Shown piece after piece: positions 1 to 46,612 of a stretch of 46,612 nt of DNA. A model generated the notes under the pieces. That model did no database searches and was not told the origin of the DNA. It saw only the letters and a program-made list of their open reading frames with translations. Every line of letters begins with the position of its first letter. The stretch's first letter is position 1. Origin of the DNA: Sphaerisporangium sp. (lineage in GTDB: Bacteria; Actinomycetota; Actinomycetes; Streptosporangiales; Streptosporangiaceae); the NCBI GenBank assembly GCA_025964675.1, contig JAOPYI010000292.1, forward strand, positions 1 to 46,612, given 5' to 3'. The position numbers and the translations under genes are program-made.

Positions 1-1136
1 CCGTGAACGTGGTTGTGGCCCGCCACCGGGCCGACCTCGCCCGCGGCGAAGAACCCCGCCATGCCGATCGGGCCGAGGGTGTCGTGGAGCGCCAGCACAT
101 CGTGGTCGGGGCTGCCGAACATGGCCGAACCCCTGCCGTTGCAGGAGAACAGCAGCGCGCCGTCGATGTGTCCCCGCTGCTCGACGTGGGCGTCCAGCAG
201 CTCGTACAGGTCCTCGTCCGCCGTGGCGGCGTCGCGGACCTGGAAGCGGACGCTCTGCCCGATGTCGAGCACGTCGCCGACGGCCACGGCCTCACGCTCG
301 GGGTCGATGCCGAGGATGCCCCGGATCAGGAAGTCGCCGCGCTCGTGGCTCTCGGCGTACTCGTCCATGGCGACGCCGATCTGCAGGCCGGAGGCGACCA
401 GCTCCCTGTCGTCCTCGTCGAGGCCGCTGACGATGTCCTCCAGGCGGGCGAGGGCGGGCTGCCCGGCCAGCTCCAGCAGGAGGTTCTCCTCGGAGCGGGT
501 GACGACCATGGTGGGGCCGATCGGGCGGCAGCCCTGGCTTACGACGGTGCTGACGTTGACGGGGCCGCTCAGCATGACGCCGATCGCCCCTTCGGTGTAC
601 ATCTCGCCACCGGCGAACAGGCGGACGGAGCCCTGGCCCCGCATGCCGTTGGCCAGGCCGCCGACCAGTGGAAGATCGCCGAGGACGTCGGCCGAGTGCT
701 CCACGAAGGCGTCGGTGGGGAAGCTGTACGGGTCGGCCAGCAGGATCGCCACCTGGTCGTCAGGCGTGCGGTCCGGCAGGCCGATGATCACGAAGCGGTC
801 ATCCGTGCGGAGGGTCTCCAGCGCGAAGGTCGTCGCCCGCCCCCCGCCGAGGCTCGCCGCCCAGGCGCTGACCGCCGAGGTCAGCTCGACGCCCTGGCCG
901 TCGCCGATGACGCCGGTGGCGCTGCACCCGACGACCTGGGCCCCGGGCGCCATGCGCATGACGCGCAGCCCGGCGCGGGTGACGTCCTCGGGATCGTCAC
1001 CGCAGATGAAGAAGCACACGAGGTCGGGCGGTCCTGACAGGCCGGAGAGCGCTTGGCGCACTGCGGTCTCCGCGGCCACGACCAGGTCGGACCCCACGGC
1101 GAGACCGTCAGCGAACCTGCTCGTCAGCACTGTCAC
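1..1136 (-). CDS. FIST N/C domain sensory protein (C-terminus cut by window edge)
   Basis: The minus strand is open from a GTG at 1136 to the left edge without a stop, giving about 378 residues. The start has a GGGGGAGG Shine-Dalgarno sequence about 8 nt upstream. The translation begins VTVLTSRFADGLAVGSDL. Features typical of FIST_N include a VVGCSATGVIGD segment and a GDLPLVGGLANGM segment. The C-terminal half carries FIST_C hallmarks: LLFSCNGRG, then a GPIGMAGFFAAGEVGPV segment close to the edge. FIST proteins are thought to sense small ligands, perhaps amino acids, and usually occur with signalling domains. This one appears to stand alone. Only about 10-20 residues should be missing, judged from the position of the final FIST_C motif. 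The gene is divergent from the MoxR-type ATPase at 1310. The rightward ORFs covering this span are antisense shadows. Confidence 0.85.
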   Translation of the reverse strand, partial: MTVLTSRFADGLAVGSDLVVAAETAVRQALSGLSGPPDLVCFFICGDDPEDVTRAGLRVMRMAPGAQVVGCSATGVIGDGQGVELTSAVSAWAASLGGGRATTFALETLRTDDRFVIIGLPDRTPDDQVAILLADPYSFPTDAFVEHSADVLGDLPLVGGLANGMRGQGSVRLFAGGEMYTEGAIGVMLSGPVNVSTVVSQGCRPIGPTMVVTRSEENLLLELAGQPALARLEDIVSGLDEDDRELVASGLQIGVAMDEYAESHERGDFLIRGILGIDPEREAVAVGDVLDIGQSVRFQVRDAATADEDLYELLDAHVEQRGHIDGALLFSCNGRGSAMFGSPDHDVLALHDTLGPIGMAGFFAAGEVGPVAGHNHVH

Positions 1137-1296
1137 ACGCCTCGCCTCCCCCTACGTCGCGAGTCGTAGTGTGTCGTAGCATTTGAACCCTCTTGGCCGG
1201 ATTCTCCCCACTACGGAAGCAACAACGCGCGCGGAGCGTCACGCAATGGTCAAGATCCGAAATGTCTATAAGCTGCCAGAACCTTCCTTCGCGACG

Positions 1297-1310
1297 TAGT
1301 CTCGTTCCCG
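1297..1310 (+). promoter_or_regulatory. Putative leaderless promoter of the MoxR ATPase
   Basis: TAGTCT at 1297-1302 fits the actinobacterial -10 consensus TANNNT and lies 7 nt before the GTG at 1310. That puts the predicted transcription start on the start codon. No Shine-Dalgarno sequence precedes this GTG. The -35 region (CTGCCA at 1273-1278) is weak. Confidence 0.35.
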
Positions 1311-2767
1311 TGCATGAATCGCCCACACCGCGAAGTGAAACGCCGCAAGCTCGCACTGTCCGTGACCTACGCGATAGTGGACACACCTATCGCTCGGTCA
1401 AGGCGGAGATCCGCGAGAACTTGCTGGCCAGATTACGCTCGGGCGCGCCGAGATTCCCGGGCATCGTCGGATTCGACGACACCGTGCTCCCCCACCTGGA
1501 GCGAGCGCTGCTAGCGGGGCACGACCTGGTACTACTGGGCGAGCGCGGCCAGGGCAAGACCCGGCTCATCCGCACGATCACCGGCCTGCTCGACGAGTGG
1601 ACCCCCGTGGTCGACGGATGCGAGATCAACGACCACCCGTACGCCCCTGCCTGCGTCCGCTGCGTGAAGCTCGCCGCGGAGCAGGGTGAGGACCTGAAGA
1701 TCGCCTGGAAGCACCGCGCCGACCGCTACGGCGAGAAGCTCGCCACGCCGGACACCTCGGTCGGCGACCTGATCGGCGACGTCGACCCGATCAAGATCGC
1801 GGAAGGCCGCACCCTCGGCGACCCCGAGACCGTCCACTACGGCCTGGTCCCCCGCACCAACCGGGGCGTCTTCTCGGTGAACGAGCTGCCCGACCTCGCC
1901 GAGCGCATCCAGGTGTCGCTGCTCAACGTGCTGGAGGAGCGTGACATCCAGGTACGCGGCTACAACCTGCGGCTACCCCTCGACGTCCTGCTGATCGCCA
2001 GCGCCAACCCCGAGGACTACACCAACCGGGGACGGATCATCACCCCGCTGAAGGACCGCTTCGGGGCCGAGATCCGCACGCACTACCCGCTGACCCTGGA
2101 GGACGAGCTCGCCCTGATCCGCCAGGAGGCCACGCTCAACTGGCGGGGCCTGGACCCTGACGGCGATCAGGCGGGCCTGAGCGCCGAGCTGCCCGAGCAC
2201 CTCGTGGAGATCATCGCCCGGTTCACCCGCCTGGTCCGCGAGTCGACGGCGGTGGACTCCCGCTCCGGTGTCTCGGCCCGCTTCTCGATCGCGGCCGCCG
2301 AGACGGCCGCCGCCTCGGCCGTACGGCGGGCGGCGCTCCGTGGCGAGGAGCGCCCGGTGACCCGGGTGTGCGACCTGCCCGGGACCGTCCACACCCTGCG
2401 CGGCAAGGTGGAGTTCGAGGTGAGCGAGGAGGGCCGCGAGGTCGAGGTGCTCTCCCACCTGCTGCGCCGCGCCGTCGCGGAGACCTTCCGCGGCACGCTC
2501 GGGGGCATGGACCTGTCCGCGCTGCTGGACAAGTTCACCGAGGGCGCCCAGATCGAGTCCGGTGAGCTCACGCCCGCCACCGAGCTGCTCCATCAGATCG
2601 GGCCGGTCCCCGGCCTCGCCAAGATCATGTCCGCCGTGGGCATGGGCGAGGGCGACGAGTCCCCGGGGCACGCCGCCGCCGCGCTGGAGTTCGCGCTCGA
2701 AGGGCTCTACCTGATGCGGCGCCTGTCCAAGGACGAGACCGACGGGGGCGCCGTCTACCGCACCTGA
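1310..2767 (+). CDS. MoxR/Mg-chelatase-like AAA+ ATPase
   Basis: This 485-residue cytoplasmic AAA+ ATPase has Walker A GERGQGKT at residues 77-84. A Walker B-like segment (VFSVNELPDL) follows near residue 185. A sensor-1 region LLIASANPEDYTNRG near residue 230 leads into a DRFGAEIR arginine-finger area. Proteins of this group work as chaperone-like ATPases with a VWA-domain partner, which is the next gene. The GTG at 1310 was chosen because conserved similarity begins at RTVRDLRDSGH just after it and a -10 element sits 7 nt upstream. An ATG at 1193 in the same frame would add 39 residues of low-complexity character. Codon 42 is TTA, a rare leucine codon in high-GC actinomycetes. The true substrate is unknown. 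Confidence 0.9.
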   Translation: MHESPTPRSETPQARTVRDLRDSGHTYRSVKAEIRENLLARLRSGAPRFPGIVGFDDTVLPHLERALLAGHDLVLLGERGQGKTRLIRTITGLLDEWTPVVDGCEINDHPYAPACVRCVKLAAEQGEDLKIAWKHRADRYGEKLATPDTSVGDLIGDVDPIKIAEGRTLGDPETVHYGLVPRTNRGVFSVNELPDLAERIQVSLLNVLEERDIQVRGYNLRLPLDVLLIASANPEDYTNRGRIITPLKDRFGAEIRTHYPLTLEDELALIRQEATLNWRGLDPDGDQAGLSAELPEHLVEIIARFTRLVRESTAVDSRSGVSARFSIAAAETAAASAVRRAALRGEERPVTRVCDLPGTVHTLRGKVEFEVSEEGREVEVLSHLLRRAVAETFRGTLGGMDLSALLDKFTEGAQIESGELTPATELLHQIGPVPGLAKIMSAVGMGEGDESPGHAAAALEFALEGLYLMRRLSKDETDGGAVYRT

Positions 2768-2776
2768 GCCATGGCT

Positions 2777-2816
2777 CCCCCAAGGCGGCTCTCCTGCCGG
2801 TGAGCCGCCTTCGGGG
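2777..2816 (+). terminator. Hairpin terminator after the MoxR ATPase
   Basis: A perfect 10-bp inverted repeat AAGGCGGCTC (2782-2791) and GAGCCGCCTT (2802-2811) has a 10-nt loop. A further CCCC/GGGG pairing follows after one mismatch. There is no T run, as is common in actinomycetes. Confidence 0.7.
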
Positions 2817-2876
2817 ACGCGCACAGAGGCGCTCAGGCGGCGGGGACGTTTCCTCGCACACCGGACACACGACGGT

Positions 2877-2891
2877 TAGGCTCGCAAAAGA
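2877..2891 (+). promoter_or_regulatory. Putative leaderless promoter of the VWA gene
   Basis: TAGGCT at 2877-2882 lies 8 nt before the ATG at 2891. No convincing Shine-Dalgarno sequence is present. The layout copies that of the preceding gene. Confidence 0.35.
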
Positions 2892-4858
2892 TGAGTGGCT
2901 ACCGATACGGCGAGTATCACGACGGGCCCGATCCGCTGGCACCGCCCTACGACGTGCGCGCCGCGCTCGATGAGATGGGCGACGCGATCCTGTCAGGTTC
3001 CACCCCCCTGGACTCCCTGCGTGACCTGCTCAAACGAGGCGTGCCCGGCGCTCAGGACCGGCGCGGCCTCGACGAGTTGCTCCGCGAGGTGCGCAAGCGC
3101 CGCCGCGAGCTGCGGGAGCGCGGAAATCTCGACGGCACGCTCGAACGCGCCCGTGCCTTGCTGGACAAGGCGATCGGCCAGGAACGCGCCGAGCTGTTCC
3201 CCGACCCCTCCGACGACGCCCGGCTACGCGAGTCCGAGCTCGACGGGGTGCCGAGCGACACCGCGAGCGCGGTGCAGCAGCTCAGCTCGTACGAGTGGCG
3301 CTCGCCCGCCGCCCGCCAGACCTTCGAGGAGCTGCGCGAACTGCTGCGCAGGGAGGTGCTCGACAGCCGTTTCCGGGGCATGCGCGAGGCTCTCGCGAAT
3401 CCCGATCCGGAAATGATGGAACGGGTCCGGCAGATGATGTCGGATTTGAACGACATGCTGGACCAGGACGCCCGAGGCCAGCATACGCAAGATGATTTTG
3501 ACCAATTCATCGAAAAATATGGGGACTTGTTTCCGGAGAATCCCCGCAATCTCGAAGAACTGGTCGACATCCTCGCCCGCCGGGCCGCCGCGGCCCAGCG
3601 GATGCTCGCCTCCATGACCCCGGAGCAGCGCGCGGAGCTTCAGGCCCTGATCGACCAGACGCTGGAGCAGGCCGGGCTCGGCGAGCAGATGGCCCGCCTC
3701 AGCCAGGCCCTCTACGCCCGCCGTCCGGACCTCGCCTGGGACACTCCCGAGCGGATGAACGGCGAGCAGCCCCTCGGCATGGGGGACGCCGTCAGCGCCC
3801 TGGAGGAACTGGCCGACCTGAGCCAGCTGGAGACGGCGCTCCGCCAGGACTATCCGGGAGCACGGCTCGACGACATCGACGAGGCCGCGATCCGCCGGGC
3901 CCTCGGCCGCTCGGCCGTGGACGACCTGGAGACGCTCAAGCAGATCGAACGCGAGCTGGAGCAGCAGGGATACCTCCGGCGGCAACGCGGAAAGCTCGAG
4001 CTCACCCCGAAGGGCGTGCGCCGGCTCGGGGAGACCGCTCTGCGCAAGGTCTTCGACTCGCTGGACGCCGGACGCCGCGGCGACCACGACCAGCGTGACG
4101 CCGGAGCCGCCGGCGAGCTCACCGGCTCCTCCCGGCCGTGGCGCTTCGGCGACGAGCAGCCCATCGACGTGGTCCGCACGCTGGTCAACGGCGTGCGGCG
4201 CGGCAACGGCCGGGGGGACGGCGACGGCCACGCCCGGGTGTCGCTGTCCGTGGACGACTTCGAGGTCGCTGAGACCGAGAGGCGTACGGCGGCCGCGGTG
4301 TGCCTGCTGGTCGACCTGTCGTACTCCATGGCCCTACGGGGCACCTGGGCGCCCGCCAAGCAGACCGCACTGGCTCTGCAGGCCCTGGTCGCGTCCAAGT
4401 TCCCCGGAGACGCCGTGCAGATCATCGGCTTCTCGAACTACGCCCGGGTGCTCCAGCCCGAGGAGCTGGCCGGGCTCGAATGGGACATGGTCCAGGGCAC
4501 CAACCTGCACCACGCCCTGCTGATCGCCGGCCGCCACCTGGACCGGCATCCCGACTTCGAGCCCGTGGTGCTCGTCGTCACCGACGGCGAGCCGACCGCC
4601 CACCTCATGCGGAACGGCCGCTACTGGTTCGAGTGGCCGCCGTCGCGCGAGACGCTTGAGCTCACGCTGGCCGAGGTCGACAAGATGACCCGGCGCCGGG
4701 CGACGCTCAACGTGTTCATGCTCGCCACCGACGAGCGGCTCAAGGACTTCGTGGACGAGGTCGCCCGGCGCAACGGCGGCCGGGTGTTCTCCCCCAGCGC
4801 CGACCGCCTCGGCGAGTACGTCGTCAGCGACTTCCTGCGCTCCCGCCGCTCCCGCTAG
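2891..4858 (+). CDS. VWA-domain protein, partner of the MoxR ATPase
   Basis: This protein has 655 residues. The first roughly 460 are rich in charged helices (many RRR, EL and ER segments). The C-terminal part is a von Willebrand factor A domain. Its metal-ion-dependent adhesion site is visible as DLSYSM near residue 474 (DxSxS), a TN pair in the VQGTNLHHAL segment, and VVTDGEPT. MoxR-type ATPases and VWA proteins are usually encoded as pairs and act together on protein or cofactor maturation. Here the two genes are in the same direction, separated by about 120 nt that contain a hairpin and a second promoter, so they can be transcribed separately. No signal peptide is seen, so the protein is probably cytoplasmic. 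Confidence 0.88.
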   Translation: MSGYRYGEYHDGPDPLAPPYDVRAALDEMGDAILSGSTPLDSLRDLLKRGVPGAQDRRGLDELLREVRKRRRELRERGNLDGTLERARALLDKAIGQERAELFPDPSDDARLRESELDGVPSDTASAVQQLSSYEWRSPAARQTFEELRELLRREVLDSRFRGMREALANPDPEMMERVRQMMSDLNDMLDQDARGQHTQDDFDQFIEKYGDLFPENPRNLEELVDILARRAAAAQRMLASMTPEQRAELQALIDQTLEQAGLGEQMARLSQALYARRPDLAWDTPERMNGEQPLGMGDAVSALEELADLSQLETALRQDYPGARLDDIDEAAIRRALGRSAVDDLETLKQIERELEQQGYLRRQRGKLELTPKGVRRLGETALRKVFDSLDAGRRGDHDQRDAGAAGELTGSSRPWRFGDEQPIDVVRTLVNGVRRGNGRGDGDGHARVSLSVDDFEVAETERRTAAAVCLLVDLSYSMALRGTWAPAKQTALALQALVASKFPGDAVQIIGFSNYARVLQPEELAGLEWDMVQGTNLHHALLIAGRHLDRHPDFEPVVLVVTDGEPTAHLMRNGRYWFEWPPSRETLELTLAEVDKMTRRRATLNVFMLATDERLKDFVDEVARRNGGRVFSPSADRLGEYVVSDFLRSRRSR

Positions 4859-4866
4859 CACGACCT

Positions 4867-4931
4867 GGCCGCCCGCCGCTCTTCCGTACGGAAGAGCGGC
4901 GGGCGGCCGCTTTCGGTCTGAAAGCGGTTTT
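4867..4931 (+). terminator. Double hairpin terminator after the VWA gene
   Basis: A perfect 21-bp palindrome spans 4867-4908 (centre GTAC at 4886-4889). It overlaps a second hairpin, CCGCTTTC (4907-4914), loop GGTCT, GAAAGCGG (4920-4927), followed by TTTT at 4928-4931. The second hairpin is a textbook intrinsic terminator and could be an alternative fold to the first. Confidence 0.85.
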
Positions 4932-5110
4932 GCGAGGGTATGTCCATGTCCCGGCCCGAATCTCTGGGCAAAGGAATCAACCGTTTCCAGGGCGGCGCAT
5001 TAATCGCTTGCTGATCGATATGCGATCTCGGAGGATATTCATAAGGGATGCTTGACGGAGATCCCTCAAGACAGCCGACCTGTTTCACCTGTGCTTGAAA
5101 GGAGAGTGCA

Positions 5111-5269
5111 ATGTTCGCCGCGGTCGCTCTCCTGCTCCTCATGATCGTCACGGTGACGATGTTCGAGGTCACCGTGAACAACCGGCCCCGGCCCCCGAAA
5201 CCGCCTCTCGCCGACATCACGCGTCTCGAGGAGCCGGCACAGGGCGCGCCGGACGTCCCGAAACCATGA
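5111..5269 (+). CDS. 52-residue membrane miniprotein
   Basis: A short ORF begins at ATG 5111, with AAAGGAG ending about 7 nt upstream, the expected placement for a ribosome binding site. The product has one strong hydrophobic segment at residues 2-18 (FAAVALLLLMIVTVTMF). A proline-rich, charged tail RPRPPKPP follows, and the C-terminus is acidic then polar. It looks like a single-span membrane or signal-anchor miniprotein with the tail outside or in the cytoplasm. Codon use is GC-rich at third positions, as expected for a real gene here. A TTGACG at 5052-5057 could be a -35 element, but no clear -10 follows. No family was recognised. The next gene, at 5345, also encodes a membrane protein. 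Confidence 0.6.
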   Translation: MFAAVALLLLMIVTVTMFEVTVNNRPRPPKPPLADITRLEEPAQGAPDVPKP

Positions 5270-5331
5270 GCCACGGCTCATGATTTGCCACGGTTGACCG
5301 AAGCCCGTTCCCCCGCTGATCACTCAGGCGA

Positions 5332-5345
5332 TAGCCTCAGCGGCA
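5332..5345 (+). promoter_or_regulatory. Putative leaderless promoter of the DUF2269-like gene
   Basis: TAGCCT at 5332-5337 lies 7 nt before the ATG at 5345 and there is no Shine-Dalgarno sequence. A TTGACC at 5294-5299 is too far (32 nt) to be its -35. Confidence 0.35.
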
Positions 5346-5776
5346 TGTCGTTTCTCGACAAGCTTCTGCTGTGGCTGCACATCGGCTTCGCGATCTTCGC
5401 TATCGGGCCGTTGACCGCCGCCACCATGTTCACCCCGAGATACATCCGGGCCAGAGACGCGAGCGTGCTGCGTTATCTTCACCGCAGCACGCGCGTCTTC
5501 GGCGTCCTGACCCTTGGCGTGTTCCTGTTCGGCCTCGCCCTGGCAGGCGGCAACATCGGCAAGCCGTATCTTTCGGTCTCGATGACGCTGTTCATCGTGG
5601 CGGCGGTGCTCCTGGTCATCATCGATCGTGACCAGAGCACCGCCGTCCGCGTGCTGTCCAACGAGACCCCGGAGGACGACGCCAAGGTCCAGACGGGCCG
5701 GATCGCCACCCTCTCCTCGGTCGTGGCCCTCATCTGGCTCGTGATCCTGGTGCTGATGGTCTGGTTCAACCCCTGA
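5345..5776 (+). CDS. Small integral membrane protein, DUF2269-like
   Basis: The 143-residue protein has four predicted membrane helices. They are near residues 5-28 (starting LLLWLHIGFAIFAIGPLTAA), 48-68 (VFGVLTLGVFLFGLALAGG), 75-93 (LSVSMTLFIVAAVLLVIID) and 120-140 (IATLSSVVALIWLVILVLMV). The histidine in the first helix (WLH) and the overall four-helix plan resemble the DUF2269 / predicted integral membrane group. The reaction is unknown, if there is one. The ATG at 5345 is favoured over the GTG or ATG codons upstream because hydrophobic similarity begins at once and a -10 element sits 7 nt before it. Confidence 0.75.
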   Translation: MSFLDKLLLWLHIGFAIFAIGPLTAATMFTPRYIRARDASVLRYLHRSTRVFGVLTLGVFLFGLALAGGNIGKPYLSVSMTLFIVAAVLLVIIDRDQSTAVRVLSNETPEDDAKVQTGRIATLSSVVALIWLVILVLMVWFNP

Positions 5777-5807
5777 GACCGGCCGAGGCCCCGAGGGAAT
5801 CCGATCC

Positions 5808-6950
5808 TTAGGAGCCCAGGGCCTGCGTGAGGTCGCCGAGCAGGTCGCTGACCGTCTCGACGCCGACCGACAGGCGCACCAGATCGGGGGGCACCTCAAG
5901 GGCCGAGCCCGCGACCGAGGCATGCGTCATGCGCCCGGGGTGCTCGATCAGCGACTCCACGCCGCCGAGCGACTCGCCCAGCGTGAACAGCTTGGTCCGG
6001 TTGCAGATCTCGACCGCCTCGGCCTCACCGCCGGCGACCCGGAACGACACCATGCCGCCGAACCGCCTCATCTGCTTGGCGGCCACCTCGTGCCCCGGGT
6101 GCCCGGCGAGCCCCGGATAGAGGACCTCGGTGACCCGGGGGTGCGACAGCAGCAGGTCGACGACCCGCTCGGCGTTGTCGCAGTGGCGCTCCATGCGCAG
6201 GGCCAGCGTCTTTATGCCCCGCAGCGTCAGCCACGCGTCGAACGGGCCCGCGACGGCCCCCATGGCGTTCTGGTGGTAGGCCAGCTCTTCGCCGAGGTCG
6301 CGGTCGCGGGCGACCAGCGCGCCGCCGACCACGTCGGAGTGCCCGCCGACGTACTTCGTGGTGGAGTGGACCACCACGTCGGCGCCCAGCGCCAGCGGCT
6401 GCTGGAGGTACGGCGAGGCGAAGGTGTTGTCCACCACGAGCAGGGCGTCCGCCTCGTGGGCGATGGAGCCGAGAGCCTCGATGTCGGCGATCCCCAGCAG
6501 AGGGTTCGTCGGGGTCTCCACCCAGATCGCCTTGGTGTCGGGACGGACGGCCGCGCGCACGGCCTCGAGGTCGCCCAGCGGCACCGGGTCGTAGTGCAGG
6601 CCCCAGCGCGCCAGAACCTTGGCGAACAGCCGGTAGGTGCCGCCGTAGGCGTCGTCGGGGATGATGACGTGGTCCCCGGGCCCGCACACCCCGCGCAGCA
6701 GGGTGTCCTCGGCGGCGAGGCCGGACGCGAAGGCCAGCCCGCGCGTGCCGCCCTCGATCGCGGCCAGGCACTCCTCCAGAGCGGTCCTCGTGGGGTTCGC
6801 CGACCGGCTGTACTCGTATCCAGAGCGAAGCCCGCCGACGCCGTCCTGCTTGTATGTGGACACGGCGTATATAGGAGGCACCACCGCACCGGTGCGGGGG
6901 TCGGCCTCCTGGCCTGCGTGAATGGCCAAAGTCTCGAAGCCCTCAATCAT
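5808..6950 (-). CDS. metB: Cystathionine gamma-synthase (PLP-dependent)
   Basis: The 380-residue Cys/Met-metabolism PLP enzyme forms cystathionine from cysteine and an activated homoserine. Many actinobacterial members also act as cystathionine gamma-lyases. The amino end (FETLAIHAGQEADPRTGAVV) is characteristic. The PLP lysine is near residue 199 in STTKYVGGHSDVVGG. SANPTR and the RLSVGVE motif near the C-terminus are present. The ATG at 6950 has TAGCGT 7 nt upstream and would be leaderless. A GTG at 6959 in the same frame has GGGAGGG 7 nt upstream and is a credible alternative that adds three residues. Cystathionine beta-synthase is encoded 1.3 kb away, so together they could run the transsulfuration route between homocysteine and cysteine. 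Confidence 0.9.
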   Translation of the reverse strand: MIEGFETLAIHAGQEADPRTGAVVPPIYAVSTYKQDGVGGLRSGYEYSRSANPTRTALEECLAAIEGGTRGLAFASGLAAEDTLLRGVCGPGDHVIIPDDAYGGTYRLFAKVLARWGLHYDPVPLGDLEAVRAAVRPDTKAIWVETPTNPLLGIADIEALGSIAHEADALLVVDNTFASPYLQQPLALGADVVVHSTTKYVGGHSDVVGGALVARDRDLGEELAYHQNAMGAVAGPFDAWLTLRGIKTLALRMERHCDNAERVVDLLLSHPRVTEVLYPGLAGHPGHEVAAKQMRRFGGMVSFRVAGGEAEAVEICNRTKLFTLGESLGGVESLIEHPGRMTHASVAGSALEVPPDLVRLSVGVETVSDLLGDLTQALGS

Positions 6951-6963
6951 GACACCCACGCTA
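6950..6963 (-). promoter_or_regulatory. Putative -10 of metB
   Basis: On the minus strand, TAGCGT (6963 to 6958) lies 7 nt before the ATG at 6950. The region between metB and the divergent sensor kinase is only about 125 nt and carries a -10-like element for each. Confidence 0.3.
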
Positions 6964-7064
6964 TCGCCCTCCCGCGGGACGAAACGGCCTAACCGTGCGC
7001 AACGCCGGTTACCTGGTCCGCGCGACTCGTCCGAATGGCCGATCCTGTGGCTGATCGCTCCGTT

Positions 7065-7079
7065 TACGCTCAATGTCCG
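7065..7079 (+). promoter_or_regulatory. Putative leaderless promoter of the sensor kinase
   Basis: TACGCT at 7065-7070 lies 8 nt before a GTG at 7079. This favours the GTG over the ATG at 7073, which is only 2 nt from the element and has no Shine-Dalgarno sequence. Confidence 0.3.
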
Positions 7080-8239
7080 TGAGGGACACCCAACGGTTCG
7101 CGTACTGGGTTCAGCAACTCAGTGAGATGGCGCTGGTCGGCTGGCTGGGGTTGCTCCTGCTCGCCGACATCGCCGTGGCGGTCTCGATGCGCGACGCGCA
7201 GTACACGGTGCCGGTGTGCGGCCTCATCGGCATCGGGGCCTACCTGCTGCGGCACCGGTTCCGCGTCCAGGGTCTGGTCCTGATGATGGGGATGTCGGCG
7301 GGAGTCTCCCTCTTCACCGCCCTCTTCCACTGGAACGGCTCTCCCGGCTTCGCCGAGGCCGGCACCCTGCTGCTGCTGACCGTAGGGGTTCTCCGCTGGG
7401 TCACGCCCCTCCGGTTCGCCGTGCTCCTCTCGGTGCTGCCCATGATCACCTTGGAGCTGGCGAGCGGCCTGCGCATGCCCGGCAACTCGGGCATCGCCTT
7501 CGGCTTCCTACTCTTCGTCGCCTGGGCGGTGGCGATGGGCATCGGCGCCTACCTGCGCTACCAGCGCGAGCGCCGCCACGAGACCGTGAACGCCGTGCGG
7601 AGGGCCGAACGCCTCGAGCTCGCCCGGGAGCTGCACGATCTGGTCGCTCACCACATCACCGGCATCGTGGTACAGGCCCAGGCGGCCAGGACCGTGGCCG
7701 TACAGAAGCCCGAGGCCGTCGTGCCGTCCTTGGAGGCCATCGCCAACGCGGGGGCGGACGCGCTGACCTCCATGCGCCGCCTGGTCGGGGTGCTCCGGGC
7801 CGACGACGACCCGTCCCGCAGCGCGGGCACCACGCTGGCAGACCTGCGCGTGCTGGTCGAGACCTTCTCCGCGGGCGGGCCGCCGGTCGCCTTCGACATC
7901 GGCCAGGGCGTCAGCGACTTGACGCTGGCGCCCGAGGTGCTCACCACCCTGCACCGCGTCCTGCGGGAATCGCTGACGAACGTACGGCGGCACGCCCCGA
8001 ACGCCGGCTGGGTCGAGGCGAACCTCAGCCCGGCCGACCGGGGCGTACTGCTGCGCGTCCACAACTACGTGTCGCACTCCGACCCGCGTGTCTCCAGGCT
8101 GGGCGGTGGCTTCGGCCTGGTGGGCATGGCCGAGCGGGTCAACGCCCTCGGCGGCGACCTCGTCGCGGGCCCCACCCCGCAGGGGACCTGGGAGGTCCGC
8201 GCCTGGTTCCCCCTCGACCGCGAGGCGGCCGGCTTCTGA
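7079..8239 (+). CDS. Orphan NarL-type sensor histidine kinase
   Basis: This roughly 386-residue membrane histidine kinase is of the HisKA_3/HATPase_c type. Several hydrophobic stretches occupy residues 18-160. The phosphoacceptor histidine lies in RELHDLVAHHITGI, near residue 186. The ATPase domain has a weak N box (ESLTNVRRHA) and a clear G box (GGGFGLVGMAERV). Such kinases normally phosphorylate a LuxR-type response regulator encoded next door. None is present here: the next gene is convergent cystathionine beta-synthase. Its partner must therefore be elsewhere. An in-frame ATG at 7073 would add two residues. A hairpin lies just after the stop. Confidence 0.88.
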   Translation: MRDTQRFAYWVQQLSEMALVGWLGLLLLADIAVAVSMRDAQYTVPVCGLIGIGAYLLRHRFRVQGLVLMMGMSAGVSLFTALFHWNGSPGFAEAGTLLLLTVGVLRWVTPLRFAVLLSVLPMITLELASGLRMPGNSGIAFGFLLFVAWAVAMGIGAYLRYQRERRHETVNAVRRAERLELARELHDLVAHHITGIVVQAQAARTVAVQKPEAVVPSLEAIANAGADALTSMRRLVGVLRADDDPSRSAGTTLADLRVLVETFSAGGPPVAFDIGQGVSDLTLAPEVLTTLHRVLRESLTNVRRHAPNAGWVEANLSPADRGVLLRVHNYVSHSDPRVSRLGGGFGLVGMAERVNALGGDLVAGPTPQGTWEVRAWFPLDREAAGF

Positions 8240-8245
8240 CCGCCC

Positions 8246-8272
8246 TGAGGGAGACTGCCGGAGCCTCCCTCA
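8246..8272. terminator. Bidirectional hairpin between convergent genes
   Basis: TGAGGGAG (8246-8253) and CTCCCTCA (8265-8272) form an 8-bp stem between the stop codons of the sensor kinase and cystathionine beta-synthase. It can serve both. Confidence 0.55.
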
Positions 8273-8292
8273 CAAGGGCCGGAGGCCGGCTC

Positions 8293-9672
8293 TCAGGCGC
8301 TTCCTCCGCTAGCGAGGAAGGCCAGCAGATCCTGCCTGGTGATGAGGCCGATCGGCTTGCCGTCGTCGAGGACGACCGTGGCGTCGGCCTTCTCGAGCGC
8401 CTCGATGGCCACAGACACCGGCTCGCCCGAGCCGATCGTGGGGAGCGGCGCCGACATGTGCTCCTCGATGGGGTCGTCGCCGCGCACCTTGCCGCGGTAC
8501 AGGGCTTCGAGCAGGTCGCGCTCCACGATCGACCCGACCACCTCGGCCGCCATGACCGGAGGCTCCTCCTTCATGACGGGGAGCTGCGACACGCCGTACT
8601 CGCGCATGATCGCGATGGCCGTGCTGACCGACTCGTGCGGGTGCGTGTGCACGAACTGGGGCAGCCCCGGCGACTTGCGTTCGAGCACGTCGCCGACCAG
8701 CCCTTCCTCGCTGGTGGAGGTCAGGAAGCCGTAGTCGGCCATCCAGTCGTCGTTGAAGATCTTGGACAGGTAGCCGCGCCCCCCGTCGGGCAGCAGGACG
8801 ACGATCACATCGTCCGGCCCGGCCTCGGCCGCCACCTTGAGCGCCGCCACGACGGCCATGCCGCAGGAGCCGCCGACGAGCAGGGCCTCCTCACGCGCCA
8901 GGCGGCGGGTCATGCCGAAGGAGTCCTTGTCGGACACCGCGATGATGCGGTCGGCGACCGTCGTGTCGTAGGTCGCGGGCCAGATGTCCTCGCCGACACC
9001 CTCGACGAGGTACGGCCGCCCGGAGCCGCCGGAGTAGACCGAGCCCTCGGGGTCGGCGCCGATGACCTGCACCCGGCCGCCGGACACGTCCTTGAGGTAG
9101 CGCCCGGTGCCGCTGATGGTGCCACCCGTGCCGACCCCGGCGACGAAGTGGGTGATGCGGCCGTCGGTCTGGTCCCAGATCTCCGGACCCGTGGAGTGGT
9201 AGTGGCTGGCGGGGTTCTCCGGGTTGGAGTACTGGTCGGGCTTCCAGGCGTTCGGGAGCTCCCGGGCCAGCCGGTCGGAGACGGAGTAATAGGACTCCGG
9301 GTGGTCGGGCGAGACCGCCGTGGGGCAGACGACGACCTCGGCGCCGTACGCGCGAAGCACGGCGATCTTGTCCTGGGCGACCTTGTCCGGCACGACGAAC
9401 AGGCAGCGGTAGCCCCTGTCCTGCGCCACGATGGCCAGCCCGATCCCGGTGTTGCCCGACGTGGGCTCCACGATCGTGCCTCCGGGCCGCAGCTCTCCGG
9501 AGCGCTCGGCCGCCTCGACCATGGGCAGCGCGATGCGGTCCTTCACCGAGCCGCCGGGGTTGAAGTATTCGACCTTGGCGAGAACCTGGGCGGACACGCC
9601 GGCCGTGACCTTGCGCAGCCGTACGAGCGGGGTGTCGCCCATGAGCTCGATGAGCGAGTCGTGTACGCGCAC
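8293..9672 (-). CDS. cbs: Cystathionine beta-synthase with C-terminal CBS pair
   Basis: This PLP enzyme of about 459 residues joins serine (or O-acetylserine) and homocysteine to cystathionine. The PLP lysine is in NPGGSVKDR near residue 44. The PLP phosphate loop GTGGTISGTG and the GNTG substrate loop (PTSGNTGIG) are both present. Residues about 330-459 form two CBS motifs (a YGVSQLPVM segment and a GLITRQDLLAFL segment) that probably bind an adenosyl ligand. No N-terminal heme motif is seen. The GTG at 9672 has GAGGTG 9 nt upstream and gives a start close to the conserved VHDSLIELMGDTPLVRL. A GTG at 9684 would add four residues, the second codon being TTA. Confidence 0.88.
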   Translation of the reverse strand: MRVHDSLIELMGDTPLVRLRKVTAGVSAQVLAKVEYFNPGGSVKDRIALPMVEAAERSGELRPGGTIVEPTSGNTGIGLAIVAQDRGYRCLFVVPDKVAQDKIAVLRAYGAEVVVCPTAVSPDHPESYYSVSDRLARELPNAWKPDQYSNPENPASHYHSTGPEIWDQTDGRITHFVAGVGTGGTISGTGRYLKDVSGGRVQVIGADPEGSVYSGGSGRPYLVEGVGEDIWPATYDTTVADRIIAVSDKDSFGMTRRLAREEALLVGGSCGMAVVAALKVAAEAGPDDVIVVLLPDGGRGYLSKIFNDDWMADYGFLTSTSEEGLVGDVLERKSPGLPQFVHTHPHESVSTAIAIMREYGVSQLPVMKEEPPVMAAEVVGSIVERDLLEALYRGKVRGDDPIEEHMSAPLPTIGSGEPVSVAIEALEKADATVVLDDGKPIGLITRQDLLAFLASGGSA

Positions 9673-9837
9673 CGGGAATAACACCTCATCTGCCGAAGCT
9701 TTGTCAGCTTGTCGATGCCGGATTCAGATTGGGTGATCTGGTCTCCGGCTGGTTCCAATTCCTCACCGTACCGTCACGACTACCACTTCAAGGGACAGGC
9801 GTCCGCGAGTCGCGCTGACGCGAATGAGTGCGGCCGC

Positions 9838-9862
9838 GATCATAGTGCTCAGCACTGTGATC
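9838..9862. promoter_or_regulatory. Near-perfect palindrome, possible operator
   Basis: GATCATAGTGCT (9838-9849) and AGCACTGTGATC (9851-9862) are inverted around C9850 with a single T/G wobble. The site lies in the spacer between divergent cbs and the SGNH hydrolase. Size and symmetry fit a dimeric regulator; the cognate protein is unknown. Confidence 0.35.
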
Positions 9863-9957
9863 AGGCCGGGAAAGCAGCCATGAACCACCCCATGTGACCA
9901 CTGAAACCACGTCGGGAAACGACCACAAAGGTACGAGGTTCAGGAAGGAGCCCTGAA

Positions 9958-10962
9958 GTGATCTGGACGCCCGGAACCGCACGGGCGGCTCGCCGTATCG
10001 CGACCGCCGCCGCCCTCGGCGGCGGAGGCGTGACCGCGCTGGGAGCCGCCGTCTACGGCCTCCTGATGGCCGAGGCGATGCTCGCCCGCAGAATCGTCGG
10101 CAGCCCCCACGGCATGGAAGGGCCCGAGTCCGACGGCATCTACGGAGAATCGCCGAGCCCCGACTCCGGTAAGCCCGTCGAGCCGATCAGCATGGTCATG
10201 CTCGGCGACTCGACCTCGGTGGGGCTCGGCATGAGCGATGCCACGACGACCCCGGCCGTGCTGCTCGCCAACGGCCTGTCCGCGATCGCCGAGCGGCCCG
10301 TACGCCTGAACGTCCACGGCCGGTCCGGCGCGGTGTCGGCCGACCTCACCCTGCAGGTCGACCGGGCGCTCAAGGCGCGGCCCGACATCGCGGTCATCTT
10401 CGTGGGGGCCAACGACGTCACGACGCAGATCAAGCCTGCCGAGGCCGTGAGGCACCTGCAGAAGGCCGTGCGGCGGCTCCGGGAGGCGGGCGCGGAGGTC
10501 GTCGTCGGCACGTGCCCCGACCTCGGCACGATCCGGCCCATCGGGCAGCCGCTCCGCTGGGTCACCCGGCGGTGGAGCCGCCAGCTCGCGGCGGCGCAGA
10601 CGGTGGCCGTGATCGAGGAAGGCGGCCGCACGGTGGCGTTCGCGGACGTTCTCGGCCCGGAATTCGCAACATATCCGGGCGAAATGTTCGGACCCGATCG
10701 ATATCACCCATCTGCGCGAGGTTACCAACAGTCCGCTTACGTAGTGCTACCTTCTGTATGCGCCGCGTTGGGGTTGTGGCCCGAGCCTGGACCCGAGCGT
10801 GGCGAGGGATCGCAATCGATTTACCTCGCGGCGGCCATCGCCGCGGAGGAGTCCGGCACCGAGGTCACCGCGACCCGCGTCGCCGGCCGCGCGACCGGCC
10901 CCTATGGCAGGTGGGCCACGATACTTCGCCGTCGGCCGGGGGCAATGCCTCGCAGCGCCTAA
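9958..10962 (+). CDS. SGNH/GDSL-family hydrolase
   Basis: The 334-residue esterase/lipase-like hydrolase starts at GTG 9958 with AGGAAGGAG 7 nt upstream. An N-terminal hydrophobic stretch (residues about 12-40, rich in Ala and Gly) looks like a signal anchor, so the enzyme probably faces outward. The four SGNH blocks can be seen: MLGDSTSVGLG (nucleophile serine, near residue 85), NVHGRSGA, VGANDVT, and DRYHPSARGY with the catalytic Asp and His. The substrate cannot be read from sequence. The C-terminal 70 residues, after VCAALGLWP, are Ala- and Arg-rich and probably not part of the fold. A propeller lipoprotein follows 51 nt downstream. Confidence 0.88.
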   Translation: MIWTPGTARAARRIATAAALGGGGVTALGAAVYGLLMAEAMLARRIVGSPHGMEGPESDGIYGESPSPDSGKPVEPISMVMLGDSTSVGLGMSDATTTPAVLLANGLSAIAERPVRLNVHGRSGAVSADLTLQVDRALKARPDIAVIFVGANDVTTQIKPAEAVRHLQKAVRRLREAGAEVVVGTCPDLGTIRPIGQPLRWVTRRWSRQLAAAQTVAVIEEGGRTVAFADVLGPEFATYPGEMFGPDRYHPSARGYQQSAYVVLPSVCAALGLWPEPGPERGEGSQSIYLAAAIAAEESGTEVTATRVAGRATGPYGRWATILRRRPGAMPRSA

Positions 10963-11013
10963 TACCGGTCGCTCTCCGCGACGAGGCCGTCACTCTGCCC
11001 GCATTGGAGTGGA

Positions 11014-12366
11014 ATGCCCGTGATCCGGCCTCTCGCGAAACCCGCCTTGGCGCTTGCCGGGGTCCTGGCCCTGGCTGGCTGCTCCAGCAGCAAGGCGGCC
11101 ATTGAGGAGACACCCCCGACCTGGCAAAGCGCCGAGGTGAACTCCGTCAGCCGCGCCACCCTGGCCGCCGGTGTGGCGGCGGTGACCTCGATCAGGCCCG
11201 ACGGCACGCTGGAGACCGCCGCCCTCGACCTGACCAGCGGGAAGAGGCTGTGGGCCCATCCCGCGACGATCGCCGGCCGCCTGCCCGGCATGGGAGTGCA
11301 GCCGCCCGCCGCCGTCGAGACCGGCCCGGGTCAAGGGGTCGTCGCCGCCGTCGACCCCGTCAAGCAGGGCACATGGAACGCCACGCTGATCGCCCGCGAC
11401 GCCCGCACCGGGCAGCGGAAGTGGACCCGGCCCGTGCAGTCGACCTTCGGCCCGCAGCGGTGCGGCTCCTACATCTGCCTGTCGGAGAACACCGCGCTGG
11501 CCTCGGCCCGCATGGTCGTGCTCGACCCGCTCACCGGCAAGCTCCTGTGGAAGGTGCCCGGCATCGCCGAGGTGGAGTGGTCGGATACGTCCAGGGTGGT
11601 CATGCTCCACCTGGCCAAGCACCCCGTGCTCGCCGCCCATGATCTCAAGACCGGGGCGCCGGTCTGGCAGCTGCCCGTCGAGCAGGCGCTCAGCGCGGGC
11701 ATCGACCTGTCGGGCGGCTGGGCCTTCGGCACGTCCGGGGCGAACCTCGTCGGCTACGTCGCCCCGTACACCAACCCCAAGAAGAACAAGACCTCGGCCT
11801 TCGGCCTCTTCTCGGTCAAGCTCGCCGACGGCACGGTCAACTGGCTGCGCCCTTCGGTCGTACGGGTCTATCCGAGCGGCAGCCCCGGCCTCGCGCCCGT
11901 CGTGCGGCCCATCGACGAGCAGGGGCAGTACGGCGGCTTCGCCCGGCTCGACCCGGGTTCCGGCCGCGTGATCGGCCAGATCACGTCCGACCAGGTGCCG
12001 GGCACCGGCTGGTGGCTCGCGTTCCCGAAGGACATGGGGAAGCTCGACTTCCTCAAGCCCGGCAGCGCCGGCGCCGCGTTCGACCTCCCCTCGGGGAAGC
12101 CGGCCCAGCTGAAGGACCAGCGGGGCTGGTCGTTCTGCGTCACCGACCCGAAACCGCTGCCACTGCGCGGCATGGCCCAGGGCTTCTACTCCGTGGCGTC
12201 CCTGTGCGAGTTCGACCTGGCCACCGGCAAGCGCGTGTCCGGGCCGGGGGTCCCGCCCGCGTGGTTCACCGGCAGCCAGGACGGCTGGCGCCTCTGGCGT
12301 GACGAGAAGGGCGCCGTGCACGCCGTCAAGGACACCACCGGCACTGCTCCCGGCATGTACGGCTGA
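11014..12366 (+). CDS. PQQ-like beta-propeller lipoprotein
   Basis: This 450-residue exported lipoprotein has a signal peptide with lipobox LAGC and the modified cysteine at residue 23. Segments with propeller-blade character follow (for example LDLTSGKRLWAHPA, ARTGQRKWTRPV, LDPLTGKLLWKVPG and HDLKTGAPVWQLPV). These match the PQQ_2/quinoprotein-like blade pattern xDxxTGxxxW. The PQQ-binding residues of true dehydrogenases are not expected here; such lipoproteins are usually scaffolds or sensors. The ATG start has GGAG 4 nt upstream. It is probably co-transcribed with the SGNH hydrolase, since the gap is only 51 nt. A strong terminator follows. Confidence 0.8.
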   Translation: MPVIRPLAKPALALAGVLALAGCSSSKAAIEETPPTWQSAEVNSVSRATLAAGVAAVTSIRPDGTLETAALDLTSGKRLWAHPATIAGRLPGMGVQPPAAVETGPGQGVVAAVDPVKQGTWNATLIARDARTGQRKWTRPVQSTFGPQRCGSYICLSENTALASARMVVLDPLTGKLLWKVPGIAEVEWSDTSRVVMLHLAKHPVLAAHDLKTGAPVWQLPVEQALSAGIDLSGGWAFGTSGANLVGYVAPYTNPKKNKTSAFGLFSVKLADGTVNWLRPSVVRVYPSGSPGLAPVVRPIDEQGQYGGFARLDPGSGRVIGQITSDQVPGTGWWLAFPKDMGKLDFLKPGSAGAAFDLPSGKPAQLKDQRGWSFCVTDPKPLPLRGMAQGFYSVASLCEFDLATGKRVSGPGVPPAWFTGSQDGWRLWRDEKGAVHAVKDTTGTAPGMYG

Positions 12367-12379
12367 CGATCCATCGCGG

Positions 12380-12408
12380 AGGCCCTGTGACGCGCTCACA
12401 GGGCCTTT
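12380..12408 (+). terminator. Intrinsic terminator after the propeller lipoprotein
   Basis: AGGCCCTGTGA (12380-12390), loop CGCGC, TCACAGGGCCT (12396-12406) forms a perfect 11-bp stem followed by TT. Confidence 0.85.
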
Positions 12409-12520
12409 CGCGAGCTTGCCGTACATAGTTCTGTTTCTTGGCGCCCCGGGGCGTGGCATCCGGGCTACCGCACGGTAACCTCCGCTGGAGGGAGCCCTGC
12501 CACGAATCCAGGAGAGCCAC

Positions 12521-13738
12521 ATGCCCGAGGCAGTAATCGTCGCGACCGCACGTTCGCCGATCGGCCGAGCCTTCAAGGGGTCGCTCAAGGACATCCGTCC
12601 CGACGACCTCACCGCTCAGATGATCAAGGCCGCGCTGGACAAGGTGCCGCAGCTCGACGCCGGTGACGTCGACGACCTGATGCTGGGCTGCGGCCTGCCG
12701 GGCGGCGAGCAGGGCTTCAACATGGCCCGCGTCGTCTCCGTGCTGCTCGGCCTCGACCGCGTCCCCGGCACGACGGTCACCCGCTACTGCTCGTCGTCGC
12801 TGCAGACCACCCGCATGGCCTTCCACGCCATCAAGGCCGGTGAGGGCGACGTGTTCATCTCGGCCGGCGTCGAGTGCGTCTCCCGCTTCGCCAACGGCAG
12901 CTCCGACTTGCCCGACGCCATGAACCCCGTGTTCCTCGACGCCAAGTCCCGTACGGACACCATGGCGGAGGGCGGCGGTCCCGGCTGGCACGACCCGCGC
13001 CAGGACGGCCGGCTCCCCGACGTCTACATCGCGATGGGCCAGACCGCCGAGAACGTCGCCGGGATGAGGGGCGTGAGCCGCCAGGAGCAGGACGAGTTCG
13101 GCGTACGGTCGCAGAACCTCGCGGAGAAGGCCATCGCCAACGGGTTCTGGGAGCAGGACATCACCCCCGTCACCCTGCCGGATGGCACCGTGGTGAGCAG
13201 GGACGACGGTCCGAGGGCCGGCACCACCTACGAAGCCGTCTCCCAGCTCAAGCCGGTGTTCCGGCCCGACGGCACGGTGACGGCGGGCAACTGCTGCCCG
13301 CTGAACGACGGCAGCGCCGCGGTGATCGTGATGAGCGACGTGAAGGCCGCCGAGCTGGGCATCACGCCGCTGGCCCGCATCGTGTCCACAGGTGTCACGG
13401 GCCTGTCTCCGGAGATCATGGGCCTCGGGCCGGTCGAGGCGTCCAGGCAGGCGCTGGGCAGGGCCGGCATGGCGATCTCCGACGTCGACCTCGTCGAGAT
13501 CAACGAGGCCTTCGCCGCCCAGGTCATCCCGTCCTACCAGGAGCTGGGCATCGACATCGACCGGCTCAACGTCAACGGGGGCGCCATCGCCGTCGGGCAC
13601 CCGTTCGGCATGACGGGCGCCCGGATCACCTCCACGCTGATCAACAGCCTCCGCTTCCACGACAGGTCGATCGGCCTTGAGACGATGTGCGTCGGCGGCG
13701 GCCAGGGCATGGCCATGGTGCTGGAGCGGCTGAACTAG
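12521..13738 (+). CDS. Acetyl-CoA C-acyltransferase (thiolase)
   Basis: The 405-residue thiolase catalyses reversible cleavage or condensation of acyl-CoA esters. The nucleophile cysteine is residue 90 in TRYCSSSLQ. The oxyanion/base motifs NEAFAAQ and GHPFGMTGAR are present. The second catalytic cysteine lies in ETMCVGGGQGMAM near the C-terminus. The start ATG has AGGAG 7 nt upstream. A TAACCT at 12476-12481 is a plausible -10, giving a leader of about 30 nt. Whether it works in beta-oxidation or acetoacetyl-CoA formation cannot be decided; the fused-length, FadA-like form favours fatty-acid breakdown. The stop overlaps the stop of the convergent PPOX gene (shared CTAG). Confidence 0.92.
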   Translation: MPEAVIVATARSPIGRAFKGSLKDIRPDDLTAQMIKAALDKVPQLDAGDVDDLMLGCGLPGGEQGFNMARVVSVLLGLDRVPGTTVTRYCSSSLQTTRMAFHAIKAGEGDVFISAGVECVSRFANGSSDLPDAMNPVFLDAKSRTDTMAEGGGPGWHDPRQDGRLPDVYIAMGQTAENVAGMRGVSRQEQDEFGVRSQNLAEKAIANGFWEQDITPVTLPDGTVVSRDDGPRAGTTYEAVSQLKPVFRPDGTVTAGNCCPLNDGSAAVIVMSDVKAAELGITPLARIVSTGVTGLSPEIMGLGPVEASRQALGRAGMAISDVDLVEINEAFAAQVIPSYQELGIDIDRLNVNGGAIAVGHPFGMTGARITSTLINSLRFHDRSIGLETMCVGGGQGMAMVLERLN

Positions 13739-14163
13739 CCGAAGATGTCGGGGCCGGCGCGCGAGATGTCGACACGCACGATGACGCGCCGGTCCCGCGT
13801 CATGGCCGCGCGGTAGTCGTCCCAGTCGGAGTGCTCGCCCGAGATGCCCCGGTAGTAGTCGACCAGCGGCTCCATCGCCTCGGGAAGGGACACGACCTCG
13901 GCCGTCCCGTCCACCTGGATCCAGTCGCCGTAGAAGCGGTCGGTCATCACGCACAGCGTGACGGCGGGGTTGTTGCGGAGATTGCGGGTCTTCGCGGCGG
14001 TTTCGCGGGTGCTGACCACCACGCGGCCATCCGCGTCCAGCCCGACGCTGACCGGCGAGGTCTGCGGGCGGCCGTCGGCGTGGGTGGTGACCATCACCGC
14101 ACGGTGGTTGTTCCTGATGAAGTCACGGGCCTTGTTGAGATCCATGTCCCCATACTGATCCAT
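13735..14163 (-). CDS. PPOX-class, probably F420-dependent, flavin-fold protein
   Basis: The 142-residue split-barrel protein belongs to the pyridoxamine-5'-phosphate-oxidase-like group. The actinobacterial F420-dependent subset is recognised by a short N-terminus (ARDFIRNNHRAVMVTTHADG), a PQTSPVSVGLDADGRVVVSTR segment in the barrel, and a C-terminal VRVDISRAGPDI. The cofactor (F420, FMN or heme) is inference from the family. An ATG at 14145 (MDLNKARDF) is a reasonable alternative start; neither has a good Shine-Dalgarno sequence. The gene converges on the thiolase with overlapping stops and no terminator between them. Confidence 0.8.
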   Translation of the reverse strand: MDQYGDMDLNKARDFIRNNHRAVMVTTHADGRPQTSPVSVGLDADGRVVVSTRETAAKTRNLRNNPAVTLCVMTDRFYGDWIQVDGTAEVVSLPEAMEPLVDYYRGISGEHSDWDDYRAAMTRDRRVIVRVDISRAGPDIFG

Positions 14164-14177
14164 GCCCAGACCGGCAC

Positions 14178-14208
14178 CGCGCCCACACCATGCGTTGGCG
14201 TGGGCGCG
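14178..14208 (-). terminator. Hairpin between the DUF4287 and PPOX genes
   Basis: CGCGCCCAC (14178-14186) and GTGGGCGCG (14200-14208) form a 9-bp stem with a 13-nt loop. It sits just after the stop of the DUF4287 gene and before the PPOX start. Confidence 0.5.
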
Positions 14209-14222
14209 CCGGCGGGCAGGGC

Positions 14223-14456
14223 TTACATGAAGCCCATGCGGGAGCGGCGCTGCCGCTCGTGCTCGATGACGATGGCGGCGGCGTAGCCATGAGTCAGCCC
14301 GTGCTCGTCGGCGAGCCAGTTGGCCCGCTCGTCACAGCGTAGGAAAGCCGGGCCGTTGTCGATGGCTTGGAACCACTCTGGGAGTGCGCGTCCGGTGATG
14401 TCCGGAACCCTGGCAATCAGCTTGTTCTGCGTCTCCGGTGAGTGGTTCAACGACAT
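14223..14456 (-). CDS. DUF4287-domain small protein
   Basis: The 77-residue protein begins MSLNHSPETQNKLIAR at ATG 14456. This start is chosen because GGAGGT lies 4 nt upstream. An in-frame ATG at 14504 would add 16 poorly conserved residues. The pattern of a tryptophan (LPEWFQAID), a central ERANWLADEHGLTHGYAAAI block and a basic C-terminus matches DUF4287 proteins, which are small, mostly helical and of unknown function. It is a soluble cytoplasmic protein by composition. TTGCCA and CAGTGT 17 nt apart (minus strand, roughly 14480-14510) could be its promoter, but the -10 is poor. Confidence 0.75.
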   Translation of the reverse strand: MSLNHSPETQNKLIARVPDITGRALPEWFQAIDNGPAFLRCDERANWLADEHGLTHGYAAAIVIEHERQRRSRMGFM

Positions 14457-14609
14457 GGGCACCTCCATGAGTGAAGCCTCTTTTGGTCGACACTGCATCA
14501 CCAACCCCGTGATGGCAAGACCCGAACGGCCAGCCTTCTCTTACACGAGGTAGATCATTAGTCGCTGTGTGTGGGCTTACCCAATGGTTAGGTGGCCATG
14601 CCTAACAGA

Positions 14610-14638
14610 GACGCCCCGCCGGAATCCAGCGGGGCGTC
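14610..14638 (-). terminator. Terminator after the Bax-inhibitor-1 gene
   Basis: GACGCCCCGC (14610-14619) and GCGGGGCGTC (14629-14638) form a perfect 10-bp stem with a 9-nt loop, 14 nt past the stop. A smaller GTTAGG/CCTAAC hairpin (14587-14606) follows in the direction of transcription. Confidence 0.8.
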
Positions 14639-14651
14639 ATGCTGCGAGAAT

Positions 14652-15443
14652 CTAGTCGTTGTTGAAGAAGTAGCTGATGAAGCGCAAGATCTCCAGGTAG
14701 AGCCAGACCAGGCTCACCGTGAGGCCGAAGGCCATCAGCCAGGAGTACTTCTCGGGGACGCCGGCACGTACGCCCTTCTCCACCGCGTCGAAGTCGAGCA
14801 GCAGGAAGAAGCAGCCGAGCAGGATCATCGCCACGCTGAAGATCCAGCCCATGGGGCTGTCGGTGCGCAGGCCGAGACCGCCGGAGGTGAAGATGCCGAC
14901 GATCCAGTTGAGGAGCATCAGCCCGACCGCGGCGAACCCTGCGGCGACGACGAACTTCGTGAACTTCGGCGTCGGCCGGAAGATCTTGAGTGCGTACACC
15001 GAGAGCACGCCCGCGAACGCCACCATCGTGCCGAGGACGGCCTGGAAGACGATGCCGGAGTACACGTCGTTGTACATCTTGCTGATCACGCCGATGGCGA
15101 TGCCGTACGCCACGGAGTAGCCGAGGATCAGCGCGGGGTTCGTGCTCTGCCGGAACGAGACGATCAGGCCGAGCACCAGGCCCACGATCACCGCGGGAAC
15201 GGCGACGGCCATGCCGAGGTTGAGATACCACGCCAGAGCGGCGGTCACCACGAGGGTGCCGAGCGTGATGAACCCGCGTACGACGACATCGTCGATCGTC
15301 ATCGGCCGCGTCGCGGTGGGCGGGGCATACGACGGGGAGTTGTACATGTTCTGCAAGTACTCAGGGCTCGCCGTGGGACCGCCCCAGGTCTGACGATTGT
15401 TCTGCTGCCCCAGTTTGTTCAGGACCGGGTTCCTGCTCTGCAT
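14652..15443 (-). CDS. Bax inhibitor-1/YccA family membrane protein
   Basis: The 263-residue integral membrane protein begins MQSRNPVLNKL at ATG 15443 with GGAGG 5 nt upstream. A 50-residue polar N-terminal tail (Asn-, Pro- and Ser-rich) precedes seven hydrophobic helices. These include VVVRGFITLGTLVVTAALAW, AVAVPAVIVGLVLGLIV, GYSVAYGIAIGVISKM, AVLGTMVAFAGVLSVYAL, FVVAAGFAAVGLMLLNWIVG, WIFSVAMILLGCFFLLLDF and WLMAFGLTVSLVWLYLEILR. Seven helices and the LLLDFDAVEKG segment, with conserved Asp residues in the sixth and seventh helix region, fit the TMBIM/YccA family. Some members are pH-gated calcium leak channels. Role in this organism unknown. Confidence 0.88.
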   Translation of the reverse strand: MQSRNPVLNKLGQQNNRQTWGGPTASPEYLQNMYNSPSYAPPTATRPMTIDDVVVRGFITLGTLVVTAALAWYLNLGMAVAVPAVIVGLVLGLIVSFRQSTNPALILGYSVAYGIAIGVISKMYNDVYSGIVFQAVLGTMVAFAGVLSVYALKIFRPTPKFTKFVVAAGFAAVGLMLLNWIVGIFTSGGLGLRTDSPMGWIFSVAMILLGCFFLLLDFDAVEKGVRAGVPEKYSWLMAFGLTVSLVWLYLEILRFISYFFNND

Positions 15444-15906
15444 CACTGCCTCCACTGCGACCTGCGATCAGCCTGTGCGGTCGAGCCTCACAGGGAGTGC
15501 CGCCTGTAGCACATAGCTTTACATCTCTTATGGCGGTCAGGATGGCCCCTGCCGTATTTAACCGCTGGACGTCGGCACATCGACACCCGTCGGCATCGGA
15601 TACAACGAGCGACCTCGCACCTGAGTTCCGGCCGTTGGACCGCCTTTTGATCACCGCGCTTCGCTGGTCTCGGTCCTCGGGACGAGACCAGGGCGGCCAC
15701 CCTGGCAGGAGGTGGCAGATGGTGGTCCAGCCTTAACCGGGAAACGGCACGGAAGGGTAACGATTTCATCGGGGAGTCGAACTTGCCCGGTGCTTGACCC
15801 GATAGGGGCTGGAGAGATAAACATCCGCGACCGGAGGCGAACCGACAAGGATATGGGTATACGACTGCGTTACTGTCAGCGGGTCGTTTCATATAGTCGG
15901 CACGGG
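15444..15906. other. Spacer between the Bax-inhibitor gene and the tRNA
   Basis: No gene is supported in these 463 nt; the ORFs on both strands look like chance reading frames. Two back-to-back hairpins stand out: CTGGTCTCG (15664-15672) with CGAGACCAG (15683-15691), and GCCACC (15696-15701) with GGTGGC (15711-15716). They lie downstream of the leftward tRNA and might end its transcript, or belong to a small RNA. The left end should hold the promoter of the Bax-inhibitor gene. Confidence 0.4.
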
Positions 15907-15979
15907 TGCCCCCGGTGGGACTCGAACCCACACTGGAACCCTTTTAAGGGGTTTGCCTCTGCCATTGGGCTACGGGGGC
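15907..15979 (-). tRNA. tRNA with UAA anticodon on a class I fold (amino acid uncertain)
   Basis: The minus strand folds into a complete 73-nt cloverleaf. The acceptor stem GCCCCCG/CGGGGGC is perfect (7 bp) with discriminator A73. The T arm GUGGG-UUCGAGU-CCCAC is perfect. The anticodon stem AACCC/GGGUU encloses loop CUUAAAA, so with U33 the anticodon is UAA. The variable region is only 5 nt (CCAGU). The D stem has three good pairs (GCC/GGC) plus a C-A mismatch and a normal GG-containing loop. CCA is not encoded (ACCC follows). A UAA anticodon reads UUA leucine codons, but leucine tRNAs in bacteria have a long variable arm, which is absent here. The identity is therefore open. TATGAT 6 nt upstream of the mature 5' end suggests it is transcribed. 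Confidence 0.85.
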
Positions 15980-15985
15980 GCCGTA

Positions 15986-15991
15986 ATCATA
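15986..15991 (-). promoter_or_regulatory. -10 element of the tRNA gene
   Basis: TATGAT (15991 to 15986 on the minus strand) is 6 nt before the mature tRNA 5' end, so transcription would begin at or next to G1. Two copies of CCGTTACG with an 18-nt period lie just upstream. The -35 region is weak. Confidence 0.5.
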
Positions 15992-16161
15992 CGTAACGGA
16001 CCACTCTTGCGTAACGGGTCAGAGCCCATGGTTCTGCTCTTCCTTCCGTTGTGTGCAAGATAACGGTATACGTCACGAGCCCCCGCGACTCGGGCAATGA
16101 ACAACAGACCGCTCATGTAGCCCAAATTCACCACTCATCCTTGTTATGCCTTAAGAGAACA

Positions 16162-16200
16162 GTACGACTCGCGCCCACGGCGTCGCGGCGCGAGTCGTAC
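16162..16200 (-). terminator. Strong hairpin after ndh
   Basis: GTACGACTCGCGCC (16162-16175) and GGCGCGAGTCGTAC (16187-16200) form a perfect 14-bp stem with an 11-nt loop, starting 10 nt after the ndh stop. The minus-strand tail is TGTTCTCTT. Confidence 0.8.
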
Positions 16201-16209
16201 CGGAACCCG

Positions 16210-17529
16210 TCAGCCTGTGGCCGCGGCCGCCCTGAACTCGTCACGGGGGGACTCGATCTCACCGAGTGAGACGGTCTCCCGCTTGAAGAAGAGGGCGAGC
16301 GTCCAGTCGGCCACCACGCGGACCTTGCGGTTCAACGTAGGCACCCGGGACAGATGGTAGGTGCGGTGCATGAACCACGCAGGAAATCCGTGAAGCTTGA
16401 CGCCATAGACATTTGCCACTCCTTGGTGGAGTCCCAGCCCGGCCACCGACCCCGCGTACTTGTGCCGGTACTCCAGCAGGGGGCGGCCCTGAAGGTGGCG
16501 GACGATGTTGTCGCCGAGCACCTTGGCCTGCCGCACGGCGTGCTGCGCGTTGGGCGCGCAGTACTGCCCGGGGTTGGTCACATCGGGCACGCCCGCGACG
16601 TCACCGGCCGAGAAGGCGCCCTTGACGCCGGCGACGGTCAGCCTCGTCGTGGTCTTGATGCGCCCGCGCTCGTCGAGAGGCAGGTCACCGGCGTTCACGA
16701 CGGGGTTGGCCTTGACTCCGGCGGTCCACACGATCGTGGCGGACTCGAAGGTGTCACCGTCCGAGAGCACCACGTGGCCGCCCTCGCAGGACTTCAGTAG
16801 CGTCTGCATCTTGACCTCGATGCCGCGCTTCCGGAGCTCCTCGAGGGTCCACTTGCCCATCTCGGGGCCGACCTCGGGCAGGATGCGGTCGCTGGCCTCG
16901 ACGAGCACCCAGCGCAGGTCCTTCTCGCTGAGGCTGTCGTAGTACTTCACCGCGTCCTTGGCCATGTCCTCAAGCTCGGCCAGGGCCTCGACGCCCGCGA
17001 AGCCGGCACCGACCACGACGAAGTTCAGCGCGCGCCGCCGCACCTGCTCGTCGCCGGTGGAGTCCGCCCGGTCGAGCAGGGCGAGCACGCGGTTGCGAAG
17101 GGCGATGGCCTCGCCGACCGTCTTGAAGCCGATCGCGGCGTCCACGAGCCCCGGGATGGGGAGCGTGCGCGAGATGGAGCCGGCCGCCATGACGATGACG
17201 TCGTACTCGATCTCCTCGCTCGGGCCCGAGTTGGGCTGGAACGTCACGGACCTGTTGGCGTGATGGACCTTGGTGACCTTGCCGTTGAGGATCCGGACCT
17301 TGGACAGCACCCGGCGCAGCGGTGTGACGACGTGACGCGGTGACAGGTTGCCCGCCGCGGCCTCGGGGAGGAAGGGTTGGTAGGTCATGTAGGACTGCGG
17401 GTCGATGACCGTGATCCGTACGCGTCCGGACTGCAGCTCGTGGCGCAGGGAACGCTGGAGCCGGAGCCCCGTGTAGAGACCGACGTAACCTCCGCCGACG
17501 ATCAGGATGTGCTTGGCCTTGTGGTTCAC
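16210..17529 (-). CDS. ndh: Type II NADH dehydrogenase
   Basis: This 439-residue single-subunit FAD enzyme passes electrons from NADH to menaquinone at the inner face of the membrane without pumping protons. The FAD-binding motif ILIVGGGYVGLYTG is at residues 6-19. The NADH-binding Rossmann motif VVGAGFAGVEALAEL is near residue 165. A second FAD segment FSAGDVAGVPD and the NDH-2 quinone-site-like NAQHAVRQAK block are present. The C-terminal amphipathic region probably anchors the enzyme to the membrane. The GTG at 17529 is chosen because AAGGGG lies 8 nt upstream and the FAD motif follows at once; an in-frame ATG at 17568 would add 13 residues. A Rex-type operator lies 27 nt upstream of the start. 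Confidence 0.92.
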   Translation of the reverse strand: MNHKAKHILIVGGGYVGLYTGLRLQRSLRHELQSGRVRITVIDPQSYMTYQPFLPEAAAGNLSPRHVVTPLRRVLSKVRILNGKVTKVHHANRSVTFQPNSGPSEEIEYDVIVMAAGSISRTLPIPGLVDAAIGFKTVGEAIALRNRVLALLDRADSTGDEQVRRRALNFVVVGAGFAGVEALAELEDMAKDAVKYYDSLSEKDLRWVLVEASDRILPEVGPEMGKWTLEELRKRGIEVKMQTLLKSCEGGHVVLSDGDTFESATIVWTAGVKANPVVNAGDLPLDERGRIKTTTRLTVAGVKGAFSAGDVAGVPDVTNPGQYCAPNAQHAVRQAKVLGDNIVRHLQGRPLLEYRHKYAGSVAGLGLHQGVANVYGVKLHGFPAWFMHRTYHLSRVPTLNRKVRVVADWTLALFFKRETVSLGEIESPRDEFRAAAATG

Positions 17530-17555
17530 GTGAGTGCCCCTTCGTGGCATGGTCG

Positions 17556-17575
17556 CTTGTGAAACCATTCACAAG
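17556..17575. promoter_or_regulatory. Rex-type operator upstream of ndh
   Basis: CTTGTGAA (17556-17563), ACCA, TTCACAAG (17568-17575) is a perfect palindrome. It contains the Rex consensus TTGTGAA-N4-TTCACAA. Rex senses the NADH/NAD ratio and represses respiratory genes. In Bacillus subtilis it controls yjlC-ndh. A minus-strand TTGACC (17619 to 17614) may be the -35 of the ndh promoter, which would place the operator just downstream of the transcription start. Confidence 0.85.
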
Positions 17576-17715
17576 GTTACGTCACATGGGGGTATCAGCG
17601 CCAATCGCCCATGGGTCAACTATGAGCGTTTTTCCTCTTCTGTACATCCAAGCTGGGGATTCTCCGGGAAAGTTCGGCGAAACTTTCGTCTAGTGACGGA
17701 CTTCACTCCCCTGGC

Positions 17716-18510
17716 TCACCCCGCCAGCTCGGCGGCGCGCGCGAAGATCGCGTCCAGCATCTCCTCGGTGACCCGGCCGGTGAACGTGTTCTGCTGGCTC
17801 GGGTGGTAGCAGCCCAGCAGGCGCACCGGCGCACCGGCGTACGAGATCTCCACCTCGGCGCCATGGCCGAACTTCGGCCTGCTGCGGGGCAGCGTGTAAC
17901 CCGCCTCGCGCAACGCCGGCCAGACGGCCTGCCAGGCGTACCCCCCGAGGGCGACGATGACGCGCACAGGGTCGGCCGTCAGCTCCAACTCCCTGGCCAG
18001 CCAAGGAAAGCACGTGACGCGCTCGTCGATGGTCGGCTTGTTGGCCGGCGGGGCACAGCGGACGGCCGCCACCATGCGGGCGCCGATCAACCGCTGCCCG
18101 TCACCCGCGTGCGTGCTGGTCGGAAGGGCCGCCAGCCCGGTGCGGTGCAACGACGCGAACAGCCAGTCGCCGCTACGATCCCCCGTGAACACCCGCCCGG
18201 TGCGGTTGCCGCCGTGGGCGGCCGGAGCCAGGCCGACGAGAAGAACGCGCGGTTTTTCGTCCCCCCAGCCCGCGATGGGCCTGCCCCAGTACGTCTCGTC
18301 CATGAAGGCCCGGCGCTTGACCTCCGCCACCCCCTCGCGCCACTCCACGAGACGGGGACACGCCCGGCACACCGACTGCCTGGCGGTGAGCTCGGCGAGG
18401 GTGCGGCTCTCTCGGGCGAGATCGCGGACGTCCTGCGGGGTGTGCGCGACGGGAGTGTCCGGCTCAGCGGGATCGTCCGGCCATCCGCTACCTGGGGGAA
18501 CGAAGCTCAT
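17716..18510 (-). CDS. Family 5 (UdgB-like) uracil-DNA glycosylase
   Basis: The 264-residue base-excision repair enzyme removes uracil and probably other deaminated bases from DNA. The iron-sulfur ligands are visible as [10 protein letters not shown] near the N-terminus and [11 protein letters not shown]...VTCFPW in the middle. Motif A reads [20 protein letters not shown] and motif B reads [15 protein letters not shown]. An Ala-rather-than-Asp/Asn motif A (GLAPAAHG) is the mark of family 5. The start [15 protein letters not shown] at 18510 matches the usual length of the family; an ATG at 18543, 4 nt after the ppx stop, is possible and would give translational coupling. Neither has a Shine-Dalgarno sequence. 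It is the last gene of the eno-divIC-DUF501-ppx run. A weak GAAAGTT/AACTTTC hairpin (17668-17687) follows. Confidence 0.88.
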
Positions 18511-18547
18511 ACCATCGATCGTGCCATCCCGAGGGCACTGCATGGGT

Positions 18548-19459
18548 TCACGGCGTGAGGCTGCGGGCGATGCCGTCGAGGATGTCGTGCTCGCTGACGA
18601 TCACCTCGGGAAAGGCGTACCGGGTGACGACGCGGTCGAGGATGAGGGCTCCCGCGCCGATCACGTCGACCCGGCCGGGGTGCATGACCGGGATCGCCGC
18701 CCGCTGTTCGTGGGTCATGGCGAGCAGGCGCTGGGACACCTCGCGCACCCGCTCGGCCGCGATCCTCGAGCCGTGGATCCGTGCCGGGTCGTACGCGGGC
18801 AGGTCGAGGGCGATTCCCGCGACCGTGGTGACCGAGCCGGCGAGGCCGATCAGAGCACGCGCCTCCGGCACCGCCACCGCGCCGGACACCCGGTCGAGGG
18901 CCGCCTCGATGTCGGCGACCGCGGCCGCCACGGCCTGCGGGGTCGCGCCTGACGACAGGTGCCGCTCGGTGAGGCGCACGCATCCGATGTCGACGGATAT
19001 CGCGCTGTCCACGTCGGCGGAGCCGAGCACGAACTCGGTGGACCCGCCACCGATGTCGACCACGAGAACCGGGGCGGCGACGCCGGTGAGCCCTGTGGTG
19101 GCGCCCACGAACGACAGGTGCGCCTCCTCAGAGCCGGTGACGACCTCCGGCTCGACGCCGAAGATCTCCCGAACGCCGTCGACGAAGTCGACGCGGTTCG
19201 CGGCGTCGCGGGTGGCGCTGGTCGCCACCACGCGCACCCGCGAGGCGGCGTTCTCCTTGATCAGCTTGGCGTAGCCGCGCATGGCGGTGAACGTGCGCTC
19301 CAGCGCCTCGGGCGCCAGCCGTCCCGTCCTGTCGACCCCTTCGCCGAGCCGGACGATCTCCATGCGGCGCTCGACGTCGGACAGCTCGCCTCCGGAGATG
19401 TCGGCGATGAGCAGACGCACCGAGTTCGTACCGCAGTCGATCGCCGCCACCCGTGTCAT
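18548..19459 (-). CDS. ppx: Ppx/GppA exopolyphosphatase
   Basis: This 303-residue protein of the ASKHA phosphotransferase fold hydrolyses polyphosphate or pppGpp. [15 protein letters not shown] at the N-terminus is the phosphate-1 motif, [14 protein letters not shown] near residue 130 is phosphate-2, and [13 protein letters not shown] is the adenosine-like motif. The length fits the short actinobacterial form that lacks the C-terminal HD-like domain. The ATG at 19459 has GAGGAGGG 4 nt upstream and overlaps the stop of the DUF501 gene (ATGA), so the two are translationally coupled. This pair, next to enolase and DivIC, is a conserved actinobacterial arrangement. Confidence 0.92.
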
Positions 19460-20040
19460 GCACCCTCCTCGGAAACCGGTGTGGAACCCTCGGCTCCGAA
19501 ACCCCCGGCGCCACCGGGGACTCCGGGCCCCGACGAACCCTCGGCGATCTCCACGCAGGGGCCGTCGCACCACCATTCGGGCAGAGCTTCGAGGGCCTCG
19601 CGGCCGAACGGGTTGCCTCCAGGCACGGCCAGCTCGTGCCCCACCAGCGCGTGCAGGCACTTCACACGATCGGGCATGCCACCCGCGCTCTGCATCTCAC
19701 GCGGCAGCGGCTCGAGCCCATCCTCAGAGGCGACCTTGTCGCGTCGCCCGACGTAGTCGGCGTGGGCCCGGGCGTACGCCTCGGCCAGGGCGGGCTCCTC
19801 GGCGAGCCGGGCCTGCATGCGCTTCATCAGCCCCGAGGACTCCAGGGTGCCGATGGCCGACGCCGCCTTGGGGCACGTCAGGTAGTACAGCGTGGGGAAC
19901 GGCGAGCCGTCGGACAGCCGGGGCGCCGTCTCCACGACGTCCGGCAGCCCGCACGGGCACCGGTGGGCCACCGCCCGCAGACCCCTGGGGGGCCTGCCGA
20001 GCTGCAGCTCCACCGCGGCCTCGTCGGCCGGATCCACCAT
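19456..20040 (-). CDS. DUF501-domain protein
   Basis: The 194-residue cytoplasmic protein begins MVDPADEAAVELQLGRPPRG at ATG 20040 with GGGGAG 6 nt upstream. An in-frame ATG at 20061 lacks such a site. DUF501 landmarks are present: a CPCGLPDVVETAPRL segment, a FPTLYYLTCPKA segment, a long helical EEPALAEAYARAHADYVGRR stretch, and a GMPDRVKCLHALVGHELA block. The conserved cysteines and the CLHALVGH motif suggest a metal site, but no function has been assigned to the family. The C-terminal 40 residues are Gly-rich and probably disordered. The stop overlaps the ppx start. Confidence 0.88.
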   Translation of the reverse strand: MVDPADEAAVELQLGRPPRGLRAVAHRCPCGLPDVVETAPRLSDGSPFPTLYYLTCPKAASAIGTLESSGLMKRMQARLAEEPALAEAYARAHADYVGRRDKVASEDGLEPLPREMQSAGGMPDRVKCLHALVGHELAVPGGNPFGREALEALPEWWCDGPCVEIAEGSSGPGVPGGAGGFGAEGSTPVSEEGA

Positions 20041-20100
20041 CGTCCACTCCCCTGACAACAATCACCGAGCCGGTACCCGGCCCCCTTGCAACAGCTAGAG

Positions 20101-20517
20101 CTAAGGAGCCGGTGTGCGGCCCGCCTCGACGCGCCGGCCGGTGCCACGGTCGGCGGCCTCGATCGACTCCCACAGCGTCTGGTACCAGGGGGCCCTGGCC
20201 TGGGGCGGCGACCCGGCGTTCGGCTGCTGGGCCTTCTTGGAGGCGTCGAGCACGCCATAGCACTTCTCCCCGGCCCCGCAGAAGTGCAGCCGGACCCTGG
20301 CCTGCTGCCTGATGTAGGCGGGGTCGTCCAGCCGCTTGCTGCGCTGTCCGAGGACCTGGAGGTCTTTGAGCGCCTGACCCTGCTGCTTCTCCAGCTGGGC
20401 GATCTGGCGCCGCTGCGCGACGTACTCCCGCACAGGATAGGCAAGGCTCATGGCGATGGCGCAGACGACGACGGCGAGGATCGCGGCCCTTGCCGTCAGC
20501 TGCGGTCGTTTCTTCAT
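20101..20517 (-). CDS. divIC: FtsB/DivIC-type septum formation initiator
   Basis: This short bitopic membrane protein of the divisome has about 138 residues. A basic N-terminus (MKKRPQ) precedes a single membrane segment at about residues 8-28 (AAILAVVVCAIAMSLAYPV). A coiled coil follows (YVAQRRQIAQLEKQQGQALK), then the DPAYIRQQARVRLHF signature. The family links FtsL and FtsQ during septum assembly. GGAGG directly abuts tandem ATGs at 20520 and 20517; the second has better, though still short, spacing. It follows enolase with only about 55 nt, most of which is a hairpin. The C-terminal 50 residues are Pro- and Ala-rich. Confidence 0.85.
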   Translation of the reverse strand: MKKRPQLTARAAILAVVVCAIAMSLAYPVREYVAQRRQIAQLEKQQGQALKDLQVLGQRSKRLDDPAYIRQQARVRLHFCGAGEKCYGVLDASKKAQQPNAGSPPQARAPWYQTLWESIEAADRGTGRRVEAGRTPAP

Positions 20518-20530
20518 CATCCTCCCAGGT

Positions 20531-20568
20531 CCGTACGGCTTGCGCGCAAAAGTGCGCAAGCCGTACGG
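20531..20568 (-). terminator. Hairpin between eno and divIC
   Basis: CCGTACGGCTTGCGC (20531-20545) and GCGCAAGCCGTACGG (20554-20568) form a perfect 15-bp stem with an 8-nt loop. It fills the eno-divIC gap and ends 10 nt before the divIC start, so it may be a partial terminator, a processing site or a translational control element. Confidence 0.7.
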
Positions 20569-20574
20569 AGCAAA

Positions 20575-21861
<1,287 letters not shown>

Positions 21862-22011
21862 CTAGATCTTTCAACCCGGGGAGACGGGCCCCCGGAACCC
21901 ATCACCGCGCCGTCGTGCGCGATGCGGTTGCGGACGGTTTGCCTCATGAGCCTATCGGGCCCTCACGGCCGGTACGGCTACCCCTCCCAGGGCGACACGC
22001 CGGGGCCGCGC

Positions 22012-22980
22012 TCACCGCTCCGGCCGCTCCGACCGTTCCCAGGTACGGACGCGGTCGCGGTAGGCGCGGGCGGCGGCGCGGAGCTCGGCCTCGGGGTCGA
22101 GCCCGGCGGCGCGCGCCCGGCGTACGAGATCGAACAGCTCGCGCCCGATGCCCTGGCCGACGGCGCGCGCGAGGGAGTCGGGGACCCCCGCACGCTCGGC
22201 GCGGCTCTGCAGCCCGTGGGCGAGGGAAAGGGCGGCCTGGCCCATCGGGACGCCGTCGAGCAGCGACTCCCAGCCCTTGGCGGCCCGCTCGGCGGCCTTG
22301 ATCGTGTCCCAGTTGTCGCTGACGTCCTCGGCACCGCTCACCACGGTGTCCGCGAAGACGTGGGGATGGCGCCGGACCAGCTTGTCGACGATGCCACCCG
22401 CGACGTCGTCCACGTCGAAGCCGCCGTCGTCCGGCGGGCGCTCCTGGGCCAGGCGGGCGTGGAACACCACCTGGAGGAGCAGGTCGCCCAGCTCCTCCCG
22501 CAGGGCGGCGTAGTCGCCGTCCTCGATGGTCTCCAGCACCTCGTACGACTCCTCCAGGAGGTAGGGCACGAGCGACTCGTGGGTCTGCTTGCGGTCCCAC
22601 GGGCAGTCGCGGCGCAGCCGGTCCATGACGGTGACGAGGTCGAGCAGGCGGGCGCCCGGCAAGTCGTACGACCCGGGGACCAGCTCGATCACCGGTGGGT
22701 CGTCCATGTCCAGCGCGGCGTGGCCGACGGCGCGCATGAGCGGCTCGTCGCCGTCCTGCGCGGCGAGCCAGACCAGCGTGCCGTCGCGGCCCTCCCGGGC
22801 CAGGGCGACCGGATCGGGCGTCACGACCTCGACCGGGATGCCCTCCTCGGCGAGGTAGGGCAGCAGGGGGTGGTCGCCGGAGCCGGTCAGCACACGGCCC
22901 GACCCGAGGACCGCCCACGCCCGCCCGCTCAGCAGGCCGGGGGCCACCCGCGGCGAGGTCGTGACGACGACGAGGGTCAT
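22012..22980 (-). CDS. mazG: MazG-type nucleoside triphosphate pyrophosphohydrolase
   Basis: This 322-residue house-cleaning enzyme removes pyrophosphate from non-canonical or damaged NTPs. The catalytic core DRLRRDCPWDRKQTHESL leads into the metal-binding LEESYEVLETIEDGD and REELGDLLLQVVFHA helices, the EExxD-type motif of MazG, near residues 140-175. The first 110 residues form a separate domain common in actinobacterial MazG. Only one copy of the MazG core is visible. The ATG is 4 nt after the stop of the upstream SurA-like gene, so translation is probably coupled; no strong Shine-Dalgarno sequence is present. Confidence 0.92.
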   Translation of the reverse strand: MTLVVVTTSPRVAPGLLSGRAWAVLGSGRVLTGSGDHPLLPYLAEEGIPVEVVTPDPVALAREGRDGTLVWLAAQDGDEPLMRAVGHAALDMDDPPVIELVPGSYDLPGARLLDLVTVMDRLRRDCPWDRKQTHESLVPYLLEESYEVLETIEDGDYAALREELGDLLLQVVFHARLAQERPPDDGGFDVDDVAGGIVDKLVRRHPHVFADTVVSGAEDVSDNWDTIKAAERAAKGWESLLDGVPMGQAALSLAHGLQSRAERAGVPDSLARAVGQGIGRELFDLVRRARAAGLDPEAELRAAARAYRDRVRTWERSERPER

Positions 22981-22984
22981 CTCA

Positions 22985-23617
22985 CTAGCCGGTGGCCGGA
23001 CCCGGCTGGCTCGTGGAGGCGGCAGCGGGCTTGCCGAAGCGGGCCTCCTCGACGAGGCCCTGCTGGGTGTCCCAGATGCCGTAGCGGTGGGAGACCTTGA
23101 CCGGGATGGTGTCCATCTGCGCGAACACCTTCACCTGGGCGGCCTGGATCGTGGTCTGGTCGGCGAGGTTGGCGCCGAACCGCACCAGCGCCTTCTGGTA
23201 GATCAGGGCGGTGCGGATCCACTGGCGGGTCTCCGACGGCGGGACGCCCTTGGTGAGCGCCGCCGGGCCGATCTTCGCGATGCCGCCCTGCTCGGTGATG
23301 AACTTGTCGACATCGCCCTCGGTGACCGCGAGGCCGGTGCGCTGGGCGAACTGCCCGAACTGGTGGAAGTAGATCATCTGGAGCAGCACGGCGCGCGGCA
23401 CCGACGGCATCTGGAGCTGAGCCTCGGTGATCTTCGCCTGCTTCAGCGCCGCCTGGTACTCCCTGATCTCCGAGTCGAGCAGGCTGGAGCTGATGCGGGC
23501 TTCGCCGACGGTGGCCACCGTGCCGACCTGCACGGGCGAGGAACAGGCGGTCAGCGCGACACCGGCAAGCACAGCGGCCACGACGGCCGGGAGCACGCGC
23601 AAACGATTCGACTTCAC
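22985..23617 (-). CDS. SurA N-terminal-like lipoprotein
   Basis: The 210-residue exported lipoprotein starts at GTG 23617 with AAGGGA 7 nt upstream. The signal peptide ends in lipobox LTAC with the cysteine at about residue 25. Residues 35-140 resemble the SurA N-terminal helical chaperone domain (VGEARISSSLLDSEI, then helices ending in RGTGL-like segments). A peptidyl-prolyl isomerase domain is not visible, so this is the short actinobacterial form found between mfd and mazG. It is probably anchored to the outer face of the membrane and may help exported proteins fold. The gap to mfd is about 55 nt. Confidence 0.8.
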   Translation of the reverse strand: MKSNRLRVLPAVVAAVLAGVALTACSSPVQVGTVATVGEARISSSLLDSEIREYQAALKQAKITEAQLQMPSVPRAVLLQMIYFHQFGQFAQRTGLAVTEGDVDKFITEQGGIAKIGPAALTKGVPPSETRQWIRTALIYQKALVRFGANLADQTTIQAAQVKVFAQMDTIPVKVSHRYGIWDTQQGLVEEARFGKPAAASTSQPGPATG

Positions 23618-23672
23618 TAGCGGTCCCTTCAACAGACGCGGGCTACTCTACTCAAACCGCGCCCCGGTACGG

Positions 23673-27251
<3,579 letters not shown>

Positions 27252-27642
27252 TAAAAATGCCCCCACATGGTCACGCCCGCCTTCTCGTTCGCCTCGCGGA
27301 CGCCTGCTCAGGTTCGAACATCCACGCGGCGATCACACCCCGCGCGCCGGTATACAGCCGGGTATCAGTCGAGATGACCCCACACGGCTGTACGCGGCTG
27401 TCTACGCCGACACGCGCGACCCCGGGTTCGTCGAGTCACCGGGGTTACCCCAAGGCTACTTCCCCGTCGGCGCCGCCATGCCGAGAACCACCCGTCCGCC
27501 AGATCAGACCAGTCTTGTCATGAAAGCACCGGTTTGGCTACCTCCCAGCCGGGTGCGACCGGACTTCGTCCAGGTCACGGCGGGCCTACGGCTGTGAAGA
27601 ACGGTCCTTTCGTAAAGTAAATCCACTACAGAAGGAGTTTTC
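27252..27642. other. Spacer between divergent mfd and a methyltransferase gene
   Basis: In these 391 nt no gene is supported on either strand. It must carry the promoters of mfd and the methyltransferase. A TAAAGT near 27613 could be a -10 for the latter. A 7-bp ACCCCGG/CCGGGGT hairpin lies near 27418-27445. A TCGAAC half-site near 27316 resembles half of an SOS box, but the second half is absent. Confidence 0.35.
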
Positions 27643-28392
27643 ATGACTACCCTGAGTCACATGTCAGAGGTTCGATGGTGGCCGGCAACCCAGGGCGACG
27701 TGTTCAGCCTGCGGATACGCGAGCTGTGGACCGAGCAGCTCGGCCGGAGGCTCGACATCCTGATCGCCGGATGCGGGCGCGGAGACACCGTCGACACCGA
27801 GCGCGTCGAGACCCGCGTCACCGGCATCGACGAGAATCTTCCCGTGCTGCGCGCCTCCATCGACGGCCGCGCCGATCTCGACGCGCGGTTCCTCGGCGAT
27901 CTCCGCGCCGCGCCGCTGCTGCCCCGCACGTTCGACGTCGTGCACGTGGCCTTCCTGCTCGAGCGAGTGCGCCACACCGAGCTGGTCCTCGACCGCATGG
28001 TCAACGCCCTGCGCCCCGGCGGCCTCCTGCTGATCAGGATGCGCGACCGCGCCTCGGCGTACGGCTTCTGCGACCGCTTCCTGCCGGGGTGGCTGCGCAG
28101 GACACTGTGGTCGCGGTTCGCCCCCGAGGGGGCGGTCGGGCCGCTTCCCGCCATCTACGAGCAGGTGGCGTCCCGCGAAGGCATCCACTCCTACTGCCTG
28201 ATGCGCGGGCTGATGATCGCCGAGGACTACTCCGGGTCGTCGGGTCCCGCGCTGCGCGGCCCCCACGCCAAGCTGGTACGGGTGGTGTGCCGCGTCGTCG
28301 AGAAGCTTTCGGGTGACCGCCTGCCCTCCACCAGGGACGAGGTGACCCTGGTGATCCGCAAGCCCCAGAACCACTTCGCCCGCCTGATCTGA
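27643..28392 (+). CDS. SAM-dependent class I methyltransferase-like protein
   Basis: The 249-residue cytoplasmic protein starts at ATG 27643 with AAGGAG 7 nt upstream. A nucleotide-binding loop LDILIAGCGRG is at residues 38-48, with acidic IDEN near 66, then FDVVHVAFLLERVRHTELVL and ALRPGGLLLIRMRDR. This order matches the Methyltransf_11/25 core, although motif I (AGCGRGDT) is a little unusual. The C-terminal third does not match a known acceptor-binding domain. The substrate is unknown. It sits between mfd and the sulfur-activation gene at the edge of the polysaccharide locus; whether it belongs to it is unclear. Confidence 0.7.
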   Translation: MTTLSHMSEVRWWPATQGDVFSLRIRELWTEQLGRRLDILIAGCGRGDTVDTERVETRVTGIDENLPVLRASIDGRADLDARFLGDLRAAPLLPRTFDVVHVAFLLERVRHTELVLDRMVNALRPGGLLLIRMRDRASAYGFCDRFLPGWLRRTLWSRFAPEGAVGPLPAIYEQVASREGIHSYCLMRGLMIAEDYSGSSGPALRGPHAKLVRVVCRVVEKLSGDRLPSTRDEVTLVIRKPQNHFARLI

Positions 28393-28479
28393 GACCCCCG
28401 CATCCGGCGACCACCTCGCGACGGGCGGGGTGGAGGAGAGGTAGGGTGCCGCGCGTGCCGCGCCGCCGCCCACGCTGGG

Positions 28480-28518
28480 GTGACGGCATCCGCGACACGG
28501 CGAATATCCTGACCCCCG
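28480..28518 (+). promoter_or_regulatory. Promoter of the APS kinase gene (leaderless)
   Basis: GTGACG (28480-28485) and TATCCT (28505-28510) are 19 nt apart and the GTG start at 28518 lies 7 nt further. This is the best -35/-10 pair among the leaderless-type starts in the window. Confidence 0.5.
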
Positions 28519-29777
28519 TGGGAAATGTGGAGCAGATGACGGCGAACCCCGAGTGGACCCCCGAATGGGTGCCAGACGCCCGCGAGCTCGCCGATCTCGA
28601 ACTGCTGCTGTCCGGCGCCTTCGCTCCACTGACGGGCTTCCTCGGCTCGGCCGACATCGCCTCGGTCACCGAGAACGGGCGCCTCGCCGACGGCACACCC
28701 TGGCCCGATCCGGTCACGCTGACGCTGCCGCACGACCATCCCGTGTCCGCCGGGCAGGAGCTCACGCTGCGCGACCCGGAGGGCGCCGCGGTCGCCGTGC
28801 TCAGCGTCACAGAGCGCACGGCCGACGGCCTCGTGGCGGGGCCGGTGAAGTCGCTGGGCGCTCCGGAGCACGGCCCGTTCGCACGCCTTCGCCGACCGCC
28901 CGCGGAGGTCCGCGCGGAGCTGGGCGAGCGTCCCGTCCTCGCGGTCACCATGCGCGGGCCGCTGGACGACCTGGAGGAGATCACCGCCACGGCACGCGAG
29001 CTGGAGGCGGCGGTCCTTCTACTCCCCCTCGCGTACGGCGAAGGCGGCCCAGCGGTCGTACGGGCGGCTCTCAAGGCACGCGAGCGGCTCCCTTCGGGCA
29101 CCCAGGTCGCCGTGGTGCCTCTGGCCCCCCGCGAGCCGGAGATCGACCTGGAGCTCCGCGAGCACATCGCCACGGCCTACGGCGCCGGCGAGCACCTGGC
29201 CGGGCCGGAGCCCATCACGCTCCCCGGGCCTCCGCACCGTCGCGGCGTCGTGGTCTTCTTCACCGGCCTGTCCGGGTCCGGCAAGTCGACGATCGCCCGC
29301 GGCCTGCACGACGCGCTGCTCGAACGCGGCAGCCGTACCGTCACCTACCTCGACGGCGACGTGGTGCGGCGGCTGCTGTCGGCGGGCCTCACGTTCTCCA
29401 AGCAGGACCGCGACCTGAACATCCGCAGGATCGGCTTCGTCGCGGCCGAGGTCGCCCGGCACGGCGGCCTCGCGATCTGCGCCCCCATCGCCCCGTACGC
29501 CGCGACGCGCGACGAGGTGCGCCACATGGTCGAAGGCGTGGGAGCCGACTTCGTGCTGGTCCACGTGGCCACGCCGCTTCCCGAATGCGAGCGGCGCGAC
29601 CGCAAGGGCTTGTACGCCAAGGCACGGGCGGGGCTGATCCCGGAGTTCACCGGCATCTCCTCACCGTACGAGGAGCCCGACGACGCCGACCTCACCCTCG
29701 ACACCACGGACATGACGGTGGGCCGGGCCGTCGAGTCCGTGCTGAGCCTGCTGAGCTCCAACGGCTGGATCCGCTGA
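28518..29777 (+). CDS. cysC: APS kinase fused to a degenerate ATP-sulfurylase-like N-terminus
   Basis: This 419-residue protein has a C-terminal APS kinase that makes PAPS, the sulfate donor for sulfotransferases. The P-loop FTGLSGSGKST is near residue 250, DGDVVRRLL and LNIRRIGFVAAEVARHGG follow, and the lid region RDRKGLYAKARAG is present. Residues 15-130 match the ATP-sulfurylase PUA-like domain (LELLLSGAFAPLTGFLG). In the part that should be sulfurylase catalytic domain, the QTRNPLH-type motif is replaced by TMRGPLDD near residue 143. That half is therefore probably inactive or regulatory. The GTG at 28518 is chosen because a promoter ends 7 nt before it. The stop is 6 nt from the stop of the convergent GH26-like gene. 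Confidence 0.88.
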   Translation: MGNVEQMTANPEWTPEWVPDARELADLELLLSGAFAPLTGFLGSADIASVTENGRLADGTPWPDPVTLTLPHDHPVSAGQELTLRDPEGAAVAVLSVTERTADGLVAGPVKSLGAPEHGPFARLRRPPAEVRAELGERPVLAVTMRGPLDDLEEITATARELEAAVLLLPLAYGEGGPAVVRAALKARERLPSGTQVAVVPLAPREPEIDLELREHIATAYGAGEHLAGPEPITLPGPPHRRGVVVFFTGLSGSGKSTIARGLHDALLERGSRTVTYLDGDVVRRLLSAGLTFSKQDRDLNIRRIGFVAAEVARHGGLAICAPIAPYAATRDEVRHMVEGVGADFVLVHVATPLPECERRDRKGLYAKARAGLIPEFTGISSPYEEPDDADLTLDTTDMTVGRAVESVLSLLSSNGWIR

Positions 29778-29783
29778 CCGGGG

Positions 29784-30911
29784 TCAGTGGTCGGGGACGG
29801 GCGTCGAGCTGAAGTACGGCGCGCGTGCCAGCTCGGTGAAGGCGCGCCCTGCGGCGACGGTTGAGTCGAAGCGGGTGTCGCCCCGCGGCGCGCTCGGCGA
29901 GTCGAAGTAGACCAAGGCCTTGATCTGCGGATATCCCCGTATCTGCCGGCGGACCGAGTTGTAGAACGTCACCTTGAACCCCGGGTCGTCCTGACGCTCG
30001 AAGGCTCCCCACTCGGCCACCATGATCGGTTTGCCCGGGAACCGCATCTGCGTCCAGCGGTAGAAGCCGGGCCAGCTCGCGTGGTCGCCACGGGTCTTGT
30101 CGACCAGGTTGGCGAAGTCGCTCACCCGGCGGTCGGCGTACGGGTCGAGGCCTATCCAGTCGACGACGTCATCACCGGGGTAGAGGCGCTCGAACCAAGG
30201 TTTGGTGGCCCAGTTGGGCGCGCCCATGTAGGTCATGACCGTGACGGCGTTCCTGACGCCGTGCTCCCGGAGGCGCAGCACCACGTGGCGGAACATCGCG
30301 GCGTAGTCCTCGGCGGTCATCCCCGACCCCGGGCGCTCACGCACGTCGTTCTCCGGCTCGTGGTGGATGGTGAGGAAGAACCGTCCGTGCAGCCTGTGCC
30401 TGATCCTGTCGGCGACGCGGTCGATGCGGTCGTCGATCGCACCGCCGGCGATCTGGGCCCAGGTGTCGCGGACCGACGGCTTCCAGTTGATCAGCAGCAG
30501 CCTCTTCCTGGCGAGCTGCCGCTCCTCGGGCGTCGGAAACGGATCTCCGCCCCGGTGGTAGACGTGGATGATGTCGGCCCTGCGGCCCATGCGCTCCTCG
30601 GCGGCGGTGATGGCCTGCGACGGCGGCCGGCCGCCGAAGACGTCGGGGGCCACGCCCCACCACGCGCCGCAGCTCGGAATCAGCTTGGCCGTGGCGACAC
30701 AGCCCGGGGCGCCGCTCGGGGCCGCCATGCCGGTGGCGGACGCGCGGTTGCCGGTCACCGCCTCCCGGTGGGGCTTCACCGACGCCACGGCGTAGACGAT
30801 CAACCCGCAGCCGGCGACGATCCCGGTGCCCCAAAACCATATTCCCGTCAGTCTGCGCAAGACGGCCAAACCCCCTTTTAACCATTTCCATAGAAGGCTG
30901 GTATTCACCAT
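29784..30911 (-). CDS. Membrane-anchored GH26-like glycoside hydrolase
   Basis: The 375-residue protein has an N-terminal signal anchor (residues about 20-43, IWFWGTGIVAGCGLIVYAVA) and an extracellular TIM-barrel-like catalytic region. Candidate catalytic residues are the glutamate in TIHHEPEND (acid/base, near residue 184) and the glutamate in IMVAEWGAF (nucleophile, near 298). Spacing and flanking residues, including WIGLDPYA between them, resemble GH26 beta-mannanases and related enzymes. Codon 11 is TTA. It is divergent from the co-polymerase gene of the polysaccharide operon, so it may trim, release or recycle that polymer. The specific linkage cleaved cannot be read from sequence. Confidence 0.75.
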   Translation of the reverse strand: MVNTSLLWKWLKGGLAVLRRLTGIWFWGTGIVAGCGLIVYAVASVKPHREAVTGNRASATGMAAPSGAPGCVATAKLIPSCGAWWGVAPDVFGGRPPSQAITAAEERMGRRADIIHVYHRGGDPFPTPEERQLARKRLLLINWKPSVRDTWAQIAGGAIDDRIDRVADRIRHRLHGRFFLTIHHEPENDVRERPGSGMTAEDYAAMFRHVVLRLREHGVRNAVTVMTYMGAPNWATKPWFERLYPGDDVVDWIGLDPYADRRVSDFANLVDKTRGDHASWPGFYRWTQMRFPGKPIMVAEWGAFERQDDPGFKVTFYNSVRRQIRGYPQIKALVYFDSPSAPRGDTRFDSTVAAGRAFTELARAPYFSSTPVPDH

Positions 30912-31064
30912 GCCACTAATCGGCGCCGGGTCGCCGGAAACTCGGTACCCCTCACCGAGCTGGTGCTTCCCATTTATGGAAATATCGGGTTATGCCCGCC
31001 AGCTGAGCGGATTCACCGTCCACAAAAAACCCTCGTATGCGATCGAGCAATCTTGGGTTGTGCC

Positions 31065-31070
31065 TATAGT
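31065..31070 (+). promoter_or_regulatory. Possible -10 of the polysaccharide operon
   Basis: TATAGT at 31065-31070 lies in the 260-nt spacer between the GH26-like gene and the co-polymerase gene. No convincing -35 is seen. It would give a leader of about 95 nt. Confidence 0.3.
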
Positions 31071-31133
31071 TTCCTGAATCTGTTCCTGGAGGCCGTCCGT
31101 CGCGATGACTTCGGAGAAACAAAAGAGACAGAT

Positions 31134-31175
31134 ATGCATGACAACCCCACACCGAGAGGCCTGCCGTTTCCATGA
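31134..31175 (+). CDS. Possible 13-residue leader peptide coupled to the co-polymerase gene
   Basis: ATG 31134 opens a short frame, MHDNPTPRGLPFP, whose TGA (31173-31175) overlaps the ATG of the Wzz-like gene at 31172. The ribosome binding site is poor (AGAGAC). The overlap mirrors the couplings used through the rest of the operon. It may be a real coupling peptide or chance. Confidence 0.25.
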   Translation: MHDNPTPRGLPFP

Positions 31176-32428
31176 GCCATCCGGCGTCCTCAGTCCCCGG
31201 CCCGGCCACCGGGCGCGAGTTCGCCGAGTTCGGCTCGATGCTGCTGCGGCGCCGGGTCGCGCTCGCCGGGTTCGTGCTGGCCGGCATCTGCTCCGGCGGC
31301 ATCATGCTCGCGATGACCCCGCCGTCCTACACGGCGACCGCCGAGGTTCTCGTGTTCCCGACGGGCGCGCAGGACCAGACGAACCAGACGAGCCAGCGCC
31401 AGCGCGAGCCGCTCAACCTCGACACCGAGGCGCAGATCGCCCGCTCCGCCGTGGTCGCCTCCCGCGCCGCGCGCACCCTCAAGGTCAAGGACCCCGACAC
31501 GCTCAAGGACCAGGTCGCGGTCAGCGTGCCGCCCAACTCGGCCGTGTTGTCCGTTTCCTACACCGCCCGCGACCCGGTCACGGCCGCGGCCGCCGCCGAG
31601 GCGTTCGCCAAGGCGTATCTCTCCAACCGCGAGGCGACGGCCAAGCAGGCGCTCGACGCCCAGCTCAAGGTGCTCGCCGGCAAGCTGCGCGAGGTCGACT
31701 CCACTCTCGCGACGACCGTCTCGGGCCTGTCTCGTCTGACGGCCGGGTCGGCGGCGCGCACCATCGCCGCCCAGCGGCAGAGCCTTCTGAGCAAGCAGGT
31801 CTACAACCTCACCGTGAAGTACGACGCGCTCAAGACCGTCGCGGTCACGCCGGGCAGCGTCATCAGCGACGCCCGCCCGCCCGCGTCGCCCTCGCAGCCG
31901 AGCCCGCCGCTCTACCTCGGCAGCGGGCTGTTCCTCGGCCTGCTGGCCGGCGCCGGGGCCGCCATGGTCCGCGACCGCCTCGACACGCGGCTCAGGACCG
32001 CCGCCGACGTCGAGCGTCTGTCCGGGCTCCCCGTCCTTTGCGAGGGCGAGAACGCCCGCGAGCTGCGCCAGCTGGCCATGGCCGTGGCGCGTCACCTTCG
32101 CGACGGCGGCGAGCTGCTCGTCCGTAGCGTGTCCCCCCACACCGACCCGGAGCCGATCGCCGACGACCTGCGCGTGGCGCTGACCGGCCTCGCGCCGATC
32201 TGGGTGCGCACCGACCATGCGGCACGCGCCGACGCCGCCCTGCTGGTCGTCGAGAGCCACGCGGCCCGGTCCAAGCAGCTCGCCCAGGCCGTACGGCAGC
32301 TCCGGCGGACCGACACGGCGGCGCTCGGCGTGATCCTGCTGTCCTCCCCCACCCCGCTGCCGCGCGGCGACAATCGTCCCGGCCTCGGCCACCGCCACCC
32401 GACCGACCCGACGGCACGGGCCTCGTGA
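31172..32428 (+). CDS. Wzz/Wzc-like polysaccharide co-polymerase with a degenerate kinase domain
   Basis: This 418-residue inner-membrane protein sets chain length and export of surface polysaccharide. A Wzz topology is clear: short cytoplasmic N-terminus, membrane segment at about residues 29-48, a periplasmic-type loop with coiled coil (residues 85-235), second membrane segment at about 248-266 (LFLGLLAGAGAAMV). The cytoplasmic tail aligns with BY-kinase/ParA-like domains, but the Walker A site is replaced by SVSPHTDPEPIADDL near residues 319-333. A Walker B-like ADAALLVVE remains near 363-371. No C-terminal tyrosine cluster is present. It is therefore probably a structural rather than catalytic partner of polymerisation. 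The next gene starts inside its stop codon. Confidence 0.85.
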   Translation: MSHPASSVPGPATGREFAEFGSMLLRRRVALAGFVLAGICSGGIMLAMTPPSYTATAEVLVFPTGAQDQTNQTSQRQREPLNLDTEAQIARSAVVASRAARTLKVKDPDTLKDQVAVSVPPNSAVLSVSYTARDPVTAAAAAEAFAKAYLSNREATAKQALDAQLKVLAGKLREVDSTLATTVSGLSRLTAGSAARTIAAQRQSLLSKQVYNLTVKYDALKTVAVTPGSVISDARPPASPSQPSPPLYLGSGLFLGLLAGAGAAMVRDRLDTRLRTAADVERLSGLPVLCEGENARELRQLAMAVARHLRDGGELLVRSVSPHTDPEPIADDLRVALTGLAPIWVRTDHAARADAALLVVESHAARSKQLAQAVRQLRRTDTAALGVILLSSPTPLPRGDNRPGLGHRHPTDPTARAS

Positions 32429-33735
32429 GGCTGCCTCCCCCCGCCACCTGGCCGATCGCCGCCCTCCTCGTCGGGTACCCCCTCTGGTGGGCGCTGGGCT
32501 TCGGTGGCCTCTCGATCGTCGTCGTCGCCTGTCCCATGGCGGTCGTGCTCTGGCGGCGCCGGCCCATCACAGTGCCCAAGGGCATGGGCCTTTGGGCGCT
32601 GCTCATCGTGGGCTACCTCGTCAGCGCGCTCATGCTCGGCGACACGCCCCCCGGCACCTACGGCGAGCTCGGAACCGGCCGCGTCCTCGGCTACGCCATG
32701 CGGCTCACGCTGTACGTCTCGCTGCTGGTCATGGTGCTCTACCTCGGCAACCTCACCCAGCGTGAGCTGCCGCAGCTCACGCTCGTGCGCATGCTCGGCG
32801 TGCTGCTCGTCACCACCGTGGCGGGGGGGCTGCTGGGCGTGGCTGCCCCGAGCTTCGAGTTCACCTCGCCCCTGGAGATGGTCCTGCCCGGGTGGATCAG
32901 CGGCAACTCCTACGTGCGCAACCTGATCCATCCGACGGCCGCCCAGGTGCAGCACGTCCTCGGGCACGCCTCGCCACGCCCAGAGGCGCCGTTCGAGTGG
33001 GCCAACGCCTGGGGCAGCAACATCTCGGTGCTGCTGATCTGGTTCGTCGTCGGCTGGTGGACCTACGGCGGGCCGGTGCGGCGGGTCCTGTGCGTGGCGG
33101 TCGCCGGGCTGGCCACGATCCCGATCGTCTACTCGCTCAACCGGGGCCTGTGGATCGGCCTCGGCGTCGCCGTCGCGTACGTCCTCATGCGCGCCCGGCC
33201 TCGTACGGGGCTGGCGATCGGCACGGCCCTCGCGGCGGCGGCGCTCGTGTTCGTCGCCGGGCCGCTCAACACGATCGTGGCCCAGCGCCTGGACAGCCCG
33301 CACAGCAACCGCATCAGGGCCTTCACGGTCGCGTCCACGCTGGAGGCGGCCACCCACTCGCCGGTCATCGGGTACGGCAACACCCGTAACGCCTTCGGCA
33401 ACTACCAGACGATCACCACGGGCAAGACCGACTGGTGCGCCGAGTGCGGCCATCCCCCGCTTGGCAGCGACGGGCAGATCTGGCTGCTGCTGATCACCCA
33501 GGGCTTCACCGGTGCCCTGCTCTACGTCGCGTTCTTCATGGGTGCCATCCACCGCTTCTGGCACGACCGCACGCCGATCGGCCAGGCAGGCACGCTCGTC
33601 ATGATCCTCGTGCTGCTCTACATGTTCGTCTACGACGGCCTGGTCACCGCGTTGAGCCTTTATTTGATCTCGTTCGCCCTGCTGTGGCGCAACTCGGCGG
33701 TGGCGACCACGGCGGCGCCGGGCGCCCGTCCGTGA
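32425..33735 (+). CDS. Wzy-like polysaccharide polymerase (O-antigen ligase family)
   Basis: The 436-residue polytopic membrane protein has about ten hydrophobic segments spread over its length. The large loop after residue 280 contains a HSNRIRAFTVAST segment and a PVIGYGNTRN motif that match the Wzy_C/O-antigen-ligase region (RxxxW/GxGxxN-type loop). Hydrophobic segments resume to the C-terminus (LYVAFFMGAIHRFW, MILVLLYMFVYDGLVTALS). This family polymerises undecaprenyl-linked repeat units or ligates chains at the outer face of the membrane. GTG 32425 overlaps the previous stop as GTGA, so translation is coupled. Which activity (polymerase or ligase) is inference; presence of a co-polymerase and a flippase favours polymerase. 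Confidence 0.85.
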   Translation: MRLPPPATWPIAALLVGYPLWWALGFGGLSIVVVACPMAVVLWRRRPITVPKGMGLWALLIVGYLVSALMLGDTPPGTYGELGTGRVLGYAMRLTLYVSLLVMVLYLGNLTQRELPQLTLVRMLGVLLVTTVAGGLLGVAAPSFEFTSPLEMVLPGWISGNSYVRNLIHPTAAQVQHVLGHASPRPEAPFEWANAWGSNISVLLIWFVVGWWTYGGPVRRVLCVAVAGLATIPIVYSLNRGLWIGLGVAVAYVLMRARPRTGLAIGTALAAAALVFVAGPLNTIVAQRLDSPHSNRIRAFTVASTLEAATHSPVIGYGNTRNAFGNYQTITTGKTDWCAECGHPPLGSDGQIWLLLITQGFTGALLYVAFFMGAIHRFWHDRTPIGQAGTLVMILVLLYMFVYDGLVTALSLYLISFALLWRNSAVATTAAPGARP

Positions 33736-34667
33736 GGGACTTCCGCGCGCGGCTGCGCTATCTCGACGAGGTGATCCCCCTGCTGTATCCCCCTCCCACC
33801 TCGGGTGCGGTGGACCGCGCCCCGTACGCCCTGGTCCCGAGCAGGTTCCTGCCGCGTCGCCTCGCGCCCCGGTCCCGCTGGCTGCCGGGACGGCGACGCC
33901 TTCCCCAGGGGCCCCGCACGATCGAAGGCCATCTCAGCGAGGTGTTCGGGGAGCGGGTCAGGGCCACCTCCCACGTACGACCGGCCCTGCGCGCCAACCG
34001 CAAACCCATCCTGGAGATCCACGGTGCCTCCGGGAAGCTGCTCGCCTTCGTCAAGATCGGCGACTCCGACCGCTCGCGGGGGCTTGTCCGGCACGAGAGC
34101 GCGACGCTGGAACTGCTGGCGGCCACGCCCCTGAAGGTCGTGGTGAGCCCGGCCGTCCTGCATCACGGGCTCTGGAACGGCCTGGAGGTGCTGGCACTCT
34201 CCCCGCTGCCGACGCGGCGCGGCCGGGTCTCCCCGTCCCTGCTCAACCGCGCGGTCCAGGAGATCGCCACGCTCGGCCTGACACGCGTGGACCACGTCTC
34301 GCACGGTCACCACGCCTGGCACGGTGACTTCTCCCCGTGGAACATGGCGCCCGCACCCGACGGCCGCCTGCTGGTGTGGGACTGGGAACGCTTCGCCACC
34401 GGCGTGCCCCTGGGCTTCGACGCCCTCCACCACTTCTTCCAGCGGGCGCTGCGCCGGATGTCTCCCCCCGTCGCCGCCGAGGCGTGCCTGGCACAAGCCG
34501 TACGGACGCTCACGCCCTTCGGGCTGTCGGAGGGCGAGTCGCGGGAAACGGCGGTCCGCTACCTGATCACTCTGGCCGACCGGTATGAGCGGGACGGCCA
34601 CCAGCCGCTCGGGCCCCCCTCCGAGTGGCTCAGCCCCCTCATCGACCACCAGGAGGTCCTGCCATGA
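33732..34667 (+). CDS. APH-fold small-molecule kinase in the polysaccharide operon
   Basis: The 311-residue protein of the aminoglycoside-phosphotransferase/choline-kinase fold has a catalytic loop WHGDFSPWNM near residue 195 and a metal-binding LLVWDWERFATG near residue 213. These match the HGDxxxxN and DxD-type motifs. An N-terminal lysine-bearing segment FVKIGDSDRSRGLVRHE provides the likely ATP-lysine near residue 105. Its place between the polymerase and a sulfotransferase argues against antibiotic resistance and for phosphorylation of a sugar, lipid or polymer end. GTG 33732 overlaps the polymerase stop (GTGA), and its own stop overlaps the next start (ATGA). Substrate unknown. Confidence 0.78.
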   Translation: MRDFRARLRYLDEVIPLLYPPPTSGAVDRAPYALVPSRFLPRRLAPRSRWLPGRRRLPQGPRTIEGHLSEVFGERVRATSHVRPALRANRKPILEIHGASGKLLAFVKIGDSDRSRGLVRHESATLELLAATPLKVVVSPAVLHHGLWNGLEVLALSPLPTRRGRVSPSLLNRAVQEIATLGLTRVDHVSHGHHAWHGDFSPWNMAPAPDGRLLVWDWERFATGVPLGFDALHHFFQRALRRMSPPVAAEACLAQAVRTLTPFGLSEGESRETAVRYLITLADRYERDGHQPLGPPSEWLSPLIDHQEVLP

Positions 34668-35521
34668 ACCGCACCGTGAAGAGGTCCGCGCACGCCGTCT
34701 CCCATACGGCGGGGCGGCTCACCGTCAGCGGCCGGCTCCTGCCGTCGTTCCTCATCGTGGGAGCGCAGCGCTGTGGCACGACATCCCTGTACCGCGCACT
34801 GGCCCAGCACCCTCTGGTGCTCAAACCCGTGCTTCGCAAGGGCGTCCACTACTTCGACACCGCGTACGGGAAGGGGCCGTCGTGGTACCGCGCGCACTTC
34901 CCGCTGAAGGCCACCGCCCACCGTCTGGAGCGGAGGTACGGCCTCCGCCCCCTCGCCTTCGAGTCATCCCCGTACTACCTGTTCCACCCGCTGGCAGCGT
35001 CCAGGATCGTCTGTGACCTGCCGGGGGCAAAGCTGATCGTGCTGGTCCGCGACCCGGTCGAGCGGGCGTACTCCGCTCACGCGCACGAGGTGGCGCGCGG
35101 CTTCGAGACCGAGCCGTCGTTCCACCGCGCGCTCGAGTTGGAGCCCCACCGGCTCGCCGGTGAGGTGGAGCGGCTCTGCGAGGAGCCGCACGCGGTCAGC
35201 CACGCCCACCGTCACCACGCGTACGTCCGCCGGGGGCAGTACGCCGAGCAGCTCGCGCGGCTGGAGCCGATGTTCGGCAGGGGCCGCATGCATGTGGTGG
35301 ACAGTGGGCGGTTCTTCACCTCGCCGGAGAGCGTCTACGACGAGGTGCTGGAGTTCCTCGGGCTGCCCCGCCTCGGCGATCCCGTCTTCGACCGGCACAA
35401 CGCCCGGCCCCGCGCGGTCGGCATGCCCGAGGCGGTACGGCACGCGCTGTCGGAGCACTTCGCCTCCTGGGACGACAAGCTGGAGCCCTGGCTCGGCGGC
35501 ATGCCCTCATGGCGCCGATGA
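34664..35521 (+). CDS. Sulfotransferase, glycosaminoglycan-type
   Basis: The 285-residue PAPS-dependent sulfotransferase has a 5'-phosphosulfate-binding loop FLIVGAQRCGTTSLYRAL at residues 28-45. KGVHYFD follows, the pattern seen in heparan-sulfate-type enzymes. The 3'-phosphate-binding RDPVERAYSAHAHEV is near residue 125, and a YVRRGQYAEQL segment lies near 190. These are the landmarks of Sulfotransfer_1-type enzymes that act on polysaccharides. ATG 34664 overlaps the preceding stop (ATGA) and has AGGAGG about 7 nt upstream. It probably sulfates a sugar hydroxyl or amine of the locus polymer or its lipid-linked precursor. No signal peptide, so it is cytoplasmic and would act before export. 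Confidence 0.88.
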   Translation: MNRTVKRSAHAVSHTAGRLTVSGRLLPSFLIVGAQRCGTTSLYRALAQHPLVLKPVLRKGVHYFDTAYGKGPSWYRAHFPLKATAHRLERRYGLRPLAFESSPYYLFHPLAASRIVCDLPGAKLIVLVRDPVERAYSAHAHEVARGFETEPSFHRALELEPHRLAGEVERLCEEPHAVSHAHRHHAYVRRGQYAEQLARLEPMFGRGRMHVVDSGRFFTSPESVYDEVLEFLGLPRLGDPVFDRHNARPRAVGMPEAVRHALSEHFASWDDKLEPWLGGMPSWRR

Positions 35522-36849
35522 CCGGCGGTATGGCTTCGCTGGTCAGGGGAGGCATCGCGGGGCTCGCCGGGGCTGTGGTGGGGGCGGGGTCGCAGTTTCT
35601 GGTCGTGGTCGCCGTGACCCGGGGGCTCGACGCCGCCAGGGCGGGCGCCCTCTTCACCGCGATCACGCTGTGCCTGATGATCGCGGGCATACTCCGGCTC
35701 GACTCGGGCAACGGGCTGATCTACTTCATCGCCCGGTCCCGGGAGCACGGCCACGCCGACATATCCGGATTTTTCCGTGTAGCCCTGACACCTGTGATCG
35801 TGGTGTCCATCGCCACAGCGGCCCTCCTGATCTCCTGCCAGGACGCCATCACTGCGACGCTGATGCCCGGACCGGCCACGGCCGTGCTCGGGCCGGCGCT
35901 TCGCACGCTCGCCATCGCGCTGCCCGTCATCGTGTGCGCCGACATCCTCGTCTCCGCGACCCGCGGCTTCGGGGCGATGCGCCCGACAGCCCTGCTCAGC
36001 GGGGTGCTCCAGCCGGGAGCGCAGCTCGTCCTCGTAGGGGCCCTGGCCCTGACCGGCGCGGCGGCGGGAGTCGGATGGGCACTGCCCGCGGCCTGGGCCG
36101 TGCCCGCCCTGCCGGTGCTGCTCCTGAGCGCTCTCTGGCTACGCCGCCGGGTGCCCTCCGGGCCGTACATCCCGGGAACCGCACGACAGTTCTGGCGCTA
36201 CACCGGGCCGCGCGCCCTCGGCGGCGCGGCGCAGGCCGTGTTCCAGCGGCTCGACATCGTGATCGTGGCGGCGCTCGCCGGGCCGGAGGCCGCCGCCCTT
36301 TACACCGCCGCGACCAGGTTCAAGGTGGTCGGCCAGCTCGTCAACCAGGGGCTCACCCAGGCCGTGCAGCCTCGCCTGGTCCGGGCGATGGCGGAAGGCG
36401 ACCTTCCCCTCGCCCGCAAGCTCTACCAGACCACCACGATGTGGCTGGTGGTCCTGACGTGGCCGGTATGGGTGGGATACGCCGTGCTGGCGCCGTGGCT
36501 GCTGCGGGTGTTCGGCGAGGGCTACCGCGACGGGGCCACCGTGGCGGTGGTGCTCGCCACCACCATGATGCTGGCCACGGCGTGCGGCATGGTCGACGTC
36601 GTGCTCATCGCCGCCGGGCACACCGCTTCCAGCATGATGAACATCCTCGGCGCCATCGCCGTGACCGTGGCCCTGGACGTCGTGCTGATCCCCTCCCACG
36701 GCCCGCTCGGCGCCGCCCTCGGCTGGTCGGGCGGGGTCCTGGCCAAGAACCTGCTCCCCCTGCTCCAGATCGCCCGCCTGTACGACCTGCGCCCCTTCGG
36801 GTCCCACAGCCTTCCCTCCATGCGTCCATGGCGAGCGGAGGAGGCGTGA
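35518..36849 (+). CDS. Wzx-like polysaccharide flippase
   Basis: The 443-residue membrane transporter of the MOP/polysaccharide-flippase group has about 12 hydrophobic segments. The N-terminal half has a GIAGLAGAVVGAGSQF segment and the VTRGLDAARAGALF pattern common to flippases. The middle has an LGGAAQAVFQRLDIVIVA helix. The C-terminus ends near IARLYDLRPFG. Such proteins move undecaprenyl-linked repeats across the membrane before polymerisation. ATG 35518 overlaps the sulfotransferase stop (ATGA); an ATG at 35509 is an alternative. The stop overlaps a GTG of the next gene. Because the sulfotransferases are cytoplasmic, sulfation of the repeat would come before this step. Confidence 0.87.
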   Translation: MTGGMASLVRGGIAGLAGAVVGAGSQFLVVVAVTRGLDAARAGALFTAITLCLMIAGILRLDSGNGLIYFIARSREHGHADISGFFRVALTPVIVVSIATAALLISCQDAITATLMPGPATAVLGPALRTLAIALPVIVCADILVSATRGFGAMRPTALLSGVLQPGAQLVLVGALALTGAAAGVGWALPAAWAVPALPVLLLSALWLRRRVPSGPYIPGTARQFWRYTGPRALGGAAQAVFQRLDIVIVAALAGPEAAALYTAATRFKVVGQLVNQGLTQAVQPRLVRAMAEGDLPLARKLYQTTTMWLVVLTWPVWVGYAVLAPWLLRVFGEGYRDGATVAVVLATTMMLATACGMVDVVLIAAGHTASSMMNILGAIAVTVALDVVLIPSHGPLGAALGWSGGVLAKNLLPLLQIARLYDLRPFGSHSLPSMRPWRAEEA

Positions 36850-36872
36850 ATCCGCCCGGAGAGGAGGCGACC

Positions 36873-37823
36873 GTGAAGGCGCCCGCGGATGAGTGGGGCG
36901 TGAAGGCCCCTGTCCTGGTCACAGGTCTGCCGAGGAGCGGCACTAGCTGGGCGGGCAAGATGCTCGCCGCCGGTGGTGGCGTGGTCTACGTCAACGAGCC
37001 GCTCAACCCCGAGCGCCCCCCGGGCCGCTCCCCCGGGGTGTTGAACGCCACGGTCTCGCACAGGTTTCAGTACATCTGCGAGGACAACGAGGGGCCCTGG
37101 CTGCGCGCCTTCGCCGACACGGTGGCCCTGCGCTACGGGTACGCCGCCGAGCTGCGCCGCAACCGCTCGCCCGGCGACCTGGCACGCCTGGCGAGGAACG
37201 CCTCCGCCTTCACCCTCGGCAGGCTGCGCGGTCGCCGGGCGCTGCTCGACGACCCGTTCGCGCTGTTCTCCGCGGGCTGGTTCGCCGAGCGCCTGGGCTG
37301 CCGGGTGGTCCTGCTGGTCCGTGACCCGGTTTCGTTCGTCGCGAGCTGGCAGCGGCTCGGGTGGACGGTCTACTTCCACGAGCTGCTCGAACAGCCGCTG
37401 CTGGTCCGCGATCACCCAGCGGTCGAGCGGCTGCGCCCGCTGGTCGGCTCGCAGGACCGCGTCGCGAAGGCCGCCGCCCTGTGGGGCGTTGCACGCGACG
37501 TCTCACAGGCACTGGACGACCGGAATCCGGCCATCCGGCTGGTCTGCTACGAGGATCTCGCCGCCGACCCGGTCGCGGGCTTTCGCGAGCTGTACACCTG
37601 GTGCGGACTCGAGTGGTCACCGAGGGCCGCCAGGCGGGTGGAGCGGGCCTGCACGACGGCGGGCGGCCGACCGGACGGCTCAGAGGGCAGCGGCTTCGCG
37701 TGGTCCGGCCTGTCCCGTACGGCCTACCGGCCCATGGACTCGCGCCGGGCCCTCACCCGCCACCGTGACCACCTCACCGCGGAGGAGATCACCCGGGTCC
37801 GCGATCTGTCTCGAACCCGATGA
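36873..37823 (+). CDS. Sulfotransferase family protein
   Basis: This PAPS-dependent sulfotransferase of about 316 residues has phosphosulfate-binding VLVTGLPRSGTSWAGKML at residues 12-29 and 3'-phosphate-binding LVRDPVSFVASWQRLGW near residues 148-164. The GEP-like YVNEPLNPERPPG and the C-terminal RHRDHLTAEEITRVRD are typical of Sulfotransfer_3 proteins. GTG 36873 is chosen because GGAGG lies about 7 nt upstream. A GTG at 36846 overlaps the flippase stop (GTGA) and may be used instead, adding nine residues. The acceptor is unknown. It differs clearly in sequence from the first and third sulfotransferases, which suggests a different acceptor position. It is the last gene of the rightward operon. 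Confidence 0.85.
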   Translation: MKAPADEWGVKAPVLVTGLPRSGTSWAGKMLAAGGGVVYVNEPLNPERPPGRSPGVLNATVSHRFQYICEDNEGPWLRAFADTVALRYGYAAELRRNRSPGDLARLARNASAFTLGRLRGRRALLDDPFALFSAGWFAERLGCRVVLLVRDPVSFVASWQRLGWTVYFHELLEQPLLVRDHPAVERLRPLVGSQDRVAKAAALWGVARDVSQALDDRNPAIRLVCYEDLAADPVAGFRELYTWCGLEWSPRAARRVERACTTAGGRPDGSEGSGFAWSGLSRTAYRPMDSRRALTRHRDHLTAEEITRVRDLSRTR

Positions 37824-37854
37824 CCAGGGCGCCTTAGGTCTCCCGCCATCGCGA

Positions 37855-38661
37855 TCAGCGAGGATCGATGTGGCCGCCTTTGAACAGGCGCTTCATGAAG
37901 CACACCGTGAGCAGGCGGAGTGCGAAGGGCAGGTCGTCGACGAGGTAGCGGCGCGCGAGCCGGCCGGGCTCGCTCGCGAGGCGGAACAGCCACTCGAGCC
38001 CTGAGCTCCGCATCCACTCGGGGGCCCGCCGCACCGACCCGGCGGTGAAGGCGATCGCCGAACCGCAGCCGACGAACCAGGTCCCGGGCAGGTCGGCGCG
38101 GAGCGCAGCGATCAGGCGATCCTGCTTGGGGAAGCCGAGCCCTACGAAGACCAGGCGGGGACGCGCGGCCAGCAGCGCCTCACGCACGGCTGTGAGGGCC
38201 TCCACCGAGGTCTCGAAGCCGTAGGGAGGGGAGGCGACCCCCGCGACGAGCAGGGCGGGATAGCGGTCGCCCAGCACCTCGGCCGCGCGAACGGCCACAC
38301 CCGGCGGCCCGCCGAGCAAGTAGACCCGCAGGCCCTCGGACGCCGCCGCCTCCGACAGCGACCAGATCAGGTCGGCACCGGTGATGCGCTCGGGCACGGG
38401 CGTGCCGAGCAGCCTGGACGCCCACACCAGCGGCATGCCGTCGGGCACGGCGAGGTCGGCGCCCTCGACGATCGCCCGCACCTCGGGGTCACGGGAGCAG
38501 GCGCGGCAGATGTCGACGTTGGGGGTGACCACGTGTCCGCCTTCCCCCCGCTCAAGGGCGGCGATGACGTGGCCCACCACCTCTCCCTCGGTGAGAGCAT
38601 CGACCGCGACACCCGCGACCGTCACTCGGGGGCGGCTTCCTAGAAGTGTTCGCGGTGTCAT
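37855..38661 (-). CDS. WecG/TagA/CpsF-family glycosyltransferase (GT26)
   Basis: The 268-residue enzyme adds a sugar, usually a ManNAc or related residue, to an undecaprenyl-linked primer during surface-polymer synthesis. The family signature is visible as HVVTPNVDICRACSRDP, then GADLAVPDGMPLVWASRLLG, PERITGADLIW and a C-terminal RPRLVFVGLGFPKQD plus FVGCGSAIAFTAGSVRRAPEW split over the fold. Length is normal. ATG 38661 overlaps the stop of the upstream glycosyltransferase (ATGA). It converges on the rightward operon with about 30 nt between stops. It is one of only two glycosyltransferases in the window, so others needed for a full repeat unit must be encoded beyond it. Confidence 0.9.
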   Translation of the reverse strand: MTPRTLLGSRPRVTVAGVAVDALTEGEVVGHVIAALERGEGGHVVTPNVDICRACSRDPEVRAIVEGADLAVPDGMPLVWASRLLGTPVPERITGADLIWSLSEAAASEGLRVYLLGGPPGVAVRAAEVLGDRYPALLVAGVASPPYGFETSVEALTAVREALLAARPRLVFVGLGFPKQDRLIAALRADLPGTWFVGCGSAIAFTAGSVRRAPEWMRSSGLEWLFRLASEPGRLARRYLVDDLPFALRLLTVCFMKRLFKGGHIDPR

Positions 38662-39572
38662 CAGATGCCGTACCCCCAGGTGTGCAGAGCGCTGAGCACC
38701 GTGCGCGCCGAGACCACGCCGAGCGCGACGGCCAGGGCGATGGGGACGCGCGGCTCGCCCCAGCGGGCGGCGAACGCCCGGAGGGCCCAGCGCCCCGCCT
38801 CGCGGCGGCGTCCCAGCGCGGCGTTGTGGAAGGCGAGCTGGCCGTAGATCCGCGCGGCGCCGCGCGGGTCGGCGGCCAGGTAGGGATGGCGGGCGAGCAT
38901 CCATTCGAGGCCCGCGATGCGATCGGCCCAGCGCGCCACGTAGGCGGAGGCTCCCCAGCGGACCAGCACCAGCGGCCTGTCGACGTACGCGATCGGGTGG
39001 CGTCCGGCGGCGCGCAGCGCGAGGTCCCAGTCTTCGTTCTGCCCGGCGGGCGCGCTCTCGTCGGGCCAGATGGAGCCGCGCCTGAACAGGAACGTGGAGG
39101 AGTGGACCATCACCATGCGCGAGCGGGTGAGGTGCTGCCTGGTCACCCGGCTGGTCCCGGCGAGGCGGGGGACGCGGCGGGAGCCGTACTCGACCTCGAT
39201 GGCACAGGCGGCGAACTCGGCCGCCGGGTCGGCCGCGAGCGCGGAGAGCTGGGCCCTCAGCTTGCCGGGCAACCACAGGTCGTCGTCGTCGCAGAAGGCC
39301 ACGAGGTCGGTGTCGAGCGCGGTGATGCCGGTATTGCGCGCGCCCGGCAGCCCGGGGCTGAGGCGGTTCGCGAGGACGCGGACCCGCCCGGGGGCCTCCG
39401 CGACGACGGCCGCCAGCTGCTCCGGCACGGTGCCCACATCGGCGTCGTCGACCACCACGACGACGTCCACGCCACCGGGATGGCACTGGGCCAGCACGGC
39501 ACGCAGCGCGGCCTGGAGCAGGTGAGGGCGGTCTCCTCGGGTGGGGACGACCACGCCGACGGTCGGGTTCAT
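38661..39572 (-). CDS. Family 2 glycosyltransferase
   Basis: The 303-residue GT-A enzyme starts MNPTVGVVVPTRGDRPHLL at ATG 39572 with GGAG 6 nt upstream. The nucleotide-sugar fold shows the VVVVVDDAD block near residue 40 and the metal-binding FCDDDDLWLPGKL near residue 95. A late NEDWDLALRA gives a catalytic-base-type ED pair near 185. The C-terminus is helical with a single hydrophobic stretch, perhaps membrane-associated. ATG 39572 overlaps the stop of the upstream sulfotransferase, and its own stop overlaps the next start, making a three-gene coupled run. Donor sugar unknown. An upstream ATG at 39608 would overlap the sulfotransferase further and lacks a ribosome binding site. Confidence 0.88.
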   Translation of the reverse strand: MNPTVGVVVPTRGDRPHLLQAALRAVLAQCHPGGVDVVVVVDDADVGTVPEQLAAVVAEAPGRVRVLANRLSPGLPGARNTGITALDTDLVAFCDDDDLWLPGKLRAQLSALAADPAAEFAACAIEVEYGSRRVPRLAGTSRVTRQHLTRSRMVMVHSSTFLFRRGSIWPDESAPAGQNEDWDLALRAAGRHPIAYVDRPLVLVRWGASAYVARWADRIAGLEWMLARHPYLAADPRGAARIYGQLAFHNAALGRRREAGRWALRAFAARWGEPRVPIALAVALGVVSARTVLSALHTWGYGI

Positions 39573-40561
39573 CGGCACTCCGAGGCCGGGACCCCTGCCG
39601 CCAGCCATGACGAGGTAACCCCTTCGGGCATCCGCCTATCGCGGACGCGATAGCCGTACCGGATCATCAACGGCCAGGTGAGCGCGGTGACCAGCCATCG
39701 ATGGCGGCGAGACAGGTGGTCGCGCCAGGAGTCGTCCCTGGTGAGCTCGAGCGGCCCGGCCGTGAACCGCATGGGGTTGCCCGCGCAGGTGTGGGCCACA
39801 GAAAGCTCGGCCATGCCGGGGCGGAGAAACGTCAGCGTGCCGCCGTCCACGTCGCCGGCGATGCCCAGGCGGGCCAGCAGCGTGGAAAGGACAGCGCGGG
39901 GATCGGCCAGCAGGTCTTCGTACCGGACGCGGATCACGGTGCCGCCACGGCGGGCGAGCAGCTCGAAGGCGAGATTCTGCACCACCCAGTGGACGGAGGT
40001 GCGCAGGGGCCGCCAGCGGGTCATGGGGCTGCCGTCCTCGGGCCTCCTGACATGCCGGCGCCAGGAGTAGGCCACCGCGCGCGGGTCACGGACCACGTGG
40101 ACGACGCTCAGATCGACGACCGGGGAGGTGCGCAGGCAGAACGCCAGGGAGGCGTGCTTGCTGGAGTCGACCACCACCCGGCACGCGGCGATCCGCGCCG
40201 CCGCCTCATAGACCCGGGAGTAGGCCCGGGTGTAGCCGCTGAGGCCCACACGGGACCGCCGGGCGGCCAGGGCGGGGATGTGACGGGTGCGGTCGACCCT
40301 GCGCCGCAATGTCAGGACGCGGTCGGCCAGGCCGGGCGACCATCCGCCGAACGCCCGGAGGCCCACCCTGCGCCAGAAGGGACAGGAGGTGAGCGGCTCC
40401 CCGCACCCGCACGGCTCGTGGGCGGTGACACCCCGCTCCCACAGGTGGACCACCTCGCCGAGGGGCGCGATGCCGGGGACCTCGCCGAGCAGCCGCTCCA
40501 GCAGGGTCGTGCCACTGCGCCCCAGCCCACCTACGAAGATCACACGAACAGCCACTGGCAC
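39569..40561 (-). CDS. Sulfotransferase family protein with a Cys-rich insert
   Basis: The 330-residue PAPS-dependent sulfotransferase has phosphosulfate-binding VIFVGGLGRSGTTLLERLLG at residues 7-26 and 3'-phosphate-binding VVHVVRDPRAVAYSWRRH near residues 152-170. An insert HEPCGCGEPLTSCPFWRRV near residue 48 has four cysteines and is seen in some bacterial Sulfotransfer_3 proteins. VVVDSSKHASLAF is another landmark of that group. GTG 40561 has GGGGG 3-4 nt upstream; a GTG at 40555 is an alternative. Its stop overlaps the glycosyltransferase start (ATGA). Together with the two rightward enzymes this makes three distinct sulfotransferases in 6 kb. Confidence 0.87.
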   Translation of the reverse strand: MPVAVRVIFVGGLGRSGTTLLERLLGEVPGIAPLGEVVHLWERGVTAHEPCGCGEPLTSCPFWRRVGLRAFGGWSPGLADRVLTLRRRVDRTRHIPALAARRSRVGLSGYTRAYSRVYEAAARIAACRVVVDSSKHASLAFCLRTSPVVDLSVVHVVRDPRAVAYSWRRHVRRPEDGSPMTRWRPLRTSVHWVVQNLAFELLARRGGTVIRVRYEDLLADPRAVLSTLLARLGIAGDVDGGTLTFLRPGMAELSVAHTCAGNPMRFTAGPLELTRDDSWRDHLSRRHRWLVTALTWPLMIRYGYRVRDRRMPEGVTSSWLAAGVPASECR

Positions 40562-40674
40562 GGACCCCCGACGGACGGCCGATACGAAACGTGCCGACGC
40601 TATCGCGGAGCGTAATCATCGAGTGGTGAAACGGTAAAGGATCTACTTACCGACCGGGCGATTCCCGGCCTCAC

Positions 40675-40691
40675 GCACGTGCCGCACGTGC
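40675..40691. repeat. Two copies of the palindrome GCACGTGC
   Basis: GCACGTGC occurs at 40675-40682 and again at 40684-40691, upstream of the leftward sulfotransferase. Symmetry and position would suit an operator, but the motif is short and GC-rich. Confidence 0.25.
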
Positions 40692-40757
40692 GATGCGTGC
40701 CCCATCGTTCCGAGCCACACGGCTGGTGGCCGCCGGAAGCGGTCCTCGCGTACGGGA

Positions 40758-40788
40758 CGGGCCCGCGCCGACCAGCGGCGCGGGCCCG
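40758..40788 (-). terminator. Terminator after the large secreted protein gene
   Basis: CGGGCCCGCGCC (40758-40769) and GGCGCGGGCCCG (40777-40788) form a perfect 12-bp stem with a 7-nt loop, 16 nt after the stop. Confidence 0.75.
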
Positions 40789-40804
40789 GTGGATCAAGCC
40801 CCGG

Positions 40805-43800
40805 TCAACAGGTTACGGGGCGTAGGGCGAAGTCGGCGGTCTCCGTCTTGCCCGCCTTGAGGGATAGTTGCCTGGTTTGCGGAATCCAACCGTCCCGGGC
40901 CACGATCACCTGGAGCGGGTTGGCACCCGTCGGCGCCCAGATCGCGTACCGGCCGTTCTGGTCGGCCTTCAGGGTGAACGTCCAGCCCTTCTTGCCGTTG
41001 ACCTGGACGGTCGCCCCACGCAAGGCGGCGCTGATGCTCTGGCAGTCGACCCCGGTGACGATCCCGGCCAGCTTGCCCCAGTCCTTGGGCGGCTGCGCGG
41101 TCATCGTCACGTCGATCGGTGCCACCGGGTACGGCGTGTTGGACTTGACGCCCAGCTGGGCGGTGTAGGTGCCGGGCTGGGCCACGCCCGCGGCCGAGGT
41201 GGCGTCCAGCGTGACGGTCACCGTGACGCTCTGCCCGGGGGCCAGGGTCGCCGTGGTGGGCGACATGGAGAGCCACGGCACATCGGTCACGGTGGAGCAC
41301 TGGTCGAAGCCGGGCAGCAACTCGCTTTCCGGCGTCGGGGTGAACCCGCCGGACGATCCTCCTATCTTCACGAATCCGCACGCCGCCCCGGCCCGGTAGC
41401 GGGCGAAGTTGGCGTTGGGCAGTGCCGACCAGGAGTTGGCCGCCGGGTCGTACGCCCAGCCCTGGTTGGTCACCGTGGTGGAGTTGTTGATGACACCGGT
41501 GGAGAGCAGCAGCAGCCCGTTGGCGATGTCCGCGCCGACGCCCCAGAAGTCGAGGGGCAGGTCGGCGAGCTGCGTCCAGGTGTTGCCGCTCGGGTTGTAG
41601 GCGTAGGTGCTCTTGAGCGTGGTCGCTCCGAAACCACCGGCACAGTAGACCGTGCCGTTGATCCCGCCACAGCCCTGCCAGGCCACCGGCACCGGGTATG
41701 GCGCGATCGTCGTGGCGAACGCGTCGGTGGACGGGTCGTACTTGACGACCACATTGGACTTGGCGCAGTTGCCGTCCGTGCAACCGCCGACCAGGTAGAT
41801 CTGGCCGTCGACCACGGCGATGCCTGGAGCGGCCCGCGGTGCGGGGTTGACCGCGGCGCGGGTCTGCCAGGCGTTGGTGGCCGGGTCGTAGACGTAGACC
41901 TTGGTCGACGGGGCGCCGGTCGAGCTCCAGCCGCCGAAGACGTACATCTTCCCGTCGACGAAGGTCGCCGCCGGCTTTTCCAGGGCCGCGGGCAGATCGG
42001 CGATCCTCGTCCAGACGTTCGTCGGCGGATCGTAGGCGTAGCCGTTGGCGACGTTGCCGCTGGAGCTGGCACCGCCCACCGAGTACACCTTGCCGTCGAA
42101 CGCCGCCGCGGCGTTGTCCATCACCGGTATCGGATAGTTGGCCGTGTTGGCCCACGGCGGCGCGTACGGCGACGGCTCGAACGGGTCACCGGGCTTGTTG
42201 TCGCCCAGCCAGCCAGGGGAGACACCGCCCTTGACCATGTTGAGCTGGAGTGGCGCCCCACGTGGCCCGAGGATCTGGAATCCGCCGCGCCGCTCCGACA
42301 GGTCCACCGTGGCCGGTGCGTTGCCGTCGTTGCGGATCGTCGTCTTCGCCGTCGTGCTCTGGCCCAGCGTCTGGCTACCTGACACCGATGGTGGAGTGAT
42401 GGTCAGCCGGCCGGCCTTGAGGCTGAAGTCCGCCTTGGTGGCCCCGTCCGCCGCCACGTCCACCGCGGAGGTGACGGACCCGTAGTTGGAGCTCGCCCCG
42501 GTGAACGGGTGGTTCCCGGTCAGGGAGGAGAACATCCAGTAGAACCCGTCGCCGAGCGTGCCGTCGTCGGGCGTCGGCGCCGTGGTGGCCTTCTCGGCCG
42601 GCTTGTCGACACTGGTCACGGTCGCGCCGTTGAGCCCGGTGCCGGTGTTGCCGTCGAGCACCTGGCCGGCGACGAGACCCCCGGGGACCGGGTCGCAGGA
42701 CCGGTTGAGGACGGAGACGTTGTCCACCTCCCACCACCAGGCGTAGCTGCCCTTGTAGTGGAACCGGATCCGCACGTCGGACTTGCCGCCCGCGCTCGGG
42801 ATGGGCAACTCTTCGACCACCGGCCCGCGTCTGCTGCTGGTGGTCCAGTTCGACACGATGCTCCAGGTCGTGCCGCCGTCGAAGCTCACCTCGACATTGG
42901 CGAACCCGTTGAGGGGCCGGAAGTCGCTGTTGAACCGCAGTACGGGTGCCGGTACGGCCGACAGGTCCAAGGCCGGGGTGGTCAGATCGGTGTCCATGGT
43001 CGTGCCCGATCCAGCCGCGTCACTGTCCCCGATCGCGTACTTGCCGGTGCCGCCGGTGAGGTTGCCCCGGTTCCTCGGGTCGGTGAAGGTCCAGCCGCCG
43101 CTGGCGGTGTGGTTCACCACGCTCCACCCATCGGGTGTCGCCCCGGACTCGAACTGCTCCGTGAACAGCGGAGTGCCGTAGTTGTACCGGTACCCGGCGG
43201 CGAGGCAGGTGTTGTCCACGGCGAGGCCGAAGTCCTTCACCTGGTCGCCGTCACCGACTACGAGCGGCGCGGTGGCTTGCTGGTACGACGGGTACATCGC
43301 CTTCACGGTCAGGCCGTACTCACCGCTTGGCAGGTCGACGCTGTACGCGCCGGTGGCGGGGTTGGTGAACACCGGCCCGCCGGGCCTGCCGGCCACGTCG
43401 ATCCGCGCGTACAGCGGCCAGCCGTGTCCGGAGCCGTCCTTCACCACGCCCGAGACCTGGCGCTTGGGCACCGAGTCAAGGCTGAAGTCGGCCGTCACCG
43501 TGCCGCCGTCTGTCACGGTCACCGTCGCGGTCTTCGTCGCGTACCCGAACGCCGAGACGGTCAGCTGGTGGTCGCCGGTCGGCAGGCTCAGCTTGTATCC
43601 GCCCTGCGGGTCGGTGGTGGTGCCGCTGCCACCCACCCGTACCGAGGCGCCGGCGATCGGCGCGCCGGCACTCGAAGTGACCTTGCCGGTCACCTCACCA
43701 TGCGGGCCGGCCACGCAGTTGGGGAACTTCATCGCGCCGACCCGGGTCTGCCAGCTGGCGGAGCTGGTCTGGGTCAGGTATTCGGAGGTGTACCAGAACG

Positions 43801-45376
43801 TACAGCCGTCGGTGGGGTCCACCGACATCGAGCTGTAGTCGCCCCAGCGGGCCGCCGAGTGGGTCTGCGCACCGGTGCCGGCGATCAGGGTCCGCTCGCT
43901 CTGCCCCAGCTGGCCCAGCGGGTCGCCGGAGAGCCGGCCCGCCACGCGGATCGACGGGTACGACGTGCTTCCCGAAGCCGTGAATCCGAACGCGATGTTG
44001 CCCGAGACGTCCATCGCCCCGCTCGCCATCCAGCGGTGGTCGGCGTCCGGCGCGTAGGTGCCCTGCTGGTGAATGGTCCAGCTGGTGGGGCTGGTGCTCT
44101 GCAACTCGTACCACCGCATGCCCGCGTGGTCGGCGCCGTCGACGTCGACCGTGTGGTTGAGCACGATCGAGGCGTGGTCGCCGAAGTTACGATACGCGGC
44201 CCGGTACATCAAGCGGTCGGAGATGGAGTCCAACTTGGCCGAGGTGCCCTGCTGCGGGACGCAGGCACGGGCGTAGTTGCACATGTTCGAATCGAACGGT
44301 GCGGTCTCCATGAACCGGCTCGGCGCCAGGTTATTGCCGAACGTGGAGTTCGCCGGGTTGGTCCAGTCGGCCTTGAAGTCCCACATCAGCAACCGGTCGG
44401 TGGGCGAGATGCCCCATGCGTCGTCGTCGAACATGACGAACGGGTTCGGCGCCCCGGCCGGCGGGGCCAGCCCCTCCGCGTCGGAGGGCAGCAGGCCGCC
44501 GAAGTCGGGTCCGAGGTGGAAGTACACCATCCGGGCCGGTTGACCGGAGAGCATCTTCTCCCGTTCGAACGCCACCGCACCGACGCCGACGAACGACGGG
44601 GCGAACTCGTTGGCGGTCATGTAGTAGGCGTCCGGCCAGATCCCGAACTTGGGATAGTCGTTCATCCGGGTCTGGTGGTAGAGGAAGTCGTACCGGTAGT
44701 ACGCCCCGGTCGGGTCCGGGGTCTGCGAGATCGCGATGCACTCGTGGTTGCCGGCGGATCCGCCGGGGAGCGCGAACTGGGTGAGCATCCACCGGTCGGC
44801 GGCCTGGTCGTAGCGCACCACCGGGTCACCGTCGTTCCTGGTCTCGCACGGCCCGCCGAAGCCGGTGAACAGCGCGTTGCCGGGCAGCGGACCGAGCAAG
44901 AGGTTGCCGGTCTTGGAGTAGACCGCGTAATGGAGGTTCACCATCTGGACGTAGTGGTTGGGGCCCACGGCGCCGTTGGTGTCCGGCGGCAGGACCCCGT
45001 CGACGTTGCCGACGCCCTCGAAATTGGCGACGAAGTCGGGCACCTGAGTGGCGGTGAAGTCTTGTTGAACCGCGTTGCTGCCTATCTTGGCGGCCGGGGC
45101 GGCCACCTCGCGCGGCAGCTGTCGATTAGTCGGTTGCTCCTCGACCTTGGCACCCCGGTCACGGGTGCTTTTAGAGCGCAGGTCGCGCAACTTGGGAGAG
45201 GCGTCGTGCTTGAGGGCTTCGCGTACCTCTGCCTTGGTGGGCACGGGTGCGGCGGGCTCCGGGCCCGCGGATTGGGCGGTGGCCGGTAGGCCACCAAGGC
45301 CCAGGAGCAGGACAAGGCTGGCAAACCCAGCCACCAGTGGTCCTGCTCGTAGCATTCGTCGTCGTGCTTGTCGCAT
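40805..45376 (-). CDS. Very large secreted multidomain protein with Kelch repeats
   Basis: The 1523-residue exported protein starts at ATG 45376 with AAGGAG 10 nt upstream; the open frame extends further but without signal-like sequence. A signal peptide occupies residues 1-35 (RAGPLVAGFASLVLLLGLGG, cleaved near ATAQSAG). Residues about 110-560 form a propeller-like region. Carboxypeptidase-regulatory-like beta-sandwich repeats lie near 562, 640, 899 and 1434 (GKVTSSAGAPIAGASVRVGG is the first). A jelly-roll/MAM-like domain lies near 735-892. Kelch repeats span 1095-1362 (GKVYSVGGASS, GKMYVFGGWSS, GQIYLVGGCTD). A beta-sandwich segment with LAPGQSVTVTV lies near 1375. There is no sortase signal or C-terminal anchor. 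It is probably a secreted adhesin or glycan-binding protein. No protease triad was recognised. Confidence 0.82.
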   Translation of the reverse strand: MRQARRRMLRAGPLVAGFASLVLLLGLGGLPATAQSAGPEPAAPVPTKAEVREALKHDASPKLRDLRSKSTRDRGAKVEEQPTNRQLPREVAAPAAKIGSNAVQQDFTATQVPDFVANFEGVGNVDGVLPPDTNGAVGPNHYVQMVNLHYAVYSKTGNLLLGPLPGNALFTGFGGPCETRNDGDPVVRYDQAADRWMLTQFALPGGSAGNHECIAISQTPDPTGAYYRYDFLYHQTRMNDYPKFGIWPDAYYMTANEFAPSFVGVGAVAFEREKMLSGQPARMVYFHLGPDFGGLLPSDAEGLAPPAGAPNPFVMFDDDAWGISPTDRLLMWDFKADWTNPANSTFGNNLAPSRFMETAPFDSNMCNYARACVPQQGTSAKLDSISDRLMYRAAYRNFGDHASIVLNHTVDVDGADHAGMRWYELQSTSPTSWTIHQQGTYAPDADHRWMASGAMDVSGNIAFGFTASGSTSYPSIRVAGRLSGDPLGQLGQSERTLIAGTGAQTHSAARWGDYSSMSVDPTDGCTFWYTSEYLTQTSSASWQTRVGAMKFPNCVAGPHGEVTGKVTSSAGAPIAGASVRVGGSGTTTDPQGGYKLSLPTGDHQLTVSAFGYATKTATVTVTDGGTVTADFSLDSVPKRQVSGVVKDGSGHGWPLYARIDVAGRPGGPVFTNPATGAYSVDLPSGEYGLTVKAMYPSYQQATAPLVVGDGDQVKDFGLAVDNTCLAAGYRYNYGTPLFTEQFESGATPDGWSVVNHTASGGWTFTDPRNRGNLTGGTGKYAIGDSDAAGSGTTMDTDLTTPALDLSAVPAPVLRFNSDFRPLNGFANVEVSFDGGTTWSIVSNWTTSSRRGPVVEELPIPSAGGKSDVRIRFHYKGSYAWWWEVDNVSVLNRSCDPVPGGLVAGQVLDGNTGTGLNGATVTSVDKPAEKATTAPTPDDGTLGDGFYWMFSSLTGNHPFTGASSNYGSVTSAVDVAADGATKADFSLKAGRLTITPPSVSGSQTLGQSTTAKTTIRNDGNAPATVDLSERRGGFQILGPRGAPLQLNMVKGGVSPGWLGDNKPGDPFEPSPYAPPWANTANYPIPVMDNAAAAFDGKVYSVGGASSSGNVANGYAYDPPTNVWTRIADLPAALEKPAATFVDGKMYVFGGWSSTGAPSTKVYVYDPATNAWQTRAAVNPAPRAAPGIAVVDGQIYLVGGCTDGNCAKSNVVVKYDPSTDAFATTIAPYPVPVAWQGCGGINGTVYCAGGFGATTLKSTYAYNPSGNTWTQLADLPLDFWGVGADIANGLLLLSTGVINNSTTVTNQGWAYDPAANSWSALPNANFARYRAGAACGFVKIGGSSGGFTPTPESELLPGFDQCSTVTDVPWLSMSPTTATLAPGQSVTVTVTLDATSAAGVAQPGTYTAQLGVKSNTPYPVAPIDVTMTAQPPKDWGKLAGIVTGVDCQSISAALRGATVQVNGKKGWTFTLKADQNGRYAIWAPTGANPLQVIVARDGWIPQTRQLSLKAGKTETADFALRPVTC

Positions 45377-45684
45377 GGGGGGAGAGCTCCTTGCTGGCGG
45401 CTGACCAGGGGTATGTCGGCCGCCGGAAGATGCAGTACTGGGATGCCGCTTGGCCGGCGGGACGAGGGGGTGTCTCGAGCCGCGGGTAGGTGGAGGACGA
45501 GGACGTCGCCTGGTTGGCGGCGGTCTGCGGTCATCGTCGCCCTCTGCCGATCCCTCTTCAAGATCAGAAGGTGGGCGATGGCGGGGCAAAATCGGGTCAA
45601 AACGGGCTCCGCGCCCTGACTTCCACCCGCAAGGGAGAAAACTCGCATATTGACTATGGCCGGTGCTGTTGCTTTCCTTAGGCA
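45377..45684. other. Divergent spacer upstream of the secreted protein and its regulator
   Basis: No gene is supported in these 308 nt; the plus-strand ORFs and the N-terminal extension of the leftward frame are low-complexity. The spacer contains the tandem repeat at 45582-45606 and a TTGACT at 45650-45655 that could be a -35 for the regulator. No matching -10 (TANNNT) follows at a good distance. Confidence 0.4.
45582..45606 (+). promoter_or_regulatory. Tandem repeat, possible OmpR-type operator
   Basis: CGGGGCAAAAT (45582-45592), CGGGTCAAAA (45593-45602) and a third CGGG (45603-45606) recur with a 10-11 nt period. OmpR/PhoB-type winged helices bind such direct repeats, and one is encoded 80 nt away. 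Confidence 0.35.
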
Positions 45685-46185
45685 ATGAACGTTAGTCCGG
45701 CGGAAGATTTCGAAGAACAGCCGGTTATCTTGTGCGTGACATCCAGCCGTAACAAACGGGCCCAGGTTGCCCGGTTGATGAGCGGCTGCGGAACCTTGTT
45801 GATGTTTCCCGACCTGAAGTCAGTCCGTGAGGTCTTGTTCAGCGAAACGGAAATAACCACCTTCGCCGTCCCGGTGGCGGAATTGGTGGCGCTGGGCCGC
45901 CTGGTCGTCGATCCTGACCGGCAACAGGTCAGCTGGGCTGGTAAGGCCCTTCCGCTGACCCGCATCGAACGGGGGGTGCTCGCCGCCCTCGCCAGCCCGC
46001 CACTGCGGGTCTGGACCTACCAGCAGCTCTACGAACGGGCCTGGGGCGCCGACTATATAGACGACGCGTCCGCGGTCCGGTCGACCGTCAAACGGCTGCG
46101 CGCCAAGCTCCGCGATGCCAACGCGACCGTCATGGTGGAGTCGACACGAGGGGTCGGGTTCTCCTTGGTCGACACCAGATGGTGA
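45685..46185 (+). CDS. OmpR/PhoB-type winged-helix regulator without a clear receiver
   Basis: The 166-residue DNA-binding protein has a C-terminal half (residues about 72-166) that is a Trans_reg_C winged helix: LVVDPDRQQVSWAGKALPL, then LTRIERGVLAALASPPLRV, YQQLYERAWGADYIDD, a recognition helix ASAVRSTVKRLRAKL and the hairpin VMVESTRGVGFSL. The N-terminal 70 residues (ILCVTSSRNKRAQVARLM) resemble the first strands of a receiver fold but show no phosphoacceptor aspartate and are far too short. It may therefore be a phosphorylation-independent regulator. It is divergent from the large secreted protein gene and may control it. No Shine-Dalgarno sequence stands out before the ATG. Confidence 0.8.
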   Translation: MNVSPAEDFEEQPVILCVTSSRNKRAQVARLMSGCGTLLMFPDLKSVREVLFSETEITTFAVPVAELVALGRLVVDPDRQQVSWAGKALPLTRIERGVLAALASPPLRVWTYQQLYERAWGADYIDDASAVRSTVKRLRAKLRDANATVMVESTRGVGFSLVDTRW

Positions 46186-46490
46186 GGCATCCGTAACGGT
46201 CCGCGACCACGATGAGAGCGGAGCGTGTGGCCGTCTCAACCTGAGTAACGCCAGGATTTCAAGCTCGGTACTCAGTCGCCCCTGAGTTGGGAGAAGAACC
46301 GGTCGGCCGCGGGGCGGCTTCATTCGAGCCGCTGCGGGTCGGCGGAGCTGGGGCGCCTCGGAATCGGCGGTCCGGGTGGTGGGGGGAGCGGTCATCGTCG
46401 GCGCCATGGCATCGAGCCGGCCTTCCCGTAGGGGAACTTGTCAGCGGTATCTCGCCACAAGCCGTCGACGATCATCTGCTGGGAAAGGAG
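46186..46490. other. Spacer with no recognised gene
   Basis: In these 305 nt, ORFs on both strands lack ribosome binding sites and family resemblance. Nothing repeated or hairpin-like was found before the terminator at 46491. It may hold a gene remnant. Confidence 0.35.
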
Positions 46491-46520
46491 AAGCCCTCCG
46501 GATCTGTGGCCGGAGGGCTT
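46491..46520 (-). terminator. Terminator after the DUF397 gene
   Basis: AAGCCCTCCGG (46491-46501) and CCGGAGGGCTT (46510-46520) form a perfect 11-bp stem with an 8-nt loop; the minus-strand tail is CTCCTTTCC. Confidence 0.8.
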
Positions 46521-46547
46521 CGGTGAACATCCTTGGGATGTCGTGGG

Positions 46548-46612
46548 TCAGGCGAGGTGGCCGGCCTTCACGTGGCCGAGGAAGGCGGTCCACTCCGCGG
46601 GGGTGAAGACGA
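46548..46612 (-). CDS. DUF397-domain protein, C-terminal end only
   Basis: The minus strand from the right edge reads VFTPAEWTAFLGHVKAGHLA and a TGA at 46550-46548. The FTPAEWxAFLxxVKxG ending is the DUF397 signature. Such small proteins (60-90 residues) are abundant in actinomycetes. They usually stand next to a helix-turn-helix regulator of the Scr1/BldB-linked type, expected just beyond the window. The rest of the gene is missing because of the window edge, not because it is broken. Confidence 0.82.
   Translation of the reverse strand, partial: VFTPAEWTAFLGHVKAGHLA

What the first reader, a model, noticed from the sequence alone, without database searches (positions are those of the whole stretch)
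15907..15979. tRNA with a UAA anticodon but no long variable arm
The cloverleaf is complete and has a -10 element (TATGAT) 6 nt upstream. The loop CUUAAAA gives anticodon UAA, which decodes the rare UUA leucine codon. Bacterial leucine tRNAs are class II with a long variable arm; this one has 5 nt. If charged with something other than leucine, it would mistranslate UUA. If charged with leucine, it would be an unusual leucine tRNA. UUA is the codon used for developmental control via bldA in streptomycetes.
Basis: partly seen in the sequence, partly recalled or inferred. Interest (0 to 1): 0.78.

Follow-up and report, generated by a model that had tools for sequence, protein, structure and literature searches.

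The report
Short-armed leucine tRNA for rare codons
This is a real, conserved leucine tRNA without the long extra arm that bacterial leucine tRNAs are said to have; it does not seem to mistranslate, and actinobacteria and some phages use this short form widely for rare leucine codons.

Summary
In detail: a complete tRNA at 15907-15979 (-), anticodon UAA, 5-nt variable loop. It is the only UAA tRNA found in this genome. It is one of three class I leucine tRNAs here (UAA, CAA, UAG); only CAG and GAG are class II.

It is very probably charged with leucine. It carries the published E. coli LeuRS identity set (A73, A15-U48, G18G19, A20a) on a leucine-type D-arm; 168 of 173 distinct family members read keep that set. 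Each of 19 genomes has one LeuRS above the family cut-off. TTG and CTA codons swap with CTG/CTC in orthologues. In a relative of 48% G+C whose UAA tRNA is class I, TTA aligns with Leu as often as CTC or CTT. Own TTA codons are too few to test.

The family is common: 274 of 296 genomes of the class have a strong match (any of the three anticodons), as do other classes of the phylum and phages. In 20 genomes typed, UAA is class I in 15 and each anticodon has one class, never both. Three Streptomyces-like genomes have class II UAA (bldA-like). Two papers touch on mycobacterial tRNALeu loop length in passing; a 2023 review excludes short ones outside animal mitochondria. Charging is inferred.

The parts
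15907..15979 (-). class I tRNALeu(UAA), 73 nt; CCA not encoded
   Evidence: ARAGORN; Rfam; model R1 95.7 bits against 60.9 for the best non-leucine tRNA of the own loci searched (this gene is in the model's training set)
15944..15946 (-). anticodon UAA (34-36), followed by A37-A38
15932..15936 (-). 5-nt variable loop CCAGU (44-48), U48 partner of A15
15986..15991 (-). -10 promoter-like element TATGAT, 6 nt from G1
   Evidence: present in 16 of 16 related loci; the generic sigma-70 scan finds no site, so any -35 is weak

Best explanation
The gene encodes a working class I (short variable loop) leucine tRNA that decodes UUA, and probably UUG by wobble. It is one of a family of class I tRNALeu that, in many Actinomycetota, stands in place of class II tRNALeu for one or more of the anticodons UAA, CAA and UAG. 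Shown by computation: structure, conservation, sole UAA tRNA found, leucine-type D-arm and E. coli-type identity set, one LeuRS, codon meaning of the family's codons. Inferred: the ordinary LeuRS charges it through A73 and D-loop/elbow contacts (A15-U48, G18G19, A20a), which in E. coli work without the long arm; lack of the long arm should keep SerRS off. Not known: expression, and whether the short form changes decoding speed, regulation or toxin sensitivity.
For: Three class I and two class II leucine-anticodon tRNAs in the genome. A14, A15, G18G19, A20a, U48 and A73 together in 168 of 173 distinct class I sequences. Among 38 distinct own-genome rows aligned, A14A15+GG+U48+A73 occurs in 8: the five leucine tRNAs, Lys UUU, Gln UUG and an Asn-like copy; only the leucine ones add the extra A22 with 13.22 unpaired. 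Covariation. In 20 genomes searched with both models (R1 at E 2e-14 or 1e-14, R2 at E 1e-9) all 60 genome-by-anticodon cells for UAA, CAA, UAG hold exactly one class. One LeuRS above the cut-off in 19 of 19 genomes. Own TTG aligns to Leu in 78 of 91 and CTA in 27 of 30 positions, control CTG 1403 of 1603 (G009). In G049 TTA aligns to Leu in 101 of 141, CTC 375 of 523, TTT 24 of 239. LeuRS rules from passages of PMC9976931.
Against: No charging or expression data. Own TTA codons are too few: 5 of 6 alignments to Leu forward, but only 2 of 6 in the reverse direction, so UUA meaning rests on G049, another family. Five of 173 class I sequences break the identity set: G15-C48 (L149), A15 with C48 (L151), and a D-loop one base longer in L152, L102 and the own UAG sibling L044. 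A15, U48 and A73 also occur in other own tRNAs, so only the combination is distinctive.
Confidence: 0.94

Rival explanations
1. A mistranslating tRNA: UAA anticodon on a body charged with another amino acid, giving non-leucine at UUA.
For: The short variable loop is against the published rule for tRNALeu; dual-identity tRNAPro variants are reported from Streptomyces and Kitasatospora (PMC11415595 passage); own TTA data are thin and 4 of 6 reverse alignments are not Leu.
Against: It is the only UAA tRNA found; leucine identity set and leucine-type D-arm; codons read by the family align with Leu like CTG/CTC, TTA included in G049.
Confidence: 0.03
2. A pseudogene or decaying copy.
For: No transcript data; a generic promoter scan finds nothing.
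Against: 99-100% identity in 11 of 11 congeneric genomes, own included, conserved TATGAT, compensatory pairs, no other UAA tRNA found.
Confidence: 0.01
3. A phage- or array-borne accessory tRNA with a special role, for example resisting tRNA-cleaving defences, rather than housekeeping decoding.
For: Family members sit in phages and tRNA arrays.
Against: Here it is a single gene among housekeeping genes, kept in all 11 congeneric genomes, with no backup UAA tRNA found.
Confidence: 0.02

Closest known systems
Class II bacterial tRNALeu, including Streptomyces bldA
   Same: Leucine anticodons, A73, A15-U48, G18G19, A20a, 3-bp D-stem with a 13.22 mismatch
   Different: 5-nt variable loop instead of a long arm; C13.A22 instead of G13.A22
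Animal mitochondrial tRNALeu
   Same: Leucine tRNA without a long variable arm; A73 and A14 (PMC9976931 passages)
   Different: Bacterial gene with a regular cloverleaf and a bacterial-type LeuRS; independent origin is an inference
Short-loop tRNALeu mentioned in mycobacteria (PMC6582537, PMC11541572)
   Same: PMC6582537 says an array-borne tRNALeu(TAG) has a short variable loop; PMC11541572 says some M. tuberculosis tRNAs, especially Leu-2, 3 and 5, have a long loop, which suggests that the other leucine tRNAs do not
   Different: In the passages read neither generalises it to the phylum or ties it to rare codons
Allo-tRNAs and tRNAProX
   Same: Unusual bacterial tRNAs with unexpected anticodons
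   Different: Those have 8/4 or 9/3 acceptor domains, or tRNAPro bodies (passages); this is a 7/5 tRNA with leucine elements

Membership tests
bacterial tRNALeu (identity) | A73, A15-U48, G18G19, A20a | tested here: met
   rule from PMC9976931 passage
bacterial tRNALeu (identity) | charged with leucine by LeuRS | not testable with these tools
   only indirect: codon meaning, one LeuRS
class II tRNA | long variable loop of 10 or more nt | tested here: not met
   5 nt
class I tRNA | variable loop of 4-5 nt on an ordinary cloverleaf (7-bp acceptor, 5-bp T stem) | tested here: met
bldA | sole UAA tRNA, dispensable for growth, controls development | tested here: inconclusive
   sole UAA tRNA met; the long arm of bldA-like genes is not shared; dispensability and control not tested
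allo-tRNA | 8/4 or 9/3 acceptor domain (PMC7609411 passages) | tested here: not met
   7/5

The most novel reading that the evidence does not exclude
Leucine decoding in Actinomycetota is split by tRNA architecture: common CUC/CUG codons use class II tRNALeu, while rare UUA/UUG/CUA codons often use a separate class I lineage, so rare-codon leucine decoding can be tuned apart (modification, toxins, phage supply). The class II bldA of Streptomyces would then be a derived or retained exception that made UUA usable as a developmental switch.
Probability: 0.2. Interest if true: 0.75.

Novelty: new variant of a known kind. Interest (0 to 1): 0.52.

Why it matters
A 2023 review states that tRNALeu keeps its long arm everywhere except animal mitochondria; this phylum breaks that rule on a large scale, so LeuRS recognition and the separation from tRNASer need revisiting there. 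It offers natural class I/class II pairs on the same anticodon to test what the long arm is for. It makes annotation checks based on tRNA class unsafe in actinobacteria and puts bldA in a new comparative frame.

Tried and rejected
Mistranslation and pseudogene readings were considered and set low (see rivals).

Own-genome TTA codons: 8 in 36,979 codons of 89 chosen ORFs, too few; G049 was used instead. Own TTG/CTA tests do not bear on UUA directly.

Weak model hits were checked and dropped: G363 (69.1 bits) is Lys and G386 (68.1 bits) is Met; the Thermomicrobium plasmid hit is Lys (68.3 bits); the Providencia phage hit is Met. A G140 'CAG class I' call is a class II copy with a broken 5' part (L242) and was left out of the table.

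LeuRS: the own enzyme lacks the stretch before the KMSKS loop that chain 1h3n has. By eye, class I tRNAs do not follow LeuRS layout; not tested formally, no link claimed.

No tree of the 73-nt genes was built; the origin (arm loss from class II, or conversion of another tRNA) is open, though the D-arm points to a leucine ancestor.

Literature: 10 searches. Seen: passages of PMC11415595, PMC9976931, PMC7609411, PMC9437257, PMC5370408, PMC12803027, PMC10272220, PMC4033280, PMC11541572, PMC6582537, PMC6850298; abstract and part of section 3 of PMC4932002. Only led to the two prior mentions. Most subscription papers are not held, so other notices may exist.

Full report
The thing itself. ARAGORN finds one tRNA gene in the window, 15907-15979 on the - strand, with UAA anticodon, 5-nt variable loop, A73 and no encoded CCA. 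A TATGAT element lies 6 nt upstream; TATGAT with a 6- or 7-nt gap is kept in 16 of 16 related loci, while flanks diverge (mean ungapped identity over 55 genus pairs: tRNA 1.00, 40 bases upstream 0.64, 60 bases downstream 0.42; the 1-nt spacer shift lowers the upstream figure). The gene sits between a Bax-inhibitor-like and a pyridine-nucleotide oxidoreductase gene, with enolase nearby.

The genome. G000 (7.77 Mb, 99.5% complete, 313 contigs) has 57 Rfam tRNA matches. ARAGORN on them gives five leucine anticodons: UAA (window), CAA (L048) and UAG (L044) are class I; CAG (L052) and GAG (L053) are class II (locus labels are shifted by one record and were corrected). A class II leucine model (R2) finds no other class II tRNALeu in G000 or in the single-contig congener G009 down to E 1e-9. 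So no class II tRNALeu(UAA) was found as a backup.

The family. An alignment of 20 class I genes (UAA, CAA, UAG; 7 of the first 27 rows with odd loop lengths were dropped) has 99.0% paired cells and 16 of 20 pairs with double changes. Model R1 scores the three own genes 95.7, 87.8 and 82.0 bits, the next own tRNA 60.9 (UAA and CAA are in the training set). Over a wider set of 173 distinct class I sequences aligned to the model, A14, A15, G18G19, A20a, U48 and A73 are all present in 168. The five others: L149 has G15-C48, L151 has A15 with C48, and L152, L102 and the own UAG gene L044 have a D-loop one base longer.

Why leucine. According to passages of the 2023 identity review (PMC9976931), E. 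coli LeuRS needs A73, A15-U48, G18G19 and A20a, not the anticodon nor the long arm, and tRNALeu variants lacking anticodon arm and long arm are still charged. The window tRNA has all these bases. Among 38 distinct own-genome rows aligned to R1, A14A15+GG+U48+A73 occurs in eight: the five leucine tRNAs, Lys UUU, Gln UUG and an Asn-like copy; only the leucine tRNAs also have the extra A22 with 13.22 unpaired. The mismatch is C.A in 20 of 20 class I and G.A in 14 of 14 class II rows of the model alignments. One LeuRS lies above the family cut-off in each of 19 genomes. The own LeuRS (821 aa) has editing and anticodon-binding domains and aligns to the C-terminus of chain 1h3n (T. thermophilus by recall).

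Codon meaning. In 89 conserved ORFs of the own genome (window plus 100 kb), TTA, TTG and CTA make up 169 of 3,599 leucine codons (8, 115 and 46). Against G009 (82 genes), TTG aligns to Leu in 78 of 91, CTA 27 of 30, CTG 1403 of 1603, CTC 1109 of 1260; against G022 (41 genes) TTG 41 of 52, CTA 14 of 17, CTG 665 of 804; against G168 (17 genes) TTG 14 of 15, CTA 3 of 4, CTG 237 of 283. When the codon differs, TTG goes to CTG/CTC/CTT in 110 of 136 cases, GTC in 106 of 1,418. In the reverse direction TTG is Leu in 145 of 173, CTA 17 of 22. TTA is too rare: 5 of 6 forward, 2 of 6 in reverse. In G049 (48% G+C over the 400 kb fetched; UAA and CAA class I), 55 of 555 ORFs had a reference of at least 40% identity over 80 columns: TTA aligns to Leu in 101 of 141, TTG 143 of 196, CTA 75 of 107, CTG 88 of 127, CTC 375 of 523, CTT 422 of 568, against TTT 24 of 239. 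So UUA means leucine where the only UAA tRNA found is class I.

Spread. By my count of the printed rows, 274 of 296 genomes of the class have a best R1 match at E 1e-15 or better; the match may be any of the three anticodons, and only part of these sequences was read (28 of the top loci, all UAA or CAA leucine). In the phylum sample 39 of 119 pass E 1e-14; two are Lys and Met, leaving 37: 10 of own class, 27 of other classes; 26 of those 27 were read and carry leucine anticodons (ARAGORN called one Phe with the loop shifted by a base). The remaining 80 of 119 have no match at that level. In 20 genomes searched with both models: UAA is class I in 15 and II in 5; CAA class I in 9 and II in 11; UAG class I in 4 and II in 16; CAG class II in 19 of 19 (none found in G049); GAG class II in 20 of 20; no anticodon was found in both classes in one genome. 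The 20 were picked by me for complete assemblies and variety, not at random. Three genomes of genus g45 (Streptomyces-like by recall of the bldA sequence) have class I CAA but class II UAA. G040 and G110 are all class II.

Named records. By title (phylum by recall) 71 are Actinomycetota (Mycobacterium, Nocardia, Gordonia, Corynebacterium, Bifidobacterium, Actinomadura, Streptomyces and others), 8 are not and one is an unnamed bacterium. Seven of the 8 are metagenome bins and may be phage or misbinned contigs; the eighth, Cylindrospermum sp. NIES-4074, has a tRNA array with all five leucine anticodons in short form. In phages, 101 records match the window tRNA at E 0.01; of 13 loci read, 11 hold a class I leucine-anticodon tRNA, from phages of Streptomyces, Gordonia, Mycobacterium, Rhodococcus, Sinorhizobium, Pseudomonas, Acinetobacter, Cronobacter, Erwinia and Prochlorococcus and from a faecal phage. 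The Sinorhizobium one scores only 60.8 bits with R1.

Literature. [quoted passage not shown] Against that, PMC6582537 notes that a cluster thought to be horizontally acquired in mycobacteria carries a tRNALeu(TAG) with a short variable loop (passages), and PMC11541572 says some M. tuberculosis tRNAs, especially Leu-2, 3 and 5, have a long loop (passage). Neither generalises in the passages read. The Streptomyces catalogue PMC4932002 (section 3, part 1 of 2) states one UUA-decoding tRNA gene per genome.

Verdict. The finding is a correct reading of a real feature that departs from the published rule, but it is not an isolated oddity and very probably not a mistranslator: class I tRNALeu is the UUA decoder in 15 of the 20 genomes typed. 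New here are the extent, the mutual exclusion with class II, and the restriction to UAA, CAA and UAG in those 20 genomes.

Noticed in passing
L269 (Streptomyces phage Karimac) 1501-1575: A Streptomyces phage carries a class I tRNALeu(UAA), although the Streptomyces-like genomes typed use a class II bldA-like tRNA for UUA; it could free phage genes from bldA timing (speculation).
   Followed up: partly
L347 2790-3266 (Cylindrospermum sp. NIES-4074): A dense tRNA array has all five leucine anticodons, also GAG and CAG, as short-loop tRNAs.
   Followed up: partly
L493 2001-2028 (Rhodococcus phage REQ2); L495 2001-2033 (Gordonia phage Rabbitrun): 28 and 33 bases matching the 3' part of the window tRNA (96% and 91%) lie 36 and about 215 bases from integrase genes: possible attP sites, so this tRNA gene may be a phage integration site. 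A like match in Gordonia phage Daredevil (L494) has no integrase within 2 kb.
   Followed up: partly
L281 93-177 (Mycobacterium phage MalagasyRose): An annotated tRNA-Pyl(cta) holds 26 bases identical to bases 48-73 of the window tRNA.
   Followed up: no
L406:781-3246 (-): Own LeuRS lacks the stretch before the KMSKS loop (leucine-specific domain by recall); PDB 5ah5 (822 aa) aligns to it in one piece, and LeuRS matches of other Actinomycetes are laid out differently.
   Followed up: partly
L276 145-222 (Erwinia phage Rouille): A class I-like tRNA with an AAG leucine anticodon in a phage (69.8 bits with R1).
   Followed up: no
L054 101-168 (own genome, contig C36): A short Asn-like tRNA gene (48.2 bits in Rfam), perhaps a decayed copy.
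   Followed up: no
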